NCBI RefSeq assembly: GCF_037031225.1
Contig: NZ_JAYEZN010000001.1
Span: 682,001 to 746,000 of the forward strand
From: Halorientalis sp. LT38
GTDB lineage: Archaea > Halobacteriota > Halobacteria > Halobacteriales > Haloarculaceae
Reading direction: 5' to 3'
Length of the DNA stretch: 64,000 nt
In this document: positions 1 to 64,000 of the stretch, piece by piece
How the letters are laid out: each line of letters opens with the position of its first letter
How positions within the stretch are numbered: position 1 is the stretch's first letter
Program-made: the position numbers and the translations under genes
Notes under the pieces: model-generated
The model's input: the letters and a program-made list of their open reading frames with translations, nothing else
The model's database searches: none
Told to the model about the DNA's origin: nothing

Positions 1-1
1 C

Positions 2-712
2 GTCAACGAGCAGGCGGGGCCGGGGCGGATGAACACGGTGTTCAAGACCTACGCGCAGGTGTGGGCGCTGTGGGCCGTCGCCGCCGGGGCGGCGCTCGCA
101 CATCTCCTCTGGCAACACCGTCCCGACCTGTCGCTCAGCGGCGGGCGCTGGAAGCCCGCCTTCCAGGTGTTCGCCGTTCTCCTGCTGGCCTCCACGTCGG
201 TCTACGGCGTGCTGGCCCTCACGAGCCACGCCACCAGCGACTCGGCCGTGGCACGAACCGAGAATCCGACGCTCGACGCCACCGCGTTCGTCGAGACGAC
301 CCACGCCGACGAGGCCCCGGCGATCCGGTGGATCGGGGACCTCGAAGGCAGACAGACCATCGTCACGGTCCCTGGCAACTACGTCTGGGACCGCGGGCGC
401 AACGGGGGGTCTAGCGCTCCCTCCAGTCTCACCGGGGTCCCGACGGTACTGGGGTGGCACCACGAGGTCGGCTACCGCGGCCAGGAGGCCTACGACCGGC
501 GGGCCGAGGACGTGCGCGACATCTACAGCGGTGACCAGGAGACGAGCGCGGCGCTGCTCGCGAAGTACGACGTGTCGTACGTCTACGTCGGGCCTGCCGA
601 GCGGGCAACGTACAATCGGATCCGGATCGACGAGATCGAGGGCGTGACGGTCGCGAAGGAGTGGGACGCGGTGACGATCTACGAGGTCGACCAGTCGAGG
701 CTGGGCGCCTGA
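2..712 (+). CDS. DUF2298-type multi-pass membrane protein, C-terminal part (5' end outside window)
   Basis: The reading frame is open from base 2, so the gene begins upstream of the window; the ATG at 29 is internal. The visible part starts with RMNTVFKTY and a tryptophan-rich segment, has two hydrophobic helices near residues 20-40 and 55-75, then a soluble domain with PGNYVWDRG, GWHHEVGYRG and YVYVGPAE. This pattern matches the C-terminus of the large archaeal DUF2298 (YYY-type) membrane proteins, which are predicted to be glycosyltransferase-like. The substrate is unknown. The assignment rests on family resemblance recalled from these motifs. Confidence 0.75.
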   Translation, partial: VNEQAGPGRMNTVFKTYAQVWALWAVAAGAALAHLLWQHRPDLSLSGGRWKPAFQVFAVLLLASTSVYGVLALTSHATSDSAVARTENPTLDATAFVETTHADEAPAIRWIGDLEGRQTIVTVPGNYVWDRGRNGGSSAPSSLTGVPTVLGWHHEVGYRGQEAYDRRAEDVRDIYSGDQETSAALLAKYDVSYVYVGPAERATYNRIRIDEIEGVTVAKEWDAVTIYEVDQSRLGA

Positions 713-967
713 TCAGGTCGCGGACTCGACGACGGTGACGGCCTCGGCTTCGGCCGACATGGTCTCGAGGTGGTTCGGGATGTATCGCCGGTACTGGTAG
801 TCCTCGCGCTCGTCCTCGGAGCCGACCGTACACCACAGCTGGACGCGGTCGGGGCCGTGCCAGTCGCCCTGCCGGGCGACGGCGAAGCAGACGTACTCCT
901 CGCCGTCGTACTCGACGACGGCGTCCTTCCGGATGCCGGGGTCCCCGTTGATGATGAGCTGTTTCAT
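713..967 (-). CDS. HAH_0734-family small haloarchaeal protein
   Basis: 84 aa protein starting MKQLIINGDPGIRK. The sequence matches what I recall as the HAH_0734 family, a conserved haloarchaeal protein of unknown function. The frame is open further upstream, but the ATG at 967 is preferred because the family begins there and a TATA-like TTAAG lies about 28 nt before it. The protein is acidic, has no membrane segment, and contains one CFAVARQG stretch and one WCTVGSEDE stretch. It is divergent from the ribosomal operon and nearly abuts the DUF2298 gene tail to tail. Confidence 0.7.
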   Translation of the reverse strand: MKQLIINGDPGIRKDAVVEYDGEEYVCFAVARQGDWHGPDRVQLWCTVGSEDEREDYQYRRYIPNHLETMSAEAEAVTVVESAT

Positions 968-992
968 GCCCGCGGGTTCGCCCGAATCGCTG

Positions 993-997
993 TTAAG
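993..997 (-). promoter_or_regulatory. TATA-like element for the HAH_0734-family gene
   Basis: On the minus strand the sequence reads gcgcTTAAcagc, centred about 28 nt upstream of the ATG at 967. This is the spacing expected of a leaderless haloarchaeal transcript. Confidence 0.4.
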
Positions 998-1105
998 CGC
1001 TTCGATGCGGCCAGGGGCGGGCGAACCGCGTGCGAACGCGGTCGCCGTGTCGCGCGCGACCGATGCCGGATCGGGTCCCCCAACCCGCATACTGAAACCA
1101 AACGG

Positions 1106-1112
1106 GTTTTAA
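1106..1112 (+). promoter_or_regulatory. TATA-like element for the L44e operon
   Basis: GTTTTAA lies about 40 nt before the L44e ATG, after an A-rich stretch that could serve as BRE. It would give a start site near 1135 and a leader of roughly 14 nt. Confidence 0.4.
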
Positions 1113-1148
1113 CGGCGACTGTCTAACCACGAGCCAAGGTAGATATCT

Positions 1149-1427
1149 ATGCAGATGCCACGCCGCTTTAACACGTACTGTCCGCACTGCAACGAACACC
1201 AGGAAGTCGAGGTCGAGAAGGTCCGGACGGGCCGCGAGACGGGCATGAAGTGGATCGACCGACAGCGAAAGCGCAACTCCGGGACCGGGAACGACGGGAA
1301 GTTCTCCAAGGTGCCCGGTGGGGACAAGCCCACCAAGAAGACGGACCTCAAGTACCGCTGCTCGGAGTGTGGCAAGGCCCACCTCCGCGAGGGATGGCGC
1401 GCCGGTCGACTGGAGTTCCAGGAATAA
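1149..1427 (+). CDS. rpl44e: 50S ribosomal protein L44e
   Basis: 92 aa, full length for archaeal L44e. Two zinc-ribbon pairs are visible, CPHC at residues 11-14 and CSEC at 71-74, with a basic, GK-rich middle ([17 protein letters not shown]) that contacts 23S rRNA in the family. The start [10 protein letters not shown] is the usual haloarchaeal one. It is the first gene of a tight operon with S27e (2 nt gap), aIF2-alpha, Nop10 and a PAC2 protein, an order widely kept in archaea. Confidence 0.97.
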
Positions 1428-1429
1428 CA

Positions 1430-1603
1430 ATGGCAGGAAACTTCTACAGCGTCGCGTGTCCGGACTGTGAGAACGAACAGATCGTCTTCGGCAAGGCCGC
1501 GACGGAGGTCGCCTGCGCGGTGTGTGGCCACCGACTGGCCCGCCCGACCGGCGGCGAGGCGGCCATCGAAGGCGAGATCACCGAGACCGTCGAGGCGCGA
1601 TAG
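1430..1603 (+). CDS. rps27e: 30S ribosomal protein S27e
   Basis: 57 aa protein starting MAGNFYSVACPDCENEQ. The zinc ribbon is complete: C10, C13, C29 and C32. The length is normal for archaeal S27e. The ATG follows the L44e stop by 2 nt, and the S27e stop directly abuts the next ATG, so translational coupling is likely. The same frame is open upstream inside L44e, but the family start and the Cys spacing fix this start. Confidence 0.96.
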   Translation: MAGNFYSVACPDCENEQIVFGKAATEVACAVCGHRLARPTGGEAAIEGEITETVEAR

Positions 1604-2404
1604 ATGAAATACAGTGGCTGGCCCGACCCCGGCGAACTCGTCGTCGGGCGGATCGACGAGATCGAGGACTTCGGCGTGTTCGCGGACCTGCTGGAGTACG
1701 AGGACAAGCGCGGGCTCTGTCACATCTCCGAGGTCGCCTCCGGCTGGATCAAGAACGTCCGCGACCACGTCAACGAGGGACAGACGGTCGTCGCCAAGGT
1801 CCTCGAAGTGGACGAAGAGGCCCAGCAGATCGACCTCTCGATCAAGGACGTCAACGACCACCAACGCAAGGACAAGATCCAGGAGTGGAAAAACGAGCAG
1901 AAGGCAGACAACTGGATGGAACTGGCCTTCGGCGAGGACCTGGAAGACGAGACCTACGCGGCCATCGCCAACGAGTTCCTCGCCGAGTTCGGCTCGATGT
2001 ACGACGGCTTCGAGCAGGCCGCCATCCACGGCGAGGAGGCCCTCGAACCGACGGACCTCTCCGAGGACGAGATCGAGGCGATCGTCGAGACCGCCCGCGA
2101 TAACGTCTCGGTGCCGTACGTCACCGTCACGGGCTACGTCGACCTGACCTGCCCCGACGGCGAGGGCGTCGACGTGATCAAGGAGGCCCTGCAGGCCGCC
2201 GAGGGCAACGGCGAGGTCCCCGAGGAGGTCGAACTCGAGGTCACCTACGTCGGCTCCCCGGAGTACCGCATCCGGGTCCGCGCGCCCGACTACAAGACCG
2301 CCGAGTCACACCTCGAAGAGAGCGCGGACCGCGCCAGCGCGGTCGTCGCGGACCACGGCGGCGACGGGCGCTACCACCGCGAGCGCAACACCGACGAGGA
2401 GTGA
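1604..2404 (+). CDS. eif2a: Translation initiation factor aIF2 subunit alpha
   Basis: 266 aa. An N-terminal S1/OB RNA-binding domain (about residues 8-85, [17 protein letters not shown] and GLCHISEVA) is followed by the helical domain and the C-terminal alpha-beta domain that binds aIF2-gamma. The protein is part of the heterotrimer that delivers initiator Met-tRNA to the small subunit. The start codon directly follows the S27e stop. Length and domain order are normal for archaea. Confidence 0.96.
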
Positions 2405-2432
2405 CTCGTCGACGCGGCCGTTTTTCAGCGCC

Positions 2433-2615
2433 ATGAAATCCGACATTCGCGTCTGTGCCGCGTGGGAGACCGCTCACGACCGGCCGGTCTACACGCTTGG
2501 CGAGAGCTGCCCCGAGTGCGGCGGCGAGGCGGTAAACAGCGCCCCGGCACCCTTCGATCCGACGGACCGCTACGGGGAATATCGACGCGCTATTAAGCGA
2601 CGCAACCGGCAGTAA
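2433..2615 (+). CDS. nop10: H/ACA ribonucleoprotein protein Nop10
   Basis: 60 aa with the Nop10 arrangement: a short N-terminal ribbon in which C8 stands alone and CPEC is at 26-29, the core YTLGESCPECGG, then the linker DRYGEYRRAIKRR that wraps the Cbf5 surface in known structures. It belongs to the box H/ACA pseudouridylation particle. It sits 28 nt after aIF2-alpha and 5 nt before the PAC2 gene, the standard archaeal context. Confidence 0.93.
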   Translation: MKSDIRVCAAWETAHDRPVYTLGESCPECGGEAVNSAPAPFDPTDRYGEYRRAIKRRNRQ

Positions 2616-2620
2616 GGGGT

Positions 2621-3376
2621 ATGGACGAGTTCGATATCGAGACGCTCGCGGACCCCGAGCTCACGGATCCCGTGCTCGTCGAGGGCCTGCCGGGCGTCGG
2701 GCACGTGGGGAAACTCGCCGCCGAGCACCTCGTCGAGGAGCTGGACGGCGAGGAAGTGCGACGAATCTACTCACAGCACTTCCCGCCGCAGGTCAGCATC
2801 GACGAGGGGGAGACGGAACTGGCCAGCGCCGCCTTCCACGCCGTCCACACGGAGCAGGGGCAGGACCTGCTCGTGCTGACCGGCGACCACCAGGCCCAGG
2901 ACAACCAGGGCCACTACCGGCTGACCGACCGGATCCTCGACGTGGCCGACGAGTTCGGCGTCGAGCGCGTCTTCGCGCTCGGGGGCGTCCCGACGGGCGA
3001 ACTCATCGAGGAGTACGACGTCCTCGGGGCGGCGACGGACGCGGCCTTCGTCGAGGACCTCGAGGCCGCCGACGTCCAGTTCCGCGAGGACGAACCCGCC
3101 GGCGGCATCGTCGGCGTCTCCGGCCTCCTTTTGGGACTGGGCGAGCGCCGGGACTTCGAGGCGGCCTGTCTCATGGGCGAGACCAGCGGCTACCTCGTCG
3201 ACCCCAAGAGCGCCCAGGCCGTCCTCACGGTGCTCGAGGAACTGATCGGCTTCGAGGTCGACTTCGGGTCGCTCGAAGATCGGGCCGAGGAGATGGAGGA
3301 GGTCGTCCGCAAGATCCAGGAGATGGAGAGCAGCGCGACGGCCGGCCCGGACGAGGATCTGCGATACATCGGCTGA
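2621..3376 (+). CDS. Proteasome assembly chaperone (PAC2) family protein
   Basis: 251 aa with the archaeal PAC2 signature VLVEGLPGVGHVGKLAAEHLV near residue 20 and GGVPTGE in the middle. Relatives are called PAC2-family or archaeal proteasome assembly chaperone homologues; a true role with the 20S particle is not proven in archaea. It is the last gene of the L44e operon. A second PAC2 paralogue lies at 40367-41101 and the proteasomal ATPase PAN at 29301. A charged, helical C-terminus (RAEEMEEVVRKIQEME) may be a coiled coil. Confidence 0.85.
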   Translation: MDEFDIETLADPELTDPVLVEGLPGVGHVGKLAAEHLVEELDGEEVRRIYSQHFPPQVSIDEGETELASAAFHAVHTEQGQDLLVLTGDHQAQDNQGHYRLTDRILDVADEFGVERVFALGGVPTGELIEEYDVLGAATDAAFVEDLEAADVQFREDEPAGGIVGVSGLLLGLGERRDFEAACLMGETSGYLVDPKSAQAVLTVLEELIGFEVDFGSLEDRAEEMEEVVRKIQEMESSATAGPDEDLRYIG

Positions 3377-3451
3377 GCGGAGTCGAGGGCGCCGGTCCCC
3401 GGCTGGAACCCGTCCGAGAAATTCTTTGTCCGTCGTCCCGTACGTGTTCGC

Positions 3452-4051
3452 GTGTACCTTGAGGCGTTCGAGGGGTTGCCGCGCTGGCTGGTCGACGGAG
3501 CGCTGCTCGGGTTGGTCTGTAGCGTGCTGATCGCCGGGCTGTTCTACGTCGGCGTGCGGCGCTTTCCCGGCCGCGGTCCGTCCGAAAGCGACACGGCCAG
3601 TGGCGAGGCCCAGCGCCGCGAGGAGATCCGCCGGTACCTCGACGCCATCGGGGAGCAGTACGCCGAGGGCCACTTCGTCGAGGGCCAGCACGTCGCCTTC
3701 TACCTGCCCAAACGCGACGTGGCGATCACGTTCGACGCCCGGGCGTACTACCGCATCGAGCGCTCAGAGACGACGCCGGTGCTGGTCGAACACGAGTTGC
3801 CGGGCGTCGCGCTCGGCCCGCGGCTCCCCTTCGAGACGCCGGAGATCCAGTTCGGCGACGACGCGGCCGAGATGGATCCTCGCGAGGCCGCCCACGCCGT
3901 CCTCGGGTTGCCGGTCGGCGCTGGCGTCGCGGACATCAAACGCGCCTACCGGGAGAAGGCGAAGGAGGTCCACCCGGACCACGGCGGGGACCGGGACGAG
4001 TTCAAGCGCGTCCGCGAGGCCTACGCGACGGCCAAGCGCCACGCCGGCTAG
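3452..4051 (+). CDS. Membrane-anchored protein with C-terminal J domain
   Basis: 199 aa with a GTG start. One transmembrane helix (about residues 14-36, VDGALLGLVCSVLIAGLFYVGV) is followed by a linker and a central domain (about 55-135) I do not recognise. The C-terminal J domain (about 140-199) contains the HPD triad in KEVHPDHGGDRDEF. The J domain stimulates DnaK-type ATPases, and having it at the C-terminus behind a TM helix suggests recruitment of Hsp70 to the cytoplasmic face of the membrane. No DnaK or GrpE gene is nearby. Confidence 0.75.
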   Translation: MYLEAFEGLPRWLVDGALLGLVCSVLIAGLFYVGVRRFPGRGPSESDTASGEAQRREEIRRYLDAIGEQYAEGHFVEGQHVAFYLPKRDVAITFDARAYYRIERSETTPVLVEHELPGVALGPRLPFETPEIQFGDDAAEMDPREAAHAVLGLPVGAGVADIKRAYREKAKEVHPDHGGDRDEFKRVREAYATAKRHAG

Positions 4052-4087
4052 CGGCAGGCATTTACCGGCCAGGGTCGGACTGCGAGT

Positions 4088-4786
4088 GTGGACGTGACCT
4101 TCCGGGACCGGGCGGTCGTCGTCGGCGACGCGCTGATCTGTGCCGACCTCCACGTCGGCAAAGCCGAGGCGGCGAACGTCTCGCTCCCGCTCGGCGAACG
4201 CGACCACCTCGTCGATCGGGTGAGCGCCCTCTGTGAGCGATACGACCCCGAGACCGTCGTCTTCGCCGGCGACCTCCTGCACTCGTTCGACCGCGTCGCC
4301 ACGGCCGCGGAGGAGACAGTCACCGCGCTCGAACGGACGGTCACCGACGCCGGCGCGCGGCCGATCGTCACGCCCGGCAACCACGACGCCATGCTCGACG
4401 CCGTCTGGAGCGGGCCGACCGAACACGAGTTCGCGATCGAGACCCCGGCGGGCACCGCCGTCGTCTGCCACGGCGACCACGAACCCGCCGCCGACGCGGA
4501 CTGCTACGTCGTCGGCCACGACCATCCGACTATTACCGTCGAAGGCAAGAAGTGGCACTGTTACCTCTACGCTCGCGAGGCCTACGACGGCGCGGACGTG
4601 CTCGTCCTTCCCGCCTTTAGCCACCTGATCGAGGGCGTCTCGATCAACCGTCGCTACGGCGGCACCGCCGAGACGCACTCGCCGCTGATCCGTGACCTGG
4701 ATAGCTTCCGGCCCGTCGTCTGGGACGACGATGCTGCCGCCGTCCGGGAGTTCCCGCCGCTCGGCGAGTTCCGGGAGTTACTCTAG
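4088..4786 (+). CDS. Calcineurin-like metallophosphoesterase
   Basis: 232 aa with a GTG start. The metallophosphoesterase metal-ligand blocks appear in order: DLHVGK (residue ~20), GDLLHSF, GNHD, CHGDHE and VGHDHPT. Length and pattern fit the archaeal MJ0037-like phosphoesterases. These often sit beside a DEAD helicase, which is absent here. The substrate is unknown. The 3' end overlaps the convergent FAD enzyme gene by 9 bp. Confidence 0.85.
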   Translation: MDVTFRDRAVVVGDALICADLHVGKAEAANVSLPLGERDHLVDRVSALCERYDPETVVFAGDLLHSFDRVATAAEETVTALERTVTDAGARPIVTPGNHDAMLDAVWSGPTEHEFAIETPAGTAVVCHGDHEPAADADCYVVGHDHPTITVEGKKWHCYLYAREAYDGADVLVLPAFSHLIEGVSINRRYGGTAETHSPLIRDLDSFRPVVWDDDAAAVREFPPLGEFRELL

Positions 4787-6034
4787 GGTTTCGGCGGCGA
4801 TCCGTCCGCTCTCCAGCGCCCCCTGGATCGAGGACCAGCGGGTGTAATCGCCCGCGAGGACGACCGGACCGTCGGGCGCGTCCGGATCGGGGAGGTCGGC
4901 GCGAAACCCCGGCGGTTGGGCGAACTGGGCGACGTCGATCCGATCTGTACTGATGAGTTCCAGTTCGTCGAAGCGCCGGGCCGGATACCACTGACCGAGG
5001 ACTTCACGGGCGCGGTCGCGGAGTTCCTCGTCGGTCGCCTCCGGCTCTCCGAGCCAGGTCGCGCTCAGTAGCGTCCGGTCGTCGGGGGCGTACGCCGGCG
5101 CGACGGCCGAGAGGGGTGCGATCTGGTTCGGTTCGGCGTCGCGAGCGTTCAGGACGATCTTCGTCCCCGTCGCCAGATCGACCCGGCGCGGCAGCGCGTA
5201 GTACTGGGTGACACAGCCCCTGGTGTCGGTCGGAACCGTGACGTCGGTCAGATCGGCCGCCGTCTGCGGATCGGTGGCGACGACCGCGCCGTCGGCGTGG
5301 ACTGTCTCGCCCTCGTCGGTCTCGACGGCGACGCCGTCGTTGCTGGCGTCGATGGCCGCGACGGAGCGTCCGAGTTCGATCTCGACCCCGGCGTCGCGCG
5401 CACCGTCGGCGAGTTGCCCGGTGATCGCCCCCATCCCATCGGCGGGGACCGCGGTCTTCCCGTTGACGAGCATCGCGAAGGTGTAGCGGAACACGCCCGC
5501 GTCGCTCGAAAGCGACCGGTCGAGCGTGATCCCGCCGTAGAACGGCGCGGCGAAGTTGTCGACGAACTTCCGGGAGAACCCCCGCTCGTCGAGGTACTCG
5601 GCGATGGTCTGCGTCTCCGCGGGGTCGAACAGCGTCTCGGGATCGGCACCCTTCAGTTCGCGCCGGAGTCCGAACAGCCGCAGTTTGTCGCCGGTCGTGA
5701 CGTCCGTGTTGAACAGCGTATCGGCGAGGTCGCCCGGACTGGAAAGGGGGTCCGCGAGCACCGACCGTCGGCCCGGGCGGGCGATCGTCGCGCCGGCGGA
5801 GAAGTACCGTAGGTCGAGCGCGTCGTAGTCCAGTTCTCGCCGGGCGGCCGGGTAGGCAGTGAACAGGACCTGGAATCCGCGGTCGAGGACGAAGCCGTCC
5901 TCGCGGGTCGAGCGGACGCGCCCGCCCACCGCGTCGCGCGCTTCGAGCACCGTCACGTCCGTCCCGTCTTCGGCGAGGTGTCGGGCCGCGACCAGTCCGG
6001 CCAGTCCGCCGCCGACCACCACGACGTCAGTCAT
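4778..6034 (-). CDS. FAD-dependent amine-oxidase/phytoene-desaturase-type oxidoreductase
   Basis: 418 aa. The N-terminal Rossmann motif VVVGGGLAGLVAARHL and the ribose-binding LEARDAVGGRVRS mark the flavin amine oxidase superfamily (protoporphyrinogen oxidase, phytoene desaturase). The C-terminal VLAGDYTRWSSIQGALESG closes the FAD site. The reaction is not known. The ATG at 6034 directly precedes the FAD motif and has a T-rich promoter element at about -27; the open frame extends another 55 codons upstream but without family similarity. Confidence 0.8.
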   Translation of the reverse strand: MTDVVVVGGGLAGLVAARHLAEDGTDVTVLEARDAVGGRVRSTREDGFVLDRGFQVLFTAYPAARRELDYDALDLRYFSAGATIARPGRRSVLADPLSSPGDLADTLFNTDVTTGDKLRLFGLRRELKGADPETLFDPAETQTIAEYLDERGFSRKFVDNFAAPFYGGITLDRSLSSDAGVFRYTFAMLVNGKTAVPADGMGAITGQLADGARDAGVEIELGRSVAAIDASNDGVAVETDEGETVHADGAVVATDPQTAADLTDVTVPTDTRGCVTQYYALPRRVDLATGTKIVLNARDAEPNQIAPLSAVAPAYAPDDRTLLSATWLGEPEATDEELRDRAREVLGQWYPARRFDELELISTDRIDVAQFAQPPGFRADLPDPDAPDGPVVLAGDYTRWSSIQGALESGRIAAETLE

Positions 6035-6057
6035 GCCCGGGACGAGGGGCTGAGTCG

Positions 6058-6066
6058 ACAAAAACC
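6058..6066 (-). promoter_or_regulatory. TATA-like element for the FAD oxidoreductase
   Basis: The minus strand reads ggggTTTTTGTCG, centred about 27 nt before the ATG at 6034, consistent with a leaderless transcript. Confidence 0.35.
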
Positions 6067-6163
6067 CCGGGCGGCGCGGTTTGGTCTCGGCGACCACGAG
6101 GCAGCGGCTGCACGTTCGGCCGCCGGCACGGACGACCGACGGTGAGCGAGCGAACGGACAGGG

Positions 6164-6170
6164 ATTAGTC
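6164..6170 (+). promoter_or_regulatory. TATA-like element for the threonine-synthase-like gene
   Basis: GATTAGT is centred about 26 nt before the ATG at 6193, consistent with a leaderless transcript. Confidence 0.35.
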
Positions 6171-6192
6171 CGTCGCGGTCCCACAACCGGGC

Positions 6193-7383
6193 ATGACACG
6201 CAATCCGGCCGTTCGGGACCTCACCTGTCGGGACTGCGGCGACTCGTTCGACCCGGCCGATGCGACCGGGCCCTGCCCCGCCTGCGGCGGTCATCTGGCC
6301 GTGACCTACGATCTGGACGCGGTCGACGTCTCGACCGAGGCCTTCGCGGACCGGCGCTACGAGGGAATCGCCCGCTACGCCGACCTCCTGCCCTTCGCCG
6401 CCGAGACGCTGGTGACGATGCGCGAGGGGACGACGCCGCTGGTCCCCTGTCCGGACCTGGCCGACGAGTGGGGCGTCGGCGAGGTGTACGTCAAAGACGA
6501 GGGGCGCAATCCGACCGGCAGCGTCGCCGACCGCGGGATGGCGCTGGGGGTCACGGCTGCCGCGGAAGCCGGCGCCGAGGACGTGGCGCTGCCGACGACC
6601 GGCATCGAGGGACAGGCGGCGGCCGCCTACGCCGCCCGGGCGGGCCTGGACTCGCACTCCTTCGTCCCCTCCCGGGCGACGTTCGACGCCAAGGCCATGA
6701 TCAACGTCCACGGCGGGGACATGTCCGTGGTTGGCGGGCGCTACGAGGACGCCGTCGAGGCCTTCGCGGAGACGGTGGCCGAGGAGGGCTGGCACTCGCT
6801 GGCCGCCTTCGAGACGCCCTACCGCCGCGAGGGCCACCGAACGCTGGCGTACGAACTCGCCGAGCAGCTGGACTGGGCGGCGCCGGACGCCGTGATTTAC
6901 CCGACCGGCGAGGGCGTGGGACTCGCCGGGACGGCGGCGGGCGCGCGCGACCTGGCCGAACTCGGGTTCGTCGACGAGGTGCCCGAATGCTACGCCGCCC
7001 AGGCTGCCGGCTGTGCACCGATCGTCGAGGCGTTCGAGGCCGGGGCAACGGAGACGGAGCCGTGGGAGACCCCGGACACCATCTGCGGCGGGATCGAGAT
7101 CCCCGATCCGGCGGGCGGGGCCGAAGTGCTCGATGCGGTCGGCGAGTCCGGCGGCGGGGCCGTCGCGACGGTGGACCGCGACGTGCTGGAAGCGGCCGTC
7201 GACGTGGCACAGTCCGCAGGCGTAGAACTCGGCGCGACGGCCGGCGTGGCGGCCAGCGGCGCTCGGGAACTGGTCGAGCGTGGCGAGCTGGGCGCAGACG
7301 ATACCGTCGTGCTCGTCAACACGCTCACCGGGAACGCGGAGGCGGACGTGCTCCGGAGCCACCTCATGAGCAAAGGGATCTGA
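6193..7383 (+). CDS. Threonine-synthase-like protein lacking the PLP lysine (probable pseudoenzyme)
   Basis: 396 aa. The fold is that of archaeal threonine synthase: an N-terminal zinc ribbon (CRDCG, CPACGG), then REGTTPLVPCPDLA, KDEGRNPTGS and a beta/alpha core. The usual GSFKDRG, whose lysine forms the Schiff base with PLP, reads GSVADRG here: Ala112, codon GCC at 6526-6528. The phosphate/ring loop normally like SxGNxA reads TTGIEGQA at 135-142, so the conserved Asn is also gone. Family knowledge says a PLP enzyme cannot work this way; loss of catalysis or a new role is my inference. The frame is otherwise intact and the gene is followed after 4 nt by a LysE-type exporter. Confidence 0.8.
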   Translation: MTRNPAVRDLTCRDCGDSFDPADATGPCPACGGHLAVTYDLDAVDVSTEAFADRRYEGIARYADLLPFAAETLVTMREGTTPLVPCPDLADEWGVGEVYVKDEGRNPTGSVADRGMALGVTAAAEAGAEDVALPTTGIEGQAAAAYAARAGLDSHSFVPSRATFDAKAMINVHGGDMSVVGGRYEDAVEAFAETVAEEGWHSLAAFETPYRREGHRTLAYELAEQLDWAAPDAVIYPTGEGVGLAGTAAGARDLAELGFVDEVPECYAAQAAGCAPIVEAFEAGATETEPWETPDTICGGIEIPDPAGGAEVLDAVGESGGGAVATVDRDVLEAAVDVAQSAGVELGATAGVAASGARELVERGELGADDTVVLVNTLTGNAEADVLRSHLMSKGI

Positions 7384-7387
7384 ACCG

Positions 7388-8080
7388 ATGGCGGTCGCGA
7401 GCCCAGTTGCGACGCTCGGCGCCGGCGTCGTCTTCGGCCTGGCGCTGGCGGCCCCGCCGGGGCCGATGAACGCCGTCATCGCCGAGGAGAGCGTCCTCCG
7501 CGGCTGGCTGGCCGGGTTCACCGCCGGCCTCGGCGCGATGCTCGCCGACGCCTGCTTCTTCGTGCTGGCGCTGGTCGGCGTCGTCACGGTCGTCCGGGAG
7601 GCACCGACGCTCCGGGCGGTCATGGTCCTGGCCGGCGGCGCGCTGATGCTGTACTTCGCCGTCGGCGCGGCCGCGAGCACGCGCGAGGCGCTGGCCGGTG
7701 ACGCCGCGACCGACGACGTCGTGACTGGCCGCGGGTTCCGCAAAGCGTTCGTCCTCGCGCTGACCAATCCCTACCAGATCGCGTTCTGGCTGACCGTCGG
7801 CGTCGGGTTGCTCGACCCGGGAACCGTCGACGTGCTGGCGAAGACGCCGTATCTGGAGGGCGCGCTCGCGGGCGTGCTCGTCGTCGAGACGGGGAGCGCG
7901 CTGCTGCTTGCGGGGCTGTTCGGGGGCATCGCCTGCTGGATCGTCGGGTTTCCGGCGGCGCTGGTGGCGGCCGGGCGACGGGTCGACAGACTCACGCCGC
8001 TGGTCGCGGGGGCGAGCGCCGTCGTCCTCGCGGGCACCGGAGTGCTCTTCGTGGCCGACGGGCTCCGGGGCCTCTTCTAG
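7388..8080 (+). CDS. LysE/RhtB-family amino-acid exporter
   Basis: 230 aa, about six hydrophobic helices. The LysE signature APPGPMNAVIAEE lies at residues ~22-34, followed by GWLAGFTAGLGAMLADACFF and the ALTNPYQIAFW motif near 120. Members export basic or neutral amino acids and related small molecules. It starts 4 nt after the threonine-synthase-like gene, so the two are probably co-transcribed. A transported amino acid linked to threonine metabolism is only a guess. Its end overlaps the convergent HD gene by 4 bp. Confidence 0.85.
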   Translation: MAVASPVATLGAGVVFGLALAAPPGPMNAVIAEESVLRGWLAGFTAGLGAMLADACFFVLALVGVVTVVREAPTLRAVMVLAGGALMLYFAVGAAASTREALAGDAATDDVVTGRGFRKAFVLALTNPYQIAFWLTVGVGLLDPGTVDVLAKTPYLEGALAGVLVVETGSALLLAGLFGGIACWIVGFPAALVAAGRRVDRLTPLVAGASAVVLAGTGVLFVADGLRGLF

Positions 8081-8808
8081 TCGTCGAGGTCGTCGTCGAG
8101 TTCCTTCTCCATGCCCGGGCTCAACTCCGCGTCGGAGTCGCCCATCATGGCCACCTCGGACTCGAGCCACTCCTTGAACCACACGACGCGCTTGAGTCGC
8201 TGGTGGACGAGGCTCTCGGCGGTGTCGCTCTCGACCCGGTCGGCGGCGTCCCGGCCGCGTTCGAGCACCCGCCCGACCATCTCCGCGCTGTCCATGTGCG
8301 TGCGCGACTCGTAGCCCATCCGCAACAGCATCAGCGCGGTTCCGTTCGCACCTACCTTGTCCAGCAGGTCGGCCTCGATGAGACACTGCGTCTCGAGCGG
8401 CAGGTCCGAGAGCGGCCCCTGGTAGGAGTGGTCGCGGACGGCTGCGCAGACCTCGTCCACGAACGACTGCGGGTAGTCACAGTGGGCCGTCAGGTACTCG
8501 CGGGCGATGCGAGCGCCCTCCTCGGCGTGGACGTCCTGTTCGGCCTCCAGTTTCGCGATGTCGTGAAAGAGGGCGGCGACGCGCGTGACGTCGACGTTCG
8601 CGCCCTCTTCTCTGGCGATGTCGGCGGCCAGTTCGACCACGTTCATGATGTGGTTGAACCGGTAGGCCGCTGAGTGCCAGGGGTACCAGCGCATCCGGCC
8701 GCCCTCCTCTTCGCTCACGACGCTCGCTTCGAGGTAGTCGTGCACGAAGACCTGCATCTCCTCGAATTCAGCCTCGGAGACGGGCGACTCGCGTATTTCA
8801 ACGCCCAC
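8077..8808 (-). CDS. HD-domain phosphohydrolase
   Basis: 243 aa. HD superfamily metal ligands are visible: H53 (FNHIMNVVELA), the doublet H82-D83 (ALFHDIAKLE), H94, and a distal D in AVRDHSYQG, followed by LIEADLLDKVG. The family hydrolyses nucleotides or cyclic nucleotides; this member's substrate cannot be told. The C-terminus ends in an acidic tail typical of halophiles. It is divergent from the GNAT/zinc-ribbon gene. Confidence 0.82.
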   Translation of the reverse strand: MGVEIRESPVSEAEFEEMQVFVHDYLEASVVSEEEGGRMRWYPWHSAAYRFNHIMNVVELAADIAREEGANVDVTRVAALFHDIAKLEAEQDVHAEEGARIAREYLTAHCDYPQSFVDEVCAAVRDHSYQGPLSDLPLETQCLIEADLLDKVGANGTALMLLRMGYESRTHMDSAEMVGRVLERGRDAADRVESDTAESLVHQRLKRVVWFKEWLESEVAMMGDSDAELSPGMEKELDDDLDD

Positions 8809-8850
8809 GGGCCCACCTCCGGACGTGACGTTCGGTGTTCATCTTACGGA

Positions 8851-8858
8851 TATAAAAG
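8851..8858 (-). promoter_or_regulatory. TATA element upstream of the HD hydrolase
   Basis: The minus strand reads CTTTTATATCC about 46 nt before the start codon. It is one of the clearest A/T islands in this 207 bp divergent spacer and predicts a leader of about 20 nt. Confidence 0.4.
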
Positions 8859-8983
8859 CGTGTGCGGGTCTTTAGCGTTACGACACCCTGAAATCTACAG
8901 CGCCCCTGCATCCGAGGTCGAAACCACCCGCCCGACCCCCGGGTCGCCCCTCCCGTCGAGCGCGAATACCGCGGGTGACGTAG

Positions 8984-8990
8984 ATTTATT
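8984..8990 (+). promoter_or_regulatory. TATA element upstream of the GNAT/zinc-ribbon gene
   Basis: ATTTATT is centred 29 nt before the ATG at 9016, so the transcript is probably leaderless. Confidence 0.45.
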
Positions 8991-9015
8991 GCCAGCCACA
9001 GCCATACTGTAACAT

Positions 9016-9747
9016 ATGGAAGTACGAGCGGCGACGCCCGACGATCAGGACGCAATCAGGGAGATCGCCGAACGGTCGCTCCAGGCGTCCTACACCCTCA
9101 GTCCGGGGACGATCGAGGGCACGGTACGACAGTGGTACGACGACGACGAGTTCGAGGAGAAAGTCGATCGAGACGACATGCTCTTCCTCGTGGCCGAACG
9201 CGACGGCGAGCCGGTCGCGTTCACCGAGACCGTCGTCCACGACGACGAGAACGGCGCGGACCTGCTGTGGCTCCACGTCCACCCCGACTACCGCGGGGAG
9301 GGAATCGGAGAGGAGCTCTTCGAGACCGTCCGCGACCGCCTCGGCGAGCGGGGGATCAGCCAGCTCCGCGGCCGCGTCCTGTCGATGAACGAGGTCGGCA
9401 ACACCTTCTACCGGAACCGCGGCTTCGAGAAGGTCGGCGAAGGGGAGGTCGAGATCGACGGCAGCCCCTACACCGAAGCGCTCTACCTCGAGGCCGAACC
9501 GGAGGGCCTCGAACCCCGGACGACCGACGAGGGCCAGACGGTGTACATCGACCACGACGACGTCGACCACGGCTCGGCCGGCCCCTTCCACGTCGTCTAC
9601 GTCGACGAGAACCGGACGGACAAATACGGCTACCACTGCGGGAAGTGCGACTCGCTCGCCAACGCCATGGACGCGATGGGCCGCATCGAGTGCAGCGAGT
9701 GCGGCAACAGCCGCAAACCGACCCGCTGGGACGCGGCGTACCTCTAA
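9016..9747 (+). CDS. GNAT acetyltransferase fused to a C-terminal zinc-ribbon domain (DUF5816-like)
   Basis: 243 aa. Residues 1-155 are a GNAT domain with the acetyl-CoA loop HPDYRGEGIGEELF and the late motif NTFYRNRGFEKVG. A linker leads to a distinct C-terminal domain (about 165-243) ending in CGKC ... CSECGNSRKPTRWD, which I recall as the haloarchaeal DUF5816 domain. The zinc ribbon may bind RNA, DNA or protein and would direct the acetyltransferase. The substrate is unknown. Confidence 0.78.
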   Translation: MEVRAATPDDQDAIREIAERSLQASYTLSPGTIEGTVRQWYDDDEFEEKVDRDDMLFLVAERDGEPVAFTETVVHDDENGADLLWLHVHPDYRGEGIGEELFETVRDRLGERGISQLRGRVLSMNEVGNTFYRNRGFEKVGEGEVEIDGSPYTEALYLEAEPEGLEPRTTDEGQTVYIDHDDVDHGSAGPFHVVYVDENRTDKYGYHCGKCDSLANAMDAMGRIECSECGNSRKPTRWDAAYL

Positions 9748-9787
9748 CCGCACCACCCGCAACGCGTCCGTTCACGAACCCGCCCCG

Positions 9788-10450
9788 TCACAGCGAGTTC
9801 GACGGCAGGCCCGCTTCGCTGCGCAGTTGTGCCAGTTCCTCGTCGCTCTCCGCGATCCCCGTCGTCACGAGCAGGCGGACGCCCCGGCGCACGCTGATGT
9901 CGATCTCGTGGACCTGGCCCTCGGGCACCAGCAGGAATCGCCCGCCGGTCGGGTTCGGGCTGTTCGGTAGAAAGACGTTGTAGAGAGGGCCGCCAGCCAC
10001 CGCTTCGGCCTCCGTCGGCCCGTCGCCGGTGACGAACCCGATGCTGTAGACGCCCTCCCGCGGGTACTCCACCATGACGACGCTCTCGTACCGGTTCGAG
10101 CGCTCCATCAGGGCGTTGGCCACCTGTCTGAGACTCGAGTAGATGATGCTGACCAGCGGGACGACGCCGATCCCCCGGTCGACCCAGCCGAAGACGCGCT
10201 GGCCGACGGCCCCCTGGGCGAGATAGCCCAGGGCGACGATCACCGCGACGATCACCACCAGCGCGAGCACCTGTGCCACGACCTCGATGTTGGCCGTGTA
10301 CCGGGTCAGCTGGGTCCCCTGGACGACCGGGTCGATGAACGTCGTCACCCACCCGACCAGAAACTGCAAGGCGACGATGGTGACGACCAGCGGCGCGACC
10401 AGCGCGAGTCCGGCGACGAAACTGTTGCGAAGCACCTGCGAGAAGCGCAT
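9788..10450 (-). CDS. DUF502-family membrane protein
   Basis: 220 aa. Two N-terminal membrane helices (about 8-33 and 55-80) are followed by IGVVPLVSIIYSSLRQV and a C-terminal soluble domain with PNSPNPTGGRFLLVPE, the hallmark of DUF502 proteins found in bacteria, archaea and plants (COV-type). The function is unknown; membrane-associated roles have been suggested in plants. The ATG at 10450 is chosen because the family begins MRFxxxLRNxFxAG, and a TATA-like CTTTTATC lies about 27 nt upstream. Confidence 0.85.
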   Translation of the reverse strand: MRFSQVLRNSFVAGLALVAPLVVTIVALQFLVGWVTTFIDPVVQGTQLTRYTANIEVVAQVLALVVIVAVIVALGYLAQGAVGQRVFGWVDRGIGVVPLVSIIYSSLRQVANALMERSNRYESVVMVEYPREGVYSIGFVTGDGPTEAEAVAGGPLYNVFLPNSPNPTGGRFLLVPEGQVHEIDISVRRGVRLLVTTGIAESDEELAQLRSEAGLPSNSL

Positions 10451-10525
10451 AGGCTGCCCTGTGCGCGATCCGATAAAAGCGTGCTGCCCCGGGCATCTTT
10501 GTGTCCGGAGCGCCTTCCCGTAGGC

Positions 10526-11038
10526 GTGACCGACACCGATCCCACCGGCGACCGAGACGCCGCGCCCTGGCAGCCCTCGGGCCCCTGGTCCCGCGAGGAG
10601 GCGCTCGCCTTCCTCGCGGACGTGCGCATCCCGATCAGGCTGAGTTGCCGGACGCCCGAGGACGGCCTCTGGATGCTCTCCCTGTGGTACGAGGTCGACG
10701 ACGGCGCCCTCCGGTGTGCGACCGCCGCCAGCGCCGACGTGGTCGAGTTTCTCGAACACGACCCCCGCGTGGCCTTCGAGGTGTCCGTCAACGACCCGCC
10801 CTACCGTGGGGTGCGCGGCCAGGCCACCGTCACTCTCGACCCCGACCCGGACAAGGTCGTCCTCCGGTCCCTCGTCGAACGCTACCTCGGCGGCACCGAC
10901 TCCTCGCTGGCCCAGACGCTCCTGTCGAAAGAACGCGAGGAGGTCAGACTCACTGTCGAGCCGACCAGAGTCGCGACCTGGGACTACGGCAAGCGGATGG
11001 CCGACGCTCAGAGTTCCGAGCGCGACGGCCCGACGTAG
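10526..11038 (+). CDS. Pyridoxamine 5'-phosphate oxidase-family (PPOX) flavin/F420-binding protein
   Basis: 170 aa with a GTG start at 10526 chosen because upstream residues show no similarity. The split-barrel pattern is visible: EEALAFLADVRIPIRLSC, WMLSLWYEVDDGALRCATAA, then VAFEVSVNDPPYRGVRGQATV and a C-terminal VEPTRVATWDYGKRM. Such proteins bind FMN, F420 or heme; the cofactor cannot be told. It is divergent from DUF502 and its last 31 bp overlap the small membrane-protein gene on the other strand. Confidence 0.75.
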   Translation: MTDTDPTGDRDAAPWQPSGPWSREEALAFLADVRIPIRLSCRTPEDGLWMLSLWYEVDDGALRCATAASADVVEFLEHDPRVAFEVSVNDPPYRGVRGQATVTLDPDPDKVVLRSLVERYLGGTDSSLAQTLLSKEREEVRLTVEPTRVATWDYGKRMADAQSSERDGPT

Positions 11039-11166
11039 AAGCGGAGGACGGCGTAGAACACCGCGACGATCAGCAATCCGACCGCGACGCCCACGACCGC
11101 GTCGACGAACGCGTGGGAGAACGGCGTCCGCGCCGCGCCCGCGTGGAGGAAGACGGAGTCTAGCAT
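11008..11166 (-). CDS. Small single-pass membrane protein (52 aa)
   Basis: The frame reads MLDSVFLHAGAARTPF, then one strong membrane helix (about residues 18-44, VDAVVGVAVGLLIVAVFYAVLRF), then VGPSRSEL. Start ATG and stop are clean. It overlaps the 3' end of the PPOX gene tail to tail, where a chance membrane helix is unlikely in a G+C-rich shadow frame. I do not recognise a family. Confidence 0.6.
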   Translation of the reverse strand: MLDSVFLHAGAARTPFSHAFVDAVVGVAVGLLIVAVFYAVLRFYVGPSRSEL

Positions 11167-11439
11167 CGGGGAACCCTTACCCGTACTACCACGCCCGGAA
11201 ATTCAAGGTTTCGGGTTCCGGCCGAGTCGCTTCGGTCTGGCGTACTGTAGAACTATCTGGACCCGTCGATATCCTGGATCGGTGATCGGTTTCAGCTGCT
11301 GTGCTGGATTCACAGCGCATAGTCAGCATCCCGGTGGTACTGGGATGGGCTACAGTAACACGGACGAGAGAGTAGGGGTGGTTCGCCCGACGCTGGCAGT
11401 CTCGGCGCCATCCGAGTGCCGATCGATCGACGTCGACGT
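11167..11439. other. Intergenic spacer with no gene seen
   Basis: This 273 bp lies between the 5' end of the small membrane-protein gene and the 3' end of the potassium channel. It is visibly less G+C-rich than its neighbours. It contains an A/T-rich patch near 11195-11205 (TTGAATTTCC on the minus strand) that could be the small gene's promoter, and a CATCCC/GGGATG hairpin near 11330-11350. No supported coding frame is seen on either strand. Confidence 0.5.
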
Positions 11440-13077
11440 TCAGGCCCGGAACTGCTGTTCGAACTGTGTAATGGCCTCGTCGGTCCCCGTGATAACGAAC
11501 TCGTCACCGGCTTCGAAGGTGAAATTCACGGGATCGAACCGGGTGATCGTTTTGCCGTCTCGAATCACCGCGATGACCGTACAGCCGGTCGTCGTCCGTA
11601 CTTCTTCCGCAGCGAGCGTGGTTCCTTCCAGGCCACTCGCCGGAAGCCGGACGACGTTGATTTGCGTCTGGTATGTCAACACCTCTTCGTCCTCGAAAAC
11701 CGTCGAGGCCAGCATCCGTCCGCTGACCGTCGCCAGCGATTGCACGTAATCCGCCCCGGCCCGGTAGAGTTTCTCGACGTCTTCTTCCTCGTTCGCCCGG
11801 ACGATGATCTGCAGGTCGGGATTCAATTCCCGGACGATCAGGGTCGTGAAAACCGCCGTCGTATCGTCGGCAACCGTGAGTACCAGCGCGTCCGCGTCCC
11901 TGATCCCGGCCGCTTCCAGAACGTCTGGATCCCGGGCGTCCCCGACGACATCGACCTGTTCCTGTTGCTCGATATCTAGCACGGTCAGACGCGAGCCGGA
12001 TCCTGCTAACCCATCGTATACGGCGCGTCCAGAATCACCATACCCGGCGAGGACGATCCGCTGCGCGGTAAAGTCACGGACAGCCGAGACCGTGATCTCC
12101 CGCAGGGATTCTACCTGGTCGGATTCGCCAGTTACGAGCAGTCGCGTCCCGGCCTCCAGTCTGTCGTCGAGATCGACGGGCGTTTTGAAGTCGCTATCGA
12201 GCCAGGCCCCGACCACGTTCACACCGAATCGGTCCCGGAGTGCCGCCTCGGCGAACGTCGTGTGAGCGAGGTCGCTGTCCTCCGAGATCGTTAGTTCGAC
12301 GAGTTCGAAATCCTCACCGATGGTGACCCCTTCGTCGATCTCCGTCGTAACCGCGGTCGGAAGATGCTCCGCCAAACTCTCCCCCAGTAATTGCCGCGGA
12401 GAGAGGACGTCGTCTACTCCGGCTGCGCGGTGATACTGAGCGAGATCGGCGTCCTCGACGAGCGCGATCACGCGGACGTCCGGACGGGCTTCACGGACGG
12501 CAAGTGCGATACTCGCGCTCCTGTCGTCGGCGGCATCGATGACCACACACATCGCAGATTCGATGTGCGCGTTCGCGAGCGTCTCGGTCGTCTCCGCGTC
12601 GCCTTCGATGAGTCGATACCCCCGTTCGTACAGTTCACGTGCCGTCTCCGGATCGGATTCGATGTGGACGTAATCGCGGCCCCGGGCTTCGAGTTCCCCG
12701 ATGAACGCGTCGGTTCGGGGCGTGTGTTCACAGATGATGACGTGATCGTCTAGCTCGGGCGCGACTTGGGGCGCGCTTGGCGTGAGTGCATCCCGGATCC
12801 ACGGGACAGCGAACACGTCTACGGCGGTGAGGATCAGCCCGATGCCGGTGAACTGCATCACGATCGCCAGCAGATTCATCTGTGGCGTTAGCCACGGTGC
12901 ATCTTCACCATAGCCCGTCGTGGTAAAGCTCTGAATCACGACCTGGAGCGACCGATACAGGGGCTGGGGACGATTCTCCCAGCTAGCCATCCCGACATTG
13001 TAGACCACCGTCAGCAACAGGGTCAGCACGATAACCAGTGCCAGATAGTAACCGGTTCGACGGGACGGTCGCTGCAT
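11440..13077 (-). CDS. Two-TM potassium channel with two TrkA-N/TrkA-C (RCK) modules
   Basis: 545 aa. Two membrane helices (about 10-30 and 67-90) flank a pore loop carrying TTTGYGE at residues 52-58, a potassium selectivity filter. Then come two RCK modules: DDHVIICEH with TrkA-C, and QRIVLAGYGDSGRAV with a final TrkA-C domain (residues ~470-545). The tandem RCK arrangement resembles gated archaeal K+ channels. The gene is somewhat less G+C-rich than its neighbours. A TATA element sits about 25 nt upstream of the ATG. Confidence 0.88.
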   Translation of the reverse strand: MQRPSRRTGYYLALVIVLTLLLTVVYNVGMASWENRPQPLYRSLQVVIQSFTTTGYGEDAPWLTPQMNLLAIVMQFTGIGLILTAVDVFAVPWIRDALTPSAPQVAPELDDHVIICEHTPRTDAFIGELEARGRDYVHIESDPETARELYERGYRLIEGDAETTETLANAHIESAMCVVIDAADDRSASIALAVREARPDVRVIALVEDADLAQYHRAAGVDDVLSPRQLLGESLAEHLPTAVTTEIDEGVTIGEDFELVELTISEDSDLAHTTFAEAALRDRFGVNVVGAWLDSDFKTPVDLDDRLEAGTRLLVTGESDQVESLREITVSAVRDFTAQRIVLAGYGDSGRAVYDGLAGSGSRLTVLDIEQQEQVDVVGDARDPDVLEAAGIRDADALVLTVADDTTAVFTTLIVRELNPDLQIIVRANEEEDVEKLYRAGADYVQSLATVSGRMLASTVFEDEEVLTYQTQINVVRLPASGLEGTTLAAEEVRTTTGCTVIAVIRDGKTITRFDPVNFTFEAGDEFVITGTDEAITQFEQQFRA

Positions 13078-13094
13078 ACAGGGGAATACAGGTG

Positions 13095-13106
13095 AATTTA
13101 TTTATC
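13095..13106 (-). promoter_or_regulatory. TATA element of the potassium channel gene
   Basis: The minus strand reads GATAAATAAATTC, centred about 25 nt before the ATG at 13077: a strong haloarchaeal TATA in a leaderless position. Confidence 0.55.
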
Positions 13107-13540
<434 letters not shown>

Positions 13541-13563
13541 ACGTCTTCATCGTCCGGACCGAC

Positions 13564-13580
13564 GAGTAAGAAGCTTACTC
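13564..13580. promoter_or_regulatory. Inverted repeat GAGTAAG-aag-CTTACTC upstream of tRNA-Gln
   Basis: A perfect 7-3-7 palindrome lies between the DtxR-type regulator's stop codon and the tRNA 5' end. It overlaps the only A/T-rich stretch where the tRNA promoter should be (minus strand CTTCTTAC). It may be the tRNA promoter, the regulator's transcript end, or both. Confidence 0.3.
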
Positions 13581-13596
13581 TTGGTGGCGATTTCGC

Positions 13597-14028
13597 TCAG
13601 TCCGCCGGGTCCGCTTCGACCTCGAGCAGCTCGCAGGCGTCGTCTTCGGGGTCGAAGCAGTCCGGGCACTTCGGATTGCGGTCGATGATGGTGTCGAGGC
13701 GTTCGGCGACCGTCTCGTCGATGACGGGTTCGAGCTGTTTGGCCTCGGCCTGGAACTCCTCGACGTCGAGGACCTCGAAGAGGAATCGCTCGATGATGCA
13801 GTAGGTCTGGAGCGCGTCGCGGGCCCGGACGATGCCGTCGTCGGTGAGCGTGACGCCCTTGTACTTCTCGTGGTCGAGCAGGTCGCGCTCTTCGAGTTTG
13901 CCGATCATCTCGTTGGCGCTCGCGGGGCTCACGTCGAGCATGTCGGCGACGCGGCCGGTGGCGGCCGGGCCGTCCTCGACCTGCTGGACCAGATAGATCG
14001 CCTTCAGGTACTGGTCGGCCGTGTTCAC
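13597..14028 (-). CDS. DtxR/MntR-family metal-dependent transcriptional regulator
   Basis: 143 aa. N-terminal winged helix (MNTADQYLKAIYLVQQV, GRVADMLDVSPASANEMIGKLEERDLLDHEKYKGVTLTDDG) followed by the dimerisation/metal domain (YCIIERFLFEVLDVEEFQAEAKQLEP) and a cysteine-containing end (CPDCFDPEDDAC). It lacks the SH3-like domain, as in the short archaeal members. Such regulators sense Fe2+ or Mn2+. Neighbours are a ferritin-like protein and sufBCD, so iron control is the likely role. Confidence 0.9.
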   Translation of the reverse strand: MNTADQYLKAIYLVQQVEDGPAATGRVADMLDVSPASANEMIGKLEERDLLDHEKYKGVTLTDDGIVRARDALQTYCIIERFLFEVLDVEEFQAEAKQLEPVIDETVAERLDTIIDRNPKCPDCFDPEDDACELLEVEADPAD

Positions 14029-14065
14029 GCCAGATCCCCTCCGTCCGCTCGTCGATGGCTCCCGA

Positions 14066-14545
14066 TCATTCTCGTGTCTCCATGAGTTCGGTGACTTCCT
14101 CGACTCCCTCCGCCTCCTCCTCTCGGATCGCAGTGAGCGTCTCGATCAGTTCCGCGCGATCGACGCCGAAGGTGGCGTCGGAGGCCTCGATGGCCCCGAT
14201 GAGATCGTCGTAGAACTTGTAGGCGGTCTCCTCGTTACACAATTGATCGTAGAGGACGCCGTCGAAGTCCGCCTCGGACTCGTACTGGGCCGTCACCAGT
14301 CCCTTGATCTCCTCGAAGGGGATGGTGTCGGCTTCCAGGTCGTCGATGAGCGTCTCCAGTCGATCGCGGTGGTCGGCCGACTCCCGGGCGGCCTCGTCCA
14401 GAAGCGCCTCCAGTTCCGGGTCCTCGAGCTCCAGCGCCCGGGCGTGCTCGCCGGCGCGCGCCTCGACGACCTCTTCGAGGACGACGCCGATCTGTAACAG
14501 TCGCGCGAGCTGGTGGTCGTTCGAGACCGGTTGCTGCACGCTCAC
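14066..14545 (-). CDS. Ferritin-like (rubrerythrin-type) four-helix protein
   Basis: 159 aa with a GTG start at 14545 giving MSVQQPVSNDHQLARLLQ; three further upstream codons are open, but relatives begin here. Helices carry possible diiron ligands: EEVVEARAGEH near residue 25-34, ESADHRDRLE near 55-64, NEETAYKFYDD near 104-114 and EEEAEGVEEV near 142-151. I infer iron binding or oxidation. It is encoded 37 nt upstream of the DtxR-type regulator on the same strand, suggesting an iron-responsive pair. Confidence 0.65.
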   Translation of the reverse strand: MSVQQPVSNDHQLARLLQIGVVLEEVVEARAGEHARALELEDPELEALLDEAARESADHRDRLETLIDDLEADTIPFEEIKGLVTAQYESEADFDGVLYDQLCNEETAYKFYDDLIGAIEASDATFGVDRAELIETLTAIREEEAEGVEEVTELMETRE

Positions 14546-14700
14546 GGCGACCACCGTCGACCGAGCCGACTCTGTCCCGCCAGCATACGCGAGAGTGCGG
14601 GAGGCTGGAACTTAAGCCGTTCCCTCGTGGTCCGTCGCGCTGCGAGTCGGGAACTGAAAATCCGAATTCGTTACTCGCGGGCCTGTGGCCCGTTCGTTTT

Positions 14701-14798
14701 CGAGGTTGCGTCCGCAACCTCGCTACTCACGAAGACGCCGGGAGAGCGAGCTCTCCCGAGCCATTCGTTCGTGACCTTCCGGTCACTCACGAAGACGC
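14701..14798. repeat. Hairpin cluster and 14-bp direct repeat after sufD
   Basis: Seen directly: a 10-2-10 palindrome CGAGGTTGCG-tc-CGCAACCTCG (14701-14722), a 9-2-9 palindrome CGGGAGAGC-ga-GCTCTCCCG (14739-14758), and a 6-4-6 palindrome GTGACC-ttcc-GGTCAC (14771-14786) that overlaps the sufD stop. ACTCACGAAGACGC occurs at 14725-14738 and again at 14785-14798 inside sufD, so the last codons of sufD are duplicated 60 bp downstream. On the minus strand the first hairpin is preceded by GAGTAGCGAGG, also found at 42922-42931. Confidence 0.7.
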
Positions 14799-15994
14799 TT
14801 CGCGATCAGCCCCGCGAGGTCCTCGCGGAACTCGTCGACCGCGACCTCGGAGAGGACGGGCTCGAAGAAGCCCTCGACCAGCATGTTCTCGGCGACCTGC
14901 GCGGGGATGGCCCGCGAGGTCATGTAGAACATGTCCTGTTCGTCGACCTGGCCGACCGTCGCGGAGTGGCTGGCCTCGGTGTCGTGGTTGTTGATGATCA
15001 GCTTCGGGGAGGCGTCGGCCTCGCTCTCGTCGGAGAGCATCAGCGTGTTCTCGCGCTGGTAGGAGTTGGTGTCCCAGGCCTCCCGGCCGACGTCCTGAAC
15101 CCCCTCGTAGACCGACCGTGCGTGGTCGTCGAGGACGCCACGCGTGATCAGGTCGGCCGTCGTGTGTTCGGCCTCGTGCCAGACTCTGGAGGCGAGGTCG
15201 AAGTGCTGGTCCTCGTGGCCGAAGAAGGCCCCGACGATCTTCGATTCCGAGGAGTCGCCGAGCAGTCGCGTCTCGACGCTGGTCTTCGTGAGGCGCGACC
15301 CGATGTTGCCCTCGATCCAGTTCACCTGGCCGTACTGGCCGGTGTGCCCGCGCTTGACCTGGAAGTTGTACGTCTCCTCGTCCAGGTTCTGCAGCGCGCC
15401 GTACTGGACGGTCGCGTTCTCGCCGGCGACGGCCTCGACGACGCCGCTGTAGTAGCGCTCGCCCTCGGCGTCGTCACCGGTCTCCTGCCGTTCGAGGATG
15501 GTGACCGAGGACGATTCCTCGGCGATCACGAGCGTGTAGTTGAACAGCGCGCGGCTGTTCATCCGGGTCCGGATCTTCACGTCCTCTGCGTCGACGCCCT
15601 CGGGGACGTAGACGACCGTCCCTGCCGAGAACAGCGCCGTCGAGAGCGCCGTGAGGTAGTCGCGCTGGGGGTCGACGACGCTGCCGAATTGCTCCTCGAT
15701 CAGGTCGCCGTGTTGGTCCAGCGCGTCGGACCAGGAGAGCACGTCGACGCCCTCGGCGTCCACGCGGTCTTTCTCCTGAGCCATCTCCAGGGGGTCGACG
15801 AAGCGCTCGTAGTCGAGCGCGTCGAGGTTCGTCCACTCCCGGCCCGGCGTCTGGATGACGGCGGGCATGTCGAGCTCTCCGAGCGCGTCGAGCGCGTCGA
15901 GGCGCGTCTCCAGCAGCCACTCGGGCTCGTCGAGCTGTTCGCTGATCTCCGTTACCTGCTCCTCCGTGAGGTTTGCTTGTACCTGCGTGCTCAT
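14783..15994 (-). CDS. sufD: Fe-S cluster assembly protein SufD
   Basis: 403 aa. The SufBD beta-helix core is visible (VVYVPEGVDAEDVKIRTRMNSRALFNYTLVIAEESSSVTI...). The late block HDTEASHSATVGQVDEQDMFYMTSRAIPA, where SufB/D subunits contact, is intact. SufD pairs with SufB and SufC in the cytosolic scaffold that builds Fe-S clusters. It is the last gene of the sufCBD operon, 14 nt after sufB. Its 3' end runs into a hairpin cluster. Confidence 0.94.
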   Translation of the reverse strand: MSTQVQANLTEEQVTEISEQLDEPEWLLETRLDALDALGELDMPAVIQTPGREWTNLDALDYERFVDPLEMAQEKDRVDAEGVDVLSWSDALDQHGDLIEEQFGSVVDPQRDYLTALSTALFSAGTVVYVPEGVDAEDVKIRTRMNSRALFNYTLVIAEESSSVTILERQETGDDAEGERYYSGVVEAVAGENATVQYGALQNLDEETYNFQVKRGHTGQYGQVNWIEGNIGSRLTKTSVETRLLGDSSESKIVGAFFGHEDQHFDLASRVWHEAEHTTADLITRGVLDDHARSVYEGVQDVGREAWDTNSYQRENTLMLSDESEADASPKLIINNHDTEASHSATVGQVDEQDMFYMTSRAIPAQVAENMLVEGFFEPVLSEVAVDEFREDLAGLIAKRLRE

Positions 15995-16008
15995 GGTCGA
16001 TCCGGGGG

Positions 16009-17439
16009 TTACCCGAGCGAGCCCTCCATCTCGAGTTCGATGAGGCGGTTGAGCTCGACCGCGTACTCGATGGGCAGTTCCTCCGTGATCGGCTCGATGA
16101 AGCCGGCGACGATCATCTGCTTCGCGTCGTCGTCGTCCAGGCCGCGCGTCTCCAGGTAGAAGACGTCCTCGTCACCGATCTTGCCGACCGTCGCCTCGTG
16201 GGCCACGTCGACCTTGTTCTCCTGGATCTCCATGTACGGCATCGTGTCGCTGGTCGACTCGTTGTCGAACATCAGCGCGTCACACTCCACGCTCGTACTG
16301 GAGTTCTCCGCGCCGTCGGACATGTGGACCAGGCCGCGGTAGTTCGTCCGGCCGCCGTCCTTGCTGATCGACTTCGACTCGATGGTCGACTTCGTGTTCG
16401 GCGCGTTGTGGTAGACCTTCGCGCCGGTGTCGATGTTCTGGCCCTCGCCCGCGAACGCGATGGTGATGTGGTTGTCCGTCGCGCCCGGACCCTTCAGGAT
16501 GGTCGAGGGGTACAGCATCGTCGCCTTCGACCCCATCGATCCGGAGACCCACTCCATGGTCCCGTCGGCGTCGCAGATGGCGCGCTTGGTGTTGAGGTTG
16601 TACGTGTTCTTCGACCAGTTCTGCACGGTGGAGTACTGGACGTGCGCGTTCTCGCCGACGAAGACCTCGACGCCCCCGCTGTGGAGGTTGAAGGCCGAGT
16701 ACTTCGGGGCGGAACAGCCCTCGATGTAGTGGACCTCGGAGTTGTCCTCGGCGATGATGAGCGTGTGCTCGAACTGGCCCATCCCCTCGGAGTTCATCCG
16801 GAAGTACGCCTGGACGGGCATCTCCACGGTGGTGTCCTCGGGGACGTAGACGAACGACCCGCCGGACCAGACCGCGCCGTGGAGCGCCGCGAACTTGTTG
16901 TCGCTCGGGGGAACGCACTTCGTCATGAAGTGCTCCTTGACGATCTCTTCGTGCTCCTGGACGGCCTTGTCCATGTCGCAGAAGATGACGCCCTTGTCCT
17001 CCCAGCGCTCCTGCATGTTCTGGTAGACGATCTCGGACTCGTACTGGGCGCCGACGCCCGAGAGGGCGTTCTTCTCGGCCTCCGGGATGCCCAGTTTGTC
17101 GAAGGTGTCCTGGATCTCCTCGGGGAGGTCCTCCCAGGACTCCGCGCCGCCGCGGGTCTCGATGTCCGGGCGGATGTACGGCACGATCTCGTCGAAGTCG
17201 ATCTCGCTCAGGTCCGGCGCGCCGGGCCAGTCGGTCGGCATCGGCATCTGCTGGAACTGCTTCAGGGCGCGCAGGCGGCGTTCGAGCATCCACTCGGGCT
17301 CGTCCTTGTCTTCGCTGATGACCCGGATGGTCTCCTCTGTGAGGCCCTTCTCGGACTTGAAGGCGGACGATTCCTCCTTCTTGAACTCGAAGCGAGCCTC
17401 GGTGTCGGTCTCTTTGAGATGGTCTTGATCTGAACTCAT
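16009..17439 (-). CDS. sufB: Fe-S cluster assembly protein SufB
   Basis: 476 aa, normal length. The characteristic SufB run is present: FVYVPEDTTVEMPVQAYFRMNSEGMGQFEHTLIIAEDNSEVHYIEGCSAP, with the conserved Cys in EGCSAP, and the C-terminal EATVGKIGDEDVFYLETRGLDDDDA. SufB is the scaffold on which the nascent cluster forms. It lies between sufC (54 nt upstream) and sufD (14 nt downstream). Confidence 0.96.
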   Translation of the reverse strand: MSSDQDHLKETDTEARFEFKKEESSAFKSEKGLTEETIRVISEDKDEPEWMLERRLRALKQFQQMPMPTDWPGAPDLSEIDFDEIVPYIRPDIETRGGAESWEDLPEEIQDTFDKLGIPEAEKNALSGVGAQYESEIVYQNMQERWEDKGVIFCDMDKAVQEHEEIVKEHFMTKCVPPSDNKFAALHGAVWSGGSFVYVPEDTTVEMPVQAYFRMNSEGMGQFEHTLIIAEDNSEVHYIEGCSAPKYSAFNLHSGGVEVFVGENAHVQYSTVQNWSKNTYNLNTKRAICDADGTMEWVSGSMGSKATMLYPSTILKGPGATDNHITIAFAGEGQNIDTGAKVYHNAPNTKSTIESKSISKDGGRTNYRGLVHMSDGAENSSTSVECDALMFDNESTSDTMPYMEIQENKVDVAHEATVGKIGDEDVFYLETRGLDDDDAKQMIVAGFIEPITEELPIEYAVELNRLIELEMEGSLG

Positions 17440-17493
17440 TGTTGATCTTGGTTTCGTTCTCTGGACGTATCAGTCTGTGCTAGCCGCGGACGG

Positions 17494-18426
17494 TTACGCG
17501 GTCTCCATCACTTCGTCGCGCACCCAGTCGTACCCCTTGTCCTCGAGTTCCTCGGCCAGCGTGGCGTCGCCGGACTTGGCGATCTTGCCGTCGAGCATCA
17601 CGTGGACGTGATCGGGTTCGACGTAGTCGAGGATGCGCTGGTAGTGGGTGATCTGGAGGATGCCCGCGCCCTGCTCGTCGCGCAGGGCGTTGATGCCGTT
17701 CGAGACGTCCTGCAGGCGGTCGATGTCCAGCCCGGAGTCGATCTCGTCCAGCACGGCGATCGAGGGCTCCAGGATCGCGGCCTGGAGGACCTCGTTCTGT
17801 TTTTTCTCCCCGCCGGAGAAGCCGGCGTTGAGGTAGCGCTGGGCGAAGCTCTCGTCCATGTCGAGTTGCTCCATCTTCTCCTGGAGGATCTGCTGGAACT
17901 CGGCGACGCCGATGTCGCCCTCTTCCGGATTGCCCTCCATCGGCGAGGTGTCGTAGCCGGCCGCGTCCTCGTTGGTGTCGCCGCCCTCGGCTTCCTCGGC
18001 CTCCTCGTCCTCTTCGAACAGTTCCTCGCGCTCTTCGAGTTTGGCGTTCAGGGCCGTCCGCAGGAAGTTCACCATCGTGACGCCCTCGATCTCTGCCGGG
18101 TACTGGAACCCGAGGAAGATACCGAGCGCCGCGCGCTCGTTGGGCTCCAGGTCGAGCAGATTCCAGGTCCGAAGGTCCTCGGGGATCTCCTCGTCGAGAT
18201 CGTCGAACTCGTCTGCGTCGATGTGCAGCAGCACCTCACCGTCGGTCACCTCGTAGGCGGGGTGACCCGCGATGATCTTCGCCGTCGTGGACTTCCCGCT
18301 CCCGTTGGGGCCCATCAACGCGTGGATCTCGCCGGATTCGACCTCGAGGTCGACCCCGCGAAGGATCTGCTCGCCGCCCTCCTCGGCAACTTCAGCGTGT
18401 AGGTTGGATATTTCGAGTGTTGCCAT
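17494..18426 (-). CDS. sufC: Fe-S cluster assembly ATPase SufC
   Basis: 310 aa. Walker [10 protein letters not shown] is at residues 39-47, the ABC signature is FSGGEKK, and Walker B is [12 protein letters not shown]. An acidic insertion of about 40 residues ([13 protein letters not shown]... near 131-170), between the Q-loop region and the signature, makes it longer than bacterial SufC (~250 aa) and is familiar from haloarchaea. It is the first gene of the operon. A palindrome TTAGG-N4-CCTAA starts 4 nt upstream of the ATG. Confidence 0.95.
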
Positions 18427-18429
18427 TGT

Positions 18430-18443
18430 TTAGGGACACCTAA
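18430..18443. promoter_or_regulatory. Putative DtxR-type operator at the sufC start
   Basis: TTAGG-gaca-CCTAA, a 5-4-5 palindrome, lies 4-17 nt before the sufC ATG. The TATA-like AGCATTATG (18471-18479, minus strand) would place the start site near 18449, so the palindrome covers the first transcribed bases. Known DtxR/IdeR-type operators contain TTAGG...CCTAA half-sites. A DtxR-family gene lies 4.4 kb away, beyond sufBD. Regulation is inferred. Confidence 0.45.
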
Positions 18444-18658
18444 GTCGTCTCAACGTCGGGCCGAGACGCTCATAATGCTTTCGCATTCACCCGGTTCGGT
18501 TTGCCGTGACGGAAAATTTGGTTTCAGTTTCTCGAAGTCGAACTCGTCGGACACCTGCCCGACGCCGTCGGGCGGCGTCGCCGATCAATCAGTTAGACCA
18601 CAAACTGAGTGAAACGTCCACAACATTCATACCCCGTAGCGAAATATTTCTGAGAGGA

Positions 18659-20455
18659 ATGCCCCAGTTCAGCTGGCTCCTGGTCGCCCTTTTGATTCCC
18701 CTCTTCGTCGCGGTTCCGACCCTGGTGGTCATCCTCCGGCACTTCGAGAACCCCCGTCTGTCTCCCATTCCGCCGCTGGTGCTGATCGGTTCCGTGACCC
18801 TGTGGTGTCTCGGCGACGCCGCGCGACTCGCCGTCACCTCGCTCGAGGCGAAACTGGCGCTGCTACCGATCTACTACCTCATGGGCACGGTCGTCGTCGT
18901 CTCGCTGTTCGTCTTCGCCGCGGACTACAGCGAACGCACCGCGTGGCGGCGCCCCCGGCGGATCGCCCTGCTCCTGGCGCCGATGTTGGCGATGAACGTC
19001 GTCGAGATCACGAACGTGGGGTCACTCACCATCCGTTCCGCGCAGGTGGTCGAGCGCGGCGGCGTCGCGTTCGCCGAGATCGTCTGGGGCCCGATGTTTT
19101 ACCTCCACCACGGCGTGGCCTACCTCATCGTCGGCGCGGCCGCGTACATGTTCCTCACCTTCGAGACGACCAACCGTCACTACCGCGGCCAGGTCCGCTC
19201 CATCGTCGGCGCGCTCTCGATCCCCTGGATGCTCAACGTCGCGTACCTGATCGGGCTGACGGGGTTCAACTACACGACCACCGGCTTCGCCGCCGCGCTC
19301 CCCATCGGCGTGCTGATGATCTTCCGCTATCGCATACTGCGGCTCATCCCGGTCGCGCGCTCCTCGGTCGTCGAGGAGATGGACACCGGCTACCTGGTCC
19401 TGGACAGGGGCGACGTGGTCGTCGACGTCAACGACCGCGCCGCGGCGTTGCTGGGGATACCTGGCGAACGCCTGCTGGGTTACGACCGCGAGTTCCTCGA
19501 GGCCACGTTCCCCGAGATCGAGGCCGCCTTCGACGACGAGACCGGCTTCGACACGATCACCCGCGAGCGCGACGGCGAACGGCGCTACTACAACGTCGAG
19601 GCGTCGAAACTCGGTGCGGAGGGAGCAGACGTCTCACCGGCCCAGGAGAGCAGTTCCGTCGTCCTGTTCCAGGACGTCACCGAACAGATCGAAGCCCAGC
19701 GCCAGCTCCGCGAACAGCGCGACCGACTGGAGGAGCAGAACGAACGCCTCGAGGAGTTCGCGAGTTTCCTCTCCCACGACCTCCGCAACCCGCTCTCGGT
19801 CGCGAACGGGCGGCTCGAACTCGCTCGCGAGGAGCACGACAGCGTCCACATGGAACAGATCGCCGAGGCCCACGAGCGCATGGACGAACTCATCGAGGAC
19901 GCGCTCGCGCTCGCGAGACAGGGCCAGACCGTCCTCGACCGCGAACCAGTCTCCCTCCGAACCGCCTGCGAATCGGCCTGGAACAACGTGGATACCGGGG
20001 ACGCGACGCTCTCGGTCACCACCGACTGCACCGTCTCCGCCGACGCCTCACAGCTCACCCAGCTACTCGAGAACCTCTTTCGCAACGCGATCGAACACGG
20101 TGGCCCGGACGTGACCGTCACCGTGGGCGACGTAGGTGCCTCCGCTGAAGCCGACGCCGCCGCGAGCGCACGCACCGACGGCGCGGCCCGCGGCTTCTTC
20201 GTCGCCGACGACGGCCCGGGCATCCCGGAGGCCGAGCGCGACCGCGTCTTCGAGAAGGGGTTCTCGACCGACGACGACGGCACCGGGTTCGGCCTCGCCA
20301 TCGTCGCGACGGCAGCCGAAACCCACGGATGGAGCGTTCGCGTCACCGAGAGCGAGGCGGGCGGCGCGCGCTTCGAGATCCTGGACCGGAACCCCGACGA
20401 CGGATCCGGGCCGGATTCGACGTCCGACGGCGAACCGCCGGCCTCCGCTACATGA
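18659..20455 (+). CDS. 7TM-sensor histidine kinase with PAS domain
   Basis: 598 aa from the ATG at 18659. The frame is open from a GTG at 18506, but the extra 51 residues are basic and unlike the family, and the paralogue at 59323 also starts directly with its first membrane helix. About seven N-terminal membrane helices (HisKA_7TM type), a PAS domain (about 225-335), HisKA with the phospho-acceptor in SHDLRNPLS (~372), and HATPase with N-box FRNAIEHGG (~477) and GTGFGLAI. No response regulator is adjacent. Its end overlaps polB by 8 bp. Confidence 0.85.
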   Translation: MPQFSWLLVALLIPLFVAVPTLVVILRHFENPRLSPIPPLVLIGSVTLWCLGDAARLAVTSLEAKLALLPIYYLMGTVVVVSLFVFAADYSERTAWRRPRRIALLLAPMLAMNVVEITNVGSLTIRSAQVVERGGVAFAEIVWGPMFYLHHGVAYLIVGAAAYMFLTFETTNRHYRGQVRSIVGALSIPWMLNVAYLIGLTGFNYTTTGFAAALPIGVLMIFRYRILRLIPVARSSVVEEMDTGYLVLDRGDVVVDVNDRAAALLGIPGERLLGYDREFLEATFPEIEAAFDDETGFDTITRERDGERRYYNVEASKLGAEGADVSPAQESSSVVLFQDVTEQIEAQRQLREQRDRLEEQNERLEEFASFLSHDLRNPLSVANGRLELAREEHDSVHMEQIAEAHERMDELIEDALALARQGQTVLDREPVSLRTACESAWNNVDTGDATLSVTTDCTVSADASQLTQLLENLFRNAIEHGGPDVTVTVGDVGASAEADAAASARTDGAARGFFVADDGPGIPEAERDRVFEKGFSTDDDGTGFGLAIVATAAETHGWSVRVTESEAGGARFEILDRNPDDGSGPDSTSDGEPPASAT

Positions 20456-23216
20456 AGCTGCCGAGCCCAGTCTGTTCCTGCCCGCTCCTGACCTCGTCCC
20501 AGGAGACGTCAAGCGCTTCCAGGATGCGCTCGATCGGTCCTTTGAGCGTCTTCTCCAGCATCTTCTCCCAGTCGACCTCGAACTCCTCGGGCACCTGATC
20601 CTCGTACTCGAAGCAGATCACGTCTGGATCCCTGCGGAACTCGCCGTAGAGCGGGTCCGTCGAGGGATCGAGCCCGTACTCCGCCTCGACTTTGTCCCAG
20701 AAGTCCGAGTGGACGCGGTCGAGGTAGAGCCGTTTGGGTTTCGACCCGCTGGCGAAGTTGGTCCCGAGGAGCAGGTTCGCGTACTTCGCGCCTCTGACCT
20801 GTGCGGTGTCGGTATCGTAGTTGTCCAGTTTCTTCCCGATGCCGCCCGGGATGGCTACCTCGTCCAGACTGACGTTGCCGGCCTCGAAGTCCTCGATCAC
20901 GTCGTGGACGTACTCCTTGATCTCCTCGACGTCCGCCCCGGTGACGATCAGGTCGATCACCTCCTTCTGGACCACCTTGGTGATCGGCGCGATGTCCGAA
21001 CGCTGGTACTCGAAGCCCGTGATGTCGATGTCGTCGACGTCTTTGCCCTCCTTCCAGACGATGTGGCCGGCGTAGCGTTTCTTCTTGCCCGCCTGGAAGA
21101 ACCGGCGGTAGAGCTTCTCGAACTCGATCTGGAAGCGGTGGTCCTCACCGGCCTCGAGGTCGACGTGTAACTCCTCTTCGGCGAACTCGTCGTAGGCGTC
21201 GTTGATCTGTTCCTCCAGTTCGAAGGACTGCTCGATGGCTTCCTCCCTGGAGACCTCGCCGCCGAGTTCGATCATGACGCTGTCGGTGTCACCGTAGACG
21301 ACCTCTTTGTCCATGCGACCCGCCACGTCGTCGGTGTAGTCGATGACCTCTCTCCCCGTCGCGGTGACCGCAGCGCCCATCTCCTTGTCGTACAGCCGGA
21401 ACCGGTCCCAGCCCAGAACGCCGTACAGCGAGTTCATGATCACCTTGACAGCCGCCTGCTGCCGGTCGAACTGTTCGTACTCGCGGGAGTCCGGGTCGTG
21501 GTCGTTCCGCAGGGATTTCTTCTCCTCGCGCTCGGTCAGGAGTTCGTCGACCATCTCCCGGATGACGCCGTCGGGTTCCTTCCGGAAGTGCTGGCCGTTC
21601 GGCGCGCGGAAGGTGTCGCCCTCGAAGGTATCGGGGTCGACCTTCGTCTCCGGGGAGGCGTTGATGGTCACCATGCACATCGGGTAGAGGCTCTTCAGGT
21701 CCAGTACCGTGACCATCTCCCGGACGCCGGTGATGGGGTCGAAGACGGCCCCGCCCTCGTAGTCCTCGGCGTCGTGTTGCCCCTTGGAGGGCAGCACCAG
21801 GTTGCCGTGGAGTTTGTGGAGGACGTACATGTCGACGGCGTCGCCGGGCGTCGTGGCGTCCTCCAACTTGCAGCCCACGAAGGAGGCGACCTCCTGCCAG
21901 AAGGGGATGATCTCCTGCTGGTCGTTCAACTCGACGCAGAGTTCGACGTCCCGGAGGTTGTACTCCAGCAGGCGCTCGGGGTCGTCCTCCCACAGGTCGC
22001 CGATGTCGCCGGGGTAGCGCTCCTTGCCGACGCCGAGTTCCTGTTCGCCCACGGCGTCCAGGCGGTAGGAGTCGAGTTCGGTGAACTTCGTCCGCTGGTA
22101 GGCGTAGAGCAGGTCGAAGACGACCCGGCCCTTGATGTTCGGCCCCTGCCAGTTGTTGCGCCAGACCTCGTCGACCCGCGAGAGCCGTTCGATCGAGAGA
22201 TCGTAGTCGTGATGAGGTCCCTGGAGTTCCTCGAGTCTGTCGAGGAAGTAGGGCGCGTCGAAGTCGTCGAAGTTCCACCCCGTCAGCAGGTCGGGGTCGG
22301 TCTCCTCGACGTAGGTCACAAAGGAGTCGAGCATCGCCTCCTCCTCCTCGAAGACGCGCACGTCGGCCTCGAAGTCGTCCTCGATGGGTTCGTAGGCCGC
22401 CAGGGCCTCCGGCGGGTCGATGCCGGCCGGGGAGTCGTACAGCCAGGTAACGTACTCGTCGTCGTAGGAATCGTGGGAGGTGAGACAGACGATGGTCTGC
22501 TCGCCGTCCTCGGGGAAGCCGTGGCGGTCGTCGACCTCGATGTCGAAGGTGTTGACCCGCGGTTCGGCGTCGGCGTCGACGGCCTCGATCTCCTCGTGGG
22601 GGACGCGGATCGGTTCCCCGTCGGCCTCCCGGCGGACGGGGACGCGCACGCCGCTGGTGATGTCCTTGTCGATCAGCAGGCGATTCGGAAAGAGGATGTC
22701 GGCCTCGAAGTGGTCGAACTCGTCGCGCATCTGCCCCACGTCGCGGGGCGTCTGGCCGAAGATCTTCGTCAGTCGCTCGCCCCGGATCGACTCGTAGGGT
22801 TCGCCGTCCTCGTCTTCCTCCTCCCAGCCGGTGATCGTGCTGCGCTGGAGGTCCGCGTCGGTGAGCGAGTCGGTCGGCGCGTAGAAGTAGGGTCTGAACT
22901 CGTAGACCTCGACGTGGATCCGCTCGTTGTCCTCCGGGGTGCGACCGAAGACGTGGATGACCGGGAACTCGTCGTCGCCCCGGCCCTCGATGGTGTAGTC
23001 GACCTGCGTGACCGCGAAGGTCACCATCTCGTCGGCGTCGGGGTAGCGAATGTCGTCCAGATCCCGGATCTCGAAGCTGTCGTCGCCGCCCCCGTTGCCC
23101 GCGACGGCCGCGGCCTCCGCCGCGGCGTCGCGCTCGTCGCCCGCGCTGCCCGACCGCCCGTCGTCCGTAAACGCAGCGAGACCCGCCTGGCTTCCGTCGT
23201 CCCCGGTCTCGTCCAT
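20448..23216 (-). CDS. polB: Family B DNA polymerase (PolB)
   Basis: 922 aa, replicative-type archaeal polymerase. Exonuclease motifs: FDIEV (Exo I), TGWNFDDFDAPYF (Exo II), YNLRDVELC (Exo III). Polymerase motifs: DLKSLYPM (A), KVIMNSLYGVLG (B), YGDTDSVMI (C). No intein interrupts these sites, which are common intein positions in haloarchaea. The ATG at 23216 is chosen because a TATA-like element sits 29 nt upstream; the open frame runs about 200 codons further without similarity. The N-terminal ~50 residues are low-complexity and acidic/alanine-rich. Confidence 0.95.
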   Translation of the reverse strand: MDETGDDGSQAGLAAFTDDGRSGSAGDERDAAAEAAAVAGNGGGDDSFEIRDLDDIRYPDADEMVTFAVTQVDYTIEGRGDDEFPVIHVFGRTPEDNERIHVEVYEFRPYFYAPTDSLTDADLQRSTITGWEEEDEDGEPYESIRGERLTKIFGQTPRDVGQMRDEFDHFEADILFPNRLLIDKDITSGVRVPVRREADGEPIRVPHEEIEAVDADAEPRVNTFDIEVDDRHGFPEDGEQTIVCLTSHDSYDDEYVTWLYDSPAGIDPPEALAAYEPIEDDFEADVRVFEEEEAMLDSFVTYVEETDPDLLTGWNFDDFDAPYFLDRLEELQGPHHDYDLSIERLSRVDEVWRNNWQGPNIKGRVVFDLLYAYQRTKFTELDSYRLDAVGEQELGVGKERYPGDIGDLWEDDPERLLEYNLRDVELCVELNDQQEIIPFWQEVASFVGCKLEDATTPGDAVDMYVLHKLHGNLVLPSKGQHDAEDYEGGAVFDPITGVREMVTVLDLKSLYPMCMVTINASPETKVDPDTFEGDTFRAPNGQHFRKEPDGVIREMVDELLTEREEKKSLRNDHDPDSREYEQFDRQQAAVKVIMNSLYGVLGWDRFRLYDKEMGAAVTATGREVIDYTDDVAGRMDKEVVYGDTDSVMIELGGEVSREEAIEQSFELEEQINDAYDEFAEEELHVDLEAGEDHRFQIEFEKLYRRFFQAGKKKRYAGHIVWKEGKDVDDIDITGFEYQRSDIAPITKVVQKEVIDLIVTGADVEEIKEYVHDVIEDFEAGNVSLDEVAIPGGIGKKLDNYDTDTAQVRGAKYANLLLGTNFASGSKPKRLYLDRVHSDFWDKVEAEYGLDPSTDPLYGEFRRDPDVICFEYEDQVPEEFEVDWEKMLEKTLKGPIERILEALDVSWDEVRSGQEQTGLGSFM

Positions 23217-23240
23217 ACTGTCCACCCGTTGGAGTCCCCC

Positions 23241-23250
23241 GATTAAAATC
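23241..23250 (-). promoter_or_regulatory. TATA element of polB
   Basis: GATTTTAATC on the minus strand, centred 29 nt before the polB ATG, in a leaderless arrangement. Confidence 0.45.
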
Positions 23251-23330
23251 CCGACGGTCCCCGCGTTTCGGCCGCCGAACGGAACACAAGGTATTTGGCA
23301 TGACACCTCATACCAAAGAAACGAAGCGAC

Positions 23331-23513
23331 ATGACGGACCGCGCAAACGGCAGTCGGCCGGAGTTGGACAGTGCCGAAACGGGACCGGACGGCCCCGAAG
23401 TCGAGACGATCGAGGCGTACGAGACCGACGAGGGGGTCGTCCTGTACGACGCCCAGAACCCGCTCGCGTGGGTCCAGTCGAGTGCGGCGACGACGCTCGA
23501 GGACGCGGTGTAG
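23331..23513 (+). CDS. Small haloarchaeal protein (DUF7331-like, 60 aa)
   Basis: The sequence ends VETIEAYETDEGVVLYDAQNPLAWVQSSAATTLEDAV, which I recall as the haloarchaeal DUF7331 family; the number is from memory. The protein is acidic with no membrane helix or metal motif. It is divergent from polB and is the first of three small genes leading to rad50. TTTGG...CCAAA lies in the 50 bp before its ATG. The function is unknown. Confidence 0.65.
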   Translation: MTDRANGSRPELDSAETGPDGPEVETIEAYETDEGVVLYDAQNPLAWVQSSAATTLEDAV

Positions 23514-23559
23514 ATCGCTCGCGCAACGCTTTTCTCGCAGCCAGTTCGACGAGTCGATA

Positions 23560-23928
23560 GTGACCGACGACGACGGTCCCCGCCCTGACGACGCCCCGGA
23601 ACCCGGCAGCCCCGAGGCCGTCGGGGAACCGGACCCTGAAGCCGACTTCGGCCCGGACGTCCCCGAGGTGGACGTGCCGGAAGTCGACATCCCCGAGCCG
23701 CCGGACCCGTCCGATTCGGACGTTCCCGAGGACCTGCTCCGCTCGTTCTGGAAACTCGTCGCCATCTTCAACGTCGCGCTGCTCGCCGTCTCGCTCGGCC
23801 CGATGCTCGCCGTTTTCCGGGGGGAGTGGGTCAACGGTGGCCTCGTCTTCGCCGTCGGTGTCGCCTTCTTCGCGTACGGCTACGCCCGCTACCAGCGGGC
23901 GAAACGAGTGCACGGGATCGGTGACTGA
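23560..23928 (+). CDS. Two-TM protein with acidic proline-rich N-terminus (DUF7322-like)
   Basis: 122 aa with a GTG start at 23560, where the acidic, proline-rich leader begins (VPEVDVPEVDIPEPPDPSD). Two membrane helices follow (about 68-88 and 92-112) and a basic end RYQRAKRVHG. The frame is open 63 codons upstream, but that part overlaps the previous gene in another frame. I recall similar proteins as DUF7322. The VPEVD-type repeat may act as a spacer. The function is unknown. Confidence 0.6.
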   Translation: MTDDDGPRPDDAPEPGSPEAVGEPDPEADFGPDVPEVDVPEVDIPEPPDPSDSDVPEDLLRSFWKLVAIFNVALLAVSLGPMLAVFRGEWVNGGLVFAVGVAFFAYGYARYQRAKRVHGIGD

Positions 23929-23982
23929 CTCTCGCGAACGCTTCCCAGAACGGCTAACCGTCCCCGACCGCTACCGGCGATC

Positions 23983-24420
23983 ATGCGTAGCGTCCGCGAC
24001 GACTCCGGCACACGACTGTTGCTCGTCAAGCAATCGGGCGAGTCCAGCCGCGTCCGCGACCCGACGACCGGCGAGGAGCGGTACGTCCCCAACGAGGCCC
24101 TCGAACCCCTCGACGAGTCGCCGCTTGCCACGACCGCCCGCGCCGTCCCCGAGTCCGCCCGAACGATCCTGACGGCCGTCCGGGACGACCGGACGCTGGG
24201 GCTCCTGCTCGAACTCGATGCTCGCGGGCCGCTGGCGGTCCGTGACGTCCTCGCCGCCTACGACCTCTGCGAGAGCGACCTCCACGGGGCGCTGGCGGAG
24301 TTCCGCGCGGCCGGCCTCGTCGCCGAGACGACCGTCGCCGGCGAACGCGGCTATCGGATCACGGAGAACGCGAGCGACGGGCTCGCGCACCTCCGGGACG
24401 GTTCCGGGCCAGAAGATTAG
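23983..24420 (+). CDS. Winged-helix-like small protein next to rad50 (DUF7346-like)
   Basis: 145 aa. An N-terminal beta part ([36 protein letters not shown]) is followed by a helical, wHTH-like part ([44 protein letters not shown]). I recall this as the haloarchaeal DUF7346 family beside rad50. It ends 4 bp inside the convergent rad50 gene. DNA binding is an inference from the wHTH-like pattern. Confidence 0.6.
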
Positions 24421-27110
24421 TCCCCCGCAGAGGCGTCCGAGACGGCCGCCAGCGTGGCCGACCCCGCGTCCTCCCGTGTCACCGTCGACCGGTTGGTCGT
24501 CGCGTCCTTCCTGACCGTCACGAGGTGCTCCGCCGCGCCGACGAGTTCCTCGTCGTGGCTGACGACCACGATCTGTTCGACGCCCAGTTCCCGCATGTGA
24601 TCGACCAGTTCGACCAGCCGCGAGACGTGCCCGGAGTCCAGGAACACGGTCGGTTCGTCCAGGATCAGGGGCGGCAGCGGCGCCGACCCCTCGATCCCCT
24701 CGGCCAGCAGCCGATAGATGGCACACCGCAGGCTGAGGTTGAACAGCGCCCGCTCACCGCCCGAGAGCTGCTCGGGATCGAGCGCCTGGCCGTCCTTCTG
24801 GTAGACCGTGAGTTCGTACTCCCCGTCGAGTTCGATCCGGGAGTAGGAATCGTTGCCGTAGACCAGATCGAACGTCTCGTTGAGCATCCGTTCGAGGCTC
24901 TCGACGTTGCGCTGGCGCAGTTCCGCCCGCAAGCCCCCGTACATCTCCTGGAGCCGCTCGGTCTCGTCGTACAGCGAGTCGAGCCGATCGACGGTCGCTT
25001 CGAGGTCGTCGTAGCGCTCCCGGAGTTCCTCGAGTGCCTCGATCTCCGTTTTGACGCCGCCGATCTCGTCGAGCAGGTCGTCGCGCTCCGCTCTGAGTTC
25101 CTCCAGTTTCGGGTCGACCTTCTCGATGTACTCGACGGCGCGCTCGCGCTGCTCGCGGGCCTGTTCGACCGCCGACTCGTCGAATTGCTCTCTGAGTTCG
25201 TCGCGCTGGTCGCGCTTGTCCGCCAGCCGATCGCGGCGCTCGTCGTTCAACTCGGCCCTGTTCGAGCGCTGCTCGCGCAGGCGCTCGATCTCCTCCTCGT
25301 GGTCGGCAACCTGCTCGAACGTCTCCCGGACGGCCGCCAGACGGTCCAGCCGCTCCGAGATCGCCGCCCGCTCCTCGTTGCACTCGGCGACGGCCTCGCG
25401 TTTCTCTTCGGCCGCCTCTTCGGCCTCCTCTGCTGCCTCACGGTCCGCCTCGGCCTCGGCCTCGAGTTCCTCCGCCGCCTCGCGCAACTGTTCGATCTGC
25501 TCGACCGTCTCGTCGAGTCCGTCTTCCCGCTCTGTGACGAGCTGCCGGACGTTCTCGAGGTCGTTTTCGAGGTTCCGAATCTCGTTCTCCCGGTCGACCA
25601 GATCGCTCGCCGCCTCGACCTCGTCTTCGAGCCGTTCGCGACGCTGCCGGACCGAGACGAGTTCGTCCTGCAGGTCGTCGATCCGCTCGCGGTGGTCCTC
25701 GATCGACTCGACGTGCGGCGAGTCCTCGACCGGCTGGCCGCATTCGGGACACTTCCCCGCGTCGAGGAGCTCCTCGGCCTCTTCGAGCCGTTGCGCCGCA
25801 TTTTTCAGTTCGGTCTCCAGTTCCTTCTGGCGCTCGCGGGCCTCGTTCAGGTCGTCCGCGAGGTCGTCCCAGTGGTCGCCGGCCTCGCCGACGTCGACTG
25901 GCGCGTCCGCGAAGGCGTCGCGCTTCTGCTCGATGGCGGCTTCCAGCCGCTCGATCCGCTCGCGGCGCTCGGCGAGTTTCTCGCGCGTCTCCGCGAGTTC
26001 GCTCGCCCGCTCCTCGGCCGCCTCGCGTTTCTCTTCGGCCCGGGCGGTCTTCTCCTCGGCGGTCTCCCGGAGCGATTCGGCCTCGCTCGCGTGCTCACTG
26101 GCCGCGACCCGGTGGTCCTCGATGTCGTCGCGCAACGCTTCGTCTCGGTCTTCGAGGTCGGCGATGGTCTCGGTGATCGTCGCCTCGTCGGGGTCCTCGA
26201 GCGGCGACTCGGCGAGTAACTCGGCGCGGTCGTCCCGGATCTCCTCGATCCCGGTTTTTAGCTCACTGATCCGCTCGCCGAGTTCCTCGCGTTCGCGCTC
26301 GGTTTCCTCGATGGTCTCGGTCAGCGCCGCGATCTCCGAGTCGAGGGATTCGAGCCGGTCGCGTTTCGCCTCGTGGTCCTCGAGGATCGCCTCTGCATCG
26401 TCGCGGGTCGTCACGGCCTCCTCGCGGTTGTCTTCGAACCGTTCGATCTCGCCTTCGATTTCCTTGCGCTCGGTCTGGAGCGCGTTCAGCCGTCCGTGGA
26501 GGTCTTTCTCTTCCTTGCGTTCGATGTTGCTCGCGACCTCCTCGAGCAGTTCCCGCTTGCCGTCACGGACGTGTTTGACGCCCAGTCGGGCCTTGCTGGC
26601 GCGCTCGCGGTAGTCCTCCAGCTTCCCGAGCTGGAGCAGGTCGTCGATCATGTCCTGGCGCTCGGCGGGCGCGGCGTTGATCAACTTGTTTACCTCCCCC
26701 TGGCGGACGTACGCGCAGTTGACGAACGCTTCGTGGTCCATCCGGAGCAGTTCCGCGACGTGCCGGCGCACGTCGCGTGCGCCCTCGTAGGTGGCTTCCG
26801 GCGTCTCCAGCACGCACCGGGCCGTGGTCGCACGCTCGTCGGTGACCCGGACGCGGCGTTCGACGTGGAAGGAGCCGCCGCCGTGGGTGAACCACAGTTC
26901 GACGGTCGCGTCCTCCTCGCCGATCGTGACGACCTCGTCGAGCGTCTCGTCCAGCGCACGGGCTCCGTACAGCGCGAAGAAGCAGCCCTCGAGCAGCGAG
27001 GACTTCCCGCTCCCGTTCAGCCCGTGGATGACGGTGACGCCGCTGTCGAGTTCGAGGTCCGCGTCCCCGTAGCACTTGAAGTTCTCGAGCCGGACCCGCT
27101 CGAACTTCAT
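24417..27110 (-). CDS. rad50: DNA double-strand break repair ATPase Rad50
   Basis: 897 aa. N-terminal Walker [10 protein letters not shown] with FKCYGDADL, long coiled coils, the zinc hook [13 protein letters not shown] near residue 455, and a C-terminal half with signature [14 protein letters not shown] and Walker [12 protein letters not shown]. It forms the Mre11-Rad50 complex that detects and processes DNA ends. Its ATG overlaps the mre11 stop by 4 bp (ATGA), so the two are translationally coupled. Confidence 0.96.
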
Positions 27111-28429
27111 TCGAAATCACCCAGCGACGGCTGCCCGTAGGCGTCGGCCGACCCGGCTGCCCCCTCGGCAGCGCCGTCGGCGTCGTGACTCCCAGCGCCG
27201 TCGTCCGCTGCCGCCTCCCCGGCAGTCTCCCCTGTGGTCTCCTCGGTCACTTGCTCTGCAGGGGCCGGTTCCTCGTCTCCTGATCGGTCGGAGTCGGTCG
27301 CGTCGGCTGCGCCCTCGGTGGCACGGAACGTCCCGTCGTCCCCGTCCTCGAGCAGCTCCCGGACCCGGCGCTCGACCTCGTCCGTGACGTTCGAGTCGGC
27401 GGTCTTGCTGGCTCGCACCGTCTCGTCGACGTCGTGGGCGGCGCGGCTGAGCCCCATCTCGCGGATCCGCGCTTCGACCGCGTCGTCGGGGTCGGCGAAG
27501 TTCACGTCGACGTCGGCGGCGTCCGCGACCTCCCGGTGGTCGGTGACGCGCGTCACCAGCGCCCCCTCCTCGGCCGCGAACTCCTCGACGGTCGCCTGCG
27601 TGACCGGGTCGCCCTCGCCCTCGACGTGGACGATCACCACGGCGTCCTCGAGGTCGTGTTGCCCGACGCGTTCGCGGACGCGTTCGACCCCCTCGCCCTC
27701 GGCGAGTTCGACGTCGACGAAGACGAACTCGCGGGTCTGCAGTCCGCGCCGTCGGATCGACACCTGTCCGTCGAACTCGACGATGTTGTACCCGCGGTCG
27801 GCACGCTCGTCGGCGCTGGCCCGCTCGGTCGAACCGCAGTAGGTAACCCAGGCGTCCTCGATCTGAGCTTTCTGCGGTTTGTGGTTGTCCCCCAGGAGGA
27901 CGGCGTCGAAATCGACGGTCGACTCCTCGAGGAGCCGGTCGGTGTCCCAGTCGGCGTAGTCGAAGGGCTCGAACAGGCCGTGTGCGACCAGGGCGGCGTG
28001 GTCGGCGTCGTGGCTCGCGAAGTCGTAGTCGAGGTCCTCCCGCTGGGAGCGGGGGACGAAGTCCAGCCCGTAGAAGGCGGTGTCGCCGACGGTGACCGGG
28101 TCGTCGCCGAGACGGGTCGCAAGCCCGAGCGACTCGAAGAGGTCCAGCCACTGGGCGTCGCGTTTGGTCTCGTGGTTGCCGACGACGGCCAGGAAGGGCA
28201 CGTCGGCGGCCTCGAGGTCCCGTAACACCGAGAGCGTCCCCAGGATGTCGGGCAGGTTCGGCCGGCGGTCGTGAAACAGGTCGCCGGCGTGGACGACGGC
28301 CTCCGCGTCGCCGTCGACCGCGTCCTCGGCGACCCGGCGGAAGGCGTCGAGGAAGTCCTCGCGCCGCTCCGGCCGGTGGTACTGCCGGTAGCCGAGGTGG
28401 GTATCACCCGTATGTATCACCCGCGTCAT
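27107..28429 (-). CDS. mre11: DNA double-strand break repair nuclease Mre11
   Basis: 440 aa. Phosphoesterase motifs in order: [33 protein letters not shown] and LLGDNHKPQ. The C-terminal ~100 residues are an acidic, low-complexity tail ending [11 protein letters not shown], which probably contacts Rad50. The ATG at 28429 starts [14 protein letters not shown]; the open frame reaches 28447. It overlaps the upstream hypothetical gene by 26 bp and rad50 by 4 bp, so the three form one operon. Confidence 0.95.
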
Positions 28430-28805
28430 GTTCCACCCCTTGGACACCGCCCCCTAAAGTGGTTCCGCGAGCGCGGTGAAACTGGTCACCTCTGGCAGCC
28501 TCCCGGAACGCCGCGAGCGCTTCGCTCGCGTTCCGGCCTCGCCTCGCCGCCGCGTGATCGCCGGCCGCTTCGGCGGTTTCGATGGCCTCCTCGAGCGAAG
28601 CGAGTCGGTCGGCGTCGAGGAAGGCGACGGCCGCCTCGACGGACTCGACGGCCGCGTCCGCCTCGTCGACGACGGACCGATACTCGCTCGCATCGGCGAA
28701 CCACCCGCCGTCGGCGCTCGGGGCGTCGGTCGTTCGATGCGCCAGCCGAGTCAGCGCCTGCTTGACCGTTTGCGTATCGGGCACGGGCGTCGATGGGCCC
28801 GCCAT
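28404..28805 (-). CDS. Hypothetical helical protein, first gene of the mre11-rad50 operon
   Basis: 133 aa, mostly alanine-rich helix (DEADAAVESVEAAVAFLDADRLASLEEAIETAEAAGDHAAARRGR). It overlaps the mre11 start by 26 bp, which ties it to the operon. The codons near 28500-28535 contain a strong GAGCG-ctt-CGCTC palindrome flanked by GGAACG/CGTTCC, unusual inside a coding region. I do not recognise a named family. A link to end repair rests only on position. Confidence 0.6.
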   Translation of the reverse strand: MAGPSTPVPDTQTVKQALTRLAHRTTDAPSADGGWFADASEYRSVVDEADAAVESVEAAVAFLDADRLASLEEAIETAEAAGDHAAARRGRNASEALAAFREAARGDQFHRARGTTLGGGVQGVEHDAGDTYG

Positions 28806-28871
28806 CGCACTTGAACGTCCGGGTCGAGCGAGCCAGCGGATCGACGCGGATCGAGCGAGAAAACCGCCGGG

Positions 28872-29144
28872 TCAGCGGGCCTCGTCGATGTTCAGCGTGT
28901 AGATGCGCTTGCGCGCGTCGGAGAAGGAAAAGCGCGACTCGACGGCACCGACTTCTTCGAGGCGGTTCAACCCGTAGCGGACCGTCCGGGGCGGCAGCAG
29001 CGTCTCTTCGGCCAGCTGGCTCTGGGTCAACGTATCGTTGTACTCCAGGGTCTTGGCGACCAGCTTCGCGCTGGGCGGGAGGTCGCGCACCGCGTCCCAG
29101 TCGCCGCCGTCGGCGTCCGATCCAGCGGACTCTGAGGCACTCAT
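28872..29144 (-). CDS. MarR-like winged-helix protein
   Basis: 90 aa from ATG 29144. A Ser/Asp-rich leader is followed by a clear wHTH: LPPSAKLVAKTLEYNDTLTQSQLAEETLLPPRTVRYGLNRLEEVGAVESRFSFSDARKRIYTL. Haloarchaeal relatives are annotated as MarR-type regulators. A TATA (TAATAATATT) sits 30 nt upstream. It is divergent from the PAN ATPase, so it might control that promoter or its own. Confidence 0.75.
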   Translation of the reverse strand: MSASESAGSDADGGDWDAVRDLPPSAKLVAKTLEYNDTLTQSQLAEETLLPPRTVRYGLNRLEEVGAVESRFSFSDARKRIYTLNIDEAR

Positions 29145-29170
29145 CGTACCCCCACCTATCGCATACAGTC

Positions 29171-29180
29171 TAATAATATT
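29171..29180 (-). promoter_or_regulatory. TATA element of the MarR-like gene
   Basis: AATATTATTA on the minus strand, about 30 nt before the ATG at 29144, the most A/T-rich stretch in the 156 bp divergent spacer. Confidence 0.5.
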
Positions 29181-29270
29181 TCTCATTCAGATTTATTCTC
29201 TTCAGTAATCTCCCGGGCGCCGAATCGCAAGCCGTCGCGCCCCGTTTGGCGCTTGTGTCGACCCGAAGTC

Positions 29271-29278
29271 TCTTATTA
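29271..29278 (+). promoter_or_regulatory. TATA element of the PAN gene
   Basis: TCTTATTA is centred about 26 nt before the ATG at 29301 and implies a leaderless mRNA. Confidence 0.5.
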
Positions 29279-29300
29279 GTCCATCCCCAATCCGTTGGTA

Positions 29301-30515
29301 ATGACTGACACCGTCGACGACGTCGAGCTGCCTTACGACGAGGACGCTTCTCAGCAGGAGAAGATCAACGCCCTCCAGGAGCAACTCGAGGTCCTCGAGG
29401 CCCAGAACGAGGAGATGCGGGACAAGCTGCTGGACGCCAACGCGGAGAACAACAAGTACCAGCAGAAGCTCGAACGGCTCACCCACGAGAACAAGAAGCT
29501 CAAGCAGTCCCCGCTGTTCGTCGCGACGGTGCAGGAACTCACGGGCGAAGGGGTCATCATCAAACAGCACGGGAACAACCAGGAGGCCCTGACCGAGGTC
29601 ACCGACGAGATGCGCGAGGACCTCGAACCCGACAGCCGGGTCGCGGTCAACAACTCCCTCTCCATCGTGAAGTCGCTTGACGACGAGACGGACGTTCGCG
29701 CCCGCGTGATGCAGGTCGACAAGAGCCCCGAGGTCACCTACCAGGACATCGGCGGCATCGAGGAGCAGATGGAGGAGGTCCGCGAGACGGTCGAGATGCC
29801 CCTCGAGAACCCCGGGATGTTCGAGGACGTCGGCATCGACCCGCCCAGCGGCGTGCTCCTGCACGGCCCGCCCGGCACCGGGAAGACGATGCTCGCCAAG
29901 GCCGTCGCGAACCAGACCGACGCCACCTTCATCAAGATGGCCGGCTCGGAACTGGTCCACAAGTTCATCGGCGAGGGCGCGAAACTCGTCCGCGACCTGT
30001 TCGACCTGGCCCGCCAGGAAGAGCCCGCCGTCGTGTTCATCGACGAGATCGACGCCATCGCGGCCAAGCGCACCGAATCGAAGACCTCCGGCGACGCGGA
30101 GGTCCAGCGGACGATGATGCAACTGCTCTCGGAGATGGACGGCTTCGAGGATCGCGGTGAGATCCGGATCATCGCCGCCACCAACCGCTTCGACATGCTC
30201 GACCGCGCCATCCTCCGCCCCGGCCGGTTCGACCGCCTCATCGAGGTGCCCAAGCCGGACGTCGAGGGCCGCGAGCAGATCTTCCAGATCCACACCCGCG
30301 ACATGAACGTCGCCGACGACGTCAACTGGCGGGCCCTCGCCGAGATGGCCGACGACTCCTCGGGCGCGGACGTGAAGGCCATCTGCACCGAGGCCGGGAT
30401 GTTCGCCATCCGCGACGACCGGACGGCGGTCGGCATGGAGGACTTCGAGAACGCCTGGGAGAAGATCCAGAAGGAAGACGACGCCGACGAGGACGTCTCG
30501 AAGACGTTCGCGTAG
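29301..30515 (+). CDS. pan: Proteasome-activating nucleotidase PAN (AAA ATPase)
   Basis: 404 aa. N-terminal coiled coil (about 18-65), OB domain (PLFVATVQELTGEGVIIKQHGNN), then the AAA module with Walker A GPPGTGKT, Walker B VVFIDEIDAI, the SRH region (IIAATNRFDMLDRAILRPGRFD) and pore-loop residues. It unfolds substrates for the 20S proteasome. The extreme C-terminus is KTFA, not the usual HbYX with penultimate Tyr, so docking to the alpha ring may differ. The ATG at 29301 is preferred over an in-frame TTG at 29295. Confidence 0.95.
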   Translation: MTDTVDDVELPYDEDASQQEKINALQEQLEVLEAQNEEMRDKLLDANAENNKYQQKLERLTHENKKLKQSPLFVATVQELTGEGVIIKQHGNNQEALTEVTDEMREDLEPDSRVAVNNSLSIVKSLDDETDVRARVMQVDKSPEVTYQDIGGIEEQMEEVRETVEMPLENPGMFEDVGIDPPSGVLLHGPPGTGKTMLAKAVANQTDATFIKMAGSELVHKFIGEGAKLVRDLFDLARQEEPAVVFIDEIDAIAAKRTESKTSGDAEVQRTMMQLLSEMDGFEDRGEIRIIAATNRFDMLDRAILRPGRFDRLIEVPKPDVEGREQIFQIHTRDMNVADDVNWRALAEMADDSSGADVKAICTEAGMFAIRDDRTAVGMEDFENAWEKIQKEDDADEDVSKTFA

Positions 30516-30537
30516 TCCCGGTCGCTCGACCCCGTTC

Positions 30538-31719
30538 TCAGTACGTCTGTGGCGGCTGTTCGAGAATCTCGAAGATTTCTTTCGCCCGGTACTCCTTGTT
30601 GCGATCCTTCCCGGTCACTTCTTCCAGGACCCCGTCGTCTTCGAGCGAAGCGATCGCGCGGCTGGCCGTCGACTGCTCCACGTCGAATCGCTCTGCGACC
30701 GTCGCAGTGGTCACGTATGGCTGTTCGAAAAGCGAGCACGCGAGCCGATTCTTCGTGTACTGAACGCCGCCGTAGGTGTCGTCGTAGCGACGGCGCAAGT
30801 CGTCGAGGGCCAGCGTCCGGGAGACCGACTCTTCGGCCTGTCGGGCGACACCGTCGACGAAAAAGGACAGCCAGGATTCCCACGCACCGTCCGACCGAAC
30901 GGCGTTCATCCTGTCGACGTACGTCGCCTTGTTTCGGTTGAAGTACTCGCTGAGGTAGAGATTCGGACGTTCGAGGAGCCCGGCGTCGTACAACTGGAGT
31001 GTTATCAGGAGCCGACCGAGTCGTCCGTTCCCGTCGCCGTACGGGTGGATCGTCTCGAACTGGTAGTGAAAGAGGGCGATGTCGACGAGCGGGTGGTAGC
31101 TACCACCCGTTCGGTAGTACGTCAACAGTGCGTCCATCAGCCCGTCGACGACTCCGGGGACGGGCGGGAGGAAGTCGCCGAGGTGGTTCGGCGTGGTCTT
31201 GTACGCGCCGATCGTGTCGGTCTCGACGCGGTCGCCGGAGACCCCCGTCAGCAGTACCTCGTGGAGATCGTGGAGCAGTTCGACCGTGATTTCACCGCCG
31301 TCGTCGAGGATTTCGATCCCGTCTTCGACCGCGCGCTCGTAATTCAGCACTTCCGTCGTGTCTTTCGTGTCGGCGACAGCCGATTCCGGCGTGCCGTCGG
31401 CGTCATCGCCAGTCGCCGTCAGACTCCGCGTTTCGAGGCTGTAGAGCGCGTTGTAGTCGACGTCCGCACCCTCGATCTCGGCGGATTCCATCGCTTCTTT
31501 CCTGAGCAACGAGGTGTAGAGGACCGGGGGGAAGTCGAGTTCGAGGCTGATCCCTCCCAGTTTTCCGAGCCAGAACGTGGCCTCGGCGAGCCTGTCGTAG
31601 AACGGCGCGTCCAGATCGAGACCACCGGACGGTGGCAGCGGGTCGGGCCTGTAATATGACTCCCGACCGTACGAAACGAGATCACCGGGAGCGGTCTCAG
31701 TTAATTCTGGCTCGCGCAT
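30538..31719 (-). CDS. Fic-family AMP-transferase with N-terminal inhibitory motif and C-terminal HTH
   Basis: 393 aa. The Fic core motif HPYGDGNGRLGR (about 225-236, canonical HPFxDGNGRxxR with F to Y) is complete, including the catalytic His. SAEIEG at residues 79-84 fits the alpha-inhibitory motif (S/T)xxxE(G/N), with E83 predicted to block ATP. The C-terminal part (VTTATVAERFDVEQSTASRAIASLEDDGVLEE) is a winged helix. Fic enzymes transfer AMP to target proteins; here targets are unknown. It is convergent with PAN. Upstream DNA is less G+C-rich. Confidence 0.85.
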   Translation of the reverse strand: MREPELTETAPGDLVSYGRESYYRPDPLPPSGGLDLDAPFYDRLAEATFWLGKLGGISLELDFPPVLYTSLLRKEAMESAEIEGADVDYNALYSLETRSLTATGDDADGTPESAVADTKDTTEVLNYERAVEDGIEILDDGGEITVELLHDLHEVLLTGVSGDRVETDTIGAYKTTPNHLGDFLPPVPGVVDGLMDALLTYYRTGGSYHPLVDIALFHYQFETIHPYGDGNGRLGRLLITLQLYDAGLLERPNLYLSEYFNRNKATYVDRMNAVRSDGAWESWLSFFVDGVARQAEESVSRTLALDDLRRRYDDTYGGVQYTKNRLACSLFEQPYVTTATVAERFDVEQSTASRAIASLEDDGVLEEVTGKDRNKEYRAKEIFEILEQPPQTY

Positions 31720-31889
31720 GCACGTACCTACCGTACTTCCCCCTCATGTATGAATTTGTTGCCACCGAATGCAAACAGAGGCTCGAAATACAGTCTGTAT
31801 CTGCATCGTATCGGATGTGATGCAACCGAGAGGATGCGTGGTATGCCTGCGACAGACGACGAAAACAACTGATCAGCGCGTCGGTCCAG
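31720..31889. other. Lower-G+C spacer upstream of the Fic gene
   Basis: 170 bp of unusually mixed composition. It holds a minus-strand A/T element AAATTCATAC near 31745-31755, the probable Fic promoter, and a perfect palindrome ATACAG-t-CTGTAT at 31788-31800, about 70 nt from the Fic start, which could be an operator. No coding frame is supported. Confidence 0.4.
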
Positions 31890-32027
31890 CTACAGCAGGT
31901 AGAAGATCAGGAACGGTACGAGAAAGAGCAGGAGCGTCATCACGAGCAGGATGATCCCGTAGCCGGCGATCGTCCCACCGACGGTGAACCACGACGGGTG
32001 ATCGAACTTCTCGACGAGGTCTGACAT
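31890..32027 (-). CDS. Small single-pass membrane protein (45 aa)
   Basis: It reads MSDLVEKFDHPSWFTVGG followed by one long hydrophobic helix to the end (TIAGYGIILLVMTLLLFLVPFL, then IFYLL). A TATA lies 27 nt before the ATG. The start motif FDHPSWFTVG looks conserved in haloarchaea from memory, but I know no name. Function may be membrane-complex accessory; this is a guess. Confidence 0.7.
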   Translation of the reverse strand: MSDLVEKFDHPSWFTVGGTIAGYGIILLVMTLLLFLVPFLIFYLL

Positions 32028-32049
32028 TGTGGAACGATTCGGCCCGCGG

Positions 32050-32057
32050 AATTTAGT
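32050..32057 (-). promoter_or_regulatory. TATA element of the 45-aa membrane protein gene
   Basis: ACTAAATT on the minus strand is centred 27 nt before the ATG at 32027, a leaderless position. Confidence 0.5.
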
Positions 32058-32071
32058 TCTACCGACTCGGT

Positions 32072-32269
32072 TCAGGCGAGGATCTCGGCGATCCGGCGAG
32101 GTTCGCCAGACAGCGCCGGGTCTTCGGCGACGATCTGGAGGACCTCGTGATCGGTGACGTCGGGGTAGGACTTGCCGATGGCATCCTCGATGAGGGCCTT
32201 CTCGAGTCGGAACTCGGTGCCCTCGTAGACCACGTCGACGCCCTGTTCGTCGAAGGAAAGAGCCGTCAT
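32072..32269 (-). CDS. DUF5800-family protein
   Basis: 65 aa; MTALSFDEQGVDVVYEGTEF and SYPDVTDHEVLQIVAEDPALSGEPRRI match the haloarchaeal DUF5800 family as I remember it. It is a small, acidic, soluble protein with no known role. It starts 120 bp from the divergent bactofilin-like gene and precedes the small membrane-protein gene on the same strand. Confidence 0.8.
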   Translation of the reverse strand: MTALSFDEQGVDVVYEGTEFRLEKALIEDAIGKSYPDVTDHEVLQIVAEDPALSGEPRRIAEILA

Positions 32270-32389
32270 GCCCGGGCGGTACGCCGTCGGCGCTCAAAAA
32301 CTGCGCGATGTAACTGCGCTCGCGGCCGCGTCAGACGGGCGTCAGACGTCGCCCCCGAGTTTAATAGCTGGGCCGACAGTTGTTCCGGT

Positions 32390-33622
32390 GTGCCGCTGCG
32401 CTCGGATCTCCTGGACGAACTGCAGATTCCCGACGGGACGACCGTCGAAGAGCACGACCTCGTGACGGACGGGGACGTGATCGTCGGCGGCCAGAGCACC
32501 GTCGAGTTCGGCGTCCGCGGGCACAACGTCATCGCGGGCGAGCGCGTGCGCTTCGGCGGCGACATCGAGGCCGAAGGCGACTGTCGGCTCGACATGTGGA
32601 GCGACGTGGCGGGCAACGTCCTCGTGGGCGAGAACGCCTACATCGGCGAGCGCGTCCACGTCGGCGGCCAGCTCATGGTCTCGGGCGACCTCGACATCGG
32701 CGACGAGGTCGACATCGAGGAGGGCTTCGAGGCCAACGGCTGGATCGTCATCCGCAACCCGATGCCGACCATCGTCTTCCTGTTCGTCTACCTCTCGCAC
32801 CTGCTTCGCTTCGGCGAGGAGGAGACCGCGAACGAGGTCGTCTCCGAGGTGCTCGGCGAGGACGGGTCGGCCCACGACCCGGTCCTCTTGCCCCGGAACA
32901 GCAACGTCAACGACGACGCCTGGCGCGTCTCGACGCCGGCCTCCATCGGCGACGACTGCCGGCTACACGGCAACGTCCGCGCCGAACGGCTGGCCGTGGG
33001 CGAGGACACCATCGTCTTCGGGAGCCTCCGCGCCAAATCCGACATCCACGTCGGCGAGGGCACGGAGATCAAGGGCGACGTGACCACCCGCGAGGGGACC
33101 GTCAGCGTCGACCGCGACGTGACCGTCTGGGGCGACATCGCCGCGACCGACGTGGCCCTGCACGAGGACGCCACCGTCGAGGGATCCATCCGTGCGCGCG
33201 GTGAGATGACGATGATCCAGTCGGACCCCGAAACTGGAGCGTCGGGGACCGAGGCGTCGGCGGACGAGGGATCGACCGCCGATGGGAGCGACGACGGCGA
33301 CGCGGCAGAGGAGGCGGTAGACGACGAGGACGAGTCGACCGCTGACGATGAGTCGGCCACTGACGAGGATACTGCCGCCGAGGAGACGGCCGAGGCGGCC
33401 GACGACGCGTCGGATTCGGACGCCGAGTCGGCCGACGACGGAGAGCGTGTGACTGTGTCCGGATCGGACGAGGCGTCCGATCCGGAGCGTGTGACTGCTG
33501 ACGACGATCCCGACGGAGAGCGTGTGACTGCATCCGAGGGAGACGCCGGGTCGGACGTCTCGTCCGACTCGGACGGCGACGACTACCGCGAGAACGGCCA
33601 CGAGGCCGGCGTCGTCGAGTAG
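32390..33622 (+). CDS. Bactofilin-like (polymer-forming cytoskeletal) protein with acidic repeat tail
   Basis: 410 aa with a GTG start at 32390, 27 nt after the TATA-like TTAATAG. Two stretches of right-handed beta-helix-like repeats (GDVIVGGQSTVEFGVRGHNVIAGERVRFGGDIEAEGDCRLDM..., and RLHGNVRAERLAVGEDTIVFGSLRAKSDIHVGEGTEIKGDV...) resemble bactofilins. A hydrophobic segment (PTIVFLFVYLSHLLRF, ~124-139) separates them. Residues ~278-410 are a very acidic, low-complexity tail with three copies of ERVT. The tail is probably disordered; a surface or cell-shape role is inferred. Confidence 0.7.
   Translation: MPLRSDLLDELQIPDGTTVEEHDLVTDGDVIVGGQSTVEFGVRGHNVIAGERVRFGGDIEAEGDCRLDMWSDVAGNVLVGENAYIGERVHVGGQLMVSGDLDIGDEVDIEEGFEANGWIVIRNPMPTIVFLFVYLSHLLRFGEEETANEVVSEVLGEDGSAHDPVLLPRNSNVNDDAWRVSTPASIGDDCRLHGNVRAERLAVGEDTIVFGSLRAKSDIHVGEGTEIKGDVTTREGTVSVDRDVTVWGDIAATDVALHEDATVEGSIRARGEMTMIQSDPETGASGTEASADEGSTADGSDDGDAAEEAVDDEDESTADDESATDEDTAAEETAEAADDASDSDAESADDGERVTVSGSDEASDPERVTADDDPDGERVTASEGDAGSDVSSDSDGDDYRENGHEAGVVE
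33443..33529 (+). repeat. Three copies of a 12-mer in the bactofilin-like tail
   Basis: GAGCGTGTGACT occurs at 33443, 33485 and 33518, each coding ERVT. The identical codons argue for recent duplication rather than selection on the protein alone. Confidence 0.7.
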
Positions 33623-33661
33623 ACCGAAAGCCCCTTCCACCCGTCTCGGGTATCTCGGGGC

Positions 33662-34843
33662 ATGCTTTCGGTCGCACTCGCCGGCAAACCAAACGCTGGC
33701 AAGTCGACGTTCTACAAGGCGGCCACCAGGGCCGACGTCGACGTGGGAAACTACCCCTTCACTACCATCGACGCCAACCGCGGCGTCAGTTACGTCCGGA
33801 CGGACTGTCCCTGCCTCGAACGCGACGAGCGCTGCGGCGACGAGCACTGCCGAGGCGGGAAACGCTACGTCCCCGTCGAACTGCTCGACGTTGCCGGCCT
33901 CGTCCCCGGTGCCCACGAGGGCAGGGGGCTGGGCAACCAGTTCCTGGACGAACTCTCGAACGCCGACGCCATCCTCAACGTCGTGGACGCGTCGGGGGGC
34001 ACCAACGAGGAGGGCGAACCCGTGGAGGTGGGCGAACACGACCCCGTCGAGGACGTGGACTTCGTCGAGGAGGAGATGGACCTCTGGCTGGCGAGCATCG
34101 TCTCGCGCAACTGGGAGTCCGTCGAGCGCGAATCGCGCTCGCCCGACTTCGATCTGGACGAGACCCTCTCCGAGATGCTCACCGGCGTCGGCGCGACCGA
34201 ACTCGACGTGGCGCGTACCCTCCGGGAACTCGACTACCCCGAGGACCCGATCCAGTGGACAGACGAGGACCGAGAGGCGCTGGCCCGGCAGATCCGCCAG
34301 CGGACCAAGCCCATCGTCGTCGTCGCGAACAAGGCCGACGTCGCGCCGGAGGGCAACGTCGAGCGCCTCCGCGAGGCCGCCGAGTACGTCGTCCCCGCGA
34401 CCGCGGACGGGGAACTGGCGCTGCGCAATGGCACCGACGCGGGTGTGGTGGACTACGACCCCGGCGACTCGGACTTCGAGATCACCGGCGACGTGAGCGA
34501 CCAGCAGGAAGCCGGCCTGGAACGCATCCGCGACGTGATGGCCGAGTGGGGCGGCACAGGCGTCCAGACAGCGCTGGACACTGCCGTCTACGACCTCCTC
34601 GATCACCTGACGGCCTACCCCGTCCAGAACGAGAGCAAGTGGACCGACGCGAAGGGGAACGTCCTCCCCGACGCCTTCCTGCTGCCCGAGGGCTCGACCC
34701 CCACAGACCTCGCGTACGCCGTCCACTCGGACATCGGGGACGGTTACCTCCACGCAGTCGACGCGAAAGCCGGCCGGAAGATCGGCGACGACCACGAACT
34801 CGAGGAGGGCGACGTGGTGAAGATCGTCTCGACGGCGAGCTGA
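33662..34843 (+). CDS. ychF: Redox-regulated ATPase/GTPase YchF (Obg-HflX superfamily)
   Basis: 393 aa. G1 is GKPNAGKST (residues 8-16), G3 is [25 protein letters not shown], and the base-recognition motif is VANKAD. A C-terminal TGS domain ends [22 protein letters not shown] cysteine cluster ([18 protein letters not shown] near 50-66) follows G2, as in the archaeal branch. The family binds ATP or GTP and associates with ribosomes. Confidence 0.92.
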
Positions 34844-34849
34844 GGAGGG

Positions 34850-35197
34850 TCACTTCCGGGAGCGGATTTTCTCGATGGACTCGTGGATGCCGACGACGAG
34901 CGACGGCACGAGGATCATGAAGACGTGTTCCTCGATCGGGATCTCGAACAGTTCGATACCAGTCCGGAGCGGGATCTCGAAGACGCCGACCTCGAGTGTG
35001 TAGCGATCCCAGAGGTAGGCGGGCAGGTAGACGACGGCGACGACGCGACCGGCGGCGCGGAAGGCGCTCGCGTACCGGAGGAGTGCGACGGCGACGGCGC
35101 CCCAGAGGAGTTCGGTGACGAGGTACGTGTACCGGCCGAAGACGCCGATGTCCGGGAGCGAGCGGCTCGACGGGTCGTCCGTGCTGGCGGCTGCCAT
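34850..35197 (-). CDS. Lycopene-cyclase-domain small membrane protein
   Basis: 115 aa from the ATG at 35197. It has three hydrophobic segments and the motifs YTYLVTELLWG and WDRYTLEVGVFEIPLRTG...ELFEIPIEEHVFMILVP, which resemble one repeat of the CrtY/CarR-type lycopene cyclase (PLEEFLFM-like). Bacterial CrtYc/CrtYd subunits are similarly half-size. Only one half is encoded here, so it would need to homodimerise or do something else. No other carotenoid gene is adjacent. Confidence 0.65.
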   Translation of the reverse strand: MAAASTDDPSSRSLPDIGVFGRYTYLVTELLWGAVAVALLRYASAFRAAGRVVAVVYLPAYLWDRYTLEVGVFEIPLRTGIELFEIPIEEHVFMILVPSLVVGIHESIEKIRSRK

Positions 35198-35267
35198 GTG
35201 GCTACGTGCGGTCCCCAGCCGAAAGAAACCGACGCCGCGTGCGTGGTCCCCACCCCGTCGCACCCGG

Positions 35268-35654
35268 TCAGGCTTCGACGAACGAGACTTTCCCGGCGGC
35301 GAGTTGCTCCCGGGAGGAGAGCGTGTCCAGCACGCGCTGGAGGTACTCGCTGTGACCGCTGTCGCCGAGGACGCACGAGCGCGCCCAGTCGGCGTCGATG
35401 CAGTAGGAGGCCGTCGGCACCGGCGCGCTCCCCTCGTAGATGTGGACCGTCAGCTCCGGCCGCCCGGCCCCGTCACGGACGGCCAGCAGGAACGCGGACG
35501 CGACCGCCGCGACCTGCTCCTTGACGGCCTCCCTGTCGTCCAGGGTCGGCACGCGATAGCCCAGCGACATCGCGTCGGCCGCGACCACGAGCGATTCCAG
35601 TTCCCCTTCCGTGACCTCCAGCGACTCGTTCACCGCGGTCTGAAACGTCGTCAT
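35268..35654 (-). CDS. Hypothetical haloarchaeal protein (128 aa)
   Basis: An acidic alpha/beta protein starting MTTFQTAVNESLEVTEGELESLVVAADAMSLGYRVPTLDDREAVKEQVAAVASAFLLAVR with a later HIYEGSAPVPTASYCIDADWARSC. No membrane helix or known motif. It stands alone between the cyclase-like gene and the UbiA gene with a 168 bp upstream spacer containing a GCCGG-ctataga-CCGGC palindrome. I do not recognise it. Confidence 0.6.
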   Translation of the reverse strand: MTTFQTAVNESLEVTEGELESLVVAADAMSLGYRVPTLDDREAVKEQVAAVASAFLLAVRDGAGRPELTVHIYEGSAPVPTASYCIDADWARSCVLGDSGHSEYLQRVLDTLSSREQLAAGKVSFVEA

Positions 35655-35822
35655 GTTACGGTATCCCTTGACGTAGTGAAACGGCCACGCACCGGTGTAC
35701 GTGTCGCCGGCTATAGACCGGCCATTATAACAGATCTGATCGTTTCAGCCGCTCGCTGTCCGCAACGAATTCCGGCGCGCGAGCGTCAGCGCGGCGATTC
35801 CGGTCGCAGGGGGCGAGCGGTC

Positions 35823-36677
35823 TTACGCGACGAGCGGCCGGAACCACGTCGCGGCGATCAGGGTGGCGAGAAAGAGGTACGAGCCACGTATCAACAGCAT
35901 CGTGGCGAGTGTGTCGTCGGCGCGCCAGGCCACCAGCGCGACCAGGCCGAAGACGACGGGCGCGGCGACGGCGCTCGGCGGGAAGACGGCCGCCGCGGCG
36001 AAGGCGGGGACCGCGATCAGCCCGAGGGTCATGAGCGCGAACGCGGTCCGTCGGGCCCGTTCGCGACCCAGGACGACCGCGACCGTTCGCTTCCCGATCG
36101 ACCGGTCGTACGCGTAGTCCTGGGCGTCGTCGATCACCTTGATCCCCGAGAGGACGACGAGGAAGGTTCCAGCAAAGGCGACGACGACCGGAGAGAGCGT
36201 TCCGGCCTGGACGTAGTACCCGCCCAGCAGCGCGAGCGCGATGCCCGACGGGTACCCGACGGTCGCGGTCACGGGATTGGTGTCGAGTTGCGGCGCGTGG
36301 AAGTAGCCGATCGCCCAGCCGGGCGCGGTCAGGAGGGCGGCCCACGGCCCGACCAGCAGCCAGATCGCCACGAGGCAGGTTCCGAAGAGCACGGTCGACC
36401 CGGCCATCGCCAGGCAGCATCCCCCGGCCGTGAGCGGGTGGTCGTCGTCCTCGCCCCGATGGTAGAAGTCGACGTAGCCGTCCTTGACGTGGGCCGTATA
36501 GAGGCCGGCGAAGACGGCGGTGACGTGGAGGCCCGCGAACGGGAGCGACTCGACTCCCGTGAGGAGCGCGCCGAACAGCGACGACGCGAGCGGCGGCAGC
36601 ATGAACACCGGGTGGATCTGCGAGGTGAGCGCGCCGACGGCGGCAGCGGGGCCGCTGCCGTGGCGGGCGATTGCCAT
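35823..36677 (-). CDS. UbiA-family prenyltransferase
   Basis: 284 aa, about eight membrane helices. The two Asp-rich metal/pyrophosphate motifs are DGYVDFYHRGEDDDHP (~71-86) and DDAQDYAYDRSIGKRT (~182-197). UbiA enzymes attach isoprenoid chains to aromatic rings, heme or glycerophosphates; this one's acceptor is unclear and it may not be the core lipid enzyme. The ATG at 36677 is favoured over 36719 because the family N-terminus begins there. Confidence 0.85.
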   Translation of the reverse strand: MAIARHGSGPAAAVGALTSQIHPVFMLPPLASSLFGALLTGVESLPFAGLHVTAVFAGLYTAHVKDGYVDFYHRGEDDDHPLTAGGCCLAMAGSTVLFGTCLVAIWLLVGPWAALLTAPGWAIGYFHAPQLDTNPVTATVGYPSGIALALLGGYYVQAGTLSPVVVAFAGTFLVVLSGIKVIDDAQDYAYDRSIGKRTVAVVLGRERARRTAFALMTLGLIAVPAFAAAAVFPPSAVAAPVVFGLVALVAWRADDTLATMLLIRGSYLFLATLIAATWFRPLVA

Positions 36678-36750
36678 GTCCGATTCGTCGCTCTCGAACC
36701 GGATAAAACGTGTTCGCAAACGGATGACAGTCGATCCGGTCGCGGCCGGC

Positions 36751-37869
36751 TCAGACCGCCTGCGCCGCCGCGTCCATGATCTCTAGCGCCTCCTTCAGCG
36801 TCTCGACGTCGACGGCGTAGGAGATCCGGGCGTGCCCGGCCCCGTGCTCGCCGAAGGCCTCGCCGGGGACGATCACGACCCCGCGGTCGATGGCTTCGTC
36901 GACGAACCCCTCCGGAACCTCGGGCATCGCGTAGAACGCCCCGCGCGGCGTCGGGCAATCGAGGCCGATGTCGGCCAGCCCGTCGAGCAACACGTCCCGG
37001 CGCTCCTCGAAGGCCGCGACCATCTCCTCGACCGGGTCCTGCGGCCCCGAGAGGGCGGCCTCGGCGGCGTGCTGGGACGCCGCGGTGGCGCAGGCCTGGC
37101 CGTACTGGTGGGCCCGCAGCATGCGCTCGATACGGCGGTCGCTCGACGTGATCCAGCCCAGTCGCCAGCCGGTCATCGAGTAGGTCTTCGAGCACGCGCC
37201 GACGACGGCGACGTTGTCCGTCTCGGCGAACTCCAGGGGCGAGCGGTGCTCGCCGTCGAAGACGATGTGCTCGTACACCTCGTCGGAGAGACAGAGCACG
37301 TCGTGTTCGTCGGCGATCCGCGCGAACGCGCGCATATCGTCGGGCGACTGGACCGCCCCGGTCGGATTGGCGGGGGAGTTGACGACGAAGACGGCCGTCT
37401 CGTCGGTGATCGCCTCTTCGACCGCCGCTGGGTCCATCGTCAGGTCCTCGCGCAGGGGGACCGGTTTCGGCTCGCCGCCCGCGATGTGGGTCAGCGCCTC
37501 GTAGGAGACGAAGCCCGGATCGGGGTAGATCACTTCCTCGCCGGGGTCGACGTGGGCCTCCAGGGCGATGTGGAGCGCTTCGCTCCCCCCAGCGGTCGCG
37601 ATGACGTGTTCGGGGTCGACGTGGAGGTCGTAGTCGCGGTCGTACTTCGCCGAGATGGCGTCCCTGAGTTCGCGAGTCCCCTTGTTGGAGGTATAGGCGT
37701 CGGCCTGGCCGGCCTCGATGGCGTCCACGGCCGCCTCGCGGACGTGGTCGGGGGTCGGGAAGTCCGGCTGGCCCAGCCCGAGGTTGATCGCGTCCTCGCC
37801 CGCGGCCTCGAACACCTCGCGGATGCCCGAGATCGACACCTGCTCGATCCGGTGTGAGAAGTCCGTCAT
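36751..37869 (-). CDS. PLP-dependent class I/II aminotransferase
   Basis: 372 aa. GQPDFPTPDHV, the NPTG-containing loop SPANPTGAV, the Asp/Tyr pair (LSDEVYEHIVFDG) and the PLP lysine in CSKTYSMTGWRLGW, followed by GHARISYAV, mark an aspartate/aromatic-type fold I aminotransferase. All catalytic residues are present. The amino-acid substrate is not predictable. Confidence 0.93.
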   Translation of the reverse strand: MTDFSHRIEQVSISGIREVFEAAGEDAINLGLGQPDFPTPDHVREAAVDAIEAGQADAYTSNKGTRELRDAISAKYDRDYDLHVDPEHVIATAGGSEALHIALEAHVDPGEEVIYPDPGFVSYEALTHIAGGEPKPVPLREDLTMDPAAVEEAITDETAVFVVNSPANPTGAVQSPDDMRAFARIADEHDVLCLSDEVYEHIVFDGEHRSPLEFAETDNVAVVGACSKTYSMTGWRLGWITSSDRRIERMLRAHQYGQACATAASQHAAEAALSGPQDPVEEMVAAFEERRDVLLDGLADIGLDCPTPRGAFYAMPEVPEGFVDEAIDRGVVIVPGEAFGEHGAGHARISYAVDVETLKEALEIMDAAAQAV

Positions 37870-37992
37870 ACCCTACTCCCGGGTACCGACCCCGATAATG
37901 GTAGTGGATTTTCCGGGGAGCGAGGCGTCGCACTGAATAAGAGAGCGACCGTCCGCGCGAGCGGAGCGAGCGCGGTTCACTGGCCGAGCAGA

Positions 37993-38035
37993 GCGGGACC
38001 GAAGGTCCCGCAGGCAGCCGGCGCGACGCGCCGGC
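37993..38035. repeat. Two adjacent G+C hairpins in the 37.9-38.2 kb spacer
   Basis: GCGGGACC-gaa-GGTCCCGC (37993-38011, 8-3-8) is followed by GCCGGCGCG-a-CGCGCCGGC (38017-38035, 9-1-9). They immediately precede the multi-hairpin element at 38051. The spacer 37870-38172 has no coding frame I can support. Confidence 0.75.
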
Positions 38036-38050
38036 GACGAAGCGAGGTCA

Positions 38051-38166
38051 GCCTTTTTCGCCCACGTTCGCGAGAGCGACGCTCTCGGGAGCCCACCAGA
38101 GATCTTCGATCTCTGGAGACGTTTCTGCACCGAGTGGTCGCGGAGCGACCCGAGGTGGAAAAAGGC
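38051..38166. repeat. Multi-hairpin element, copy 1 (homologous to 53536-53651)
   Basis: Terminal inverted repeats GCCTTTTTC (38051-38059) and GAAAAAGGC (38158-38166) enclose three hairpins: around CGAGAGC-gac-GCTCTCG (38071-38087), CCAGAGATC-ttc-GATCTCTGG (38096-38116) and GGTCGC-gga-GCGACC (38136-38150). It ends 6 nt from the stop codon of the ferritin-like gene. The copy at 53536 has the same first 21 nt, the same AGCCCACC spacer and the same GACGTTT spacer, with paired changes in the stems. Confidence 0.85.
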
Positions 38167-38172
38167 GGTTGT

Positions 38173-38628
38173 TCAGTCGCCGCGGTACTCTTTCTGAAAC
38201 CCGCGGAACTCCGTCCGGTGGGCCTCCTCGTCGGCCAGGATGGTGACCGCGATGTCCTCGGTCACCGGATCGTCGCCGTCCTGGGCCGCGTGGACCAGCG
38301 AGCGGTAGGTCTCGATCGCGTCGTTCTCGGCGTCGAGGACGCCCTCGATGACGCTCAGCACGTCCGTCGAGTCCTCTGGCGGCTGCAGCGAGTGCTGGTG
38401 GGCCTCGAACGTCGCCGACCCCGGCGGGCGCGCGTCCAGCTGTTTCAGCCGCTGGCCGAGCATCTCGGCGTGGCCCAGTTCCTCCTGGAGGTCCCCCTGC
38501 AGGCTCGCCTTGACCTCCTCGGCGCTCACGCCGTCCAGCACGATCGAGTTCGTCAGGTAGTTCATGACCGTCTCGATCTCGTCCCCGTACGCGCGCTGCA
38601 GCAGGTCGATCACTTCGTCGTTCGTCAT
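38173..38628 (-). CDS. Ferritin-like domain protein
   Basis: 151 aa from the ATG at 38628; a GTG two codons upstream is also open. Four helices carry the diiron pattern: GDEIETVMNYL (~15-25), EELGHAEML with ExxH (~49-57), ENDAIETYRSL (~100-110) and DEEAHRTEF with ExxH (~134-142). This matches the ferritin/bacterioferritin-like superfamily common in haloarchaea. Iron storage or peroxide defence is likely. It is followed by the multi-hairpin element. Confidence 0.8.
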   Translation of the reverse strand: MTNDEVIDLLQRAYGDEIETVMNYLTNSIVLDGVSAEEVKASLQGDLQEELGHAEMLGQRLKQLDARPPGSATFEAHQHSLQPPEDSTDVLSVIEGVLDAENDAIETYRSLVHAAQDGDDPVTEDIAVTILADEEAHRTEFRGFQKEYRGD

Positions 38629-38731
38629 ACCCACGGATTGGGCGCGAAGCCACTTAGACGCCCGTATAAGTCGAAATCGGGTCAGGTCCGACCCCGGTCA
38701 GGTCCGCCGCCGCACACGTCGGGCGCCGGGA

Positions 38732-39919
38732 TCAGCGTTCGAGCAGCGCCATGATCCCCCCGCCCCCACCGATCGACATGCCGACGACCCCCCGGGTGGC
38801 GTCCTCGCGCTCCATGGCGTAGGCGAGCGACGTGACGAGCATCCCGCCGCTGGCGCCGATGGGGTGACCGAAGGCGACCGCCCCGCCGTTCGGATTGAGT
38901 CGCTCCTGGGGGATCTCCAAGGCGTCCCGGACGTAAACCGACTGTGCGGCGAAGGCCTCGTTGATCTCGAAGTGATCCACGTCCTCGACGGTCAGGTCGT
39001 TGCGGTCGAGGAGCCGTTCGAGCGCGTCGGCGACCACCTCGTTGAACTCGGCCGGTTCGCGGTAGGCGACGGCGTAGTCGACCAGGTCGGCCATCACGCC
39101 GAAGCCGTGGTCGTGGGCGGTCTCCTCTGTCGTCAGCAGCGCGCAGCCGGCGCCGTCGGCCAGTTTGGAGGCGTTCGCCGGCGTGATCGTGCCGTCCTCG
39201 CCGAAGGCCGGCGGGAGCGACCCGAGCGACTCCAGCGTCGAGTCCGGACGCGGCCCCTCGTCGCGTTCGACCAGGCCGTCCTCGGTCGTCACCGGCACCG
39301 TCTCCGCGTCGAAGACGCCGTCCTCGATCCGTTCCGCGGCGCGGCGGTGGCTCCGGAGCGCGTACTCGTCCTGTTCGTCCCTGCCGATCCCCTCGCGCTC
39401 GACCATCCCCTCGGTCAGATCGCCCATGTGGGCGTCCTCGTTGACGTCCCACAATCCGTCGTAGATCATCGAGTCGACGAGTTCACCGTCGCCGTGGCGG
39501 CGACCGCCCCGGTAGTCGCGGAGCAGGTGGGGCGCGTTCGACATGGACTCCATCCCGCCGGCGACGGCGAAGTCCGCCCGACCGGCCGCGATCCGGTCTG
39601 CCGCGAGCGCGATCGCCCGCAGGCCGGAGCCGGACGCCTCGTTGACGGTGGTCGCGGGCGTCTCGGGCGGGAGGTCGGACTCGACGACGGCCTGGCGGGC
39701 GGGCACCTGGCCGACCCCGGCCTGGATGGCGTTGCCCAGACAGACCCAGTCGATCAGGGACGGATCGACGCCCGTGTGTTCGACCAGCCCGTTCAATACT
39801 GTGCGTCCGAGTTCCACGGCGTCCACGTCCGCGAGCCCCCCGAGCAGTGTGCCGTGGGGCGTGCGAGCGGCGTCGACGAGGACGATGTCGGCGTCGTCGA
39901 TCACGACGGCGGCTACCAC
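38732..39919 (-). CDS. Thiolase-family protein with both catalytic Cys changed to Ser
   Basis: 395 aa with GTG at 39919; a second GTG at 39904 is closer to usual thiolase starts. The fold and several motifs are intact: ARTPHGTLLGGLADVDAVELG, NEAFA (~N319) and GHPIGASGG. But the nucleophile motif, normally NxxCxSG, reads NEASGSG (Ser96, codon at 39632-39634), and the C-terminal CxGGGxG motif reads MSIGGGGG (Ser382, 38774-38776). Thiolases use both cysteines for Claisen chemistry. The serines are seen; what they mean is inference, and the change may be family-wide in haloarchaea. Confidence 0.85.
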   Translation of the reverse strand: MVAAVVIDDADIVLVDAARTPHGTLLGGLADVDAVELGRTVLNGLVEHTGVDPSLIDWVCLGNAIQAGVGQVPARQAVVESDLPPETPATTVNEASGSGLRAIALAADRIAAGRADFAVAGGMESMSNAPHLLRDYRGGRRHGDGELVDSMIYDGLWDVNEDAHMGDLTEGMVEREGIGRDEQDEYALRSHRRAAERIEDGVFDAETVPVTTEDGLVERDEGPRPDSTLESLGSLPPAFGEDGTITPANASKLADGAGCALLTTEETAHDHGFGVMADLVDYAVAYREPAEFNEVVADALERLLDRNDLTVEDVDHFEINEAFAAQSVYVRDALEIPQERLNPNGGAVAFGHPIGASGGMLVTSLAYAMEREDATRGVVGMSIGGGGGIMALLER

Positions 39920-39968
39920 GGGGACCGACTTGTCGGTAGTTCCCGACTGCCTGTTCGGTCGCTACCGG

Positions 39969-40115
39969 TCAGTTGCGGACCTCGTCGAGCTGGTCGATCT
40001 CGACCCGGAGCCGCCGGAGCGCGGCGTCGGCGTCCATGTAGCCATCGTCGTACTCCGAGAGGATGGTCTCCGATTCGTCGAGGAACGCGTCGATGGCGTC
40101 GGCTGCATCGGTCAT
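39969..40115 (-). CDS. Small acidic protein (48 aa)
   Basis: It reads MTDAADAIDAFLDESETILSEY then DDGYMDADAALRRLRVEIDQLDEVRN: two amphipathic helices, acidic, haloarchaeal codon use. A clean ATG and stop sit 49 nt upstream of the thiolase-like gene on the same strand. I do not know a family; it may form a small dimeric helical bundle. Confidence 0.55.
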   Translation of the reverse strand: MTDAADAIDAFLDESETILSEYDDGYMDADAALRRLRVEIDQLDEVRN

Positions 40116-40215
40116 GGGCGAGTGTGGGACCGGCAGGCGGGTCAAGGTTGCGGAGCGGGACGGGACGTGCAGTGCGGCGCGGTGCAGAGCGGCCGAGGAC
40201 TGTCTGGAATCGCGG

Positions 40216-40232
40216 GCGCGCCGCCGGCGCGC
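40216..40232. repeat. G+C hairpin GCGCGCC-gcc-GGCGCGC
   Basis: A 7-3-7 palindrome in the 40116-40366 spacer. The same 17-mer occurs at 53515-53531 just before the second multi-hairpin element. Further right, CAGCCC ... GGCGCGC ... GCGCGCC ... GGGCTG forms a nested stem around 40238-40291. Confidence 0.7.
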
Positions 40233-40301
40233 GAGCGCAGCCCGAGTGATTGAGGCGCGCGACAGCGGAGCGCGCCGACCGATCGAGGGCTGATTTTTGT
40301 A

Positions 40302-40364
40302 CTAAATTTTTGCCCGAGCGAGCGGTCCGCTCGTCGGACCGCGAGCGACGGTGGAAAAATTTAG
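40302..40364. repeat. Stop-abutting element with A/T terminal repeats and inner hairpin
   Basis: CTAAATTTTT (40302-40311) and AAAAATTTAG (40355-40364) form perfect terminal inverted repeats around GCGGTCC-N7-GGACCGC (40322-40342). The right end is 2 nt from the stop codon of the PAC2 gene. Architecture resembles the elements at 38051 and 53536, though the sequence differs. On the gene strand it begins with the TTTTT expected of archaeal transcription termination. Confidence 0.7.
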
Positions 40365-40366
40365 AC

Positions 40367-41101
40367 TCATTGGAACATCCCCAGGGGCTTGGCCTGGGAG
40401 CTATCGTCGGTGCCCTGGCTCATCTGCTGGGCGAGTTGCTGGCGGGCGTCTGCGATCTCTTCGGCCTGGTCGACCAGTTTCTGCGTGTCGACCTCGACGT
40501 CGGCGATCGGGCCGATGGCGTCGAGGAGCAACACGCGGGCGGCCTCTGGATCCGGGAACTGGGCGTTGGACTCGACCACGAGACCGAGACTGTCGAGGCC
40601 GTGGTCTTCGGCGTAGGACAGCAGGCTGCCGGTCGGGCCGCTGACGAACCCGCCCCGTGGCGGGGCCGAGACGTCGTGGCGTTCGAGTATCGATCCCGCG
40701 TCGCCGGTGGCGACCCCGTGGAGTTCCGGCCGCCCGTCTTTCTCGGTGGGCATGCCGCTGAGGTACAGGGGGAGGACGTCGTGCTCGGCGAGCCAGCCGG
40801 AGAGACAGGCCGCGAACTCGCTGGCCTCGTTGGGGGAGACCGGGACGTCGCTCTGGAGGGCCAGGAGGTTCCGGTCGTGGTCGGCGTAGATCCGGACGGG
40901 CGGGACCACCGCGCGCTCGCCCTCGTGATAGACGGCCACGTCGGGCAACCCCTCGCAGCGACAGGCGGCGTAGTAACTCATGTCGAAGGTCTCGACGAGG
41001 TGGTCCGTCGCGATCTTGCCGACGAGGCCGACGCCCGGCAGGCCCTCCACGAGGACTGGCGACTCCAGCGTGCGGTCGTCGTGGACTTCCACGTGTGCCA
41101 T
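40367..41101 (-). CDS. Proteasome assembly chaperone (PAC2) family protein, second copy
   Basis: 244 aa from the ATG at 41101; the frame is open 41 codons upstream without similarity. PAC2 signature VLVEGLPGVGLVGKIATDHLV at ~16-36, then LSGMPTEKDGRPELHG and VESNAQFPDPEAARVLL. The C-terminus is glutamine-rich (DARQQLAQQMSQGT). It is paralogous to 2621-3376 but not close. A role with the proteasome is inferred. Confidence 0.82.
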   Translation of the reverse strand: MAHVEVHDDRTLESPVLVEGLPGVGLVGKIATDHLVETFDMSYYAACRCEGLPDVAVYHEGERAVVPPVRIYADHDRNLLALQSDVPVSPNEASEFAACLSGWLAEHDVLPLYLSGMPTEKDGRPELHGVATGDAGSILERHDVSAPPRGGFVSGPTGSLLSYAEDHGLDSLGLVVESNAQFPDPEAARVLLLDAIGPIADVEVDTQKLVDQAEEIADARQQLAQQMSQGTDDSSQAKPLGMFQ

Positions 41102-41210
41102 ACCGGCAGGTGGGGCGGCAGCGAGTAAAACCCCGCGGGCGAGGAAGCCAGTAGACGCCTCGCGGCGCGAAGCCCGGTGCAACGGGTTCTCACAGCGGCG
41201 GAATACCGCG

Positions 41211-41217
41211 AATATTA
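41211..41217 (+). promoter_or_regulatory. TATA element of the SDR gene
   Basis: AATATTA is centred about 31 nt before the ATG at 41245. It supports that ATG over the internal one at 41299. Confidence 0.45.
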
Positions 41218-41244
41218 TGTGCACCGCTGGTCGAACGATCGGTA

Positions 41245-42162
41245 ATGATCCTCGGGGAACGGGATCCGGAAGTGAAAGCGGGGGTACAGGACGTCGACAT
41301 GACGGGGCAGACGGTCCTGGTCACGGGGTCGACGAACGGCCTCGGCCGACATGCGGCCCTGGCGATGGGACGGCTCGGCGCCGACGTGATCGTCCACGGT
41401 CGCGACGAAGCGGCCGGCATGAGTGCGGTCGACGAACTTGAGAATCTGGGGTCGTACGCGAGGTTCGTGTCGGCCGACTACGCGTCGGTCGAGGCGGTAC
41501 GCGACATGGTCGCGGAGGTGCAAGAGACCGTCGACGAGATCGACGTCCTCTGTAACAACGCCGGAGGCCTGTTCGACGACGACGCGCGGACGGAACTCGG
41601 CGTGGGGAAGACCTTCCACATCAACCACCTCTCGCCGTTTCTCGTGACGACGGGACTGCTCGACACGCTGTCGCCGAACGCGCGTGTGATCACGACCGCC
41701 TCCATCGGCCACCGCGTCTCCTCGATGAACCTCGACACGCTGATCGAGCCGACCCCGTTCTCGGAGTGGGCGGCCTACTGCCGGTCCAAACTGGCCAACG
41801 TCCACTTCTCGAACGAACTGGCCCGTCGGCTCGACCGCGCCGGCAGCGACGTGACCTCGAACTCGCTGCACCCGGGCATCATCCCCGGCAGCGAGTTCTC
41901 GCGGGCGCTGCCCGGCCCGATCCAGCAGTTCGGGGAACTGCTCGGCGAGATCCCCATGACCGACTCGCCGGAGGACGGGGCCGCGACGATCACCTACCTG
42001 GCCGCCTCGCCGGAAGTCGACGGCGTCACGGGCGAGTACTTCGCGCGCTGCCGACAGCGCCGCCCGGCCCCCGAGGCGCGCGACGAGGCGGCCCAGCGGG
42101 AACTCTGGACCCGCAGCGCCGACCTGCTCGATATCGAGGAACCCCTCGCCGACTACGCCTGA
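41245..42162 (+). CDS. Short-chain dehydrogenase/reductase (SDR)
   Basis: 305 aa. NAD(P)-binding TGSTNGLGR (~26-34), NNAGG, and the catalytic pair in AAYCRSKLAN (YxxxK) are all present. The long C-terminal part and the SLHPG motif resemble the retinol-dehydrogenase or oxidoreductase branch rather than classical FabG. The substrate is unknown. The N-terminal 18 residues before MTGQTVLVTG are retained because a TATA fits the upstream ATG. Confidence 0.88.
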   Translation: MILGERDPEVKAGVQDVDMTGQTVLVTGSTNGLGRHAALAMGRLGADVIVHGRDEAAGMSAVDELENLGSYARFVSADYASVEAVRDMVAEVQETVDEIDVLCNNAGGLFDDDARTELGVGKTFHINHLSPFLVTTGLLDTLSPNARVITTASIGHRVSSMNLDTLIEPTPFSEWAAYCRSKLANVHFSNELARRLDRAGSDVTSNSLHPGIIPGSEFSRALPGPIQQFGELLGEIPMTDSPEDGAATITYLAASPEVDGVTGEYFARCRQRRPAPEARDEAAQRELWTRSADLLDIEEPLADYA

Positions 42163-42215
42163 CCGGAGCCGTCCGGTTCGAACACCGTTTTCAGGCCGAA
42201 CGTGGATCGTCGCAT

Positions 42216-42545
42216 ATGGCCCCGGACAACCGCCCCCTGATCGGTCCGATCGTCGTCGCCCTCGCAGGTCTCGTGATCGCAGCCGTGCCCCTCCAGTTCG
42301 CCGGCGTCTTCGGCGCCATCGGCGCCGGCGATGCGCCGATGGTCGGACTCGCTATCGGCGTCGGCCTCGTCCTCACCGGCGTGGCCGCCCGCGTCCGGCC
42401 GACCTTTACGAGCGAGCTGGGAGCGGTAGCCATCGTCCTCTCGCTCAGTTCGGTGTTCGGTGCGCTCGGGGGGCTCGGCGTCGGCCTGCTGCTCGGCGTG
42501 CTCGGCGGGAGCCTCTGTGTCGCGTGGAAGCCGGCGACTTCGTGA
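42216..42545 (+). CDS. Small multi-pass membrane protein (109 aa)
   Basis: Starts MAPDNRPLIGPIVVALAGLVIAAVPLQF and has about four hydrophobic helices rich in Gly and Ala, ending CVAWKPATS. The 150 codons open upstream belong to a shadow frame of the SDR gene. It lies 53 nt after the SDR gene. It resembles DUF6114-type proteins in pattern, but I cannot be sure. The function is unknown. Confidence 0.6.
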   Translation: MAPDNRPLIGPIVVALAGLVIAAVPLQFAGVFGAIGAGDAPMVGLAIGVGLVLTGVAARVRPTFTSELGAVAIVLSLSSVFGALGGLGVGLLLGVLGGSLCVAWKPATS

Positions 42546-42637
42546 CCCGCGGGCCCACCGAAGTGCGCTGCCCGAATCGCAGGCGGTGGATACGTTCGCG
42601 CGGGAAGGTTTTGTGGCTCCGGCGCGTCAGGTCCGGT

Positions 42638-42922
42638 ATGGGATCGATCACGCTGTTCACGACCTCGGAGTACGAGCCGCAGGCGTTCGACGCCGTCCTG
42701 TTTCGCGACGACCTGGTGGTCTGCGTGCGAGCCGACGAGGAGAGCGTCCGACTGGTTCCGATCGACAAGGTCAATCACGTCGACGGCGACGCCGAGCACG
42801 TCCTCGTCGACACGGAACTCCCCGAATCGTTCTACGGCGGCGCCGAGTACGGCTTCGCCGCCGTCGAGCAGTTCCCGGCCCTGCAGGCCCACCTCGAAGA
42901 TCTGCGCGGCGAGGAGTACTGA
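42638..42922 (+). CDS. Hypothetical haloarchaeal protein (94 aa)
   Basis: Starts MGSITLFTTSEYEPQAFDAVLFRDDLVVCVRADEESVRLVPIDKVNHVDGD and ends EDLRGEEY: a small beta-rich, acidic protein. A TATA-like GGTTTTGT sits 28 nt upstream, supporting the ATG. Its stop is directly followed by a palindromic element. I do not recognise the family. Confidence 0.6.
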   Translation: MGSITLFTTSEYEPQAFDAVLFRDDLVVCVRADEESVRLVPIDKVNHVDGDAEHVLVDTELPESFYGGAEYGFAAVEQFPALQAHLEDLRGEEY

Positions 42923-43021
42923 GTAGCGAGGCCGTTCCAAGGCGCTCACACCTCGCGGCTCACGGCTCGCTTCGCTCACCGTTCGCCCGTAACGAGGCCC
43001 CACTTCGTTCGGCCTCGCTAC
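42923..43021. repeat. Stop-abutting palindromic element with 11-bp terminal repeats
   Basis: GTAGCGAGGCC (42923-42933) begins directly after the TGA of the previous gene and is repeated inverted as GGCCTCGCTAC (43011-43021). Inside are further palindromic pieces (ACGG...CCGT; CGAGGCC...GGCCTCG). The left end with the stop reads GAGTAGCGAGG, the same 11-mer that follows sufD on its coding strand. Confidence 0.7.
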
Positions 43022-43066
43022 CCCGAATAGCCGACGTTTTTACAGCCGGACGCCAACCCCCGAGCG

Positions 43067-43975
43067 ATGGAGGTACTGGACCGGTACGAACCGCTGATCG
43101 AGGACTTCGAGGCGTTCCGCGACGCCTGCGAGCGCCCGCTCCCGTCCGTGGTCCGGGTGAACACGATCAAGACCGACCCCGACCGCGCACGGGAGGCCCT
43201 CGCCGAGGCGGGAATCGAGGTCGATCCCTGCGAGTGGCACCCCGGGCTGTTCAGGCTCCCCGAGAACCAGCCGGGGGCCAACTGGCCGTACTACCACGGC
43301 TGGCTCCACGGCCAGGAGGAGGTGTCCGCGGTGCCCGCGACTGTCCTCGACCCCGCTCCCGGTGACCGGGTGTGGGACGCCTGCGCCGCGCCCGGCAGCA
43401 AGACCACGCAACTCTCGGCGCTGATGGACGACCGGGGTCTGCTGGTGGCGACGGACAACAACCTCGGCCGCATCTCGGCGCTGCGCTCGAACGCCGAACG
43501 CCTGGGCGTCACGAACGTCGCCGTCACGCGCGAGGACGCCCGCAACCACTCGCTGAAACCCTGGGAGTCGAAGGACTACGACGCCGCGCTCGTGGACGCC
43601 CCCTGTTCCTGCGAGGGCACAGTTCGAAAGAACCCCGACACCCTCGACGAGTGGACCATCGAGCACGTCGAGGGCATCGCGGGTACCCAGAAGGGCATCC
43701 TCCGGCGAGCGGTCCAGGCCACCCGCGAGGGCGGGCACGTCGTCTACTCCACCTGCACGTTCGCGCCCGAGGAGAACGAGGCCGTCCTCGATCACGTCCT
43801 CGACGCCGAACCCTGCCACCTCGTGGAGTACGACCTCCCCCTCGACCACGCGACTGGCGTGACCGAGTGGGACGGGGAACGCTTCGACGAGTCGGTCCGG
43901 CGGGCAAAGCGAATCTACCCCCACCACAACGACACGGGCGGCTTCTTCTGCGCGAAACTGGAGGTGACCGGATGA
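43067..43975 (+). CDS. RsmB/NOP2/Sun-family tRNA or rRNA m5C methyltransferase
   Basis: 302 aa. SAM-binding VWDACAAPGSKTTQLSALM, the two catalytic cysteines in DAPCSCEG and STCTF, and RIYPHHNDTGGFFCAKLE at the end are typical. The enzyme methylates cytosine C5 in RNA. It lacks the C-terminal RNA-binding extension of some relatives; a separate partner gene follows with ATGA overlap. Confidence 0.92.
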   Translation: MEVLDRYEPLIEDFEAFRDACERPLPSVVRVNTIKTDPDRAREALAEAGIEVDPCEWHPGLFRLPENQPGANWPYYHGWLHGQEEVSAVPATVLDPAPGDRVWDACAAPGSKTTQLSALMDDRGLLVATDNNLGRISALRSNAERLGVTNVAVTREDARNHSLKPWESKDYDAALVDAPCSCEGTVRKNPDTLDEWTIEHVEGIAGTQKGILRRAVQATREGGHVVYSTCTFAPEENEAVLDHVLDAEPCHLVEYDLPLDHATGVTEWDGERFDESVRRAKRIYPHHNDTGGFFCAKLEVTG

Positions 43976-44481
43976 ATAACAGCGAGCACGACGGCCAGAC
44001 GTTCGTCCGTCTCCCGACCGACCCGAACGACCGGGTCCACGAGGACCAGCCGACCCGCGACGAACTGCTGGACTGGTGGCGCGACCGGTTCGGTATCTCG
44101 CGGGAGTTCCTGGCGGAGTTTTCCTTCTGGGAGAAAGGCCGCGGGAAGGTCTGGGCGTTCCACGCCGACACCGAGTCCCCCGTCCGGGTCGAAGGACTCG
44201 GGATGAGCGTCCTGCGGACCCGCGGTGATCACTGGAAGCCGACGACCAACGCCGTCCAGCGGTTCGGCCACCGGGCGACGGAGAACGTGATCGAACTCAC
44301 GCGCGAGCGGGCCGAAGCGTTCGTGGCCGGCGAAGATCAGGAGATTTCGTGGGACGGCGACTGGGGCTACCTGATCGCCGCCCACGAGCTCGCCGGCGAC
44401 CGTGAACCGCTCGGCGTCGGGCTCTACCTCCACGGCGAACTGCGATCGCAGATCCCGAAGGGACGACGCCGCGATCTCTAA
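43972..44481 (+). CDS. RNA-binding-like partner of the m5C methyltransferase (DUF7122-like)
   Basis: 169 aa; the ATG overlaps the methyltransferase stop (ATGA), so the two are coupled. WWRDRFGISREFLAEFSFWEKGRGKVWAF, and later GLGMSVLRTRGDHWKPTTNAVQRFGHRATENVIEL, resemble the C-terminal PUA/RNA-binding region fused to RsmF-type enzymes in bacteria. I recall this as DUF7122. It probably supplies the RNA-binding part as a separate chain. Confidence 0.7.
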   Translation: MNNSEHDGQTFVRLPTDPNDRVHEDQPTRDELLDWWRDRFGISREFLAEFSFWEKGRGKVWAFHADTESPVRVEGLGMSVLRTRGDHWKPTTNAVQRFGHRATENVIELTRERAEAFVAGEDQEISWDGDWGYLIAAHELAGDREPLGVGLYLHGELRSQIPKGRRRDL

Positions 44482-44672
44482 TACCGCCCGGCGCGGTACT
44501 CCCCGTGTTTGACGCCGATTGCGAGACAGATCGCGCCGAAGACGAGCATCGACGGCAGCACCATCATCAGTACGGTGCCTGGGCGCATCATCGGTGCGGC
44601 GATCAGCGCCCCGACGCCGACGGCGATCAGGACCGCGAACAGTGCCACCGTCTTCGGCAGGTCGAACTCCAT
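44478..44672 (-). CDS. Small two-TM membrane protein (DUF7333-like, 64 aa)
   Basis: From the ATG at 44672: MEFDLPKTVALFAVLIAVGVGALIAAPMMRPGTVLMMVLPSMLVFGAICLAIGVKHGEYRAGRY. Two membrane helices with a short loop. The start MEFDLPKT and the end GVKHGEYR match a haloarchaeal family I recall as DUF7333. It overlaps the previous convergent gene by 4 bp. The function is unknown. Confidence 0.7.
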   Translation of the reverse strand: MEFDLPKTVALFAVLIAVGVGALIAAPMMRPGTVLMMVLPSMLVFGAICLAIGVKHGEYRAGRY

Positions 44673-44730
44673 ACGTGACACCGAGGACGGGAAGAAGTTC
44701 AGGATTGCGTTCCGGGCCCTGGACACCGCC

Positions 44731-45495
44731 TCAGTCGTCGTCGCCGGCGTCGGCGGTCGGCCGGACCAGGTCGGCGAGCGTGACCAGGAATCCCAGCACC
44801 CACCCGAGGGGTACCGAGATGCCGAACCACATCCCGGCGACGGCGAGGCCCTCGAGGTCGTACCGGGTCCGCAGGTACGTGTTCACGTCGGCGAAGGCCA
44901 GGGGGTTGTCGAGCAGCCAGATGGCGATGTTCTCGCTGGTCGGGAAGACCGCCGAGGCGACGGTGGGGGAATAGAGCGCCGCGACGACCGGCGGCAGGAA
45001 GACCGCCGTCATCGCGAACGGCCAGGCGAAGAGCACGGTGGTCACTCGGCCCCCGACCACGCGAAAGCCCACGGCGAGCATCGACGCGACGACGGCCACG
45101 ATCGAGGCGGCCGCGACCGCGAAGAAGCCCTCCGTCAGCCCGTCGAACCGGACGTACGACGCCGCCGTCAGGCCGCCCCACAGCAGGACGAACAGGACGA
45201 CGACGCCGACGGTCCCCAGTCGCAGCGCCGCGCTGTCGAGGCGCCGGCTCTGGAACCTGAGGATCACCCCGATGAGGGCCAGAGGGTAGAGCAGGGCGAT
45301 GATCGGCACCCCGAGGAAGTACCAGAGGTTGTACGTGACTTTTTCGCGGGCGGTCGTCGGTTCCCACTTCCCGAGGACCGACCGCGAAGCGTTGCGCTGG
45401 CGCGGAAAGAACAGTTCCATCCAGGTCTCGTGCATCCGCCGAAGATCGAAGCGGATCTCGTCGACGACGCCGCCCGACGCGCGTCCCGCTGCCAT
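44731..45495 (-). CDS. Multi-pass membrane protein of unknown function
   Basis: 254 aa with about five membrane helices after a soluble N-terminus (DEIRFDLRRMHETWMELFFPRQRNASRSVLGKWEPTT). Signature-like stretches are YNLWYFLGVPIIALLYPLALIGVILRF and MWFGISVPLGWVLGFLVTLADLVRPT. It precedes the DUF7333-like gene on the same strand. I do not recognise a named family. Confidence 0.65.
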   Translation of the reverse strand: MAAGRASGGVVDEIRFDLRRMHETWMELFFPRQRNASRSVLGKWEPTTAREKVTYNLWYFLGVPIIALLYPLALIGVILRFQSRRLDSAALRLGTVGVVVLFVLLWGGLTAASYVRFDGLTEGFFAVAAASIVAVVASMLAVGFRVVGGRVTTVLFAWPFAMTAVFLPPVVAALYSPTVASAVFPTSENIAIWLLDNPLAFADVNTYLRTRYDLEGLAVAGMWFGISVPLGWVLGFLVTLADLVRPTADAGDDD

Positions 45496-45645
45496 GTGCG
45501 CGGGGTTACGACGGCGGGGGTATAATCATTCTGGCTGGTCGCCCGCCGACCAGCTCCAGCGACCGGTTTCGAAAAACGGACGGTCCGTCCGGGCTGAAGG
45601 GAATCGGCTGAGCTTTCATCCCGTGGACCCACGTATCTGACCGCC

Positions 45646-47007
45646 ATGGACGTGATCGATCCCGCGCACAACGAGCGAGTCGATACCTACGAGGAACATA
45701 CCGAGAGCGACGTCCGTACGGCGCTGGAGCAGGCGACCGACGCCTTCGAGCAGTGGCGGGATCGTTCGATCCGGGAGCGCGAGGAGTTACTGGTTGCCGC
45801 CGGCGAGGTCCTGCGGGAGAACGAGTACGAGTACGCCGAGACGATGACCCGGGAGATGGGCAAACCCATCGAACAGGCCCGCGCCGAGGTCGAGAAGTGC
45901 GCCTGGGTCTGCGACCACTACGCGGAGCACGCCAGCACCTACCTCGAGGCCGACCACCACCCGAGCCCGCCGGGTTCGACGGTCAAGACCGTCCACGAGC
46001 CGCTCGGGCCGGTGCTGGCGGTGATGCCCTGGAACTTCCCGCTCTACCAGGTGTTCCGGTTCGCCGCGCCCTATCTGGCGGCGGGCAACGTCGGCCTCCT
46101 GAAACACGCCTCGAACGTCCCCGGCTGTGCGCTCATAGTGGAAGCGGTGTTCCGCGAGGCCGGCTTCCCCGAGGGCGTCTTCCAGACGCTGTTGATCCCC
46201 TCGGACCTCGTCGAGGACGTCCTCGCCGACGACCGCGTCCGCGCGGCAACCCTGACCGGGAGCGGACCGGCCGGCCGGGCCGTGGCCGCGACCGCGGGCG
46301 AGCACCTCAAGAAGACGGTCCTGGAACTGGGCGGCAGCGACCCGTTCGTGGTCCTCGACGACGCCGACCTCGACGCGGCCGCCGAGACCGGGGCGTGGGC
46401 GCGCAACCAGAACGGCGGGCAGTCCTGCATCGCCGCCAAGCGCTTCCTCGTCCACACCGACGTCTACGACGCGTTCCTCGACCGCTTCCTGGACGAAGTC
46501 GAGTCCCTCACCGTCGGCGATCCGATGGACGAGGCCACCGACGTCGGCCCACAGGCCCGCCAGGACCTCCTCGAGGACCTGCACGAACAGGTCGAAGCGA
46601 GCGCGCAAGCGGGTGCGACGGTGGTGACCGGCGGCGAACCGCTCGACCGCGACGGGGCCTTCTATCCGCCAACGGTCGTCACCGACGTACCCGAGGGGTG
46701 TCCGGTCGACAGCGAGGAGACGTTCGGCCCCGTCGCCGCCGTCTACGAAGTCACAGACGAGGAAGCAACGATCCGGAAGGCAAACGACACGCGCTTCGGC
46801 CTCGGTGCGAGTATCTGGACCGAGGACCGCGAACGCGGCGAGCGCGTCGCCCGCCGGATCGACGCGGGCTGTGTCTACGTGAATCAGCTGGTCAAGTCCG
46901 ATCCGCGCGTGCCCTTCGGCGGCGTCAAGGACTCGGGCTACGGCCGCGAGCTTTCGGGCGCGGGGATCACGGAGTTCGTCAACCGCAAGACGGTGTGGGT
47001 GGAGTGA
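45646..47007 (+). CDS. NAD(P)-dependent aldehyde dehydrogenase (succinate-semialdehyde type)
   Basis: 453 aa. VMPWNFPLYQ with the conserved Asn, the general base Glu in LELGGSDPF and the catalytic Cys in NGGQSCIAAKR are present, with the C-terminal ETFGPVAAVY. The MTREMGKPIEQARAEVEK and KHASNVPGCAL motifs fit the GabD/Sad-like branch that oxidises succinate semialdehyde. Substrate assignment is by resemblance only. Confidence 0.9.
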   Translation: MDVIDPAHNERVDTYEEHTESDVRTALEQATDAFEQWRDRSIREREELLVAAGEVLRENEYEYAETMTREMGKPIEQARAEVEKCAWVCDHYAEHASTYLEADHHPSPPGSTVKTVHEPLGPVLAVMPWNFPLYQVFRFAAPYLAAGNVGLLKHASNVPGCALIVEAVFREAGFPEGVFQTLLIPSDLVEDVLADDRVRAATLTGSGPAGRAVAATAGEHLKKTVLELGGSDPFVVLDDADLDAAAETGAWARNQNGGQSCIAAKRFLVHTDVYDAFLDRFLDEVESLTVGDPMDEATDVGPQARQDLLEDLHEQVEASAQAGATVVTGGEPLDRDGAFYPPTVVTDVPEGCPVDSEETFGPVAAVYEVTDEEATIRKANDTRFGLGASIWTEDRERGERVARRIDAGCVYVNQLVKSDPRVPFGGVKDSGYGRELSGAGITEFVNRKTVWVE

Positions 47008-47055
47008 GGCGGTCGCCGCGTCGGCACCCGAACCGGCGGCGGCCCCGCCGACCGA

Positions 47056-47892
47056 TCACCAGGCGTCGGGGGCGAAGTCCGGGTGGACGCGGCGGTCGGT
47101 CACGTCGATGGCGTCGATCCGCTCGATCTCCTCGGCGTCGAGTTCGAGCGTGACGCTCTCCAGGTTGTCCCGGAGGTGGGCCTCGCCGGTCGCCTTCGGG
47201 ATGGCGGTCACGCCCTTCTCGCGGAGCCACGCCAGGCTGACCTGCGCGGCGCTGACGCCGTGGGCGTCGGCGATGTCTGCGATCGTCTCGTTCTCCATGA
47301 CGGCCCCGCGAGCCAGCGGCGAGTACGCGACCAGTTCGAGGTCCGCGTCCGCCGCGTACTCGCGGAGATTCTCCTGGGGGAGCAGCGGGTGCATCTCGAC
47401 CTGGTTCGCGAAGATCGGCATCTCGGCGTGCTCGCGGGCTTCCTCGACGTGGTCGGGCTCGAAGTTCGAGACGCCGAAGCGCTCGATCTTGCCCTCGTCG
47501 TAGAGCTGGTCGAACGCGCCGATGGTCGACTCGGGGTCGTACTCCCCGGCCGGCCAGTGAACGTACAGCAGGTCGATCGTGTCCACGCCCAGCTTCTCGA
47601 GGCTGCGCTCGGTGCTCTCGAGCACGTCGTCGTGAGCGAGCTTCGAGATCCAGACCTTGGTGGCGAGGAAGACCTCCTCGCGGTCGACGTCGGCCTCGGC
47701 GATGCCGCGACCGACGGCTTCCTCGTTGCCGTAGGCCTGGGCGGTGTCGATGTGCCGGTAGCCCGCCTCCAGTGCCGTCCGGACGCTCTCGGCGCACTGA
47801 TCGGCGTCGTCGTTCTGCCAGGTGCCGAGACCGAGCATCGGCATGCCGCTGGCGTGGGGGACGCTCTGGGGGTCCAGTCGCTCCTGAGTCAT
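47056..47892 (-). CDS. Aldo/keto reductase
   Basis: 278 aa from the ATG at 47892; longer upstream codons lack similarity. The catalytic tetrad is visible: Asp and Tyr in HIDTAQAYGNEE, Lys in FLATKVWISK, His in LLYVHWPAG. GVSNFEPDHVEEA and IPKATGEAHLRDNLES (NADPH phosphate binding) complete it. It reduces or oxidises small carbonyl compounds; the substrate is not predictable. Confidence 0.92.
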   Translation of the reverse strand: MTQERLDPQSVPHASGMPMLGLGTWQNDDADQCAESVRTALEAGYRHIDTAQAYGNEEAVGRGIAEADVDREEVFLATKVWISKLAHDDVLESTERSLEKLGVDTIDLLYVHWPAGEYDPESTIGAFDQLYDEGKIERFGVSNFEPDHVEEAREHAEMPIFANQVEMHPLLPQENLREYAADADLELVAYSPLARGAVMENETIADIADAHGVSAAQVSLAWLREKGVTAIPKATGEAHLRDNLESVTLELDAEEIERIDAIDVTDRRVHPDFAPDAW

Positions 47893-47950
47893 AGTCACCG
47901 GAGCAACGATCCGACCGTGGAAAACCGTTGGGAAATCGGCGAGGAGCCGT

Positions 47951-49240
47951 TCAGTTCCGGAACAGTTTCGCGATGGCGGCGACCGCGCCGTTGCGGTTGC
48001 CGGCCGAGGTGGCGTCGACGCGCTGGCGAGCGAAGTCGGCCAGGATCGGCAGGTCCGAGGCGTGAATGAGCCGCTGGATCGCCATGGGACTCCCCTTGTT
48101 GGCCTGCTGGAGCGTGTCGTCGTCGGCCCGCTGGAGGTCACGCATCAACCGGTCGTACCGGTCGTTTGGCGCGAGGTAGAGCAACTGGGTCATCAGCAAC
48201 CGCTCGCGGATCCGTGGCGCGACCCGTTCGTGCCACAGGTCGTCGTAGGTCGCCATGTTTTTCGCGGAGGTATCCGGGTTCGCCGGCGTGAGCGCCTTGT
48301 CGGCGGTGACCGCGGCGACGCGGCCCGACTCCATGCACTTGTGGATGCCCTCGCCCCACAGCGGGTCGATCGTCGGCACGGTGTCACCGATGGCCATGAA
48401 GTTGTCTGTGCTCATCCGGCCGGGCATCTGGATGTGGGCGGAGCCCCGGTGCATCTTCCCCTCGATCTTCGAGGCGGTCTCGAAGCGCGGGTCGGTGTCG
48501 AGCCAGTACTCGAGGTAGTCGTCGATCCCGAAGTCCTCGCGGGCGTAGCCCTTGTGGCTCTCGTTCTGGATGTAACAGAGGCCGACCTTCGCCGTGTCCT
48601 CGCCGGTGTGGAAGATCCAGGAGTACCCGCCCGGCGCGAGGTCGTGGTCCAGGCGGAGCATCATGGCGTCGGTCAGGTCGGCGTACTCGTCGTGGTCGAT
48701 CGCGAGCCCCTCGAACTCGTACTCGATGCCGATGGCCTGATTGTTGCGCTCGAGATCGCTGACGCCCAGCGCGCGAGCGATCGGCGCGGCGGGCCCCGTG
48801 GCGTCGATCACGATGTCGGCGTACACTTCCTGCCCGCCGGCGTACTCGACGCCGACGATCTCGCCGCCGTCCGTGATCGGATTGGCGACCCGGGAGTCGA
48901 ACCGGTACTCGGCGCCCTTCCGGCGACCGTCCGCGACGAGCCACTGCTTGAACTCCGCGAACTCGAGCACGGCGCCGGCCTGCTCGCGGACGTAGTGCTC
49001 GTTGGGCGATTCGAGCACCACGCTGTCGGTGTAGTTCATCACGACGTCGCCGGGGACGTTGAACGACGCCATCATCGACGGGAACGTGCCGGCCGTCGAC
49101 TTGTTGCTCTGGCGCGGGAACTCGGCTTCGGCCTCGGTCTCGAGGACGAGCACGTCGTAGTCCCGGGCGGCGAGGTCTCTGGCACACTGTGCGCCGGCCG
49201 GTCCTGCGCCGGCGACCACGACGTCGTAGTGATCGGTCAC
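47951..49240 (-). CDS. Geranylgeranyl-reductase-family FAD oxidoreductase
   Basis: 429 aa with a GTG start at 49240, where the Rossmann motif DVVVAGAGPAGAQCARDLA begins. Family motifs follow: RQSNKSTAGTFP, GDTVPTIDPLWGEGIHKCMESGR and PGGYSWIFHTG. The archaeal family reduces the double bonds of isoprenoid lipids or menaquinone side chains; which substrate is unknown. Its GTG overlaps the TGA of a 54-codon upstream ORF (GTGA). The frame is open another 30 codons upstream. Confidence 0.85.
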   Translation of the reverse strand: MTDHYDVVVAGAGPAGAQCARDLAARDYDVLVLETEAEAEFPRQSNKSTAGTFPSMMASFNVPGDVVMNYTDSVVLESPNEHYVREQAGAVLEFAEFKQWLVADGRRKGAEYRFDSRVANPITDGGEIVGVEYAGGQEVYADIVIDATGPAAPIARALGVSDLERNNQAIGIEYEFEGLAIDHDEYADLTDAMMLRLDHDLAPGGYSWIFHTGEDTAKVGLCYIQNESHKGYAREDFGIDDYLEYWLDTDPRFETASKIEGKMHRGSAHIQMPGRMSTDNFMAIGDTVPTIDPLWGEGIHKCMESGRVAAVTADKALTPANPDTSAKNMATYDDLWHERVAPRIRERLLMTQLLYLAPNDRYDRLMRDLQRADDDTLQQANKGSPMAIQRLIHASDLPILADFARQRVDATSAGNRNGAVAAIAKLFRN

Positions 49241-49401
49241 GCGCTCGACACCTCCGGGAGAGCCCCGCGGTGACCGTTCCCCTGTCCCCCATCTGGTTCT
49301 GCGACCGACGACTTCTGGCGACGAGCGCACGTCTGCGTCGGGTTCGTGACCGCGGCCCCCACCGCGTCACCCCGTACGACGCGTTCGTACTGCGCACTCA
49401 T
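49237..49401 (-). CDS. Possible 54-aa upstream ORF coupled to the geranylgeranyl-reductase-like gene
   Basis: It reads MSAQYERVVRGDAVGAAVTN then ...VSSA. A T-rich promoter element sits 29 nt before its ATG, so this ATG would be the first start on a leaderless mRNA. The stop TGA overlaps the GTG start of the next gene. The peptide has no recognised similarity and may be a regulatory leader, or the overlap may be chance. Confidence 0.35.
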   Translation of the reverse strand: MSAQYERVVRGDAVGAAVTNPTQTCARRQKSSVAEPDGGQGNGHRGALPEVSSA

Positions 49402-49426
49402 TGTGTCCCCCTTTCACGTCAACTCG

Positions 49427-49433
49427 TAAAAAA
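49427..49433 (-). promoter_or_regulatory. T-rich promoter element upstream of the 54-aa ORF
   Basis: The minus strand reads CTTTTTTACG, centred 29 nt before the ATG at 49401. The 308 bp spacer 49241-49548 otherwise holds only this ORF and no other supported gene. Confidence 0.45.
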
Positions 49434-49548
49434 GGACCCTATCCGCGGCGAAACCGTCCGCATCTGGGACGTCCTCGGCAACCAACTCAAAAAGAGGCAC
49501 AGATGAGTGGTGGAAGCTTCATGACCGAAGCAGTGTGAACAGTTCGCT

Positions 49549-50508
49549 ATGTTCGAAGATCAGCCGGTACGGGGGGAACTCGACGGGCACGTCGAGAACA
49601 TGCTCGACCTGCTCAACGACTACGACATCTCGCTGTCGGAAGGGACGCCGGAGGATTCGCGCAACCAGCTGTCGGTGATGACGAACCTCTCGACCGCCGA
49701 GCCAGAGGACGTGGCGACGGTCGAAGACGTCGAGATTCCGGGCCCGGAGGACGGCCAGGACCCGATTCCCGGTCGCGTATACGCCCCGGCTGGAGACGGT
49801 CACCCGACGGTGACGTACTTCCACGGTGGCGGGTTCGTCGCCGGTGACATCGAGACCCACGATCCGCTCTGTCGGATGCTGGCCAACCGGGCGGAGGCCG
49901 TCGTCGTCTCCGTCGAGTACCGCAAGGCGCCCGAGGCGCCGTGGCCGAAACCCATCAAGGACGCCTACGCCGGCGCCCAGTGGGCCCAGCGAAACGCCGA
50001 CGAGTGGGGCGCGGACACCGGGACGCACGTCGTCGCTGGCGACAGCGCGGGCGGGAACCTCGCCGCCGTCGTCTCGCTGATGGCCGCCGAGCGCGGGATG
50101 CCCGACATCGACCGGCAGGTCCTGCTCTACCCCGCGACGACCTACATGGACCCGATGCTCTCCCGGGCGGAGAACGGCGAGGGCTTCTTCCTGACCGCCC
50201 AGGACATGCTCTGGTTCGTCACGCACTACATCGAAGACGAGATCGACGCCCACCACCCGTGGGCGTTCCCGCTGAACGCCCGTCGGGACCGCCTCGCCGA
50301 GACGCCGCCGGCCTTCGTGCTGACCTGCGGGTACGACCCGCTCCGCGACGAGGGCCACGCCTACGCGGAGGAACTGGCCGAGGCCGGCGTCGACGTCGAG
50401 TACAGCAACCACGAGTCGATGATCCACGGCTTCCTCAACATGGAGGCCATCGTCGACCACACGTACGACGGCGTCGAGGAAGTCGCCGAACAGATCCGGA
50501 AAGCGTAG
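49549..50508 (+). CDS. Alpha/beta hydrolase of the hormone-sensitive-lipase (HSL) family
   Basis: 319 aa. Oxyanion-hole HGGG (in YFHGGGFVAGD), nucleophile GDSAG, acid DPLRDEG and catalytic His in MIHGF are all present in HSL order. Such enzymes hydrolyse short acyl esters. The N-terminus (1-75) is an acidic cap. The ATG fits the spacing, though the promoter is not obvious. Confidence 0.9.
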   Translation: MFEDQPVRGELDGHVENMLDLLNDYDISLSEGTPEDSRNQLSVMTNLSTAEPEDVATVEDVEIPGPEDGQDPIPGRVYAPAGDGHPTVTYFHGGGFVAGDIETHDPLCRMLANRAEAVVVSVEYRKAPEAPWPKPIKDAYAGAQWAQRNADEWGADTGTHVVAGDSAGGNLAAVVSLMAAERGMPDIDRQVLLYPATTYMDPMLSRAENGEGFFLTAQDMLWFVTHYIEDEIDAHHPWAFPLNARRDRLAETPPAFVLTCGYDPLRDEGHAYAEELAEAGVDVEYSNHESMIHGFLNMEAIVDHTYDGVEEVAEQIRKA

Positions 50509-50545
50509 CCACCGCGCTTTTCTCGGTGGCGCGTCACGGGCTGGC

Positions 50546-50983
50546 ATGGCCAGATCCGGCGTCGCGGTCGCGGAGACCGATCGCGAGCGAGCGGACGCGC
50601 TGGCGGTCCGCTTCGCCGTCTTCGTCGACGGGCAGGGCATCGACCCGGACCTGGAACTCGACGGGAAGGACGACGAGGCGACTCACTTCGTGGCCTACGA
50701 CGACGGTGACCCCGTCGGCGCCGCGCGGCTCCGGGCGGTCGGGGACGCGACCGGCAAAGTGGAACGGGTCGCCGTCCGTGACCGCTGCCGGGGCGACGGC
50801 TGGGGCCGTCGGCTCATGGCTGCGGTCCACGACGAGGCCCGGGCCCGTGATCTAAAGCGGCTCGTCCTGCACGCGCAGGTCCGGGTCGAGGAGTTCTACC
50901 GTGAACTCGGGTATCAGAGCGTCGGCGAATCCTTCGAGCAAGCCGGCATCCCACACGTCGAGATGGAGCGGGACCTCGACTGA
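50546..50983 (+). CDS. GNAT-family N-acetyltransferase
   Basis: 145 aa, one GNAT domain. VAVRDRCRGDGWGRRLMAAVHDEA carries the acetyl-CoA loop, and HAQVRVEEFYRELGYQSVGESFEQAGIPHVEMERDL matches the ElaA/YjcF-type end of the family. The start region RFAVFVDGQGIDPDLELDGKDDEATH is also typical. The substrate is unknown. Confidence 0.85.
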   Translation: MARSGVAVAETDRERADALAVRFAVFVDGQGIDPDLELDGKDDEATHFVAYDDGDPVGAARLRAVGDATGKVERVAVRDRCRGDGWGRRLMAAVHDEARARDLKRLVLHAQVRVEEFYRELGYQSVGESFEQAGIPHVEMERDLD

Positions 50984-50996
50984 GTCGGCTCCCGAC

Positions 50997-51347
50997 TCAC
51001 CGCTCGCGACTGGTGAACTCGACGTGCTCGACGAGGGACAGCAGGTCCGCCACCGGCTCGCGGGGTTCGACGACGCGCGCCTCGGCGTCGTAGGCGACGA
51101 TCCCGAGGCCGTCGAGTTTCGGGAGCGTCCGGTGGTGCAGTTCCACGACCGTCCGGTCCGGATCACGCGTCCCAGCGTTCGGCATCGCCGCGAGCTGGCT
51201 CGCCAGCTCCCGCACGCTCACGTGGGAGTGAGCGGTGGCCAGGGCCCGCACGACTGCACGCCGACGCTGGTCGCCGAGCGCGTCGAGCGCCGCTCCCGTG
51301 TCGAGGTCCCCGAAGCCAGAGAGTTCCCGGACGGGGGTTCGGTCCAT
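50997..51347 (-). CDS. Winged-helix protein of the DUF7344 type
   Basis: 116 aa from the ATG at 51347. ALDALGDQRRRAVVRALATAHSHVSVRELASQLAAM then TVVELHHRTLPKLDGLGIVAYDAEARVVEPREPVADLLSLVEHVE is the haloarchaeal DUF7344 winged-helix pattern. A TATA (CGATATAATCC) sits about 35 nt upstream. Its target is unknown. Confidence 0.75.
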   Translation of the reverse strand: MDRTPVRELSGFGDLDTGAALDALGDQRRRAVVRALATAHSHVSVRELASQLAAMPNAGTRDPDRTVVELHHRTLPKLDGLGIVAYDAEARVVEPREPVADLLSLVEHVEFTSRER

Positions 51348-51448
51348 CGTCACCCGGTAGGACCGACGCGCCCATAGGATTATATCGCGAGCGTCGATCA
51401 GTCCGTGATCGTCGATCGGAGATCGATCGAGCGCGAGCGACCGTCGCG

Positions 51449-52216
51449 TTACAGTTCCCGCGTCCGGTCGGAGGCGATCACGTCGTCGAGGAAGGCGGTG
51501 ACCCACGCGACGGCGTCGACGGTGTCGTTGGTGACGACGCCCAGGAGGCGGTCGCGGTCGTCGCCCACGGGGACGGCGACGCGCCCGTCGCCGACGATGG
51601 CACCGTAGGTGTAGTCGTGTTCGGTTTCGTAGACGGTCGCGTTCGGCGCGTCGACGATCTCGCCGAAGCGCTCGGGGTAGTTCTCCATGCCCGTCTCGAC
51701 GACGCCCTCTGAGAAGACGAGGCGCGCCGGGGTGCCCTCCTCGACGAGCAGGGAGTGGAAGGCGTCGACGTAGTGGGGCGTGATGACGCTGGAGTAGCCC
51801 GCGATCTCGCTGGCGGCGACCGCCACGTCGAGGACCTCCATCAGGGGTTCGTGAGGTGCGTGATCCTCGGCGTAGTGAACGGCGGCCCCCTCGAGCATTC
51901 GCAGGTCGAAGTCGGCCTCGCGTGGGAGGTGAGCCAGCAGGTCGGCCATCGCCGTGAGCGTCCCGAGCGTCCCGGTCACGCGCTCGAACTCGGCACAGCA
52001 GAGCGCGCCGAAGTTCGTCAGGTCGTAGGCCGTCCCCGTCGAGTCGAGGATGCCGGCCGCCTCCAGTTCGCGGAACGCACGGTCGACTGTCGGTCGCGAC
52101 GCGTCGATCCGCTTCTGGACGGCCTGTTTGTCGAACTGCTCGTCACAGAGACACTCGAAGACCTCCCGGCGCTTCGAGAAGAGGTGGAGGACGTCCCCGA
52201 CCGAGTCTGCATCCAT
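51449..52216 (-). CDS. HTH regulator with FilR1-like (methanogenesis regulatory) sensor domain
   Basis: 255 aa from the ATG at 52216. The N-terminal wHTH (RREVFECLCDEQFDKQAVQKRIDASRPTVDRAFRELEAAGILDSTGTAYDLTNFG) is followed by a ligand-binding-like domain (about 100-255) with VFSEGVVETGMENYPERFGEIVDAPNATVYE, as in the archaeal FilR1/PF08350 group. The ligand is unknown. It is divergent from the TAG-interrupted membrane gene. Confidence 0.8.
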   Translation of the reverse strand: MDADSVGDVLHLFSKRREVFECLCDEQFDKQAVQKRIDASRPTVDRAFRELEAAGILDSTGTAYDLTNFGALCCAEFERVTGTLGTLTAMADLLAHLPREADFDLRMLEGAAVHYAEDHAPHEPLMEVLDVAVAASEIAGYSSVITPHYVDAFHSLLVEEGTPARLVFSEGVVETGMENYPERFGEIVDAPNATVYETEHDYTYGAIVGDGRVAVPVGDDRDRLLGVVTNDTVDAVAWVTAFLDDVIASDRTREL

Positions 52217-52338
52217 GTCCAAGCACAGCGGGCCGCCCGACGTAAAACGTGGCGACGATTCGGGCGACGACAGGCGGACGGGTTTCGAGTGACGATACGT
52301 TCGCAGTTTTTTGCCGCTTCGGTGATCAACCGCTGGCC

Positions 52339-53430
52339 ATGGACGCGGACGCCGATTCGGTCCGGGACGGGGCGAACGACACCGGCGAAGTGGCGACGGG
52401 GATCGAGGATAGGGCGGACCGGGACCTCTGGCTCGACGATCTCGCGAGCCTCCTGGGGTTCGGGTGGCTGGCTCGGCACGTTCCCGGCGATCTCCCGCCG
52501 TCGTATCTGTACGCCCTGGTCACGGTCCTCGGCTCGAACGCGCTGACCATCTCGTACAACCTGGCCAACGGCGTGCCCCTGATCTACCGGACGAATCCGT
52601 ACTTCGTTCTCCAGCCCGTCCTCCTGTTCGCGGCGGTGTACGGCGCCCGAACGCTCCAGGCGGAGTACGACGCGGTGATGGCGGAGATGGCGATCGCAGA
52701 ACGCGCCGACGATCCGAACCCCCTGCTCGATCCCGTGCCGTAGTGGCTCCCGTGGGCGCTCTTCGCCGTCGGTGCGGCCCTGCAACTCACCCGCGCCGTC
52801 CTCGACATGGGCGGGTGGGGCGTGACCGACATGTTCGCGAACTTCGTCCTGTTCCCGTTCGTCTTCCTCCCGATCGTCGTGCAGTTTTTCACCGTCTACG
52901 TCACCATCGAGTTCCTCGCGCCGTGGCGGCTCTCGAAGTCGACGGTCGGGATCCACTTCCTCGATCCGCAGGGCGTCGGCGGGATGCGGCCGCTGGGCGA
53001 GTTGATCAAGAAGGCCTACTACTACCTCGTCGTCGGACTGGTCGGGTACGCGCTGATCACCTACGCGCCGTTCGTGGATTCGGCGTGGACGGTGTCGGCG
53101 GCCGCCGGCGTCATCTTCACGGCCGTCTGGGTCGGGACCGTCGCCACCGTCGCCTTCGCGGTGTTCACGCTCCACCGGCTCATGCACAGGGAAAAGCGCG
53201 AGGAGATCCAGCGACTCGAACGGCAGATTCGCGAGCACATCGAGAACCCCTGGGACGTGAAGAACTACGAGATTCCAGCGGACGCCCGGGACGAGGTCGA
53301 AGACCTCCGGGAACGCATCGAGCGCGTGAGCGCGACCAGCGAGTACCCGGCGACGTTCAGCATCTGGTCGCAGTTGCTCCTCAGTATCGCGATTCCGAAG
53401 GCGATCCAGTTGATCCTCGCGAACGCATAG
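52339..53430 (+). pseudogene. Multi-pass membrane protein gene interrupted by an in-frame TAG
   Basis: From ATG 52339 the frame runs 134 codons (ending NPLLDPVP) to TAG at 52741-52743. It then continues in the same frame as hydrophobic WLPWALFAVGAALQLTRAVL and on to TAA... more exactly TAG at 53428-53430, with no further stop, for 363 codons in all. The second half has about four membrane helices and a long C-terminal helical tail (KREEIQRLERQIREHIENPWD). The first half is soluble then membrane (YALVTVLGSNALTISYNLANG). A nonsense mutation, a sequencing error or read-through are possible. I do not recognise the family. Confidence 0.7.
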
Positions 53431-53514
53431 GAGTGGTGCGTTCAGGGTAGTTGCGGCCGTTGCGGGGCGGGGAGTTCGCGGTGCGGTTGCTGGGCGGGCA
53501 AGGTGTTGTACGGA

Positions 53515-53531
53515 GCGCGCCGCCGGCGCGC
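53515..53531. repeat. G+C hairpin GCGCGCC-gcc-GGCGCGC, second copy
   Basis: Identical 17-mer to 40216-40232. It lies 5 nt before the multi-hairpin element. The rest of the 53431-53514 spacer shows only G-rich, non-coding sequence. Confidence 0.7.
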
Positions 53532-53535
53532 GCCG

Positions 53536-53651
53536 CCTTTTTCGCCCACGTTCGCAAGAGCGAAGCTCTTGCGCAGCCCACCAGAAATCTCCGATTTCTG
53601 GGGACGTTTTTGGCCGGGGGGTTCGCGGAGCGAACCCCCCGGCGAAAAAGG
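53536..53651. repeat. Multi-hairpin element, copy 2 (homologous to 38051-38166)
   Basis: CCTTTTTCGCC (53536-53546) and GGCGAAAAAGG (53641-53651) are perfect 11-bp terminal inverted repeats. Inside: GCAAGAGC-gaa-GCTCTTGC (53554-53572), CCAGAAATC-tcc-GATTTCTGG (53581-53601) and a 13-3-13 stem centred on GGTTCGC-gga-GCGAACC (53614-53642). The element ends 4 nt before the korB stop codon. Compared with copy 1, stem changes occur in pairs that preserve base pairing. Confidence 0.85.
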
Positions 53652-53655
53652 TGGT

Positions 53656-54519
53656 TTAGTAAAACTCTCTCACGAGGTCCATCGCGTCCTCGGGCGCGCC
53701 CTCGGGGATGTCGGCCATGGACTCGGTCAGGCCCTCCCGTTCGTCGAAGGGGACGGACTGGTCGTCCTGGTAGATGACGCCCTGGTACTCCTTGTCGGCG
53801 TCGAGGATGGCGGCCTTGGCGTCGTCGTAGTCGTTCGGGTCGTGGTCGGTCTCGGAGAGGTCGACGATGGTGTCGCGGAAGTAGTCGTAGGTGTCGACGT
53901 CGTTGAAGGTGACGCAGGGGCTGTAGACGTTGACGAAGCCGAAGCCGTCGTGCTCGATGGCCTGTTTGACGATCTCGGTGTGGCGCTGGGAGTCCGAGCT
54001 AAAGGACTGGGCGATGAAGGTCCCGCCGGCAGCCAGCGCGAGCGCGAGGGGGTTGACCGGGGGCTGTTTGGGGCCGTCGGGAGAGGTCGAGGTCTCGAAG
54101 TCCTCGCGCGAGGTGGGGGAGGCCTGCCCCTTGGTGAGACCGTAGATGCGGTTGTCCATGACCACGTAGGTCATGTCGACGTTCCGTCGGACGGCGTGGA
54201 CGAAGTGGCCCGCGCCGATGGAGTAGCCGTCGCCGTCGCCGCCCGCGACCATCACTTCGAGGTTCGGGTTGGCGAGTTTCGTCCCGATGCCCACGGGGAG
54301 CGCGCGGCCGTGGACGCCGTGGAGCGCGTAGCTGTGCATGTAGGTGCCGATCTTCCCGGAGCACCCGATGCCGGCGACGACGAACGTGTTGTCCGGGTCG
54401 TTGCCGGTGTTCGCGAGGGCTTTCATCATGCCGTTCATGGTCCCGAAGTCGCCGCAGCCGGGACACCAGGTCGGTTGCTTGTCGGACTTGAAGTCCGTGA
54501 ATCGGATGTCGGAGCTCAT
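53656..54519 (-). CDS. korB: 2-oxoacid:ferredoxin oxidoreductase subunit beta (KorB)
   Basis: 287 aa. The N-terminal CPGCGDF and GIGCSGKIGTYMH supply Fe-S cysteines; a further Cys is in YSPCVTFND. The TPP/Mg motif is GGDGDGYSIGAGH, followed by VVMDNRIYGLTKGQASPTS. It oxidises 2-oxoglutarate or pyruvate-type 2-oxoacids to acyl-CoA with ferredoxin. It follows korA by 2 nt. Which 2-oxoacid is used cannot be fixed from this alone. Confidence 0.93.
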   Translation of the reverse strand: MSSDIRFTDFKSDKQPTWCPGCGDFGTMNGMMKALANTGNDPDNTFVVAGIGCSGKIGTYMHSYALHGVHGRALPVGIGTKLANPNLEVMVAGGDGDGYSIGAGHFVHAVRRNVDMTYVVMDNRIYGLTKGQASPTSREDFETSTSPDGPKQPPVNPLALALAAGGTFIAQSFSSDSQRHTEIVKQAIEHDGFGFVNVYSPCVTFNDVDTYDYFRDTIVDLSETDHDPNDYDDAKAAILDADKEYQGVIYQDDQSVPFDEREGLTESMADIPEGAPEDAMDLVREFY

Positions 54520-54521
54520 TA

Positions 54522-56285
54522 TTATGCCTCCATCTCGGCTGATTCCGCGAATTTCTCTTCGATTTCCTCTGCGAGTTCGTCGGCCTTGAACCGCACGCCG
54601 TTGTACTTGTTGACGCGCTTGACGCGGGTGAGCGCGTCGTGTTCGATCAGGTCGGCGAACTGGCCCGTTGCGTTACACTCGACGACGATCACGTCGTCGG
54701 CGGCTTCGATCTCCTCGGACAAGTCGGGTCTGGGGAAGATATACGGCACCGAGATGAAGCGCACGTCGGTGCCCGACTCCTCGAGGAAGCCGAGCGCCTC
54801 GCGCATGGCGCCCTCGTTCGACCCCCAGGAGAGGACCAGGTTGCCGGAGTCGGGGTCGCCGAACTCGCGGTAGTCCCAGTCCTCCTCCTCGCGGGCCGTC
54901 TGGACCTTCTGTTCGCGCTTGTCCACCTGCTCGATGCGGACGTCCGTGTCCTCGGTCCGCCGGCCGAGTTCGTCGTGTTCGAGGCCGGTGGTCATGTGCG
55001 CGCCGCCCTCGATCCCGGGGAAGGTCCGCGGGCTGACGCCGTCGGCGGTCGGGAAGTGGGGCTGGAACTGGCCGTCCTCGTTCTGCCAGGACTCGATCTC
55101 GCCCTCGTCGACGATCTTCCCGCGCTCGATCTCGACCTCGTCCATGTCGAAGGCCTCGGGCGGGAACGTCTGCTCGGTGACCGCGAGCGCCAGGTCCGCG
55201 ACCAGGTAGACCGGGGTCTGGTACTTCTCGGCGAGGTTGAACGCCTCGACGGTCTTCCAGAAACACTCGGAGATGTTCGTCGGCGCGACGACGAACCGGG
55301 GGATCTCGCCGTGGCCGCCGTAGAGGAGCTGGTTGAGGTCGCCCTGCTCCTGCTTGGTCGGCATCCCGGTCGAGGGACCCGAACGCATCACGTCGCAGAT
55401 CACCAGCGGCGTCTCGCTGGTCGCCACGAGGCCGAAGGTCTCGGTCATCAGGTCGATGCCGGGACCGGACGTGGCCGTCATCGCTCGTGCGCCGGCGCGG
55501 GCGGCGCCCAGCGCCATGTTGATCGCCGCGAGTTCGTCCTCGGCCTGGACGACCTTCCCGCCGTAGCGGTCGATCCGGCCGGTCAGGTACTCCATCACGT
55601 CCGTCGCGGGGGTGATGGGGTAGCCCGAGTAGAAGCGACAGCCGGCGGCGATGGCGCCCATGCCGATGGCCTCGTCGCCGTTGAGGAGGACGTAGTCGTT
55701 ATCCGTGGTCTCGACGTCGTAGTCGAACTCGTGGTCGGTCTCCTCGGCGACGAACTCCTGGCCGAGGCGGGCGGCCTTCTTGTTGTTCTCGACGATAGCC
55801 TGCCCCTTGTCCGTGAAGCGCTTCTCGAGGGACTCGTCGAGGTTCTCGATGGGGAAGTTCGACACCTCGCAGGCGGCGCCCAGGGCGACGACGTTGCGCA
55901 TGATGGCGCCGCCGGCGTCCTCGGCGAGCGACTTCAGCGGGACGTCGAGCCCGATCATCTCGTCGGGTATCTCGACGTCCTGCATCGTGGTCCGCTCGCC
56001 GTCGTAGATGATGACGCTGCCCTCGTGGAGTTCCTCGAGGTTCTCGTCGATGGTTCGTTCGGTCAACGCGATCAGGACGTCGAGCCTGTCGACGACGCTC
56101 TCGACGCGATCGACCGACGTGCGTACCTTGTACGCCGTGTATCCGCCCCGGATACGCGACGCGAAATCCTTGGAGGTGAAGACGTGGCGACCGGCACGGG
56201 ACAGAGCCTGCGCGAAGATTTTGCCCGTAGAGTCGATCCCGTCGCCAGCTTCACCGCCGATGGCCCAGTTGAGGTCCTCGGGCAT
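54522..56285 (-). CDS. korA: 2-oxoacid:ferredoxin oxidoreductase subunit alpha (gamma-alpha fusion, KorA)
   Basis: 587 aa. The N-terminal gamma domain (GGEAGDGIDSTGKIFAQALSRAGRHVFTSKDFASRIRGG) is fused to the pyrophosphate/pyrimidine-binding alpha domain (GYPITPATDVMEYL, TATSGPGIDLMTE, RSGPSTGMPTKQEQGDL). This fusion is standard for haloarchaeal KorA. Together with KorB it forms the alpha2beta2 enzyme feeding the TCA cycle via ferredoxin. A ferredoxin reductase-like gene is divergent at 56427. Confidence 0.94.
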   Translation of the reverse strand: MPEDLNWAIGGEAGDGIDSTGKIFAQALSRAGRHVFTSKDFASRIRGGYTAYKVRTSVDRVESVVDRLDVLIALTERTIDENLEELHEGSVIIYDGERTTMQDVEIPDEMIGLDVPLKSLAEDAGGAIMRNVVALGAACEVSNFPIENLDESLEKRFTDKGQAIVENNKKAARLGQEFVAEETDHEFDYDVETTDNDYVLLNGDEAIGMGAIAAGCRFYSGYPITPATDVMEYLTGRIDRYGGKVVQAEDELAAINMALGAARAGARAMTATSGPGIDLMTETFGLVATSETPLVICDVMRSGPSTGMPTKQEQGDLNQLLYGGHGEIPRFVVAPTNISECFWKTVEAFNLAEKYQTPVYLVADLALAVTEQTFPPEAFDMDEVEIERGKIVDEGEIESWQNEDGQFQPHFPTADGVSPRTFPGIEGGAHMTTGLEHDELGRRTEDTDVRIEQVDKREQKVQTAREEEDWDYREFGDPDSGNLVLSWGSNEGAMREALGFLEESGTDVRFISVPYIFPRPDLSEEIEAADDVIVVECNATGQFADLIEHDALTRVKRVNKYNGVRFKADELAEEIEEKFAESAEMEA

Positions 56286-56426
56286 GCTAGCGAGCAGCTA
56301 CCCAGCGGCGACCCAAAAGCCTTCTGCAATCGGCGTTGCGGCCGCTCTACCGGTCAGTTCGGTGACTGAACGTCCAGTTCTCTCCGGACCGAAAGCACCT
56401 TTCGATGAGGGGTCGACGTTCGGACT

Positions 56427-57068
56427 ATGGAAGACGAATCGATTTCGGTCGCTGCCGTCTCCTCGGTCGGGGAACAGGCCGTCGCCATCGCCTTCGAGTC
56501 ACCCCTGGACTTCGAAGCCCGACCCGGACAGTTCGTCAAGCTCGTCGCCGAGGTCGACGGCGAGCGCGAGAGTCGCTTCTACACCATCTCCTCGCCGGAC
56601 GTGACCGACACCTTCGAGGTCACGGTGGAGATCGACCCGGACGGCGAACTGGGGCCGATCCTCGCGGACCTCGAAGCCGGTGACGAGATGACCGTCTCCG
56701 GTCCCTACGGCAACGCCTACTACGAGGACGAGCCCCGGTCCGTGATCCTCGCGGGCGGGCCAGGCGTCGGCCCCGCCATCGGGATCGCCCGGCGCGCGCT
56801 CGCCGACGGCAACGAGGCCGCGATCGTCTACCGCGACGACGACCCGATCCACGGGGACGCGCTCGACGCGCTCGCCGCCGAGGGCGTCGCGGTCCACACC
56901 CTCGCGGCCGACGACGAGATGACCGACGCCGTCGCGGACGTGCTGACCGGCGCCGAGGGCGAGCAGGTGTTCGTCTACGGCTTCGCCGACTTCCTCGACG
57001 CCGCGACGACGGCTATCGACGCCGCCGGCGGCGACCCGGACCGGGCGAAAGTCGAGAACTTCGGCTAA
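56427..57068 (+). CDS. FAD/NAD(P)-binding ferredoxin-reductase-like flavoprotein
   Basis: 213 aa. FAD domain with PGQFVKLVAEVDGERESRFYTISSPD (RxYT/S), then GDEMTVSGPYGNAYYEDE and the pyridine-nucleotide domain start ILAGGPGVGPAIGIARRALA. It ends EQVFVYGFADFLDAATTAID. No 2Fe-2S domain is fused. It is divergent from korAB, so electron transfer between NAD(P)H and ferredoxin is plausible but inferred. Confidence 0.85.
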   Translation: MEDESISVAAVSSVGEQAVAIAFESPLDFEARPGQFVKLVAEVDGERESRFYTISSPDVTDTFEVTVEIDPDGELGPILADLEAGDEMTVSGPYGNAYYEDEPRSVILAGGPGVGPAIGIARRALADGNEAAIVYRDDDPIHGDALDALAAEGVAVHTLAADDEMTDAVADVLTGAEGEQVFVYGFADFLDAATTAIDAAGGDPDRAKVENFG

Positions 57069-57164
57069 ACTCGCCGAAGGGCGACCGATACCGACGGGAG
57101 AGCGGTGGAACACCCGTCGAAACGCCGGTGGGATTTAACCGCCCACCGGTCGGTGTCTGGAGTG

Positions 57165-57572
57165 ATGAGTGTACGTCGGTCGTCGCGCTTCGCGGGTCGG
57201 CTCACCGCAGCGCTGCTCGTCGGCTGCCTCCTCCTGTCGATCGTCTCGGGCCCGGCCCTGGCTATCGGCGCGGGCGGGCTCGCCGTCCAGGAGAACGGGA
57301 CGGCCGCGACCGACGGGACGGATAGCGGCGCCAACGGGTCGCAGATCGAGACGGCCGCCGGCACCGGGGGCGGTGAGTCCACCGGGATCATCGGGAGCGC
57401 CTTCGGGTTCGTCGGCGGGCTGCTGGGCGGCCTGGGGAGCTTCCTCGGCGGTCTCGTCGGCGCGCTGGTCGGGTTCCTCGACAGTTCCATCGGGCACGCG
57501 CTCGTCGGCATCCCGCTGGGGATCTACCTCGGGCTGAAATCTATCGCGCTCTACCTGGAGTACTACGAGTAG
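57165..57572 (+). CDS. Secreted or membrane protein with signal peptide and Gly-rich hydrophobic region
   Basis: 135 aa from the ATG at 57165, 30 nt after a TATA-like GGATTTAA. A signal-peptide-like start (MSVRRSSRFAGRLTAALLVGCLLLSIVSGPALA) is followed by a Ser/Thr/Gly-rich stretch and then GFVGGLLGGLGSFLGGLVGALVGFLDSS, a glycine-rich hydrophobic segment, and a final helix GIPLGIYLGLKSIALYLEYYE. The function is unknown. Confidence 0.65.
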   Translation: MSVRRSSRFAGRLTAALLVGCLLLSIVSGPALAIGAGGLAVQENGTAATDGTDSGANGSQIETAAGTGGGESTGIIGSAFGFVGGLLGGLGSFLGGLVGALVGFLDSSIGHALVGIPLGIYLGLKSIALYLEYYE

Positions 57573-57626
57573 TCCACCAGCAACGCGGTCCGAACCGTTT
57601 TCCACGGTGCGGGTGGTAGCTGACGT

Positions 57627-58577
57627 ATGGGATTACGCGACGCCGTCAGCGAGTGGCTCGGTGGCGAAGACGGGGAGACGACGCCAAAGGAAGGAGAGAG
57701 GCCGGCCCTCGAACTGGCCGCCGAGATCGCCGCGAACCCGCAGACGATCACCCTCCGCGACGGGCGGCGCCTGGGGTACGCAGAGGTCGGCGACTCCGAC
57801 GGCGACCCGCTCGTCCTCTTCCACGGGTTTCCCAACTCCCGGGTGTTCGCCGCCGCGTTCGACGAGGTCGCCCGCGAGGAGGGCGTCCGGGTCGTCGCGC
57901 CGGAGCGGCCGGGGTTCGGCGTCTCCGATCCGGACCCCGACCGGACGCTGACTGACTGGCCGGCCGACGTGGCCGACCTGGCCGACGAACTCGGCCTCGA
58001 GACGTTTCCCGTACTCGGCGTCTCGGCGGGCGGGCCCTACGCCGTCGCCTGCGCCGCGCTCCTCGACCAGCGAGTCGACCGGGCGGGCGTCGTCTGCGGC
58101 CTCGGTCCGATGAAATCGGTCGGACTCCGGGAGCGCCTGTGGTACTACAGCGCGCGCTTCGTGCCGCCGGTGACAGAGCTCGGCCTGTGGCTCGGCGGTC
58201 GGAAGGCGCTCGCGGATCGCGAGGCCTTCCTCGACTCGATGGCGGAGAACGCCGCGCCGGCGGACGCCCCGGTCTGGCGCGGCGACCTCGGGAAGGTGGT
58301 GCACGCGAGCATGGTCGAGTCGCGGCGTCACCACGGGCTCGACCCGCTGGTGACCGAGACGGCGATCTTCGGCCGAGAATGGGGCATCGATCTCGGCGCG
58401 ATCGACGTGCCGACGTGGCTCTGGTACGGGAAGGAAGACACCGTCGTCCCGACGGCGATGGGGCTCTACCTCGCGGACGAGATCCCGACCGCGGACGCGC
58501 ACTTCTACCCCGACCTGGGCCACCTCTCGACCGTAGAGCGCGCCGAGGCGGACGCCTTCGCCACGCTGTGCCCCTGA
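57627..58577 (+). CDS. Alpha/beta-hydrolase fold protein
   Basis: 316 aa. Oxyanion region FHGFPNSR, nucleophile GVSAGG, acid in YGKEDTVVP and His in DLGHLSTVE follow canonical order. The N-terminal ~35 residues are a charged leader (SEWLGGEDGETTPKEGERP). The ester, peroxide or epoxide substrate is unknown. It is followed after 62 nt by the NUDIX gene. Confidence 0.87.
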   Translation: MGLRDAVSEWLGGEDGETTPKEGERPALELAAEIAANPQTITLRDGRRLGYAEVGDSDGDPLVLFHGFPNSRVFAAAFDEVAREEGVRVVAPERPGFGVSDPDPDRTLTDWPADVADLADELGLETFPVLGVSAGGPYAVACAALLDQRVDRAGVVCGLGPMKSVGLRERLWYYSARFVPPVTELGLWLGGRKALADREAFLDSMAENAAPADAPVWRGDLGKVVHASMVESRRHHGLDPLVTETAIFGREWGIDLGAIDVPTWLWYGKEDTVVPTAMGLYLADEIPTADAHFYPDLGHLSTVERAEADAFATLCP

Positions 58578-58639
58578 CGGTCGTGAACTGGCGGGTCGGA
58601 GGATCTTTCAGTGCGAACGGAAATTGTGCGGCCAAGGCG

Positions 58640-59218
58640 ATGGTTCGGGAGGTGAACCGGACGGACGTCGAACGCCGGCAGGACCGACTGCTGTCGGAGT
58701 ACGGGGACGTCCCGGTCCGGGAGGAAGAGGAGGTGGTGCCCGCGGACGTGTTCCCGGAGCTGCGCGACCTCGCCGAAGAGGGATACACCGGCGGGGGCTA
58801 CGTCTGGATCGTCCGCGAGCCACCGGAGACGGCCCCGCTCTCGGAGTCGCGGCCGACGGACATCGAGGAGTCCCGGCGGGTGCTGATGATCCTCTCGCGC
58901 GGGTCCACCCACTGGGGGCTCCCCGGCGGGGGTCGCGAGTGCGGCGAGTCCTACGAGGAGGCCGCCGTCCGTGAGGTCCGCGAGGAGACGGGCGTCGACT
59001 GCCGGATCGTCGAACCTTTCCTGATCCGCCGCAGGGTCAGCGTCTCGAAGGGCGAGCACGACCAGCGGCTCCACACCCTGTGGGTCTTCTTCGACGGTCG
59101 CTACGAGGGCGGGCACCTCGCGATCCAGCCGGGCGAACTCAACGGCGCGGCCTGGTTCGCCGAGCCGCCCGCGCGGATGCACCCCGAGGGCGAGTTCAGG
59201 GCCGCGGACTGGAACTAA
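58640..59218 (+). CDS. NUDIX hydrolase
   Basis: 192 aa from the ATG at 58640. The Nudix box GGGRECGESYEEAAVREVREETGVD fits Gx5Ex7REUxEExGU with all glutamates present. An N-terminal extension of ~75 residues precedes the domain. Family members hydrolyse nucleoside diphosphate derivatives; the substrate here is unknown. Confidence 0.9.
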   Translation: MVREVNRTDVERRQDRLLSEYGDVPVREEEEVVPADVFPELRDLAEEGYTGGGYVWIVREPPETAPLSESRPTDIEESRRVLMILSRGSTHWGLPGGGRECGESYEEAAVREVREETGVDCRIVEPFLIRRRVSVSKGEHDQRLHTLWVFFDGRYEGGHLAIQPGELNGAAWFAEPPARMHPEGEFRAADWN

Positions 59219-59221
59219 TTC

Positions 59222-59239
59222 GTTATCACGGCCGATAAC
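59222..59239. promoter_or_regulatory. Palindrome GTTATC-N6-GATAAC upstream of the second histidine kinase
   Basis: A perfect 6-6-6 palindrome lies 4 nt after the NUDIX stop and about 12 nt before a TATA-like GCTTTTACT (59250-59258). A repressor or activator site is plausible. Confidence 0.4.
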
Positions 59240-59285
59240 ACAGGAGATAGCTTTTACTCCATCCAGAAACAGGTCCAATCAAGAG

Positions 59286-59309
59286 ACACTGTCGTGGCGG
59301 GGACAGTGT
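59286..59309. promoter_or_regulatory. Palindrome ACACTGTC-N8-GACAGTGT before the second histidine kinase
   Basis: A perfect 8-8-8 palindrome ends 13 nt before the ATG at 59323, downstream of the predicted start site near 59281. It could be an operator or, as RNA, a hairpin close to the start codon. Confidence 0.45.
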
Positions 59310-59322
59310 ACGATTCACGTTC

Positions 59323-61149
59323 ATGTTTCAGTACAGTCTCTACGTGCCTGCCCTGTTGCTAGTGGCGGTAATCTCCACGGCAGCCGCGTACATGGGGTAC
59401 ACGAAGCGCGACCGACGTGGGACCATCTGGTACGTCGCGGTGATGCTCGCGATCACCGTCTGGTCGCTGTCGCTCGCACTCACCGTCGCGAGCGAGCCGC
59501 GACACCTGAAACTCCTCTTTATGGCGGTGCTACTGCCGACGTCGGTGTACCTCTGTGTCTTCTGGTTCCTGTTCGCGGCGGCCTACACGGGCAACTACGA
59601 CCGGGTTCCCCGGCCAGTCCGGATCGGGCTGTTCATCGTTCCGCTCGGGTACGTTCCGCTGACGCTGACCACCGACAGTCACGGGTTGATCCTCCGGAAC
59701 GCGCGGCTGGTCGAGCAGGGCTCGACCGTCCTGCTGGGGTACGACTGGGGACCGGTCGTCTGGATGTACATCGGGCTGACTTACATGTGCATGTTCGCAG
59801 CGACCGTCCTGCTGTTCCGGAAGGCGGTCCACTCCCGGAACCTCTACCGGCGGCTGAGCCTGGTGCTCGCGCTCGGTGGGCTCTCGATGTGGACCGGGAA
59901 CATGATCACCTTCGCCGGGCTGAGCCCGTTCCCCCACATGATGATCGTCCCGCTGTCCTTCCTCTTCTGGGGCGCCGTCAGTTTGCTGCTGTTCGTCAGT
60001 ATCCGGTTCGCCCAGTTGCTCCCCATCAACAGGCTCTTCTCGCGAATCAGTTCGCGGTTCGACGACGTCCTGCCGCTGGCGCGTGACTTCGTCATCGAGG
60101 AGATCGACAGCGGCGTCATGATCCTCGACGAGGACGGCCGGATCGTCGACATCAACTCCACGGCCAGGAAGATGCTCGGCCTCGAAAACCGCGTGGTCGG
60201 GAAACCGGTCTTCGACGTCATCGACCTCGGGAAGTACTGGGACGACTACGAGGAAGGGGAACTCCTGAGCGGGCGTCGCGACCAGATCTGGGTCCCCGTC
60301 TCGGAGACCGAGGAGCGCTGTTACGACGTCAACATCTCGGACATCGAAGACGGATCGGGGGACTTCGCCGGGCAGAGCGTCCTGCTGTACGACGTCACGG
60401 AGCAGAAGGAACGGGAAGACCAGCTCCGCGAGCGCGAAGAGGAACTCCGCCAGCAGAAACGCGACCTCGAACAGCAGACCCAGCAGCTCGAACACCAGAA
60501 CGAGCGGCTGGATCGCTTCGCCAGCATCGTCTCCCACGACCTCCGCAATCCGCTGAACGTCGCCGCCAGCCGCGTCGAACTGCTCGACGTCAAACTCGAC
60601 GACGACCACGAGGAGAGCCTCGACGAGATCCAGACCGCCCACGAGCGGATGGGCGACATCATCGACGACGCGCTCACGCTGGCTCGCTCCGGGAAGGCGA
60701 TCACCGAGAAAGAGCCCGTCGACGTGAGCGAGGTCGCCACCGAGGCCTGGGAGAACGTCGACACCGACCGCGCGACCCTCGACGTCGACGTCTCGCTCCG
60801 GCTCGAGAGCGACCCCGACCGCCTGCTCAACGTCTTCGAGAACCTCTTTCGCAACGCAGTGGAACACAACGACGGCGAGCTGACGATCCGGGTCGGCCCC
60901 CTCACGGAGAGCATCGGCTTCTACGTCGAGGACACCGGCACGGGGATCCCCGAAGACGATCGCGAGGACGTCCTCCAGCAGGGCTACACCACAAACGAGG
61001 CGGGAACCGGACTCGGGCTGGCCATCGTCAGGGACATCGTCGGCGCCCACGGCTGGGAGCTGTCGGTCGCCGAGAGCGACGAGGGCGGCGCGCGCTTCGA
61101 GATCCACTGCGTCCGCGAGTCCGTCGAGGTCGAGACGGCGACCGCCTAG
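59323..61149 (+). CDS. 7TM-sensor histidine kinase with PAS domain, second copy
   Basis: 608 aa. It starts directly with the first of about seven membrane helices (MFQYSLYVPALLLVAVISTAAAY). PAS domain about 240-355, a heptad-like linker (EREEELRQQKRDLEQQTQQLEHQNERL), HisKA with SHDLRNPLN (~His 404) and HATPase with FRNAVEHND (~510) and GTGLGLAI. It is paralogous to the kinase at 18659. No response regulator is adjacent. Two palindromes lie upstream. Its stop overlaps the convergent epimerase gene by 4 bp. Confidence 0.87.
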   Translation: MFQYSLYVPALLLVAVISTAAAYMGYTKRDRRGTIWYVAVMLAITVWSLSLALTVASEPRHLKLLFMAVLLPTSVYLCVFWFLFAAAYTGNYDRVPRPVRIGLFIVPLGYVPLTLTTDSHGLILRNARLVEQGSTVLLGYDWGPVVWMYIGLTYMCMFAATVLLFRKAVHSRNLYRRLSLVLALGGLSMWTGNMITFAGLSPFPHMMIVPLSFLFWGAVSLLLFVSIRFAQLLPINRLFSRISSRFDDVLPLARDFVIEEIDSGVMILDEDGRIVDINSTARKMLGLENRVVGKPVFDVIDLGKYWDDYEEGELLSGRRDQIWVPVSETEERCYDVNISDIEDGSGDFAGQSVLLYDVTEQKEREDQLREREEELRQQKRDLEQQTQQLEHQNERLDRFASIVSHDLRNPLNVAASRVELLDVKLDDDHEESLDEIQTAHERMGDIIDDALTLARSGKAITEKEPVDVSEVATEAWENVDTDRATLDVDVSLRLESDPDRLLNVFENLFRNAVEHNDGELTIRVGPLTESIGFYVEDTGTGIPEDDREDVLQQGYTTNEAGTGLGLAIVRDIVGAHGWELSVAESDEGGARFEIHCVRESVEVETATA

Positions 61150-61532
61150 TGCTCGACGAGTTCGAGCAGGATCCCGCCCGTGGACTTCGGGTGCAGGAAC
61201 GCCACGTCGTGACCCCAGGCGCCCGTCCGGGGTTCCTCGTCGATGACTTCGACGCCGGCCTCGCGAACGCGATCCAGCGCCGCCGCGACGTCGTCGCTCG
61301 CCAGCGCGAGGTGGTGGATGCCGGGGCCGTTTCCGTCCAGATAGTTCGCGATGGGCCCCTCGTCGGCGACCGGTTCGAGGAGTTCGAAAAAGCCGTTCCC
61401 GAGGTCGAGGAAGACCACGTCCATGCCGTCGAACCGCTCTTCGTGGGCGATGGGCGCGTCGAAGAGGGCCGCGTACTGGTCGGCGAGCGCGTCGGCGTCG
61501 TCGGTCGCGATACCCGCGTGATCGAACTGCAT
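61146..61532 (-). CDS. mce: Methylmalonyl-CoA epimerase (VOC family)
   Basis: 128 aa from the ATG at 61532. MQFDHAGIATDDADALADQYAALF, GIHHLALASDDV and the C-terminal GWGHDVAFLHPKSTGGILLELVEH-like end (here GAWGHDVAFL...) match the vicinal-oxygen-chelate epimerase family, with His and Glu metal ligands at H5, H73 and E126. It interconverts methylmalonyl-CoA isomers. The mutase gene begins 1.6 kb away at the window edge, which supports the assignment. Confidence 0.88.
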   Translation of the reverse strand: MQFDHAGIATDDADALADQYAALFDAPIAHEERFDGMDVVFLDLGNGFFELLEPVADEGPIANYLDGNGPGIHHLALASDDVAAALDRVREAGVEVIDEEPRTGAWGHDVAFLHPKSTGGILLELVEH

Positions 61533-61635
61533 ACCCCGAATGGGCGTGGCGGGACAATCAGCCCTGCGACGGCGGCATGTGTGTGGCGTGGTACCTGTCG
61601 TCAATTACTAAGACGGTTCGCCGCGACCGTTGGGT

Positions 61636-62364
61636 ATGGAGGCACCGAGACCGGGGCGACTGGACGACGACAGGCAACGGATCTACGAGTACGTCGAGCG
61701 GGAGGGGCGCGTCGAACCCGAGCGAGCGCGCGCCGCCCTGGGCTTCGAGCACCGGCGGTTCGGGCACCACCTCGCGATGCTCAAGCGGGACGGATATCTG
61801 ACCGAGCGCGACGGACAGCTCGAGATCGCGATGGACCCCGGCACGGCCGAGCGGTACGAGGTCGACGGCGTCACGGTGACGATCCGTCCGGCGCGGCAGG
61901 ACGACATCGCGGGCATCGTCGGGACGCTCCGGCAGGTCGCCGCCGAGGGCACCTACATCGAGGCCGAGAGCGTCGCCCAGCAACTCGACTACGAGGAGTC
62001 GCTGCTGCGGCACAACGAGTTCGAGTCGCGAGTGTTCTTCGTCGCCACCGTGGGCGAGGAGGTGGTCGGCTGGGTCCACCTCGAGATCCCGGAGATCGAC
62101 AAGCTCCGCCACACCGCGGAGTTGACCATCGGACTGGTCGAGGCCCACCGGGGGCACGGGATCGGGAGCCGCCTGCTCGATCACGGCCTCGACTGGGCCG
62201 CGGAGATGGACCTCGCGAAGGTGTACAACAGTTTCCCGGCGACCAACGAGGGTGCGATAGAGTTCTTCGAGGCCCACGGCGGGGCGGTCGAAGCCGTCCG
62301 CGAGGACCACTACCGGATCGACGGCGAGCCGGTCGACGAGGTGATGATGGCGGTCACGCCGTAG
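61636..62364 (+). CDS. Winged-helix plus GNAT acetyltransferase fusion
   Basis: 242 aa from the ATG at 61636, 30 nt after a TATA-like AATTACT. Residues ~10-70 (DDRQRIYEYVEREGRVEPERARAALGFEHRRFGHHLAMLKRDGYLTERDGQLEI) form a winged helix. Residues ~78-242 form a GNAT domain with acetyl-CoA loop VEAHRGHGIGSRLLDHGL and NEGAIEFFEAHGG. The fusion suggests a DNA-targeted or self-regulated acetyltransferase; the target is unknown. Confidence 0.78.
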   Translation: MEAPRPGRLDDDRQRIYEYVEREGRVEPERARAALGFEHRRFGHHLAMLKRDGYLTERDGQLEIAMDPGTAERYEVDGVTVTIRPARQDDIAGIVGTLRQVAAEGTYIEAESVAQQLDYEESLLRHNEFESRVFFVATVGEEVVGWVHLEIPEIDKLRHTAELTIGLVEAHRGHGIGSRLLDHGLDWAAEMDLAKVYNSFPATNEGAIEFFEAHGGAVEAVREDHYRIDGEPVDEVMMAVTP

Positions 62365-62376
62365 CGCCAGCGGGGA

Positions 62377-62568
62377 CTACTCCGGATCGAAGACGTCCTC
62401 GATCCGGCAGTCGAAGTACCCGGCCAGGTCGAAGGCCAGTTCCAGGGAGGGATCGTACCGGCCGCGCTCGATGGAGTTGATCGTCTGGCGCGTCACGTCC
62501 ACCTCGGCGGCCAGGTCGGCCTGGCTCAGGCCGCGTTCCTCGCGGCGCTCGCGCAGGTCGTTTTTCAT
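62377..62568 (-). CDS. XRE-family helix-turn-helix regulator
   Basis: 63 aa, a single HTH: LRERREERGLSQADLAAEVDVTRQTINSIERGRYDPSLELAFDLAGYFDCRIEDVFDPE. This is the compact XRE type often paired with a membrane protein. Its ATG overlaps the upstream DUF2178 gene's stop by 4 bp (ATGA). It probably represses its own operon through the palindromes at 62994-63042. Confidence 0.92.
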   Translation of the reverse strand: MKNDLRERREERGLSQADLAAEVDVTRQTINSIERGRYDPSLELAFDLAGYFDCRIEDVFDPE

Positions 62569-62978
62569 GTCCGGTAGCGCAGCAGCGTGAAGAGCAGGCC
62601 CCAGACCAGGTAGATCGCCGAAAAGGCGTAGAGAACGCCCGAGACGGTCGGCCCGAACTCGTAGTACCCGGTCGCTTCGAGCAGGAAGAGCGTGGCGAAG
62701 GTCGGGACGCCGACGTAGGCGAACAGGTTGATGACCGCGTGGCTCGCCCGCTCCTCGATCCGCTGCTCCCGCTCGTCGAGCAACCGGACGGAACTCCCGA
62801 ACTGGACGTAGAGCGTCAGGGCGACTCCCGCGACCGCAGCGACGCCGTAGACGGCCAGTCCAGCGACCATCTGATCGAGTACCAGTCCGGCGATGAACCC
62901 GGCAAAGGCTACCGCGAAGAGCCCGAGGATCGCTCGTTTGTACTTCTGTCCTCGCTGAATCGGATGTGTCGTGGACAT
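62565..62978 (-). CDS. DUF2178-family membrane protein
   Basis: 137 aa, four membrane helices: GLFAVAFAGFIAGLVL, MVAGLAVYGVAAVAGVALTLYV, a basic/acidic stretch LLDEREQRIEERASHAVINLFAYVGVP and a final pair. DEREQRIEERA is the DUF2178 signature. In bacteria and archaea these are encoded with an XRE regulator, as here. The function is unknown, possibly stress or membrane signalling. Confidence 0.85.
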   Translation of the reverse strand: MSTTHPIQRGQKYKRAILGLFAVAFAGFIAGLVLDQMVAGLAVYGVAAVAGVALTLYVQFGSSVRLLDEREQRIEERASHAVINLFAYVGVPTFATLFLLEATGYYEFGPTVSGVLYAFSAIYLVWGLLFTLLRYRT

Positions 62979-62993
62979 GGGTTTCAGGGCGGT

Positions 62994-63042
62994 GTAAAGC
63001 GTCGTTTCCGTAAAGCTCGCTTTACAGTAAAGGGTCCTTTAC
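62994..63042. promoter_or_regulatory. Tandem operator array (GTAAAG-N4-CTTTAC) before the DUF2178-XRE operon
   Basis: Two perfect palindromes, GTAAAG-ctcg-CTTTAC at 63010-63025 and GTAAAG-ggtc-CTTTAC at 63027-63042, are 17 bp apart. A third, degenerate one (GTAAAG with GTTTCC) sits at 62994-63009. The array starts 16 nt from the DUF2178 ATG, and a TATA-like GGATTAAG (minus strand) lies just beyond at about 63049-63056. Binding would block the start site. Confidence 0.7.
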
Positions 63043-63105
63043 ACACGCACTTAATCCTGTCGCTCATCGGGATGGAACCAAAAAACACGACCTGGCGCCG
63101 GCGCC

Positions 63106-64000
63106 TCAGATCCCGCCGCCCTGGTACTCGCCGAAGACATCCCGCATCGCGTCGCAGATCTCGCCGGTCGTCGCGTAGGCCTTGACAGCGTCGATCAGGT
63201 ACGGCATCAGGTTCTCGTCGCCGCGAGCGGCCTCGCCGACGGCGTCGAGGGCGGCCTCGACGGCCTCGTCGTCGCGGTCCTCGCGGACCTGCGCGACGGT
63301 CTCCTGTTGCTGGGCTTCGAGCGTCTCGTCGACCTCCTCGATGTCCACGTCGTCTTCCTCCTCGACCTGGTACTCGTTGACGCCGACGATGATCCGCTCG
63401 CCCTCCTCCTGTTCGCGCTGGCGTTCGAAGGCCACGTCCTGGATCTGGCGCTGGACCCACTGGTCGTCGATGGCCGGGAGCATCCCGCCCTTCTCGTCGA
63501 TCCGATCCAGGAGCGCGAAGGCCTCCTCCTCGAGGTCGTCGGTCAGGCTCTCGACGTAGTAGCTCCCGCCGAGGGGGTCGATGGTGTCTGCGGCGCCGGA
63601 CTCGTGAGCCAGGATCTGCTGGGTCCGGAGAGCGGTGCGGACGCTGTCCTCCGTCGGCAGGCCGACCGCCTCGTCCTTGCCGTTGGTGTGGAGGCTCTGG
63701 GTCCCGCCGAGGACCGCGGCCAGCGCCTGATAGGCCACGCGAACGACGTTGTTCTCGACCTGCTGGGCCGTCAGCGTCGAGCCCGCGGTCTGGGTGTGGA
63801 ACTTGAGTTGCTTGGACTTGGGATTCTGCGCGTCGAAGCGCTCCTCCATGATCTGGTACCACATCCGTCGCGCGGCGCGGAACTTCGCGACCTCTTCGAG
63901 GATGTTGTTGTAGGAGGCGAAGAAGAAGGACAGCTGGGGGGCGAACTCGTCGACGTCCAGGCCGGCCTCGATGGCCGCCTCGACGTACTCGATGCCGTTC
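63106..64000 (-). CDS. Methylmalonyl-CoA mutase large-subunit domain, C-terminal part (5' end outside window)
   Basis: The frame runs off the right edge. Visible are [80 protein letters not shown] and [20 protein letters not shown], the methylmalonyl-CoA mutase TIM-barrel region. No B12-binding DxHxxG is seen before the stop, so the cobalamin domain is a separate chain, as usual in archaea. It isomerises methylmalonyl-CoA and succinyl-CoA. The tail is acidic ([14 protein letters not shown]). Confidence 0.93.

Follow-up and report, generated by a model that had tools for sequence, protein, structure and literature searches.

The window analysed here is a stretch of 64,000 nucleotides from Halorientalis sp. 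LT38. At positions 6193-7383 of its forward strand lies an unbroken open reading frame of 396 amino acids with zero internal stops, as given by the ORF call and its translation. The product, P0001, is described below as an S-type, threonine-synthase-like pseudoenzyme that lacks the PLP lysine, a description based on the ORF, a fold model and a fold search. Its zinc-ribbon cysteines C12, C15, C28 and C31 (residues 12-31) are encoded at 6226-6285 (+). A LysE-type translocator, which is a syntenic neighbour, starts 4 nt downstream of the gene at 7388-8080 (+). The commonest retained neighbour, a divergent FAD amine-oxidase-like gene, occupies 4778-6034 (-); its nearest model is the hydroxysqualene dehydroxylase HpnE, at a score below the cut-off (116.5 vs 283 bits).

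Within the motif NPTGSVADRG (residues 106-115), the heptapeptide GSVADRG (residues 109-115; 6517-6537, +) presents Ala112, with its codon at 6526-6528, in place of the PLP lysine, whereas Lys is found at this position in 47/47 bacterial relatives and in 8/8 canonical ThrC rows of the genus. In TTGIEGQ (residues 135-141; 6595-6615, +) the Asn is replaced by Ile138. In TGEGVG (residues 238-243; 6904-6921, +), once the phosphate loop for PLP, Gly240 is replaced by Glu, the loop reading PTGEGVG as against PTGGGVG in the Lys-bearing orthologue L091. Judged by alignment, the cofactor site of P0001 is damaged at three places, namely Lys112, the loop Asn and the phosphate-loop Gly240; in this family the Lys motif, the Asn loop and the glycine phosphate loop are the elements that bind PLP. 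The preliminary description of this DNA had reported GSVADRG without the PLP lysine, TTGIEGQ without its Asn, an unbroken frame, the zinc-ribbon cysteines and a 4-nt gap to a LysE-family ORF at 7388, all of which are borne out.

The alignment also contains conserved stretches. The segment of residues 159-187 (6667-6753, +), which is retained in members without the lysine, contains P159, R161, F164, K167, A168, M169, N171, H173, G174, M177, G182, R183, D186 and A187. In PDTICGGIE (residues 294-302; 7072-7098, +), P294, D295, G299 and E302 are invariant in the S-type, although for R183, D295, G299 and E302 invariance is partly circular, given that S-type rows are defined as those carrying these four residues. 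In the C-terminal helix (residues 385-396; 7345-7380, +), D385, R388 and L391 are invariant, and S389, M392 and G395 nearly so.

The Pfam domain PALP spans residues 75-377. P0001 passes the cut-off of the NCBIfam model NF006050, “threonine synthase” (334.3 vs 303 bits), and misses the curated cut-off of TIGR00260, thrC (136.5 vs 167.1 bits). When four other proteins of the family were scanned with NF006050, L196 and L145 passed, and L283 (299.4) and L259 (167.8) failed. The AlphaFold2 model of P0001 has a pLDDT of 96.1 and a pTM of 0.94, and the ten best solved relatives of this model are all threonine synthases, the best match being 2c2b (Z 50.4, 390 residues, rmsd 2.1), with 1v7c at Z 48.0 (329 residues, rmsd 1.8). 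P0001 is like canonical ThrC (PLP fold type II; 1v7c, 2c2b) in its whole fold, at Z 48-50, and in many core residues, yet of the features of an active ThrC that were checked the fold alone is present: the PLP lysine, the glycine loop and the loop Asn are absent, and an intact ThrC is encoded elsewhere in the genome. It is like the PRK08197-type proteins (NF006050) that bear the lysine in exceeding the model's cut-off, and some of these Lys-bearing orthologues share its neighbourhood; the bacterial rows, however, keep the lysine (47/47), and the activity of the Lys-bearing members is putative, coming from the model's name.

A member of the P0001 family is found in 384/391 Halobacteria genomes (E<=1e-70) and canonical ThrC in 388/391; hence, P0001 represents a second threonine-synthase paralogue, one that nearly all Halobacteria carry. 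The canonical ThrC of the host genome (L002) has an intact GSFKDRG motif and is 38% identical to P0001. At E<=1e-70, the family is absent from 7/391 genomes, four of which are less than 93% complete; the gene can thus be lost. A Lys-less copy is present in at least 172/391 genomes and 42/86 genera according to a strict DNA pattern (K-D-[D/E]-[G/A]-x-N-P-T-G-[S/T]-x-[codon, middle base not A]-D-R), a lower bound given that the pattern overlooks more divergent Lys-less members. The corresponding Lys-bearing pattern matches 203/391 genomes, and also catches other PALP families. None of the eight genomes of the window's genus keeps the lysine, which is replaced by Ala in five, Thr in two and Arg in one. 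Given this, and given how widespread Lys-less copies are in the class, the loss in P0001 is neither a sequencing slip nor chance. The same counts exclude the situation that the preliminary description had named as refuting its reading, a change found in this genome alone amid degraded copies. A literature search covering open-access articles found, among the matches listed, no description of this haloarchaeal family.

Two further motifs were encountered in these genomes. Another Lys-bearing paralogue, with NPTNTFKDRG for NPTGTFKDRG (L213, L215, L223, L232, L234, L235 and L263), occurs, in several genomes, alongside a Lys-less S-type gene. Many genomes of genus g3 (G114, G016, G187 and others) carry a PALP-like motif, KDDGRNPTGCFKDRG, with Cys preceding Phe-Lys.

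A total of 361 matching loci were translated; requiring at least 330 aligned residues and merging rows more than 98.5% identical left 322 rows, 266 of them from the haloarchaeal family. These divide into 219 S-type rows, 63 with the lysine and 156 without it, and 47 non-S rows, 45 with Lys and two with Thr. The ratio of these two S-type counts should not be read as a prevalence, as genus guided the choice of some regions and the Lys-less pattern that of others, and the exclusion of rows shorter than 300 residues biases the sets toward intact copies. One row from a MAG with the Lys motif, L078, has internal stops in the matched stretch, and is the sole such row among 38 translated. The preliminary description had proposed checking whether Ala112 is conserved across haloarchaea. 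It is not: at residue 112 the 156 Lys-less rows have Ala (43), Leu (42), Thr (32), Val (16), Arg (7), Gly (4), Ile (3), Glu (2), His (2), Tyr (2), Phe (1), Ser (1) and Asp (1). With 13 different residues at this position, the aligned rows indicate that no single replacement for Lys112 is favoured.

The lysine was lost repeatedly. When 27 pocket columns are left out, a tree of 80 rows needs 11 or more changes of the Lys state, and forcing the 43 Lys-less rows to be monophyletic yields a dlnL of 612 and a p-AU of 6e-7, which rejects a single origin of the loss. The best tree has 11 independent pairs of Lys-bearing and Lys-less rows, and seven if branches must be supported; our count of independent losses is taken from the seven supported pairs. 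On a 277-row FastTree, Fitch parsimony requires only seven changes if regains are permitted, and assuming irreversible loss gives 16 maximal Lys-less clades, several of them poorly supported. Individual rows present the same picture: L196, with Arg at 112, is 84% identical to the Lys-bearing L101 vs 66% to the nearest Lys-less row, and L100, with Thr at 112, is 82% identical to the Lys-bearing L091. The S-type row L220 (G155:C9:396532-397683) keeps the lysine, in GTVKDRG, but has TTGDAGQ as its Asn loop and Pro307, residues that make it a plausible intermediate on the way to a lost PLP site. Among its relatives, L211 carries Glu, L212 Ala and L182 Val.

Other parts of the pocket are lost along with the lysine. 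Glycines 239, 240, 241 and 243 are all kept in 62/63 Lys-bearing S-type rows vs 0/156 Lys-less ones. For each site, the mean number of the seven pairs in which the residue of the Lys-bearing partner is lost with the lysine is 5.3 for site 136, 5.5 for 240, 5.5 for 307, 4.6 for 308, 4.5 for 218 and 4.3 for 215, values obtained on the same rows from which the list of pocket sites was selected. Sites 101, 113, 114, 161, 167, 173, 209, 221, 232, 276, 294, 295, 302, 306, 328 and 391 are identical throughout the seven pairs. All four zinc cysteines are kept in 118/156 Lys-less vs 62/63 Lys-bearing S-type rows, at least one being missing in 38/156 of the former. The Lys-less members are also more variable throughout, with a mean entropy of 1.47 vs 0.83 in Lys-bearing members.

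The gene neighbourhood is shared in part of the class. A recurring block, found around Lys-bearing and Lys-less members alike, consists of a metallophosphoesterase, the divergent FAD amine oxidase, the S-type gene, in some cases DtxR and GDT1, then LysE and an HD protein. In rows flanked by 2.3 kb or more on each side, the divergent amine oxidase lies within 0.8 kb in 62/111 Lys-less S-type, 10/35 Lys-bearing S-type and 0/15 non-S rows, and LysE lies downstream in 37/111, 9/35 and 0/15, respectively. None of the block's neighbours was found in the shorter flanks of 28 Lys-bearing second copies of one family. The shared neighbourhood is consistent with loss of the lysine at an unchanged locus, even if a great many members lack the block. 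At a Haloferax-like locus (L283:3734-5922), the Lys-less gene and LysE are separated by a regulator with DtxR and FeoA domains and by GDT1, a divalent cation antiporter, which suggests a metal-homeostasis neighbourhood.

Neither commoner neighbour is an obligate partner. Six genomes from other genera, each with a family member, were checked for LysE (E<=1e-20): it was near the gene in one, elsewhere in four (G371, G305, G254 and G295, where it is distant from the S-type gene) and not found in one (G018, which has a Lys-less copy). The divergent FAD amine-oxidase-like gene is present in 15/15 genomes checked, from 12 genera; genomes without the P0001 family have it in 7/7 cases. The preliminary description had linked the gene to amino-acid export through LysE. 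This link is weakly supported: in part of the class LysE does neighbour the gene in synteny, but DtxR and GDT1 often intervene or LysE lies elsewhere. Given that the same neighbourhood surrounds Lys-bearing members, it does not track the loss of the lysine, and a functional link between P0001 and the exporter is putative.

For Haloferax volcanii, PMC4300041 reports that a transposon in thrC3 (HVO_2969) causes a requirement for glycine, serine and threonine. Three Haloferax-like genomes, in which gene order was compared with pheA and ilvC as reference points, argue against HVO_2969 being the Lys-less gene: canonical ThrC lies 448, 454 and 453 kb from pheA vs 441 kb for thrC3, and the S-type gene lies 345-387 kb from pheA on the opposite side, with chromosome length assumed to be 2.8 Mb for two of the three. 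Five genomes were searched for this order, G243 and G266 being omitted because the genes are on different contigs. From gene order, HVO_2969 would correspond to canonical ThrC, and the S-type gene of H. volcanii should lie near 0.78 Mb, by HVO_0869 (786,914) and HVO_0863. The latter is TroR, a DtxR protein, according to PMC11349517; in L283, which is Haloferax-like, the S-type gene is directly followed by a DtxR gene. If this assignment holds, the threonine requirement of the HVO_2969 mutant implies that the Lys-less paralogue does not substitute for ThrC in H. volcanii.

Several explanations can be weighed against these data. Given that ThrC is nearly universal (388/391) and would suffice, S-type copies could be long-lived relics of a redundant enzyme in slow decay. 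Such decay would also produce the higher variability and the zinc-cysteine losses of Lys-less members, whose branches are longer in 4/5 sister pairs examined, and the family is missing in 7/391 genomes. We nevertheless give this account a small chance. The mean pN/pS is 0.22 among close, Lys-less Halorientalis rows, 0.41 among three deeper Halorientalis rows, where synonymous sites are near saturation, and 0.12-0.29 in five other Lys-less sets vs 0.18-0.25 in three Lys-bearing sets. A 73-sequence alignment, most of whose members are 44-62% identical to P0001, has 24 invariant positions; and the gene is retained throughout whole families, with one row with internal stops among 38, in sets that favour intact copies. 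The low pN/pS, the confident intact fold and the many invariant residues outside the pocket support the proposal of the preliminary description that the gene is maintained for a function other than PLP chemistry. P0001 combines a retained fold, a missing catalytic residue and purifying selection on its gene, as expected of a fold-type-II PLP pseudoenzyme. That the protein is still a PLP enzyme, using another lysine or holding PLP non-covalently as an external aldimine, is hardly credible: although K101, K167 and K216 are conserved in 96%, 100% and 93% of Lys-less rows, K101 and K167 are equally conserved in Lys-bearing members and are thus not new, the glycine phosphate loop is broken in 156/156 Lys-less rows, 82/156 have an acidic residue at 240 or 242, and Thr377 is retained in just 77/156.

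The conserved charged residues D113, R114, K167, H173, R183, R211, D295, E302, D328, D385 and R388 might be read as the mark of a new enzyme that uses the threonine-synthase fold without PLP. Nearly all of them, however, are also present in Lys-bearing relatives, so that no new catalytic set accompanies the loss of the lysine, and we consider this very unlikely. A pocket repurposed for another small molecule, be it a metal, an amino acid or a phosphorylated metabolite, as in a sensor near DtxR, GDT1 and LysE, would agree with the invariance of R161, K167 and R183, to which R211 comes close, and with the FeoA-domain DtxR-type regulator, GDT1 antiporter and LysE found directly downstream in parts of the class. 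Yet pocket positions differ between lineages, and these neighbours also flank Lys-bearing members and are missing beside many Lys-less ones; we regard this reading as unlikely.

The explanation that we favour, and hold to be reasonably probable, is that proteins of the P0001 type are PLP-free pseudoenzymes derived from a bifunctional paralogue and kept for a PLP-independent role. The ancestor would have been a second, PLP-dependent threonine-synthase-like paralogue of the S-type with an additional PLP-independent role. Nearly every haloarchaeon has canonical ThrC to make its threonine, so that the catalytic half of this protein would have been dispensable, to be lost on many separate occasions without a change of locus. 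The Asn loop and the glycine phosphate loop have decayed along with Lys112 and nearby residues, with lineage-specific replacements, and selection has preserved the remainder of the protein. P0001 itself would neither bind PLP nor have threonine-synthase activity. The putative retained surface, formed by residues 159-187 and 294-302 together with the C-terminal helix, most likely holds or regulates another protein or a non-PLP ligand, and the S-type protein is probably a non-catalytic partner or a ligand-binding subunit. Canonical ThrC or another amino-acid enzyme could, as a guess, be its partner; our survey of neighbourhoods and genomes found no partner, ligand or phenotype for it.

A close parallel with the same fold is the eudicot TSB-like pseudoenzyme, which, according to PMC12727527, has lost catalysis and activates tryptophan synthase alpha. 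Like the haloarchaeal proteins as read here, it is a noncatalytic fold-type-II PLP paralogue kept alongside an active enzyme. In the eudicot protein, however, two key residues are changed and the partner, TSA, is known, whereas the haloarchaeal proteins have lost the lysine as well as the phosphate loop, and have done so recurrently.

The initial observation is therefore correct, and wider than was stated. For annotation, it means that NCBIfam automatically labels as threonine synthase proteins without the residues for normal use of PLP. A more specific scenario, which we put forward tentatively as a possibility, is that a bifunctional ancestor lost its PLP half at least seven times and that the old PLP-independent role was kept, perhaps in sensing or gating at the DtxR/GDT1/LysE export block. 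If true, this would be a naturally replicated experiment in the conversion of a moonlighting enzyme into a pseudoenzyme. One syntenic gene displays graded and repeated loss of its cofactor site, with L220 as a likely intermediate, so that both the order of losses and the second function are open to direct testing through Lys-bearing and Lys-less orthologues.

Follow-up and report, generated by a model that had tools for sequence, protein, structure and literature searches.

The repeated element found twice in the window, the whole 64,000-nucleotide stretch of DNA analyzed here, is genuine and well outside what chance would give, although it proves to be a composite of nested parts. We consider it probable, at roughly 80%, that each copy combines a putative bidirectional terminator with M1, a 56-bp mobile module located in the 5' arm of the terminator hairpin. 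The source genome (G000, 3.58 Mb) belongs to the genus Halorientalis.

Anatomy of the two copies

Both copies are present at 38051-38166 and 53536-53651, as the initial annotation had reported, and they have in common the opening sequence and the spacers that it described. They adjoin the stop codons of two minus-strand genes, a ferritin-like gene (38173-38634) and korB (53656-54519), and fold well beyond shuffled sequences (DNA z of -4.6 and -8.4). The paired stem changes between the copies are exactly those previously listed. What did not survive is the view of the 116 nt as one element: hairpins 1 and 2 (hp1 and hp2) were inserted into an arm of another hairpin, the one enclosing hairpin 3 (hp3).

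On the plus strand, to which all feature coordinates below refer, M1 occupies 38066-38120 in copy 1 (55 nt, GTTC-hp1-AGCCCA-hp2-AGAC; 71.6 bits and E 4.8e-15 with the R2 covariance model) and 53550-53605 in copy 2 (56 nt, GTTC-hp1-CAGCCCA-hp2-GGAC; 82.8 bits, E 1.1e-17). Sequence and folding place the copy 1 hairpins at 38071-38087 (hp1, CGAGAGC-GAC-GCTCTCG) and 38096-38116 (hp2, CCAGAGATC-TTC-GATCTCTGG); the stem of hp1 pairs as listed before but is mismatched at the base (GCGAGAGC / GCTCTCGG). In copy 2, sequence, folding and the loop survey place hp1 (CGCAAGAGC-GAA-GCTCTTGCG, with a C(GNA)G triloop) at 53553-53573 and hp2 (CCAGAAATC-TCC-GATTTCTGG) at 53581-53601.

The host hairpin of copy 1 spans 38062-38168 and reads CCAC, M1, GTTTCTG, hp3 (38136-38150) and GGAAAAAGGCGG. 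Its base covaries family-wide, and in this copy the basal CCAC stands opposite GCGG, giving one mismatch. The host hairpin of copy 2 (53546-53654) reads CCAC, M1, GTTTTTGG, hp3 (53613-53643) and GAAAAAGGTGG, with basal CCAC/GTGG, and is kept 3' of korB in congeners. Plus-strand transcription would enter a TTTTTC tract at 38054-38059 in copy 1, in the form of the Haloferax termination-site motif (PMC7237163), and at 53538-53543 in copy 2. On the minus strand of copy 1, CCGCCTTTTTCC comes after the ferritin-like stop codon at 38173.

The extent first assigned to the copies holds as far as the coordinates go, but the copies also run upstream into further hairpins. In copy 1 this upstream part (37948-38050) consists of a CGCGAGCGGAGCGAGCG hairpin, the linker GCGGTTCAC (37972-37980) and a hairpin before the T-tract, with the same part order at many loci. 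The hairpin before the T-tract itself contains another inserted double hairpin at about 37993-38041. This insert, which splits the hairpin 5' of copy 1 and was also observed at locus L065, has the form AGAG-nGGGACC..GGTCCCn-CnGGCAGCC-GGCGCnACGCGCCGGC; the own genome holds one more copy of it, immediately before an M1.

A third, divergent T5..T5-hairpin-A5 unit without M1 lies at 40288-40366, beside the minus-strand stop codon of gene 40367-41224. Intergenic tandem hairpins at 14675-14805 give weak M1-model matches on both strands (19 and 17 bits). The own genome contains a third full copy of the element and many partial ones, and matches at E <= 1e-6 were obtained in 7 of 7 other genomes of the genus. 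A pattern scan of contigs returned two loci, both from Halorientalis persicus.

The M1 module and its insertion sites

By sequence comparison, M1 is an insertion with defined boundaries that occurs at unrelated sites, has empty counterparts, is spread order-wide and prefers hairpin arms. It is a non-coding 56-bp module made of hairpins 1 and 2, GTTC-hp1-GCAGCCCAYC-hp2-GGAC. A covariance model of hp1+hp2 was built to collect copies, and 101 of these were analyzed with their flanks: the left end is GTTC in 89 and the right end GGAC in 81, and the length is exactly 56 nt in 60. The left flank is CAC, GAC, GGC or AAC in 85 copies, and G is the first base of the right flank in 93. The terminal inverted repeat is weak, 4 nt and imperfect (GTTC versus GTCC). 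T-tract (T5/A5) units account for 49 of the 101 sites, and the remainder lie elsewhere.

Downstream of korB, the own genome reads CGCCCAC[M1]GTTTTTG, whereas in the sister species G003 CGCGCAC runs directly into GTTTTTG, a contiguous empty site orthologous to copy 2 (L124). At this locus G006 has a short form and G002 and G005 have other double hairpins; most congeners with a readable locus retain the host hairpin, and M1 is present only in the own genome. At the ferritin-like locus the whole unit of about 240 nt occurs in the own genome only and is absent in G002, G003 and G005, for which gain in the own lineage would be the simplest reading.

M1 also interrupts TnpB genes (L115, L118, L185) and IS6-type transposase genes (L181, L209), and lies within an IS605 end hairpin. 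Joining the flanks across M1 gave open frames at the loci where this was tried (L118, L181, L209); uninterrupted homologues with 80% or more coverage of these joined queries occur in 29, 69 and 89 plasmid records. Target duplication is absent: the ends GTTC..GGAC are fixed, the flanks variable and the empty sites contiguous. Two different double-hairpin inserts were observed in a TnpB-like gene at L205.

Covariance-model searches found further copies in most related genomes; their absence was among the outcomes that the initial annotation had named as counting against it. The hp1+hp2 model matched 96 of 116 family genomes, and the M1-only model at E <= 1e-6 matched 49 of 53 genomes of the same order and none of about 242 other genomes of the phylum, where individually unlisted negatives were counted as outside the order because the genome list was sorted by kinship. 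Own-genome copy counts derive from searches, and the M1-only model gives six strong copies there. Named carriers among plasmids include Salinigranum, Haladaptatus, Natronorubrum, Natrinema, Haloterrigena and Natronomonas pharaonis; the annotation tables at two plasmid carriers, which cover genes only, contain no feature marking the module. There was no M1 match in phage records, no exact-pattern hit in viral contigs and, in the literature collection searched by text, no paper with the M1 sequence.

A recent burst of M1 in genus g19 was considered and dropped, since the many g19 copies sit in one larger repeated composite and are therefore not independent jumps. In this high-copy composite (G347, G291, G211; L253-L291) M1 occupies a fixed place, GGGACTCAAAGGGGCAGTCGCGAGG..GCAGGC-M1-GACGTAAGCACCGCAG, and triloops differ among otherwise near-identical copies, in both orientations.

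The host hairpin as a putative terminator

Alignment of copies with their flanks gives the unit order as a CGAGCG..-type hairpin, the linker CGGTTCACC, a GC hairpin, GCCTTTTTCGCCCAC, the hp1-spacer-hp2 segment, GTTTTTGCGCGAGTGG, hp3 and CCCGAGCGGAAAAAGGTGG. Shorter versions without hp1+hp2 have an uninterrupted CTTTTTCGCCCACGTTTTTG. The shared unit pattern has nine exact cases in the own genome and none in a reversed-pattern control. The tetramer 5' of GTTTTT is complementary to the tetramer 3' of AAAAAG in 54 of 68 units, and in 32 of 32 that bear M1, compared with a mean of 26 and a maximum of 34 complementary when the right ends were re-dealt; the basal forms are CCAC/GTGG, CGAC/GTCG, GAAC/GTTC, CGAA/TTCG, GCAC/GTGC and CCAT/ATGG. 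Because these flanking tetramers covary as complements, the host unit is read as a long hairpin. In all 32 units of the set that carry hp1+hp2, the insert lies within the 5' arm of this hairpin, between the covarying base tetramer and the T5 arm.

This T5/A5 hairpin stands directly 3' of stop codons and is entered through TTTTTC on either strand. Both copies in the window have on both strands the T-stretch ending in TC, 3' of a stop codon, that marks archaeal T-stretch terminators. TTTTTC is an experimentally supported termination motif in Haloferax; there the intergenic sites consist of T-stretches with a final C, and a reporter gave 95% termination from a T-stretch (PMC7237163). On the plus strand, the proposed arrangement would present the GC hairpin, then TTTTTC, then the long hairpin with its T5/A5 stem, and on the far side TTTTTC would directly follow the stop codon of the minus-strand gene. 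Since TTTTTC is presented on both strands, transcripts from either side would meet a T-tract. The host unit is probably a bidirectional terminator, its termination activity being predicted from these sequence features. In the own genome, units usually lie behind a plus-strand gene, next to a minus-strand stop codon, or both, as judged from crude gene calls. A sigma-70/intrinsic-terminator scan gave no match; its consensus is bacterial and unsuited here. The unit resembles the T-stretch intergenic terminators of Haloferax volcanii in having TTTTTC at gene 3' ends, here on both strands, and differs in that the putative terminator is a dispersed, sequence-conserved hairpin beyond a bare T-stretch (PMC7237163). 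A bidirectional terminator and a palindromic mobile repeat had been offered as separate options by the initial annotation; both appear likely to be true together, with M1 inserted in the host hairpin.

Other double hairpins were observed as well. A second module, GTTCGAAAGGCG..CGTCATCACGAGAGAGC..GCTCTCTCGAAC, with clear terminal inverted repeats, occurs downstream of korB in G005 (L129) and in the flank of L119. A third (L123, L143, L145, L051) has the structure TAGTG-hairpin-CATACCATGCGAACGG-hairpin-GAGCAGA, with CATACCATGCGAACGG as a constant spacer, and is also nested in terminator hairpins; at L059 the second module is located inside a hairpin of the third. At about 2137040-2151751 of G000:C1 (L005, L006, L007) a cluster of terminator-like units lies beside direct repeats of gene 3' ends, such as GAGGAGTTCGGCGGCGAAGTGCCGGAC..TGATCGGCTAACTCTCTCC, perhaps as tandem gene-end cassettes.

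Stem covariation

Standard pairs fill 98.4% of the pair cells across 46 distinct modules, and both-side changes number 117 cells versus 28.5 in shuffles (reached in 0 of 500), with the caveat that copies were collected using a structure-aware model, which favors paired copies. The paired changes between the two window copies thus hold when further copies are added, and the initial annotation was right to see in them a structure under selection or copying. In a set of 96 distinct modules, Watson-Crick pairs make up 1507 of 1536 cells, with 7 cells G-T and 6 A-C. If selection acted on an RNA from one strand, G-U should be tolerated more readily than A-C; M1 shows no such difference, which argues against selection on RNA. 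Three-base loops are present in 226 of 245 hairpins, all but one of them (225) closed by C-G, and the triloop is GNA or its complement TNC in 162 of the 226 versus 4 of 25 in gene-dense controls. Loops are found in both orientations (for hp2, GAA in 25 and TTC in 31). C(GNA)G is a known extra-stable DNA mini-hairpin (PMC4686876), and we infer that the stems of M1 are kept as DNA hairpins and not as conserved RNA.

Two accounts would dispense with a mobile DNA module. A structured RNA, either an sRNA or a 3' UTR element with compensatory changes selected in the transcript, would fit the strong covariation and the placement at gene 3' ends, but we regard it as highly improbable: a search of the window against Rfam gave no match at or above the gathering score, hp1+hp2 also occur outside 3' UTRs and even within transposase genes, korB orthologues exist without the module, G-U is not in excess of A-C, and the triloops are typical of stable DNA hairpins and not of RNA tetraloops. 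The mobility of the module and its unrelated contexts likewise disfavor the RNA element that had been among the options. Alternatively, there could be a terminator only, whose extra hairpins grow or shrink through slippage or template switching. The T5/A5 unit does hold about half of the copies collected, and hairpin stems in units vary as whole perfect palindromes. This account nevertheless appears very doubtful, as a 56-bp module with identical ends is found in coding sequences and IS605 end hairpins and the M1 consensus is common across the order.

Target geometry and possible mobilization

Of the 48 M1 sites outside terminators, nine fall in perfect hairpins with a stem of 8 bp or more and a loop of 3-4 nt. 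All nine have the junction exactly 3 nt 5' of the loop, versus 6 of 11603 control sites; because some of them are related (L186/L193; L200/L215/L223), about six count as independent. Because all these junctions have the same position relative to the loop, the target of M1 may be a folded strand. Terminator insertions have their junction at the arm base and not 3 nt from a loop, so that a single rule does not fit every site. In the proposed composite, M1 inserted without target duplication between [G/A]C and G in the 5' arm of the host hairpin. Movement may proceed by way of hairpin-folded single-stranded DNA, the target likewise being recognized as a hairpin, and the module may be mobilized in trans by a recombinase or transposase. 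A broader reading, which we put forward tentatively and at somewhat less than even odds, is that M1 represents a class of mobile mini-elements whose target is defined by the fold of a DNA hairpin and not by sequence. Such elements would insert into the 5' arm at a fixed distance from the loop and give rise to new hairpins that take up further modules in turn; archaeal terminators would thereby grow hairpin-into-hairpin.

No mobilizing enzyme was found. The Y1 transposase (PF01797) is absent from the own genome, and within genus g19 G211 and G025 carry 10 and 6 M1 copies with no Y1, while G221 has two Y1 and no M1; Y1 is disfavored as the mobilizer, its presence showing no association with M1 copies in the genomes compared. 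A search of plasmids with the left half-module for an autonomous parent, in which some of the matches were inspected, recognized no longer element, and the matches fall mainly in records that also carry the complete module.

These results bear on two readings in which M1 would depend on a Y1 enzyme. In the first, M1 would derive from an IS200/IS605 element as a terminal-only form (PATE), with a Y1 transposase moving it. M1 is close in size to the 52-bp terminal-only forms in Haloquadratum (PMC3119063), has two hairpins, lacks target duplication, and has a right end, GGAC, similar to the left flank NRC, as a Y1 target rule would predict. Such an origin seems unlikely, if a serious candidate, given that no autonomous element with M1 ends was found, that the ends of the Y1 elements in a small survey are unrelated to M1 and that Y1 genes do not track it. 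In the second, which is improbable, a domesticated Y1 transposase (RAYT) would move M1 as a REP/REPIN-like repeat: M1 is short, palindromic, dispersed, non-coding and largely extragenic, with stems kept as hairpins, but its consensus (GTTC..GGAC) has no GTAG or CGTC tag, the copy number in the own genome is low (six strong copies), and no Y1 or RAYT relative is present there.

Relation to known elements

Compared by description and not by sequence, the nearest known kind to M1 appears to be the small mobile repeats of Haloquadratum, which insert in palindromes without duplication by an unexplained mechanism (PMC3119063). Like SMR-A of Haloquadratum walsbyi (HqIRS42, HqIRS43, HqIRS55), M1 is haloarchaeal and non-coding, has ends that appear, from a small survey, unrelated to known transposons, makes no target duplication, lies within palindromes of other mobile elements (hairpin arms, an IS605 end hairpin) and, at 56 nt, is too short to encode a transposase. 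Unlike SMR-A, it is about half as long (56 versus about 110 bp), is distributed order-wide with about half of the collected copies in putative terminator hairpins, and has a weak 4-nt terminal inverted repeat (GTTC/GTCC), not a prominent one; because of this last difference we liken M1 to SMR-A without filing it there (PMC3119063). PATEs, the IS605 terminal-only elements of haloarchaea, are similar in size (about 52 bp), near-terminal palindromes and absence of target duplication (PMC3119063); they differ in that for M1 a small survey found no IS605 parent with its ends and no tie to Y1. With REP/REPIN/BIME sequences (PMC2817692, PMC3116915), M1 shares short, dispersed palindromes with hairpin stems, often at gene ends, and it departs from them in having no GTAG/CGTC tag or RAYT, a low copy number and sites also inside genes.

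In 2011, how the small mobile repeats of haloarchaea are mobilized was described as enigmatic. M1 offers a precise, order-wide case, and since its ends, target rule, empty sites and structural signature are defined, the question of mobilization is now testable. Covarying stems alone are no proof of a functional RNA, and the covariation of M1 looks DNA-born. In these haloarchaea, putative terminators at gene ends act as landing sites for nested mobile hairpins.
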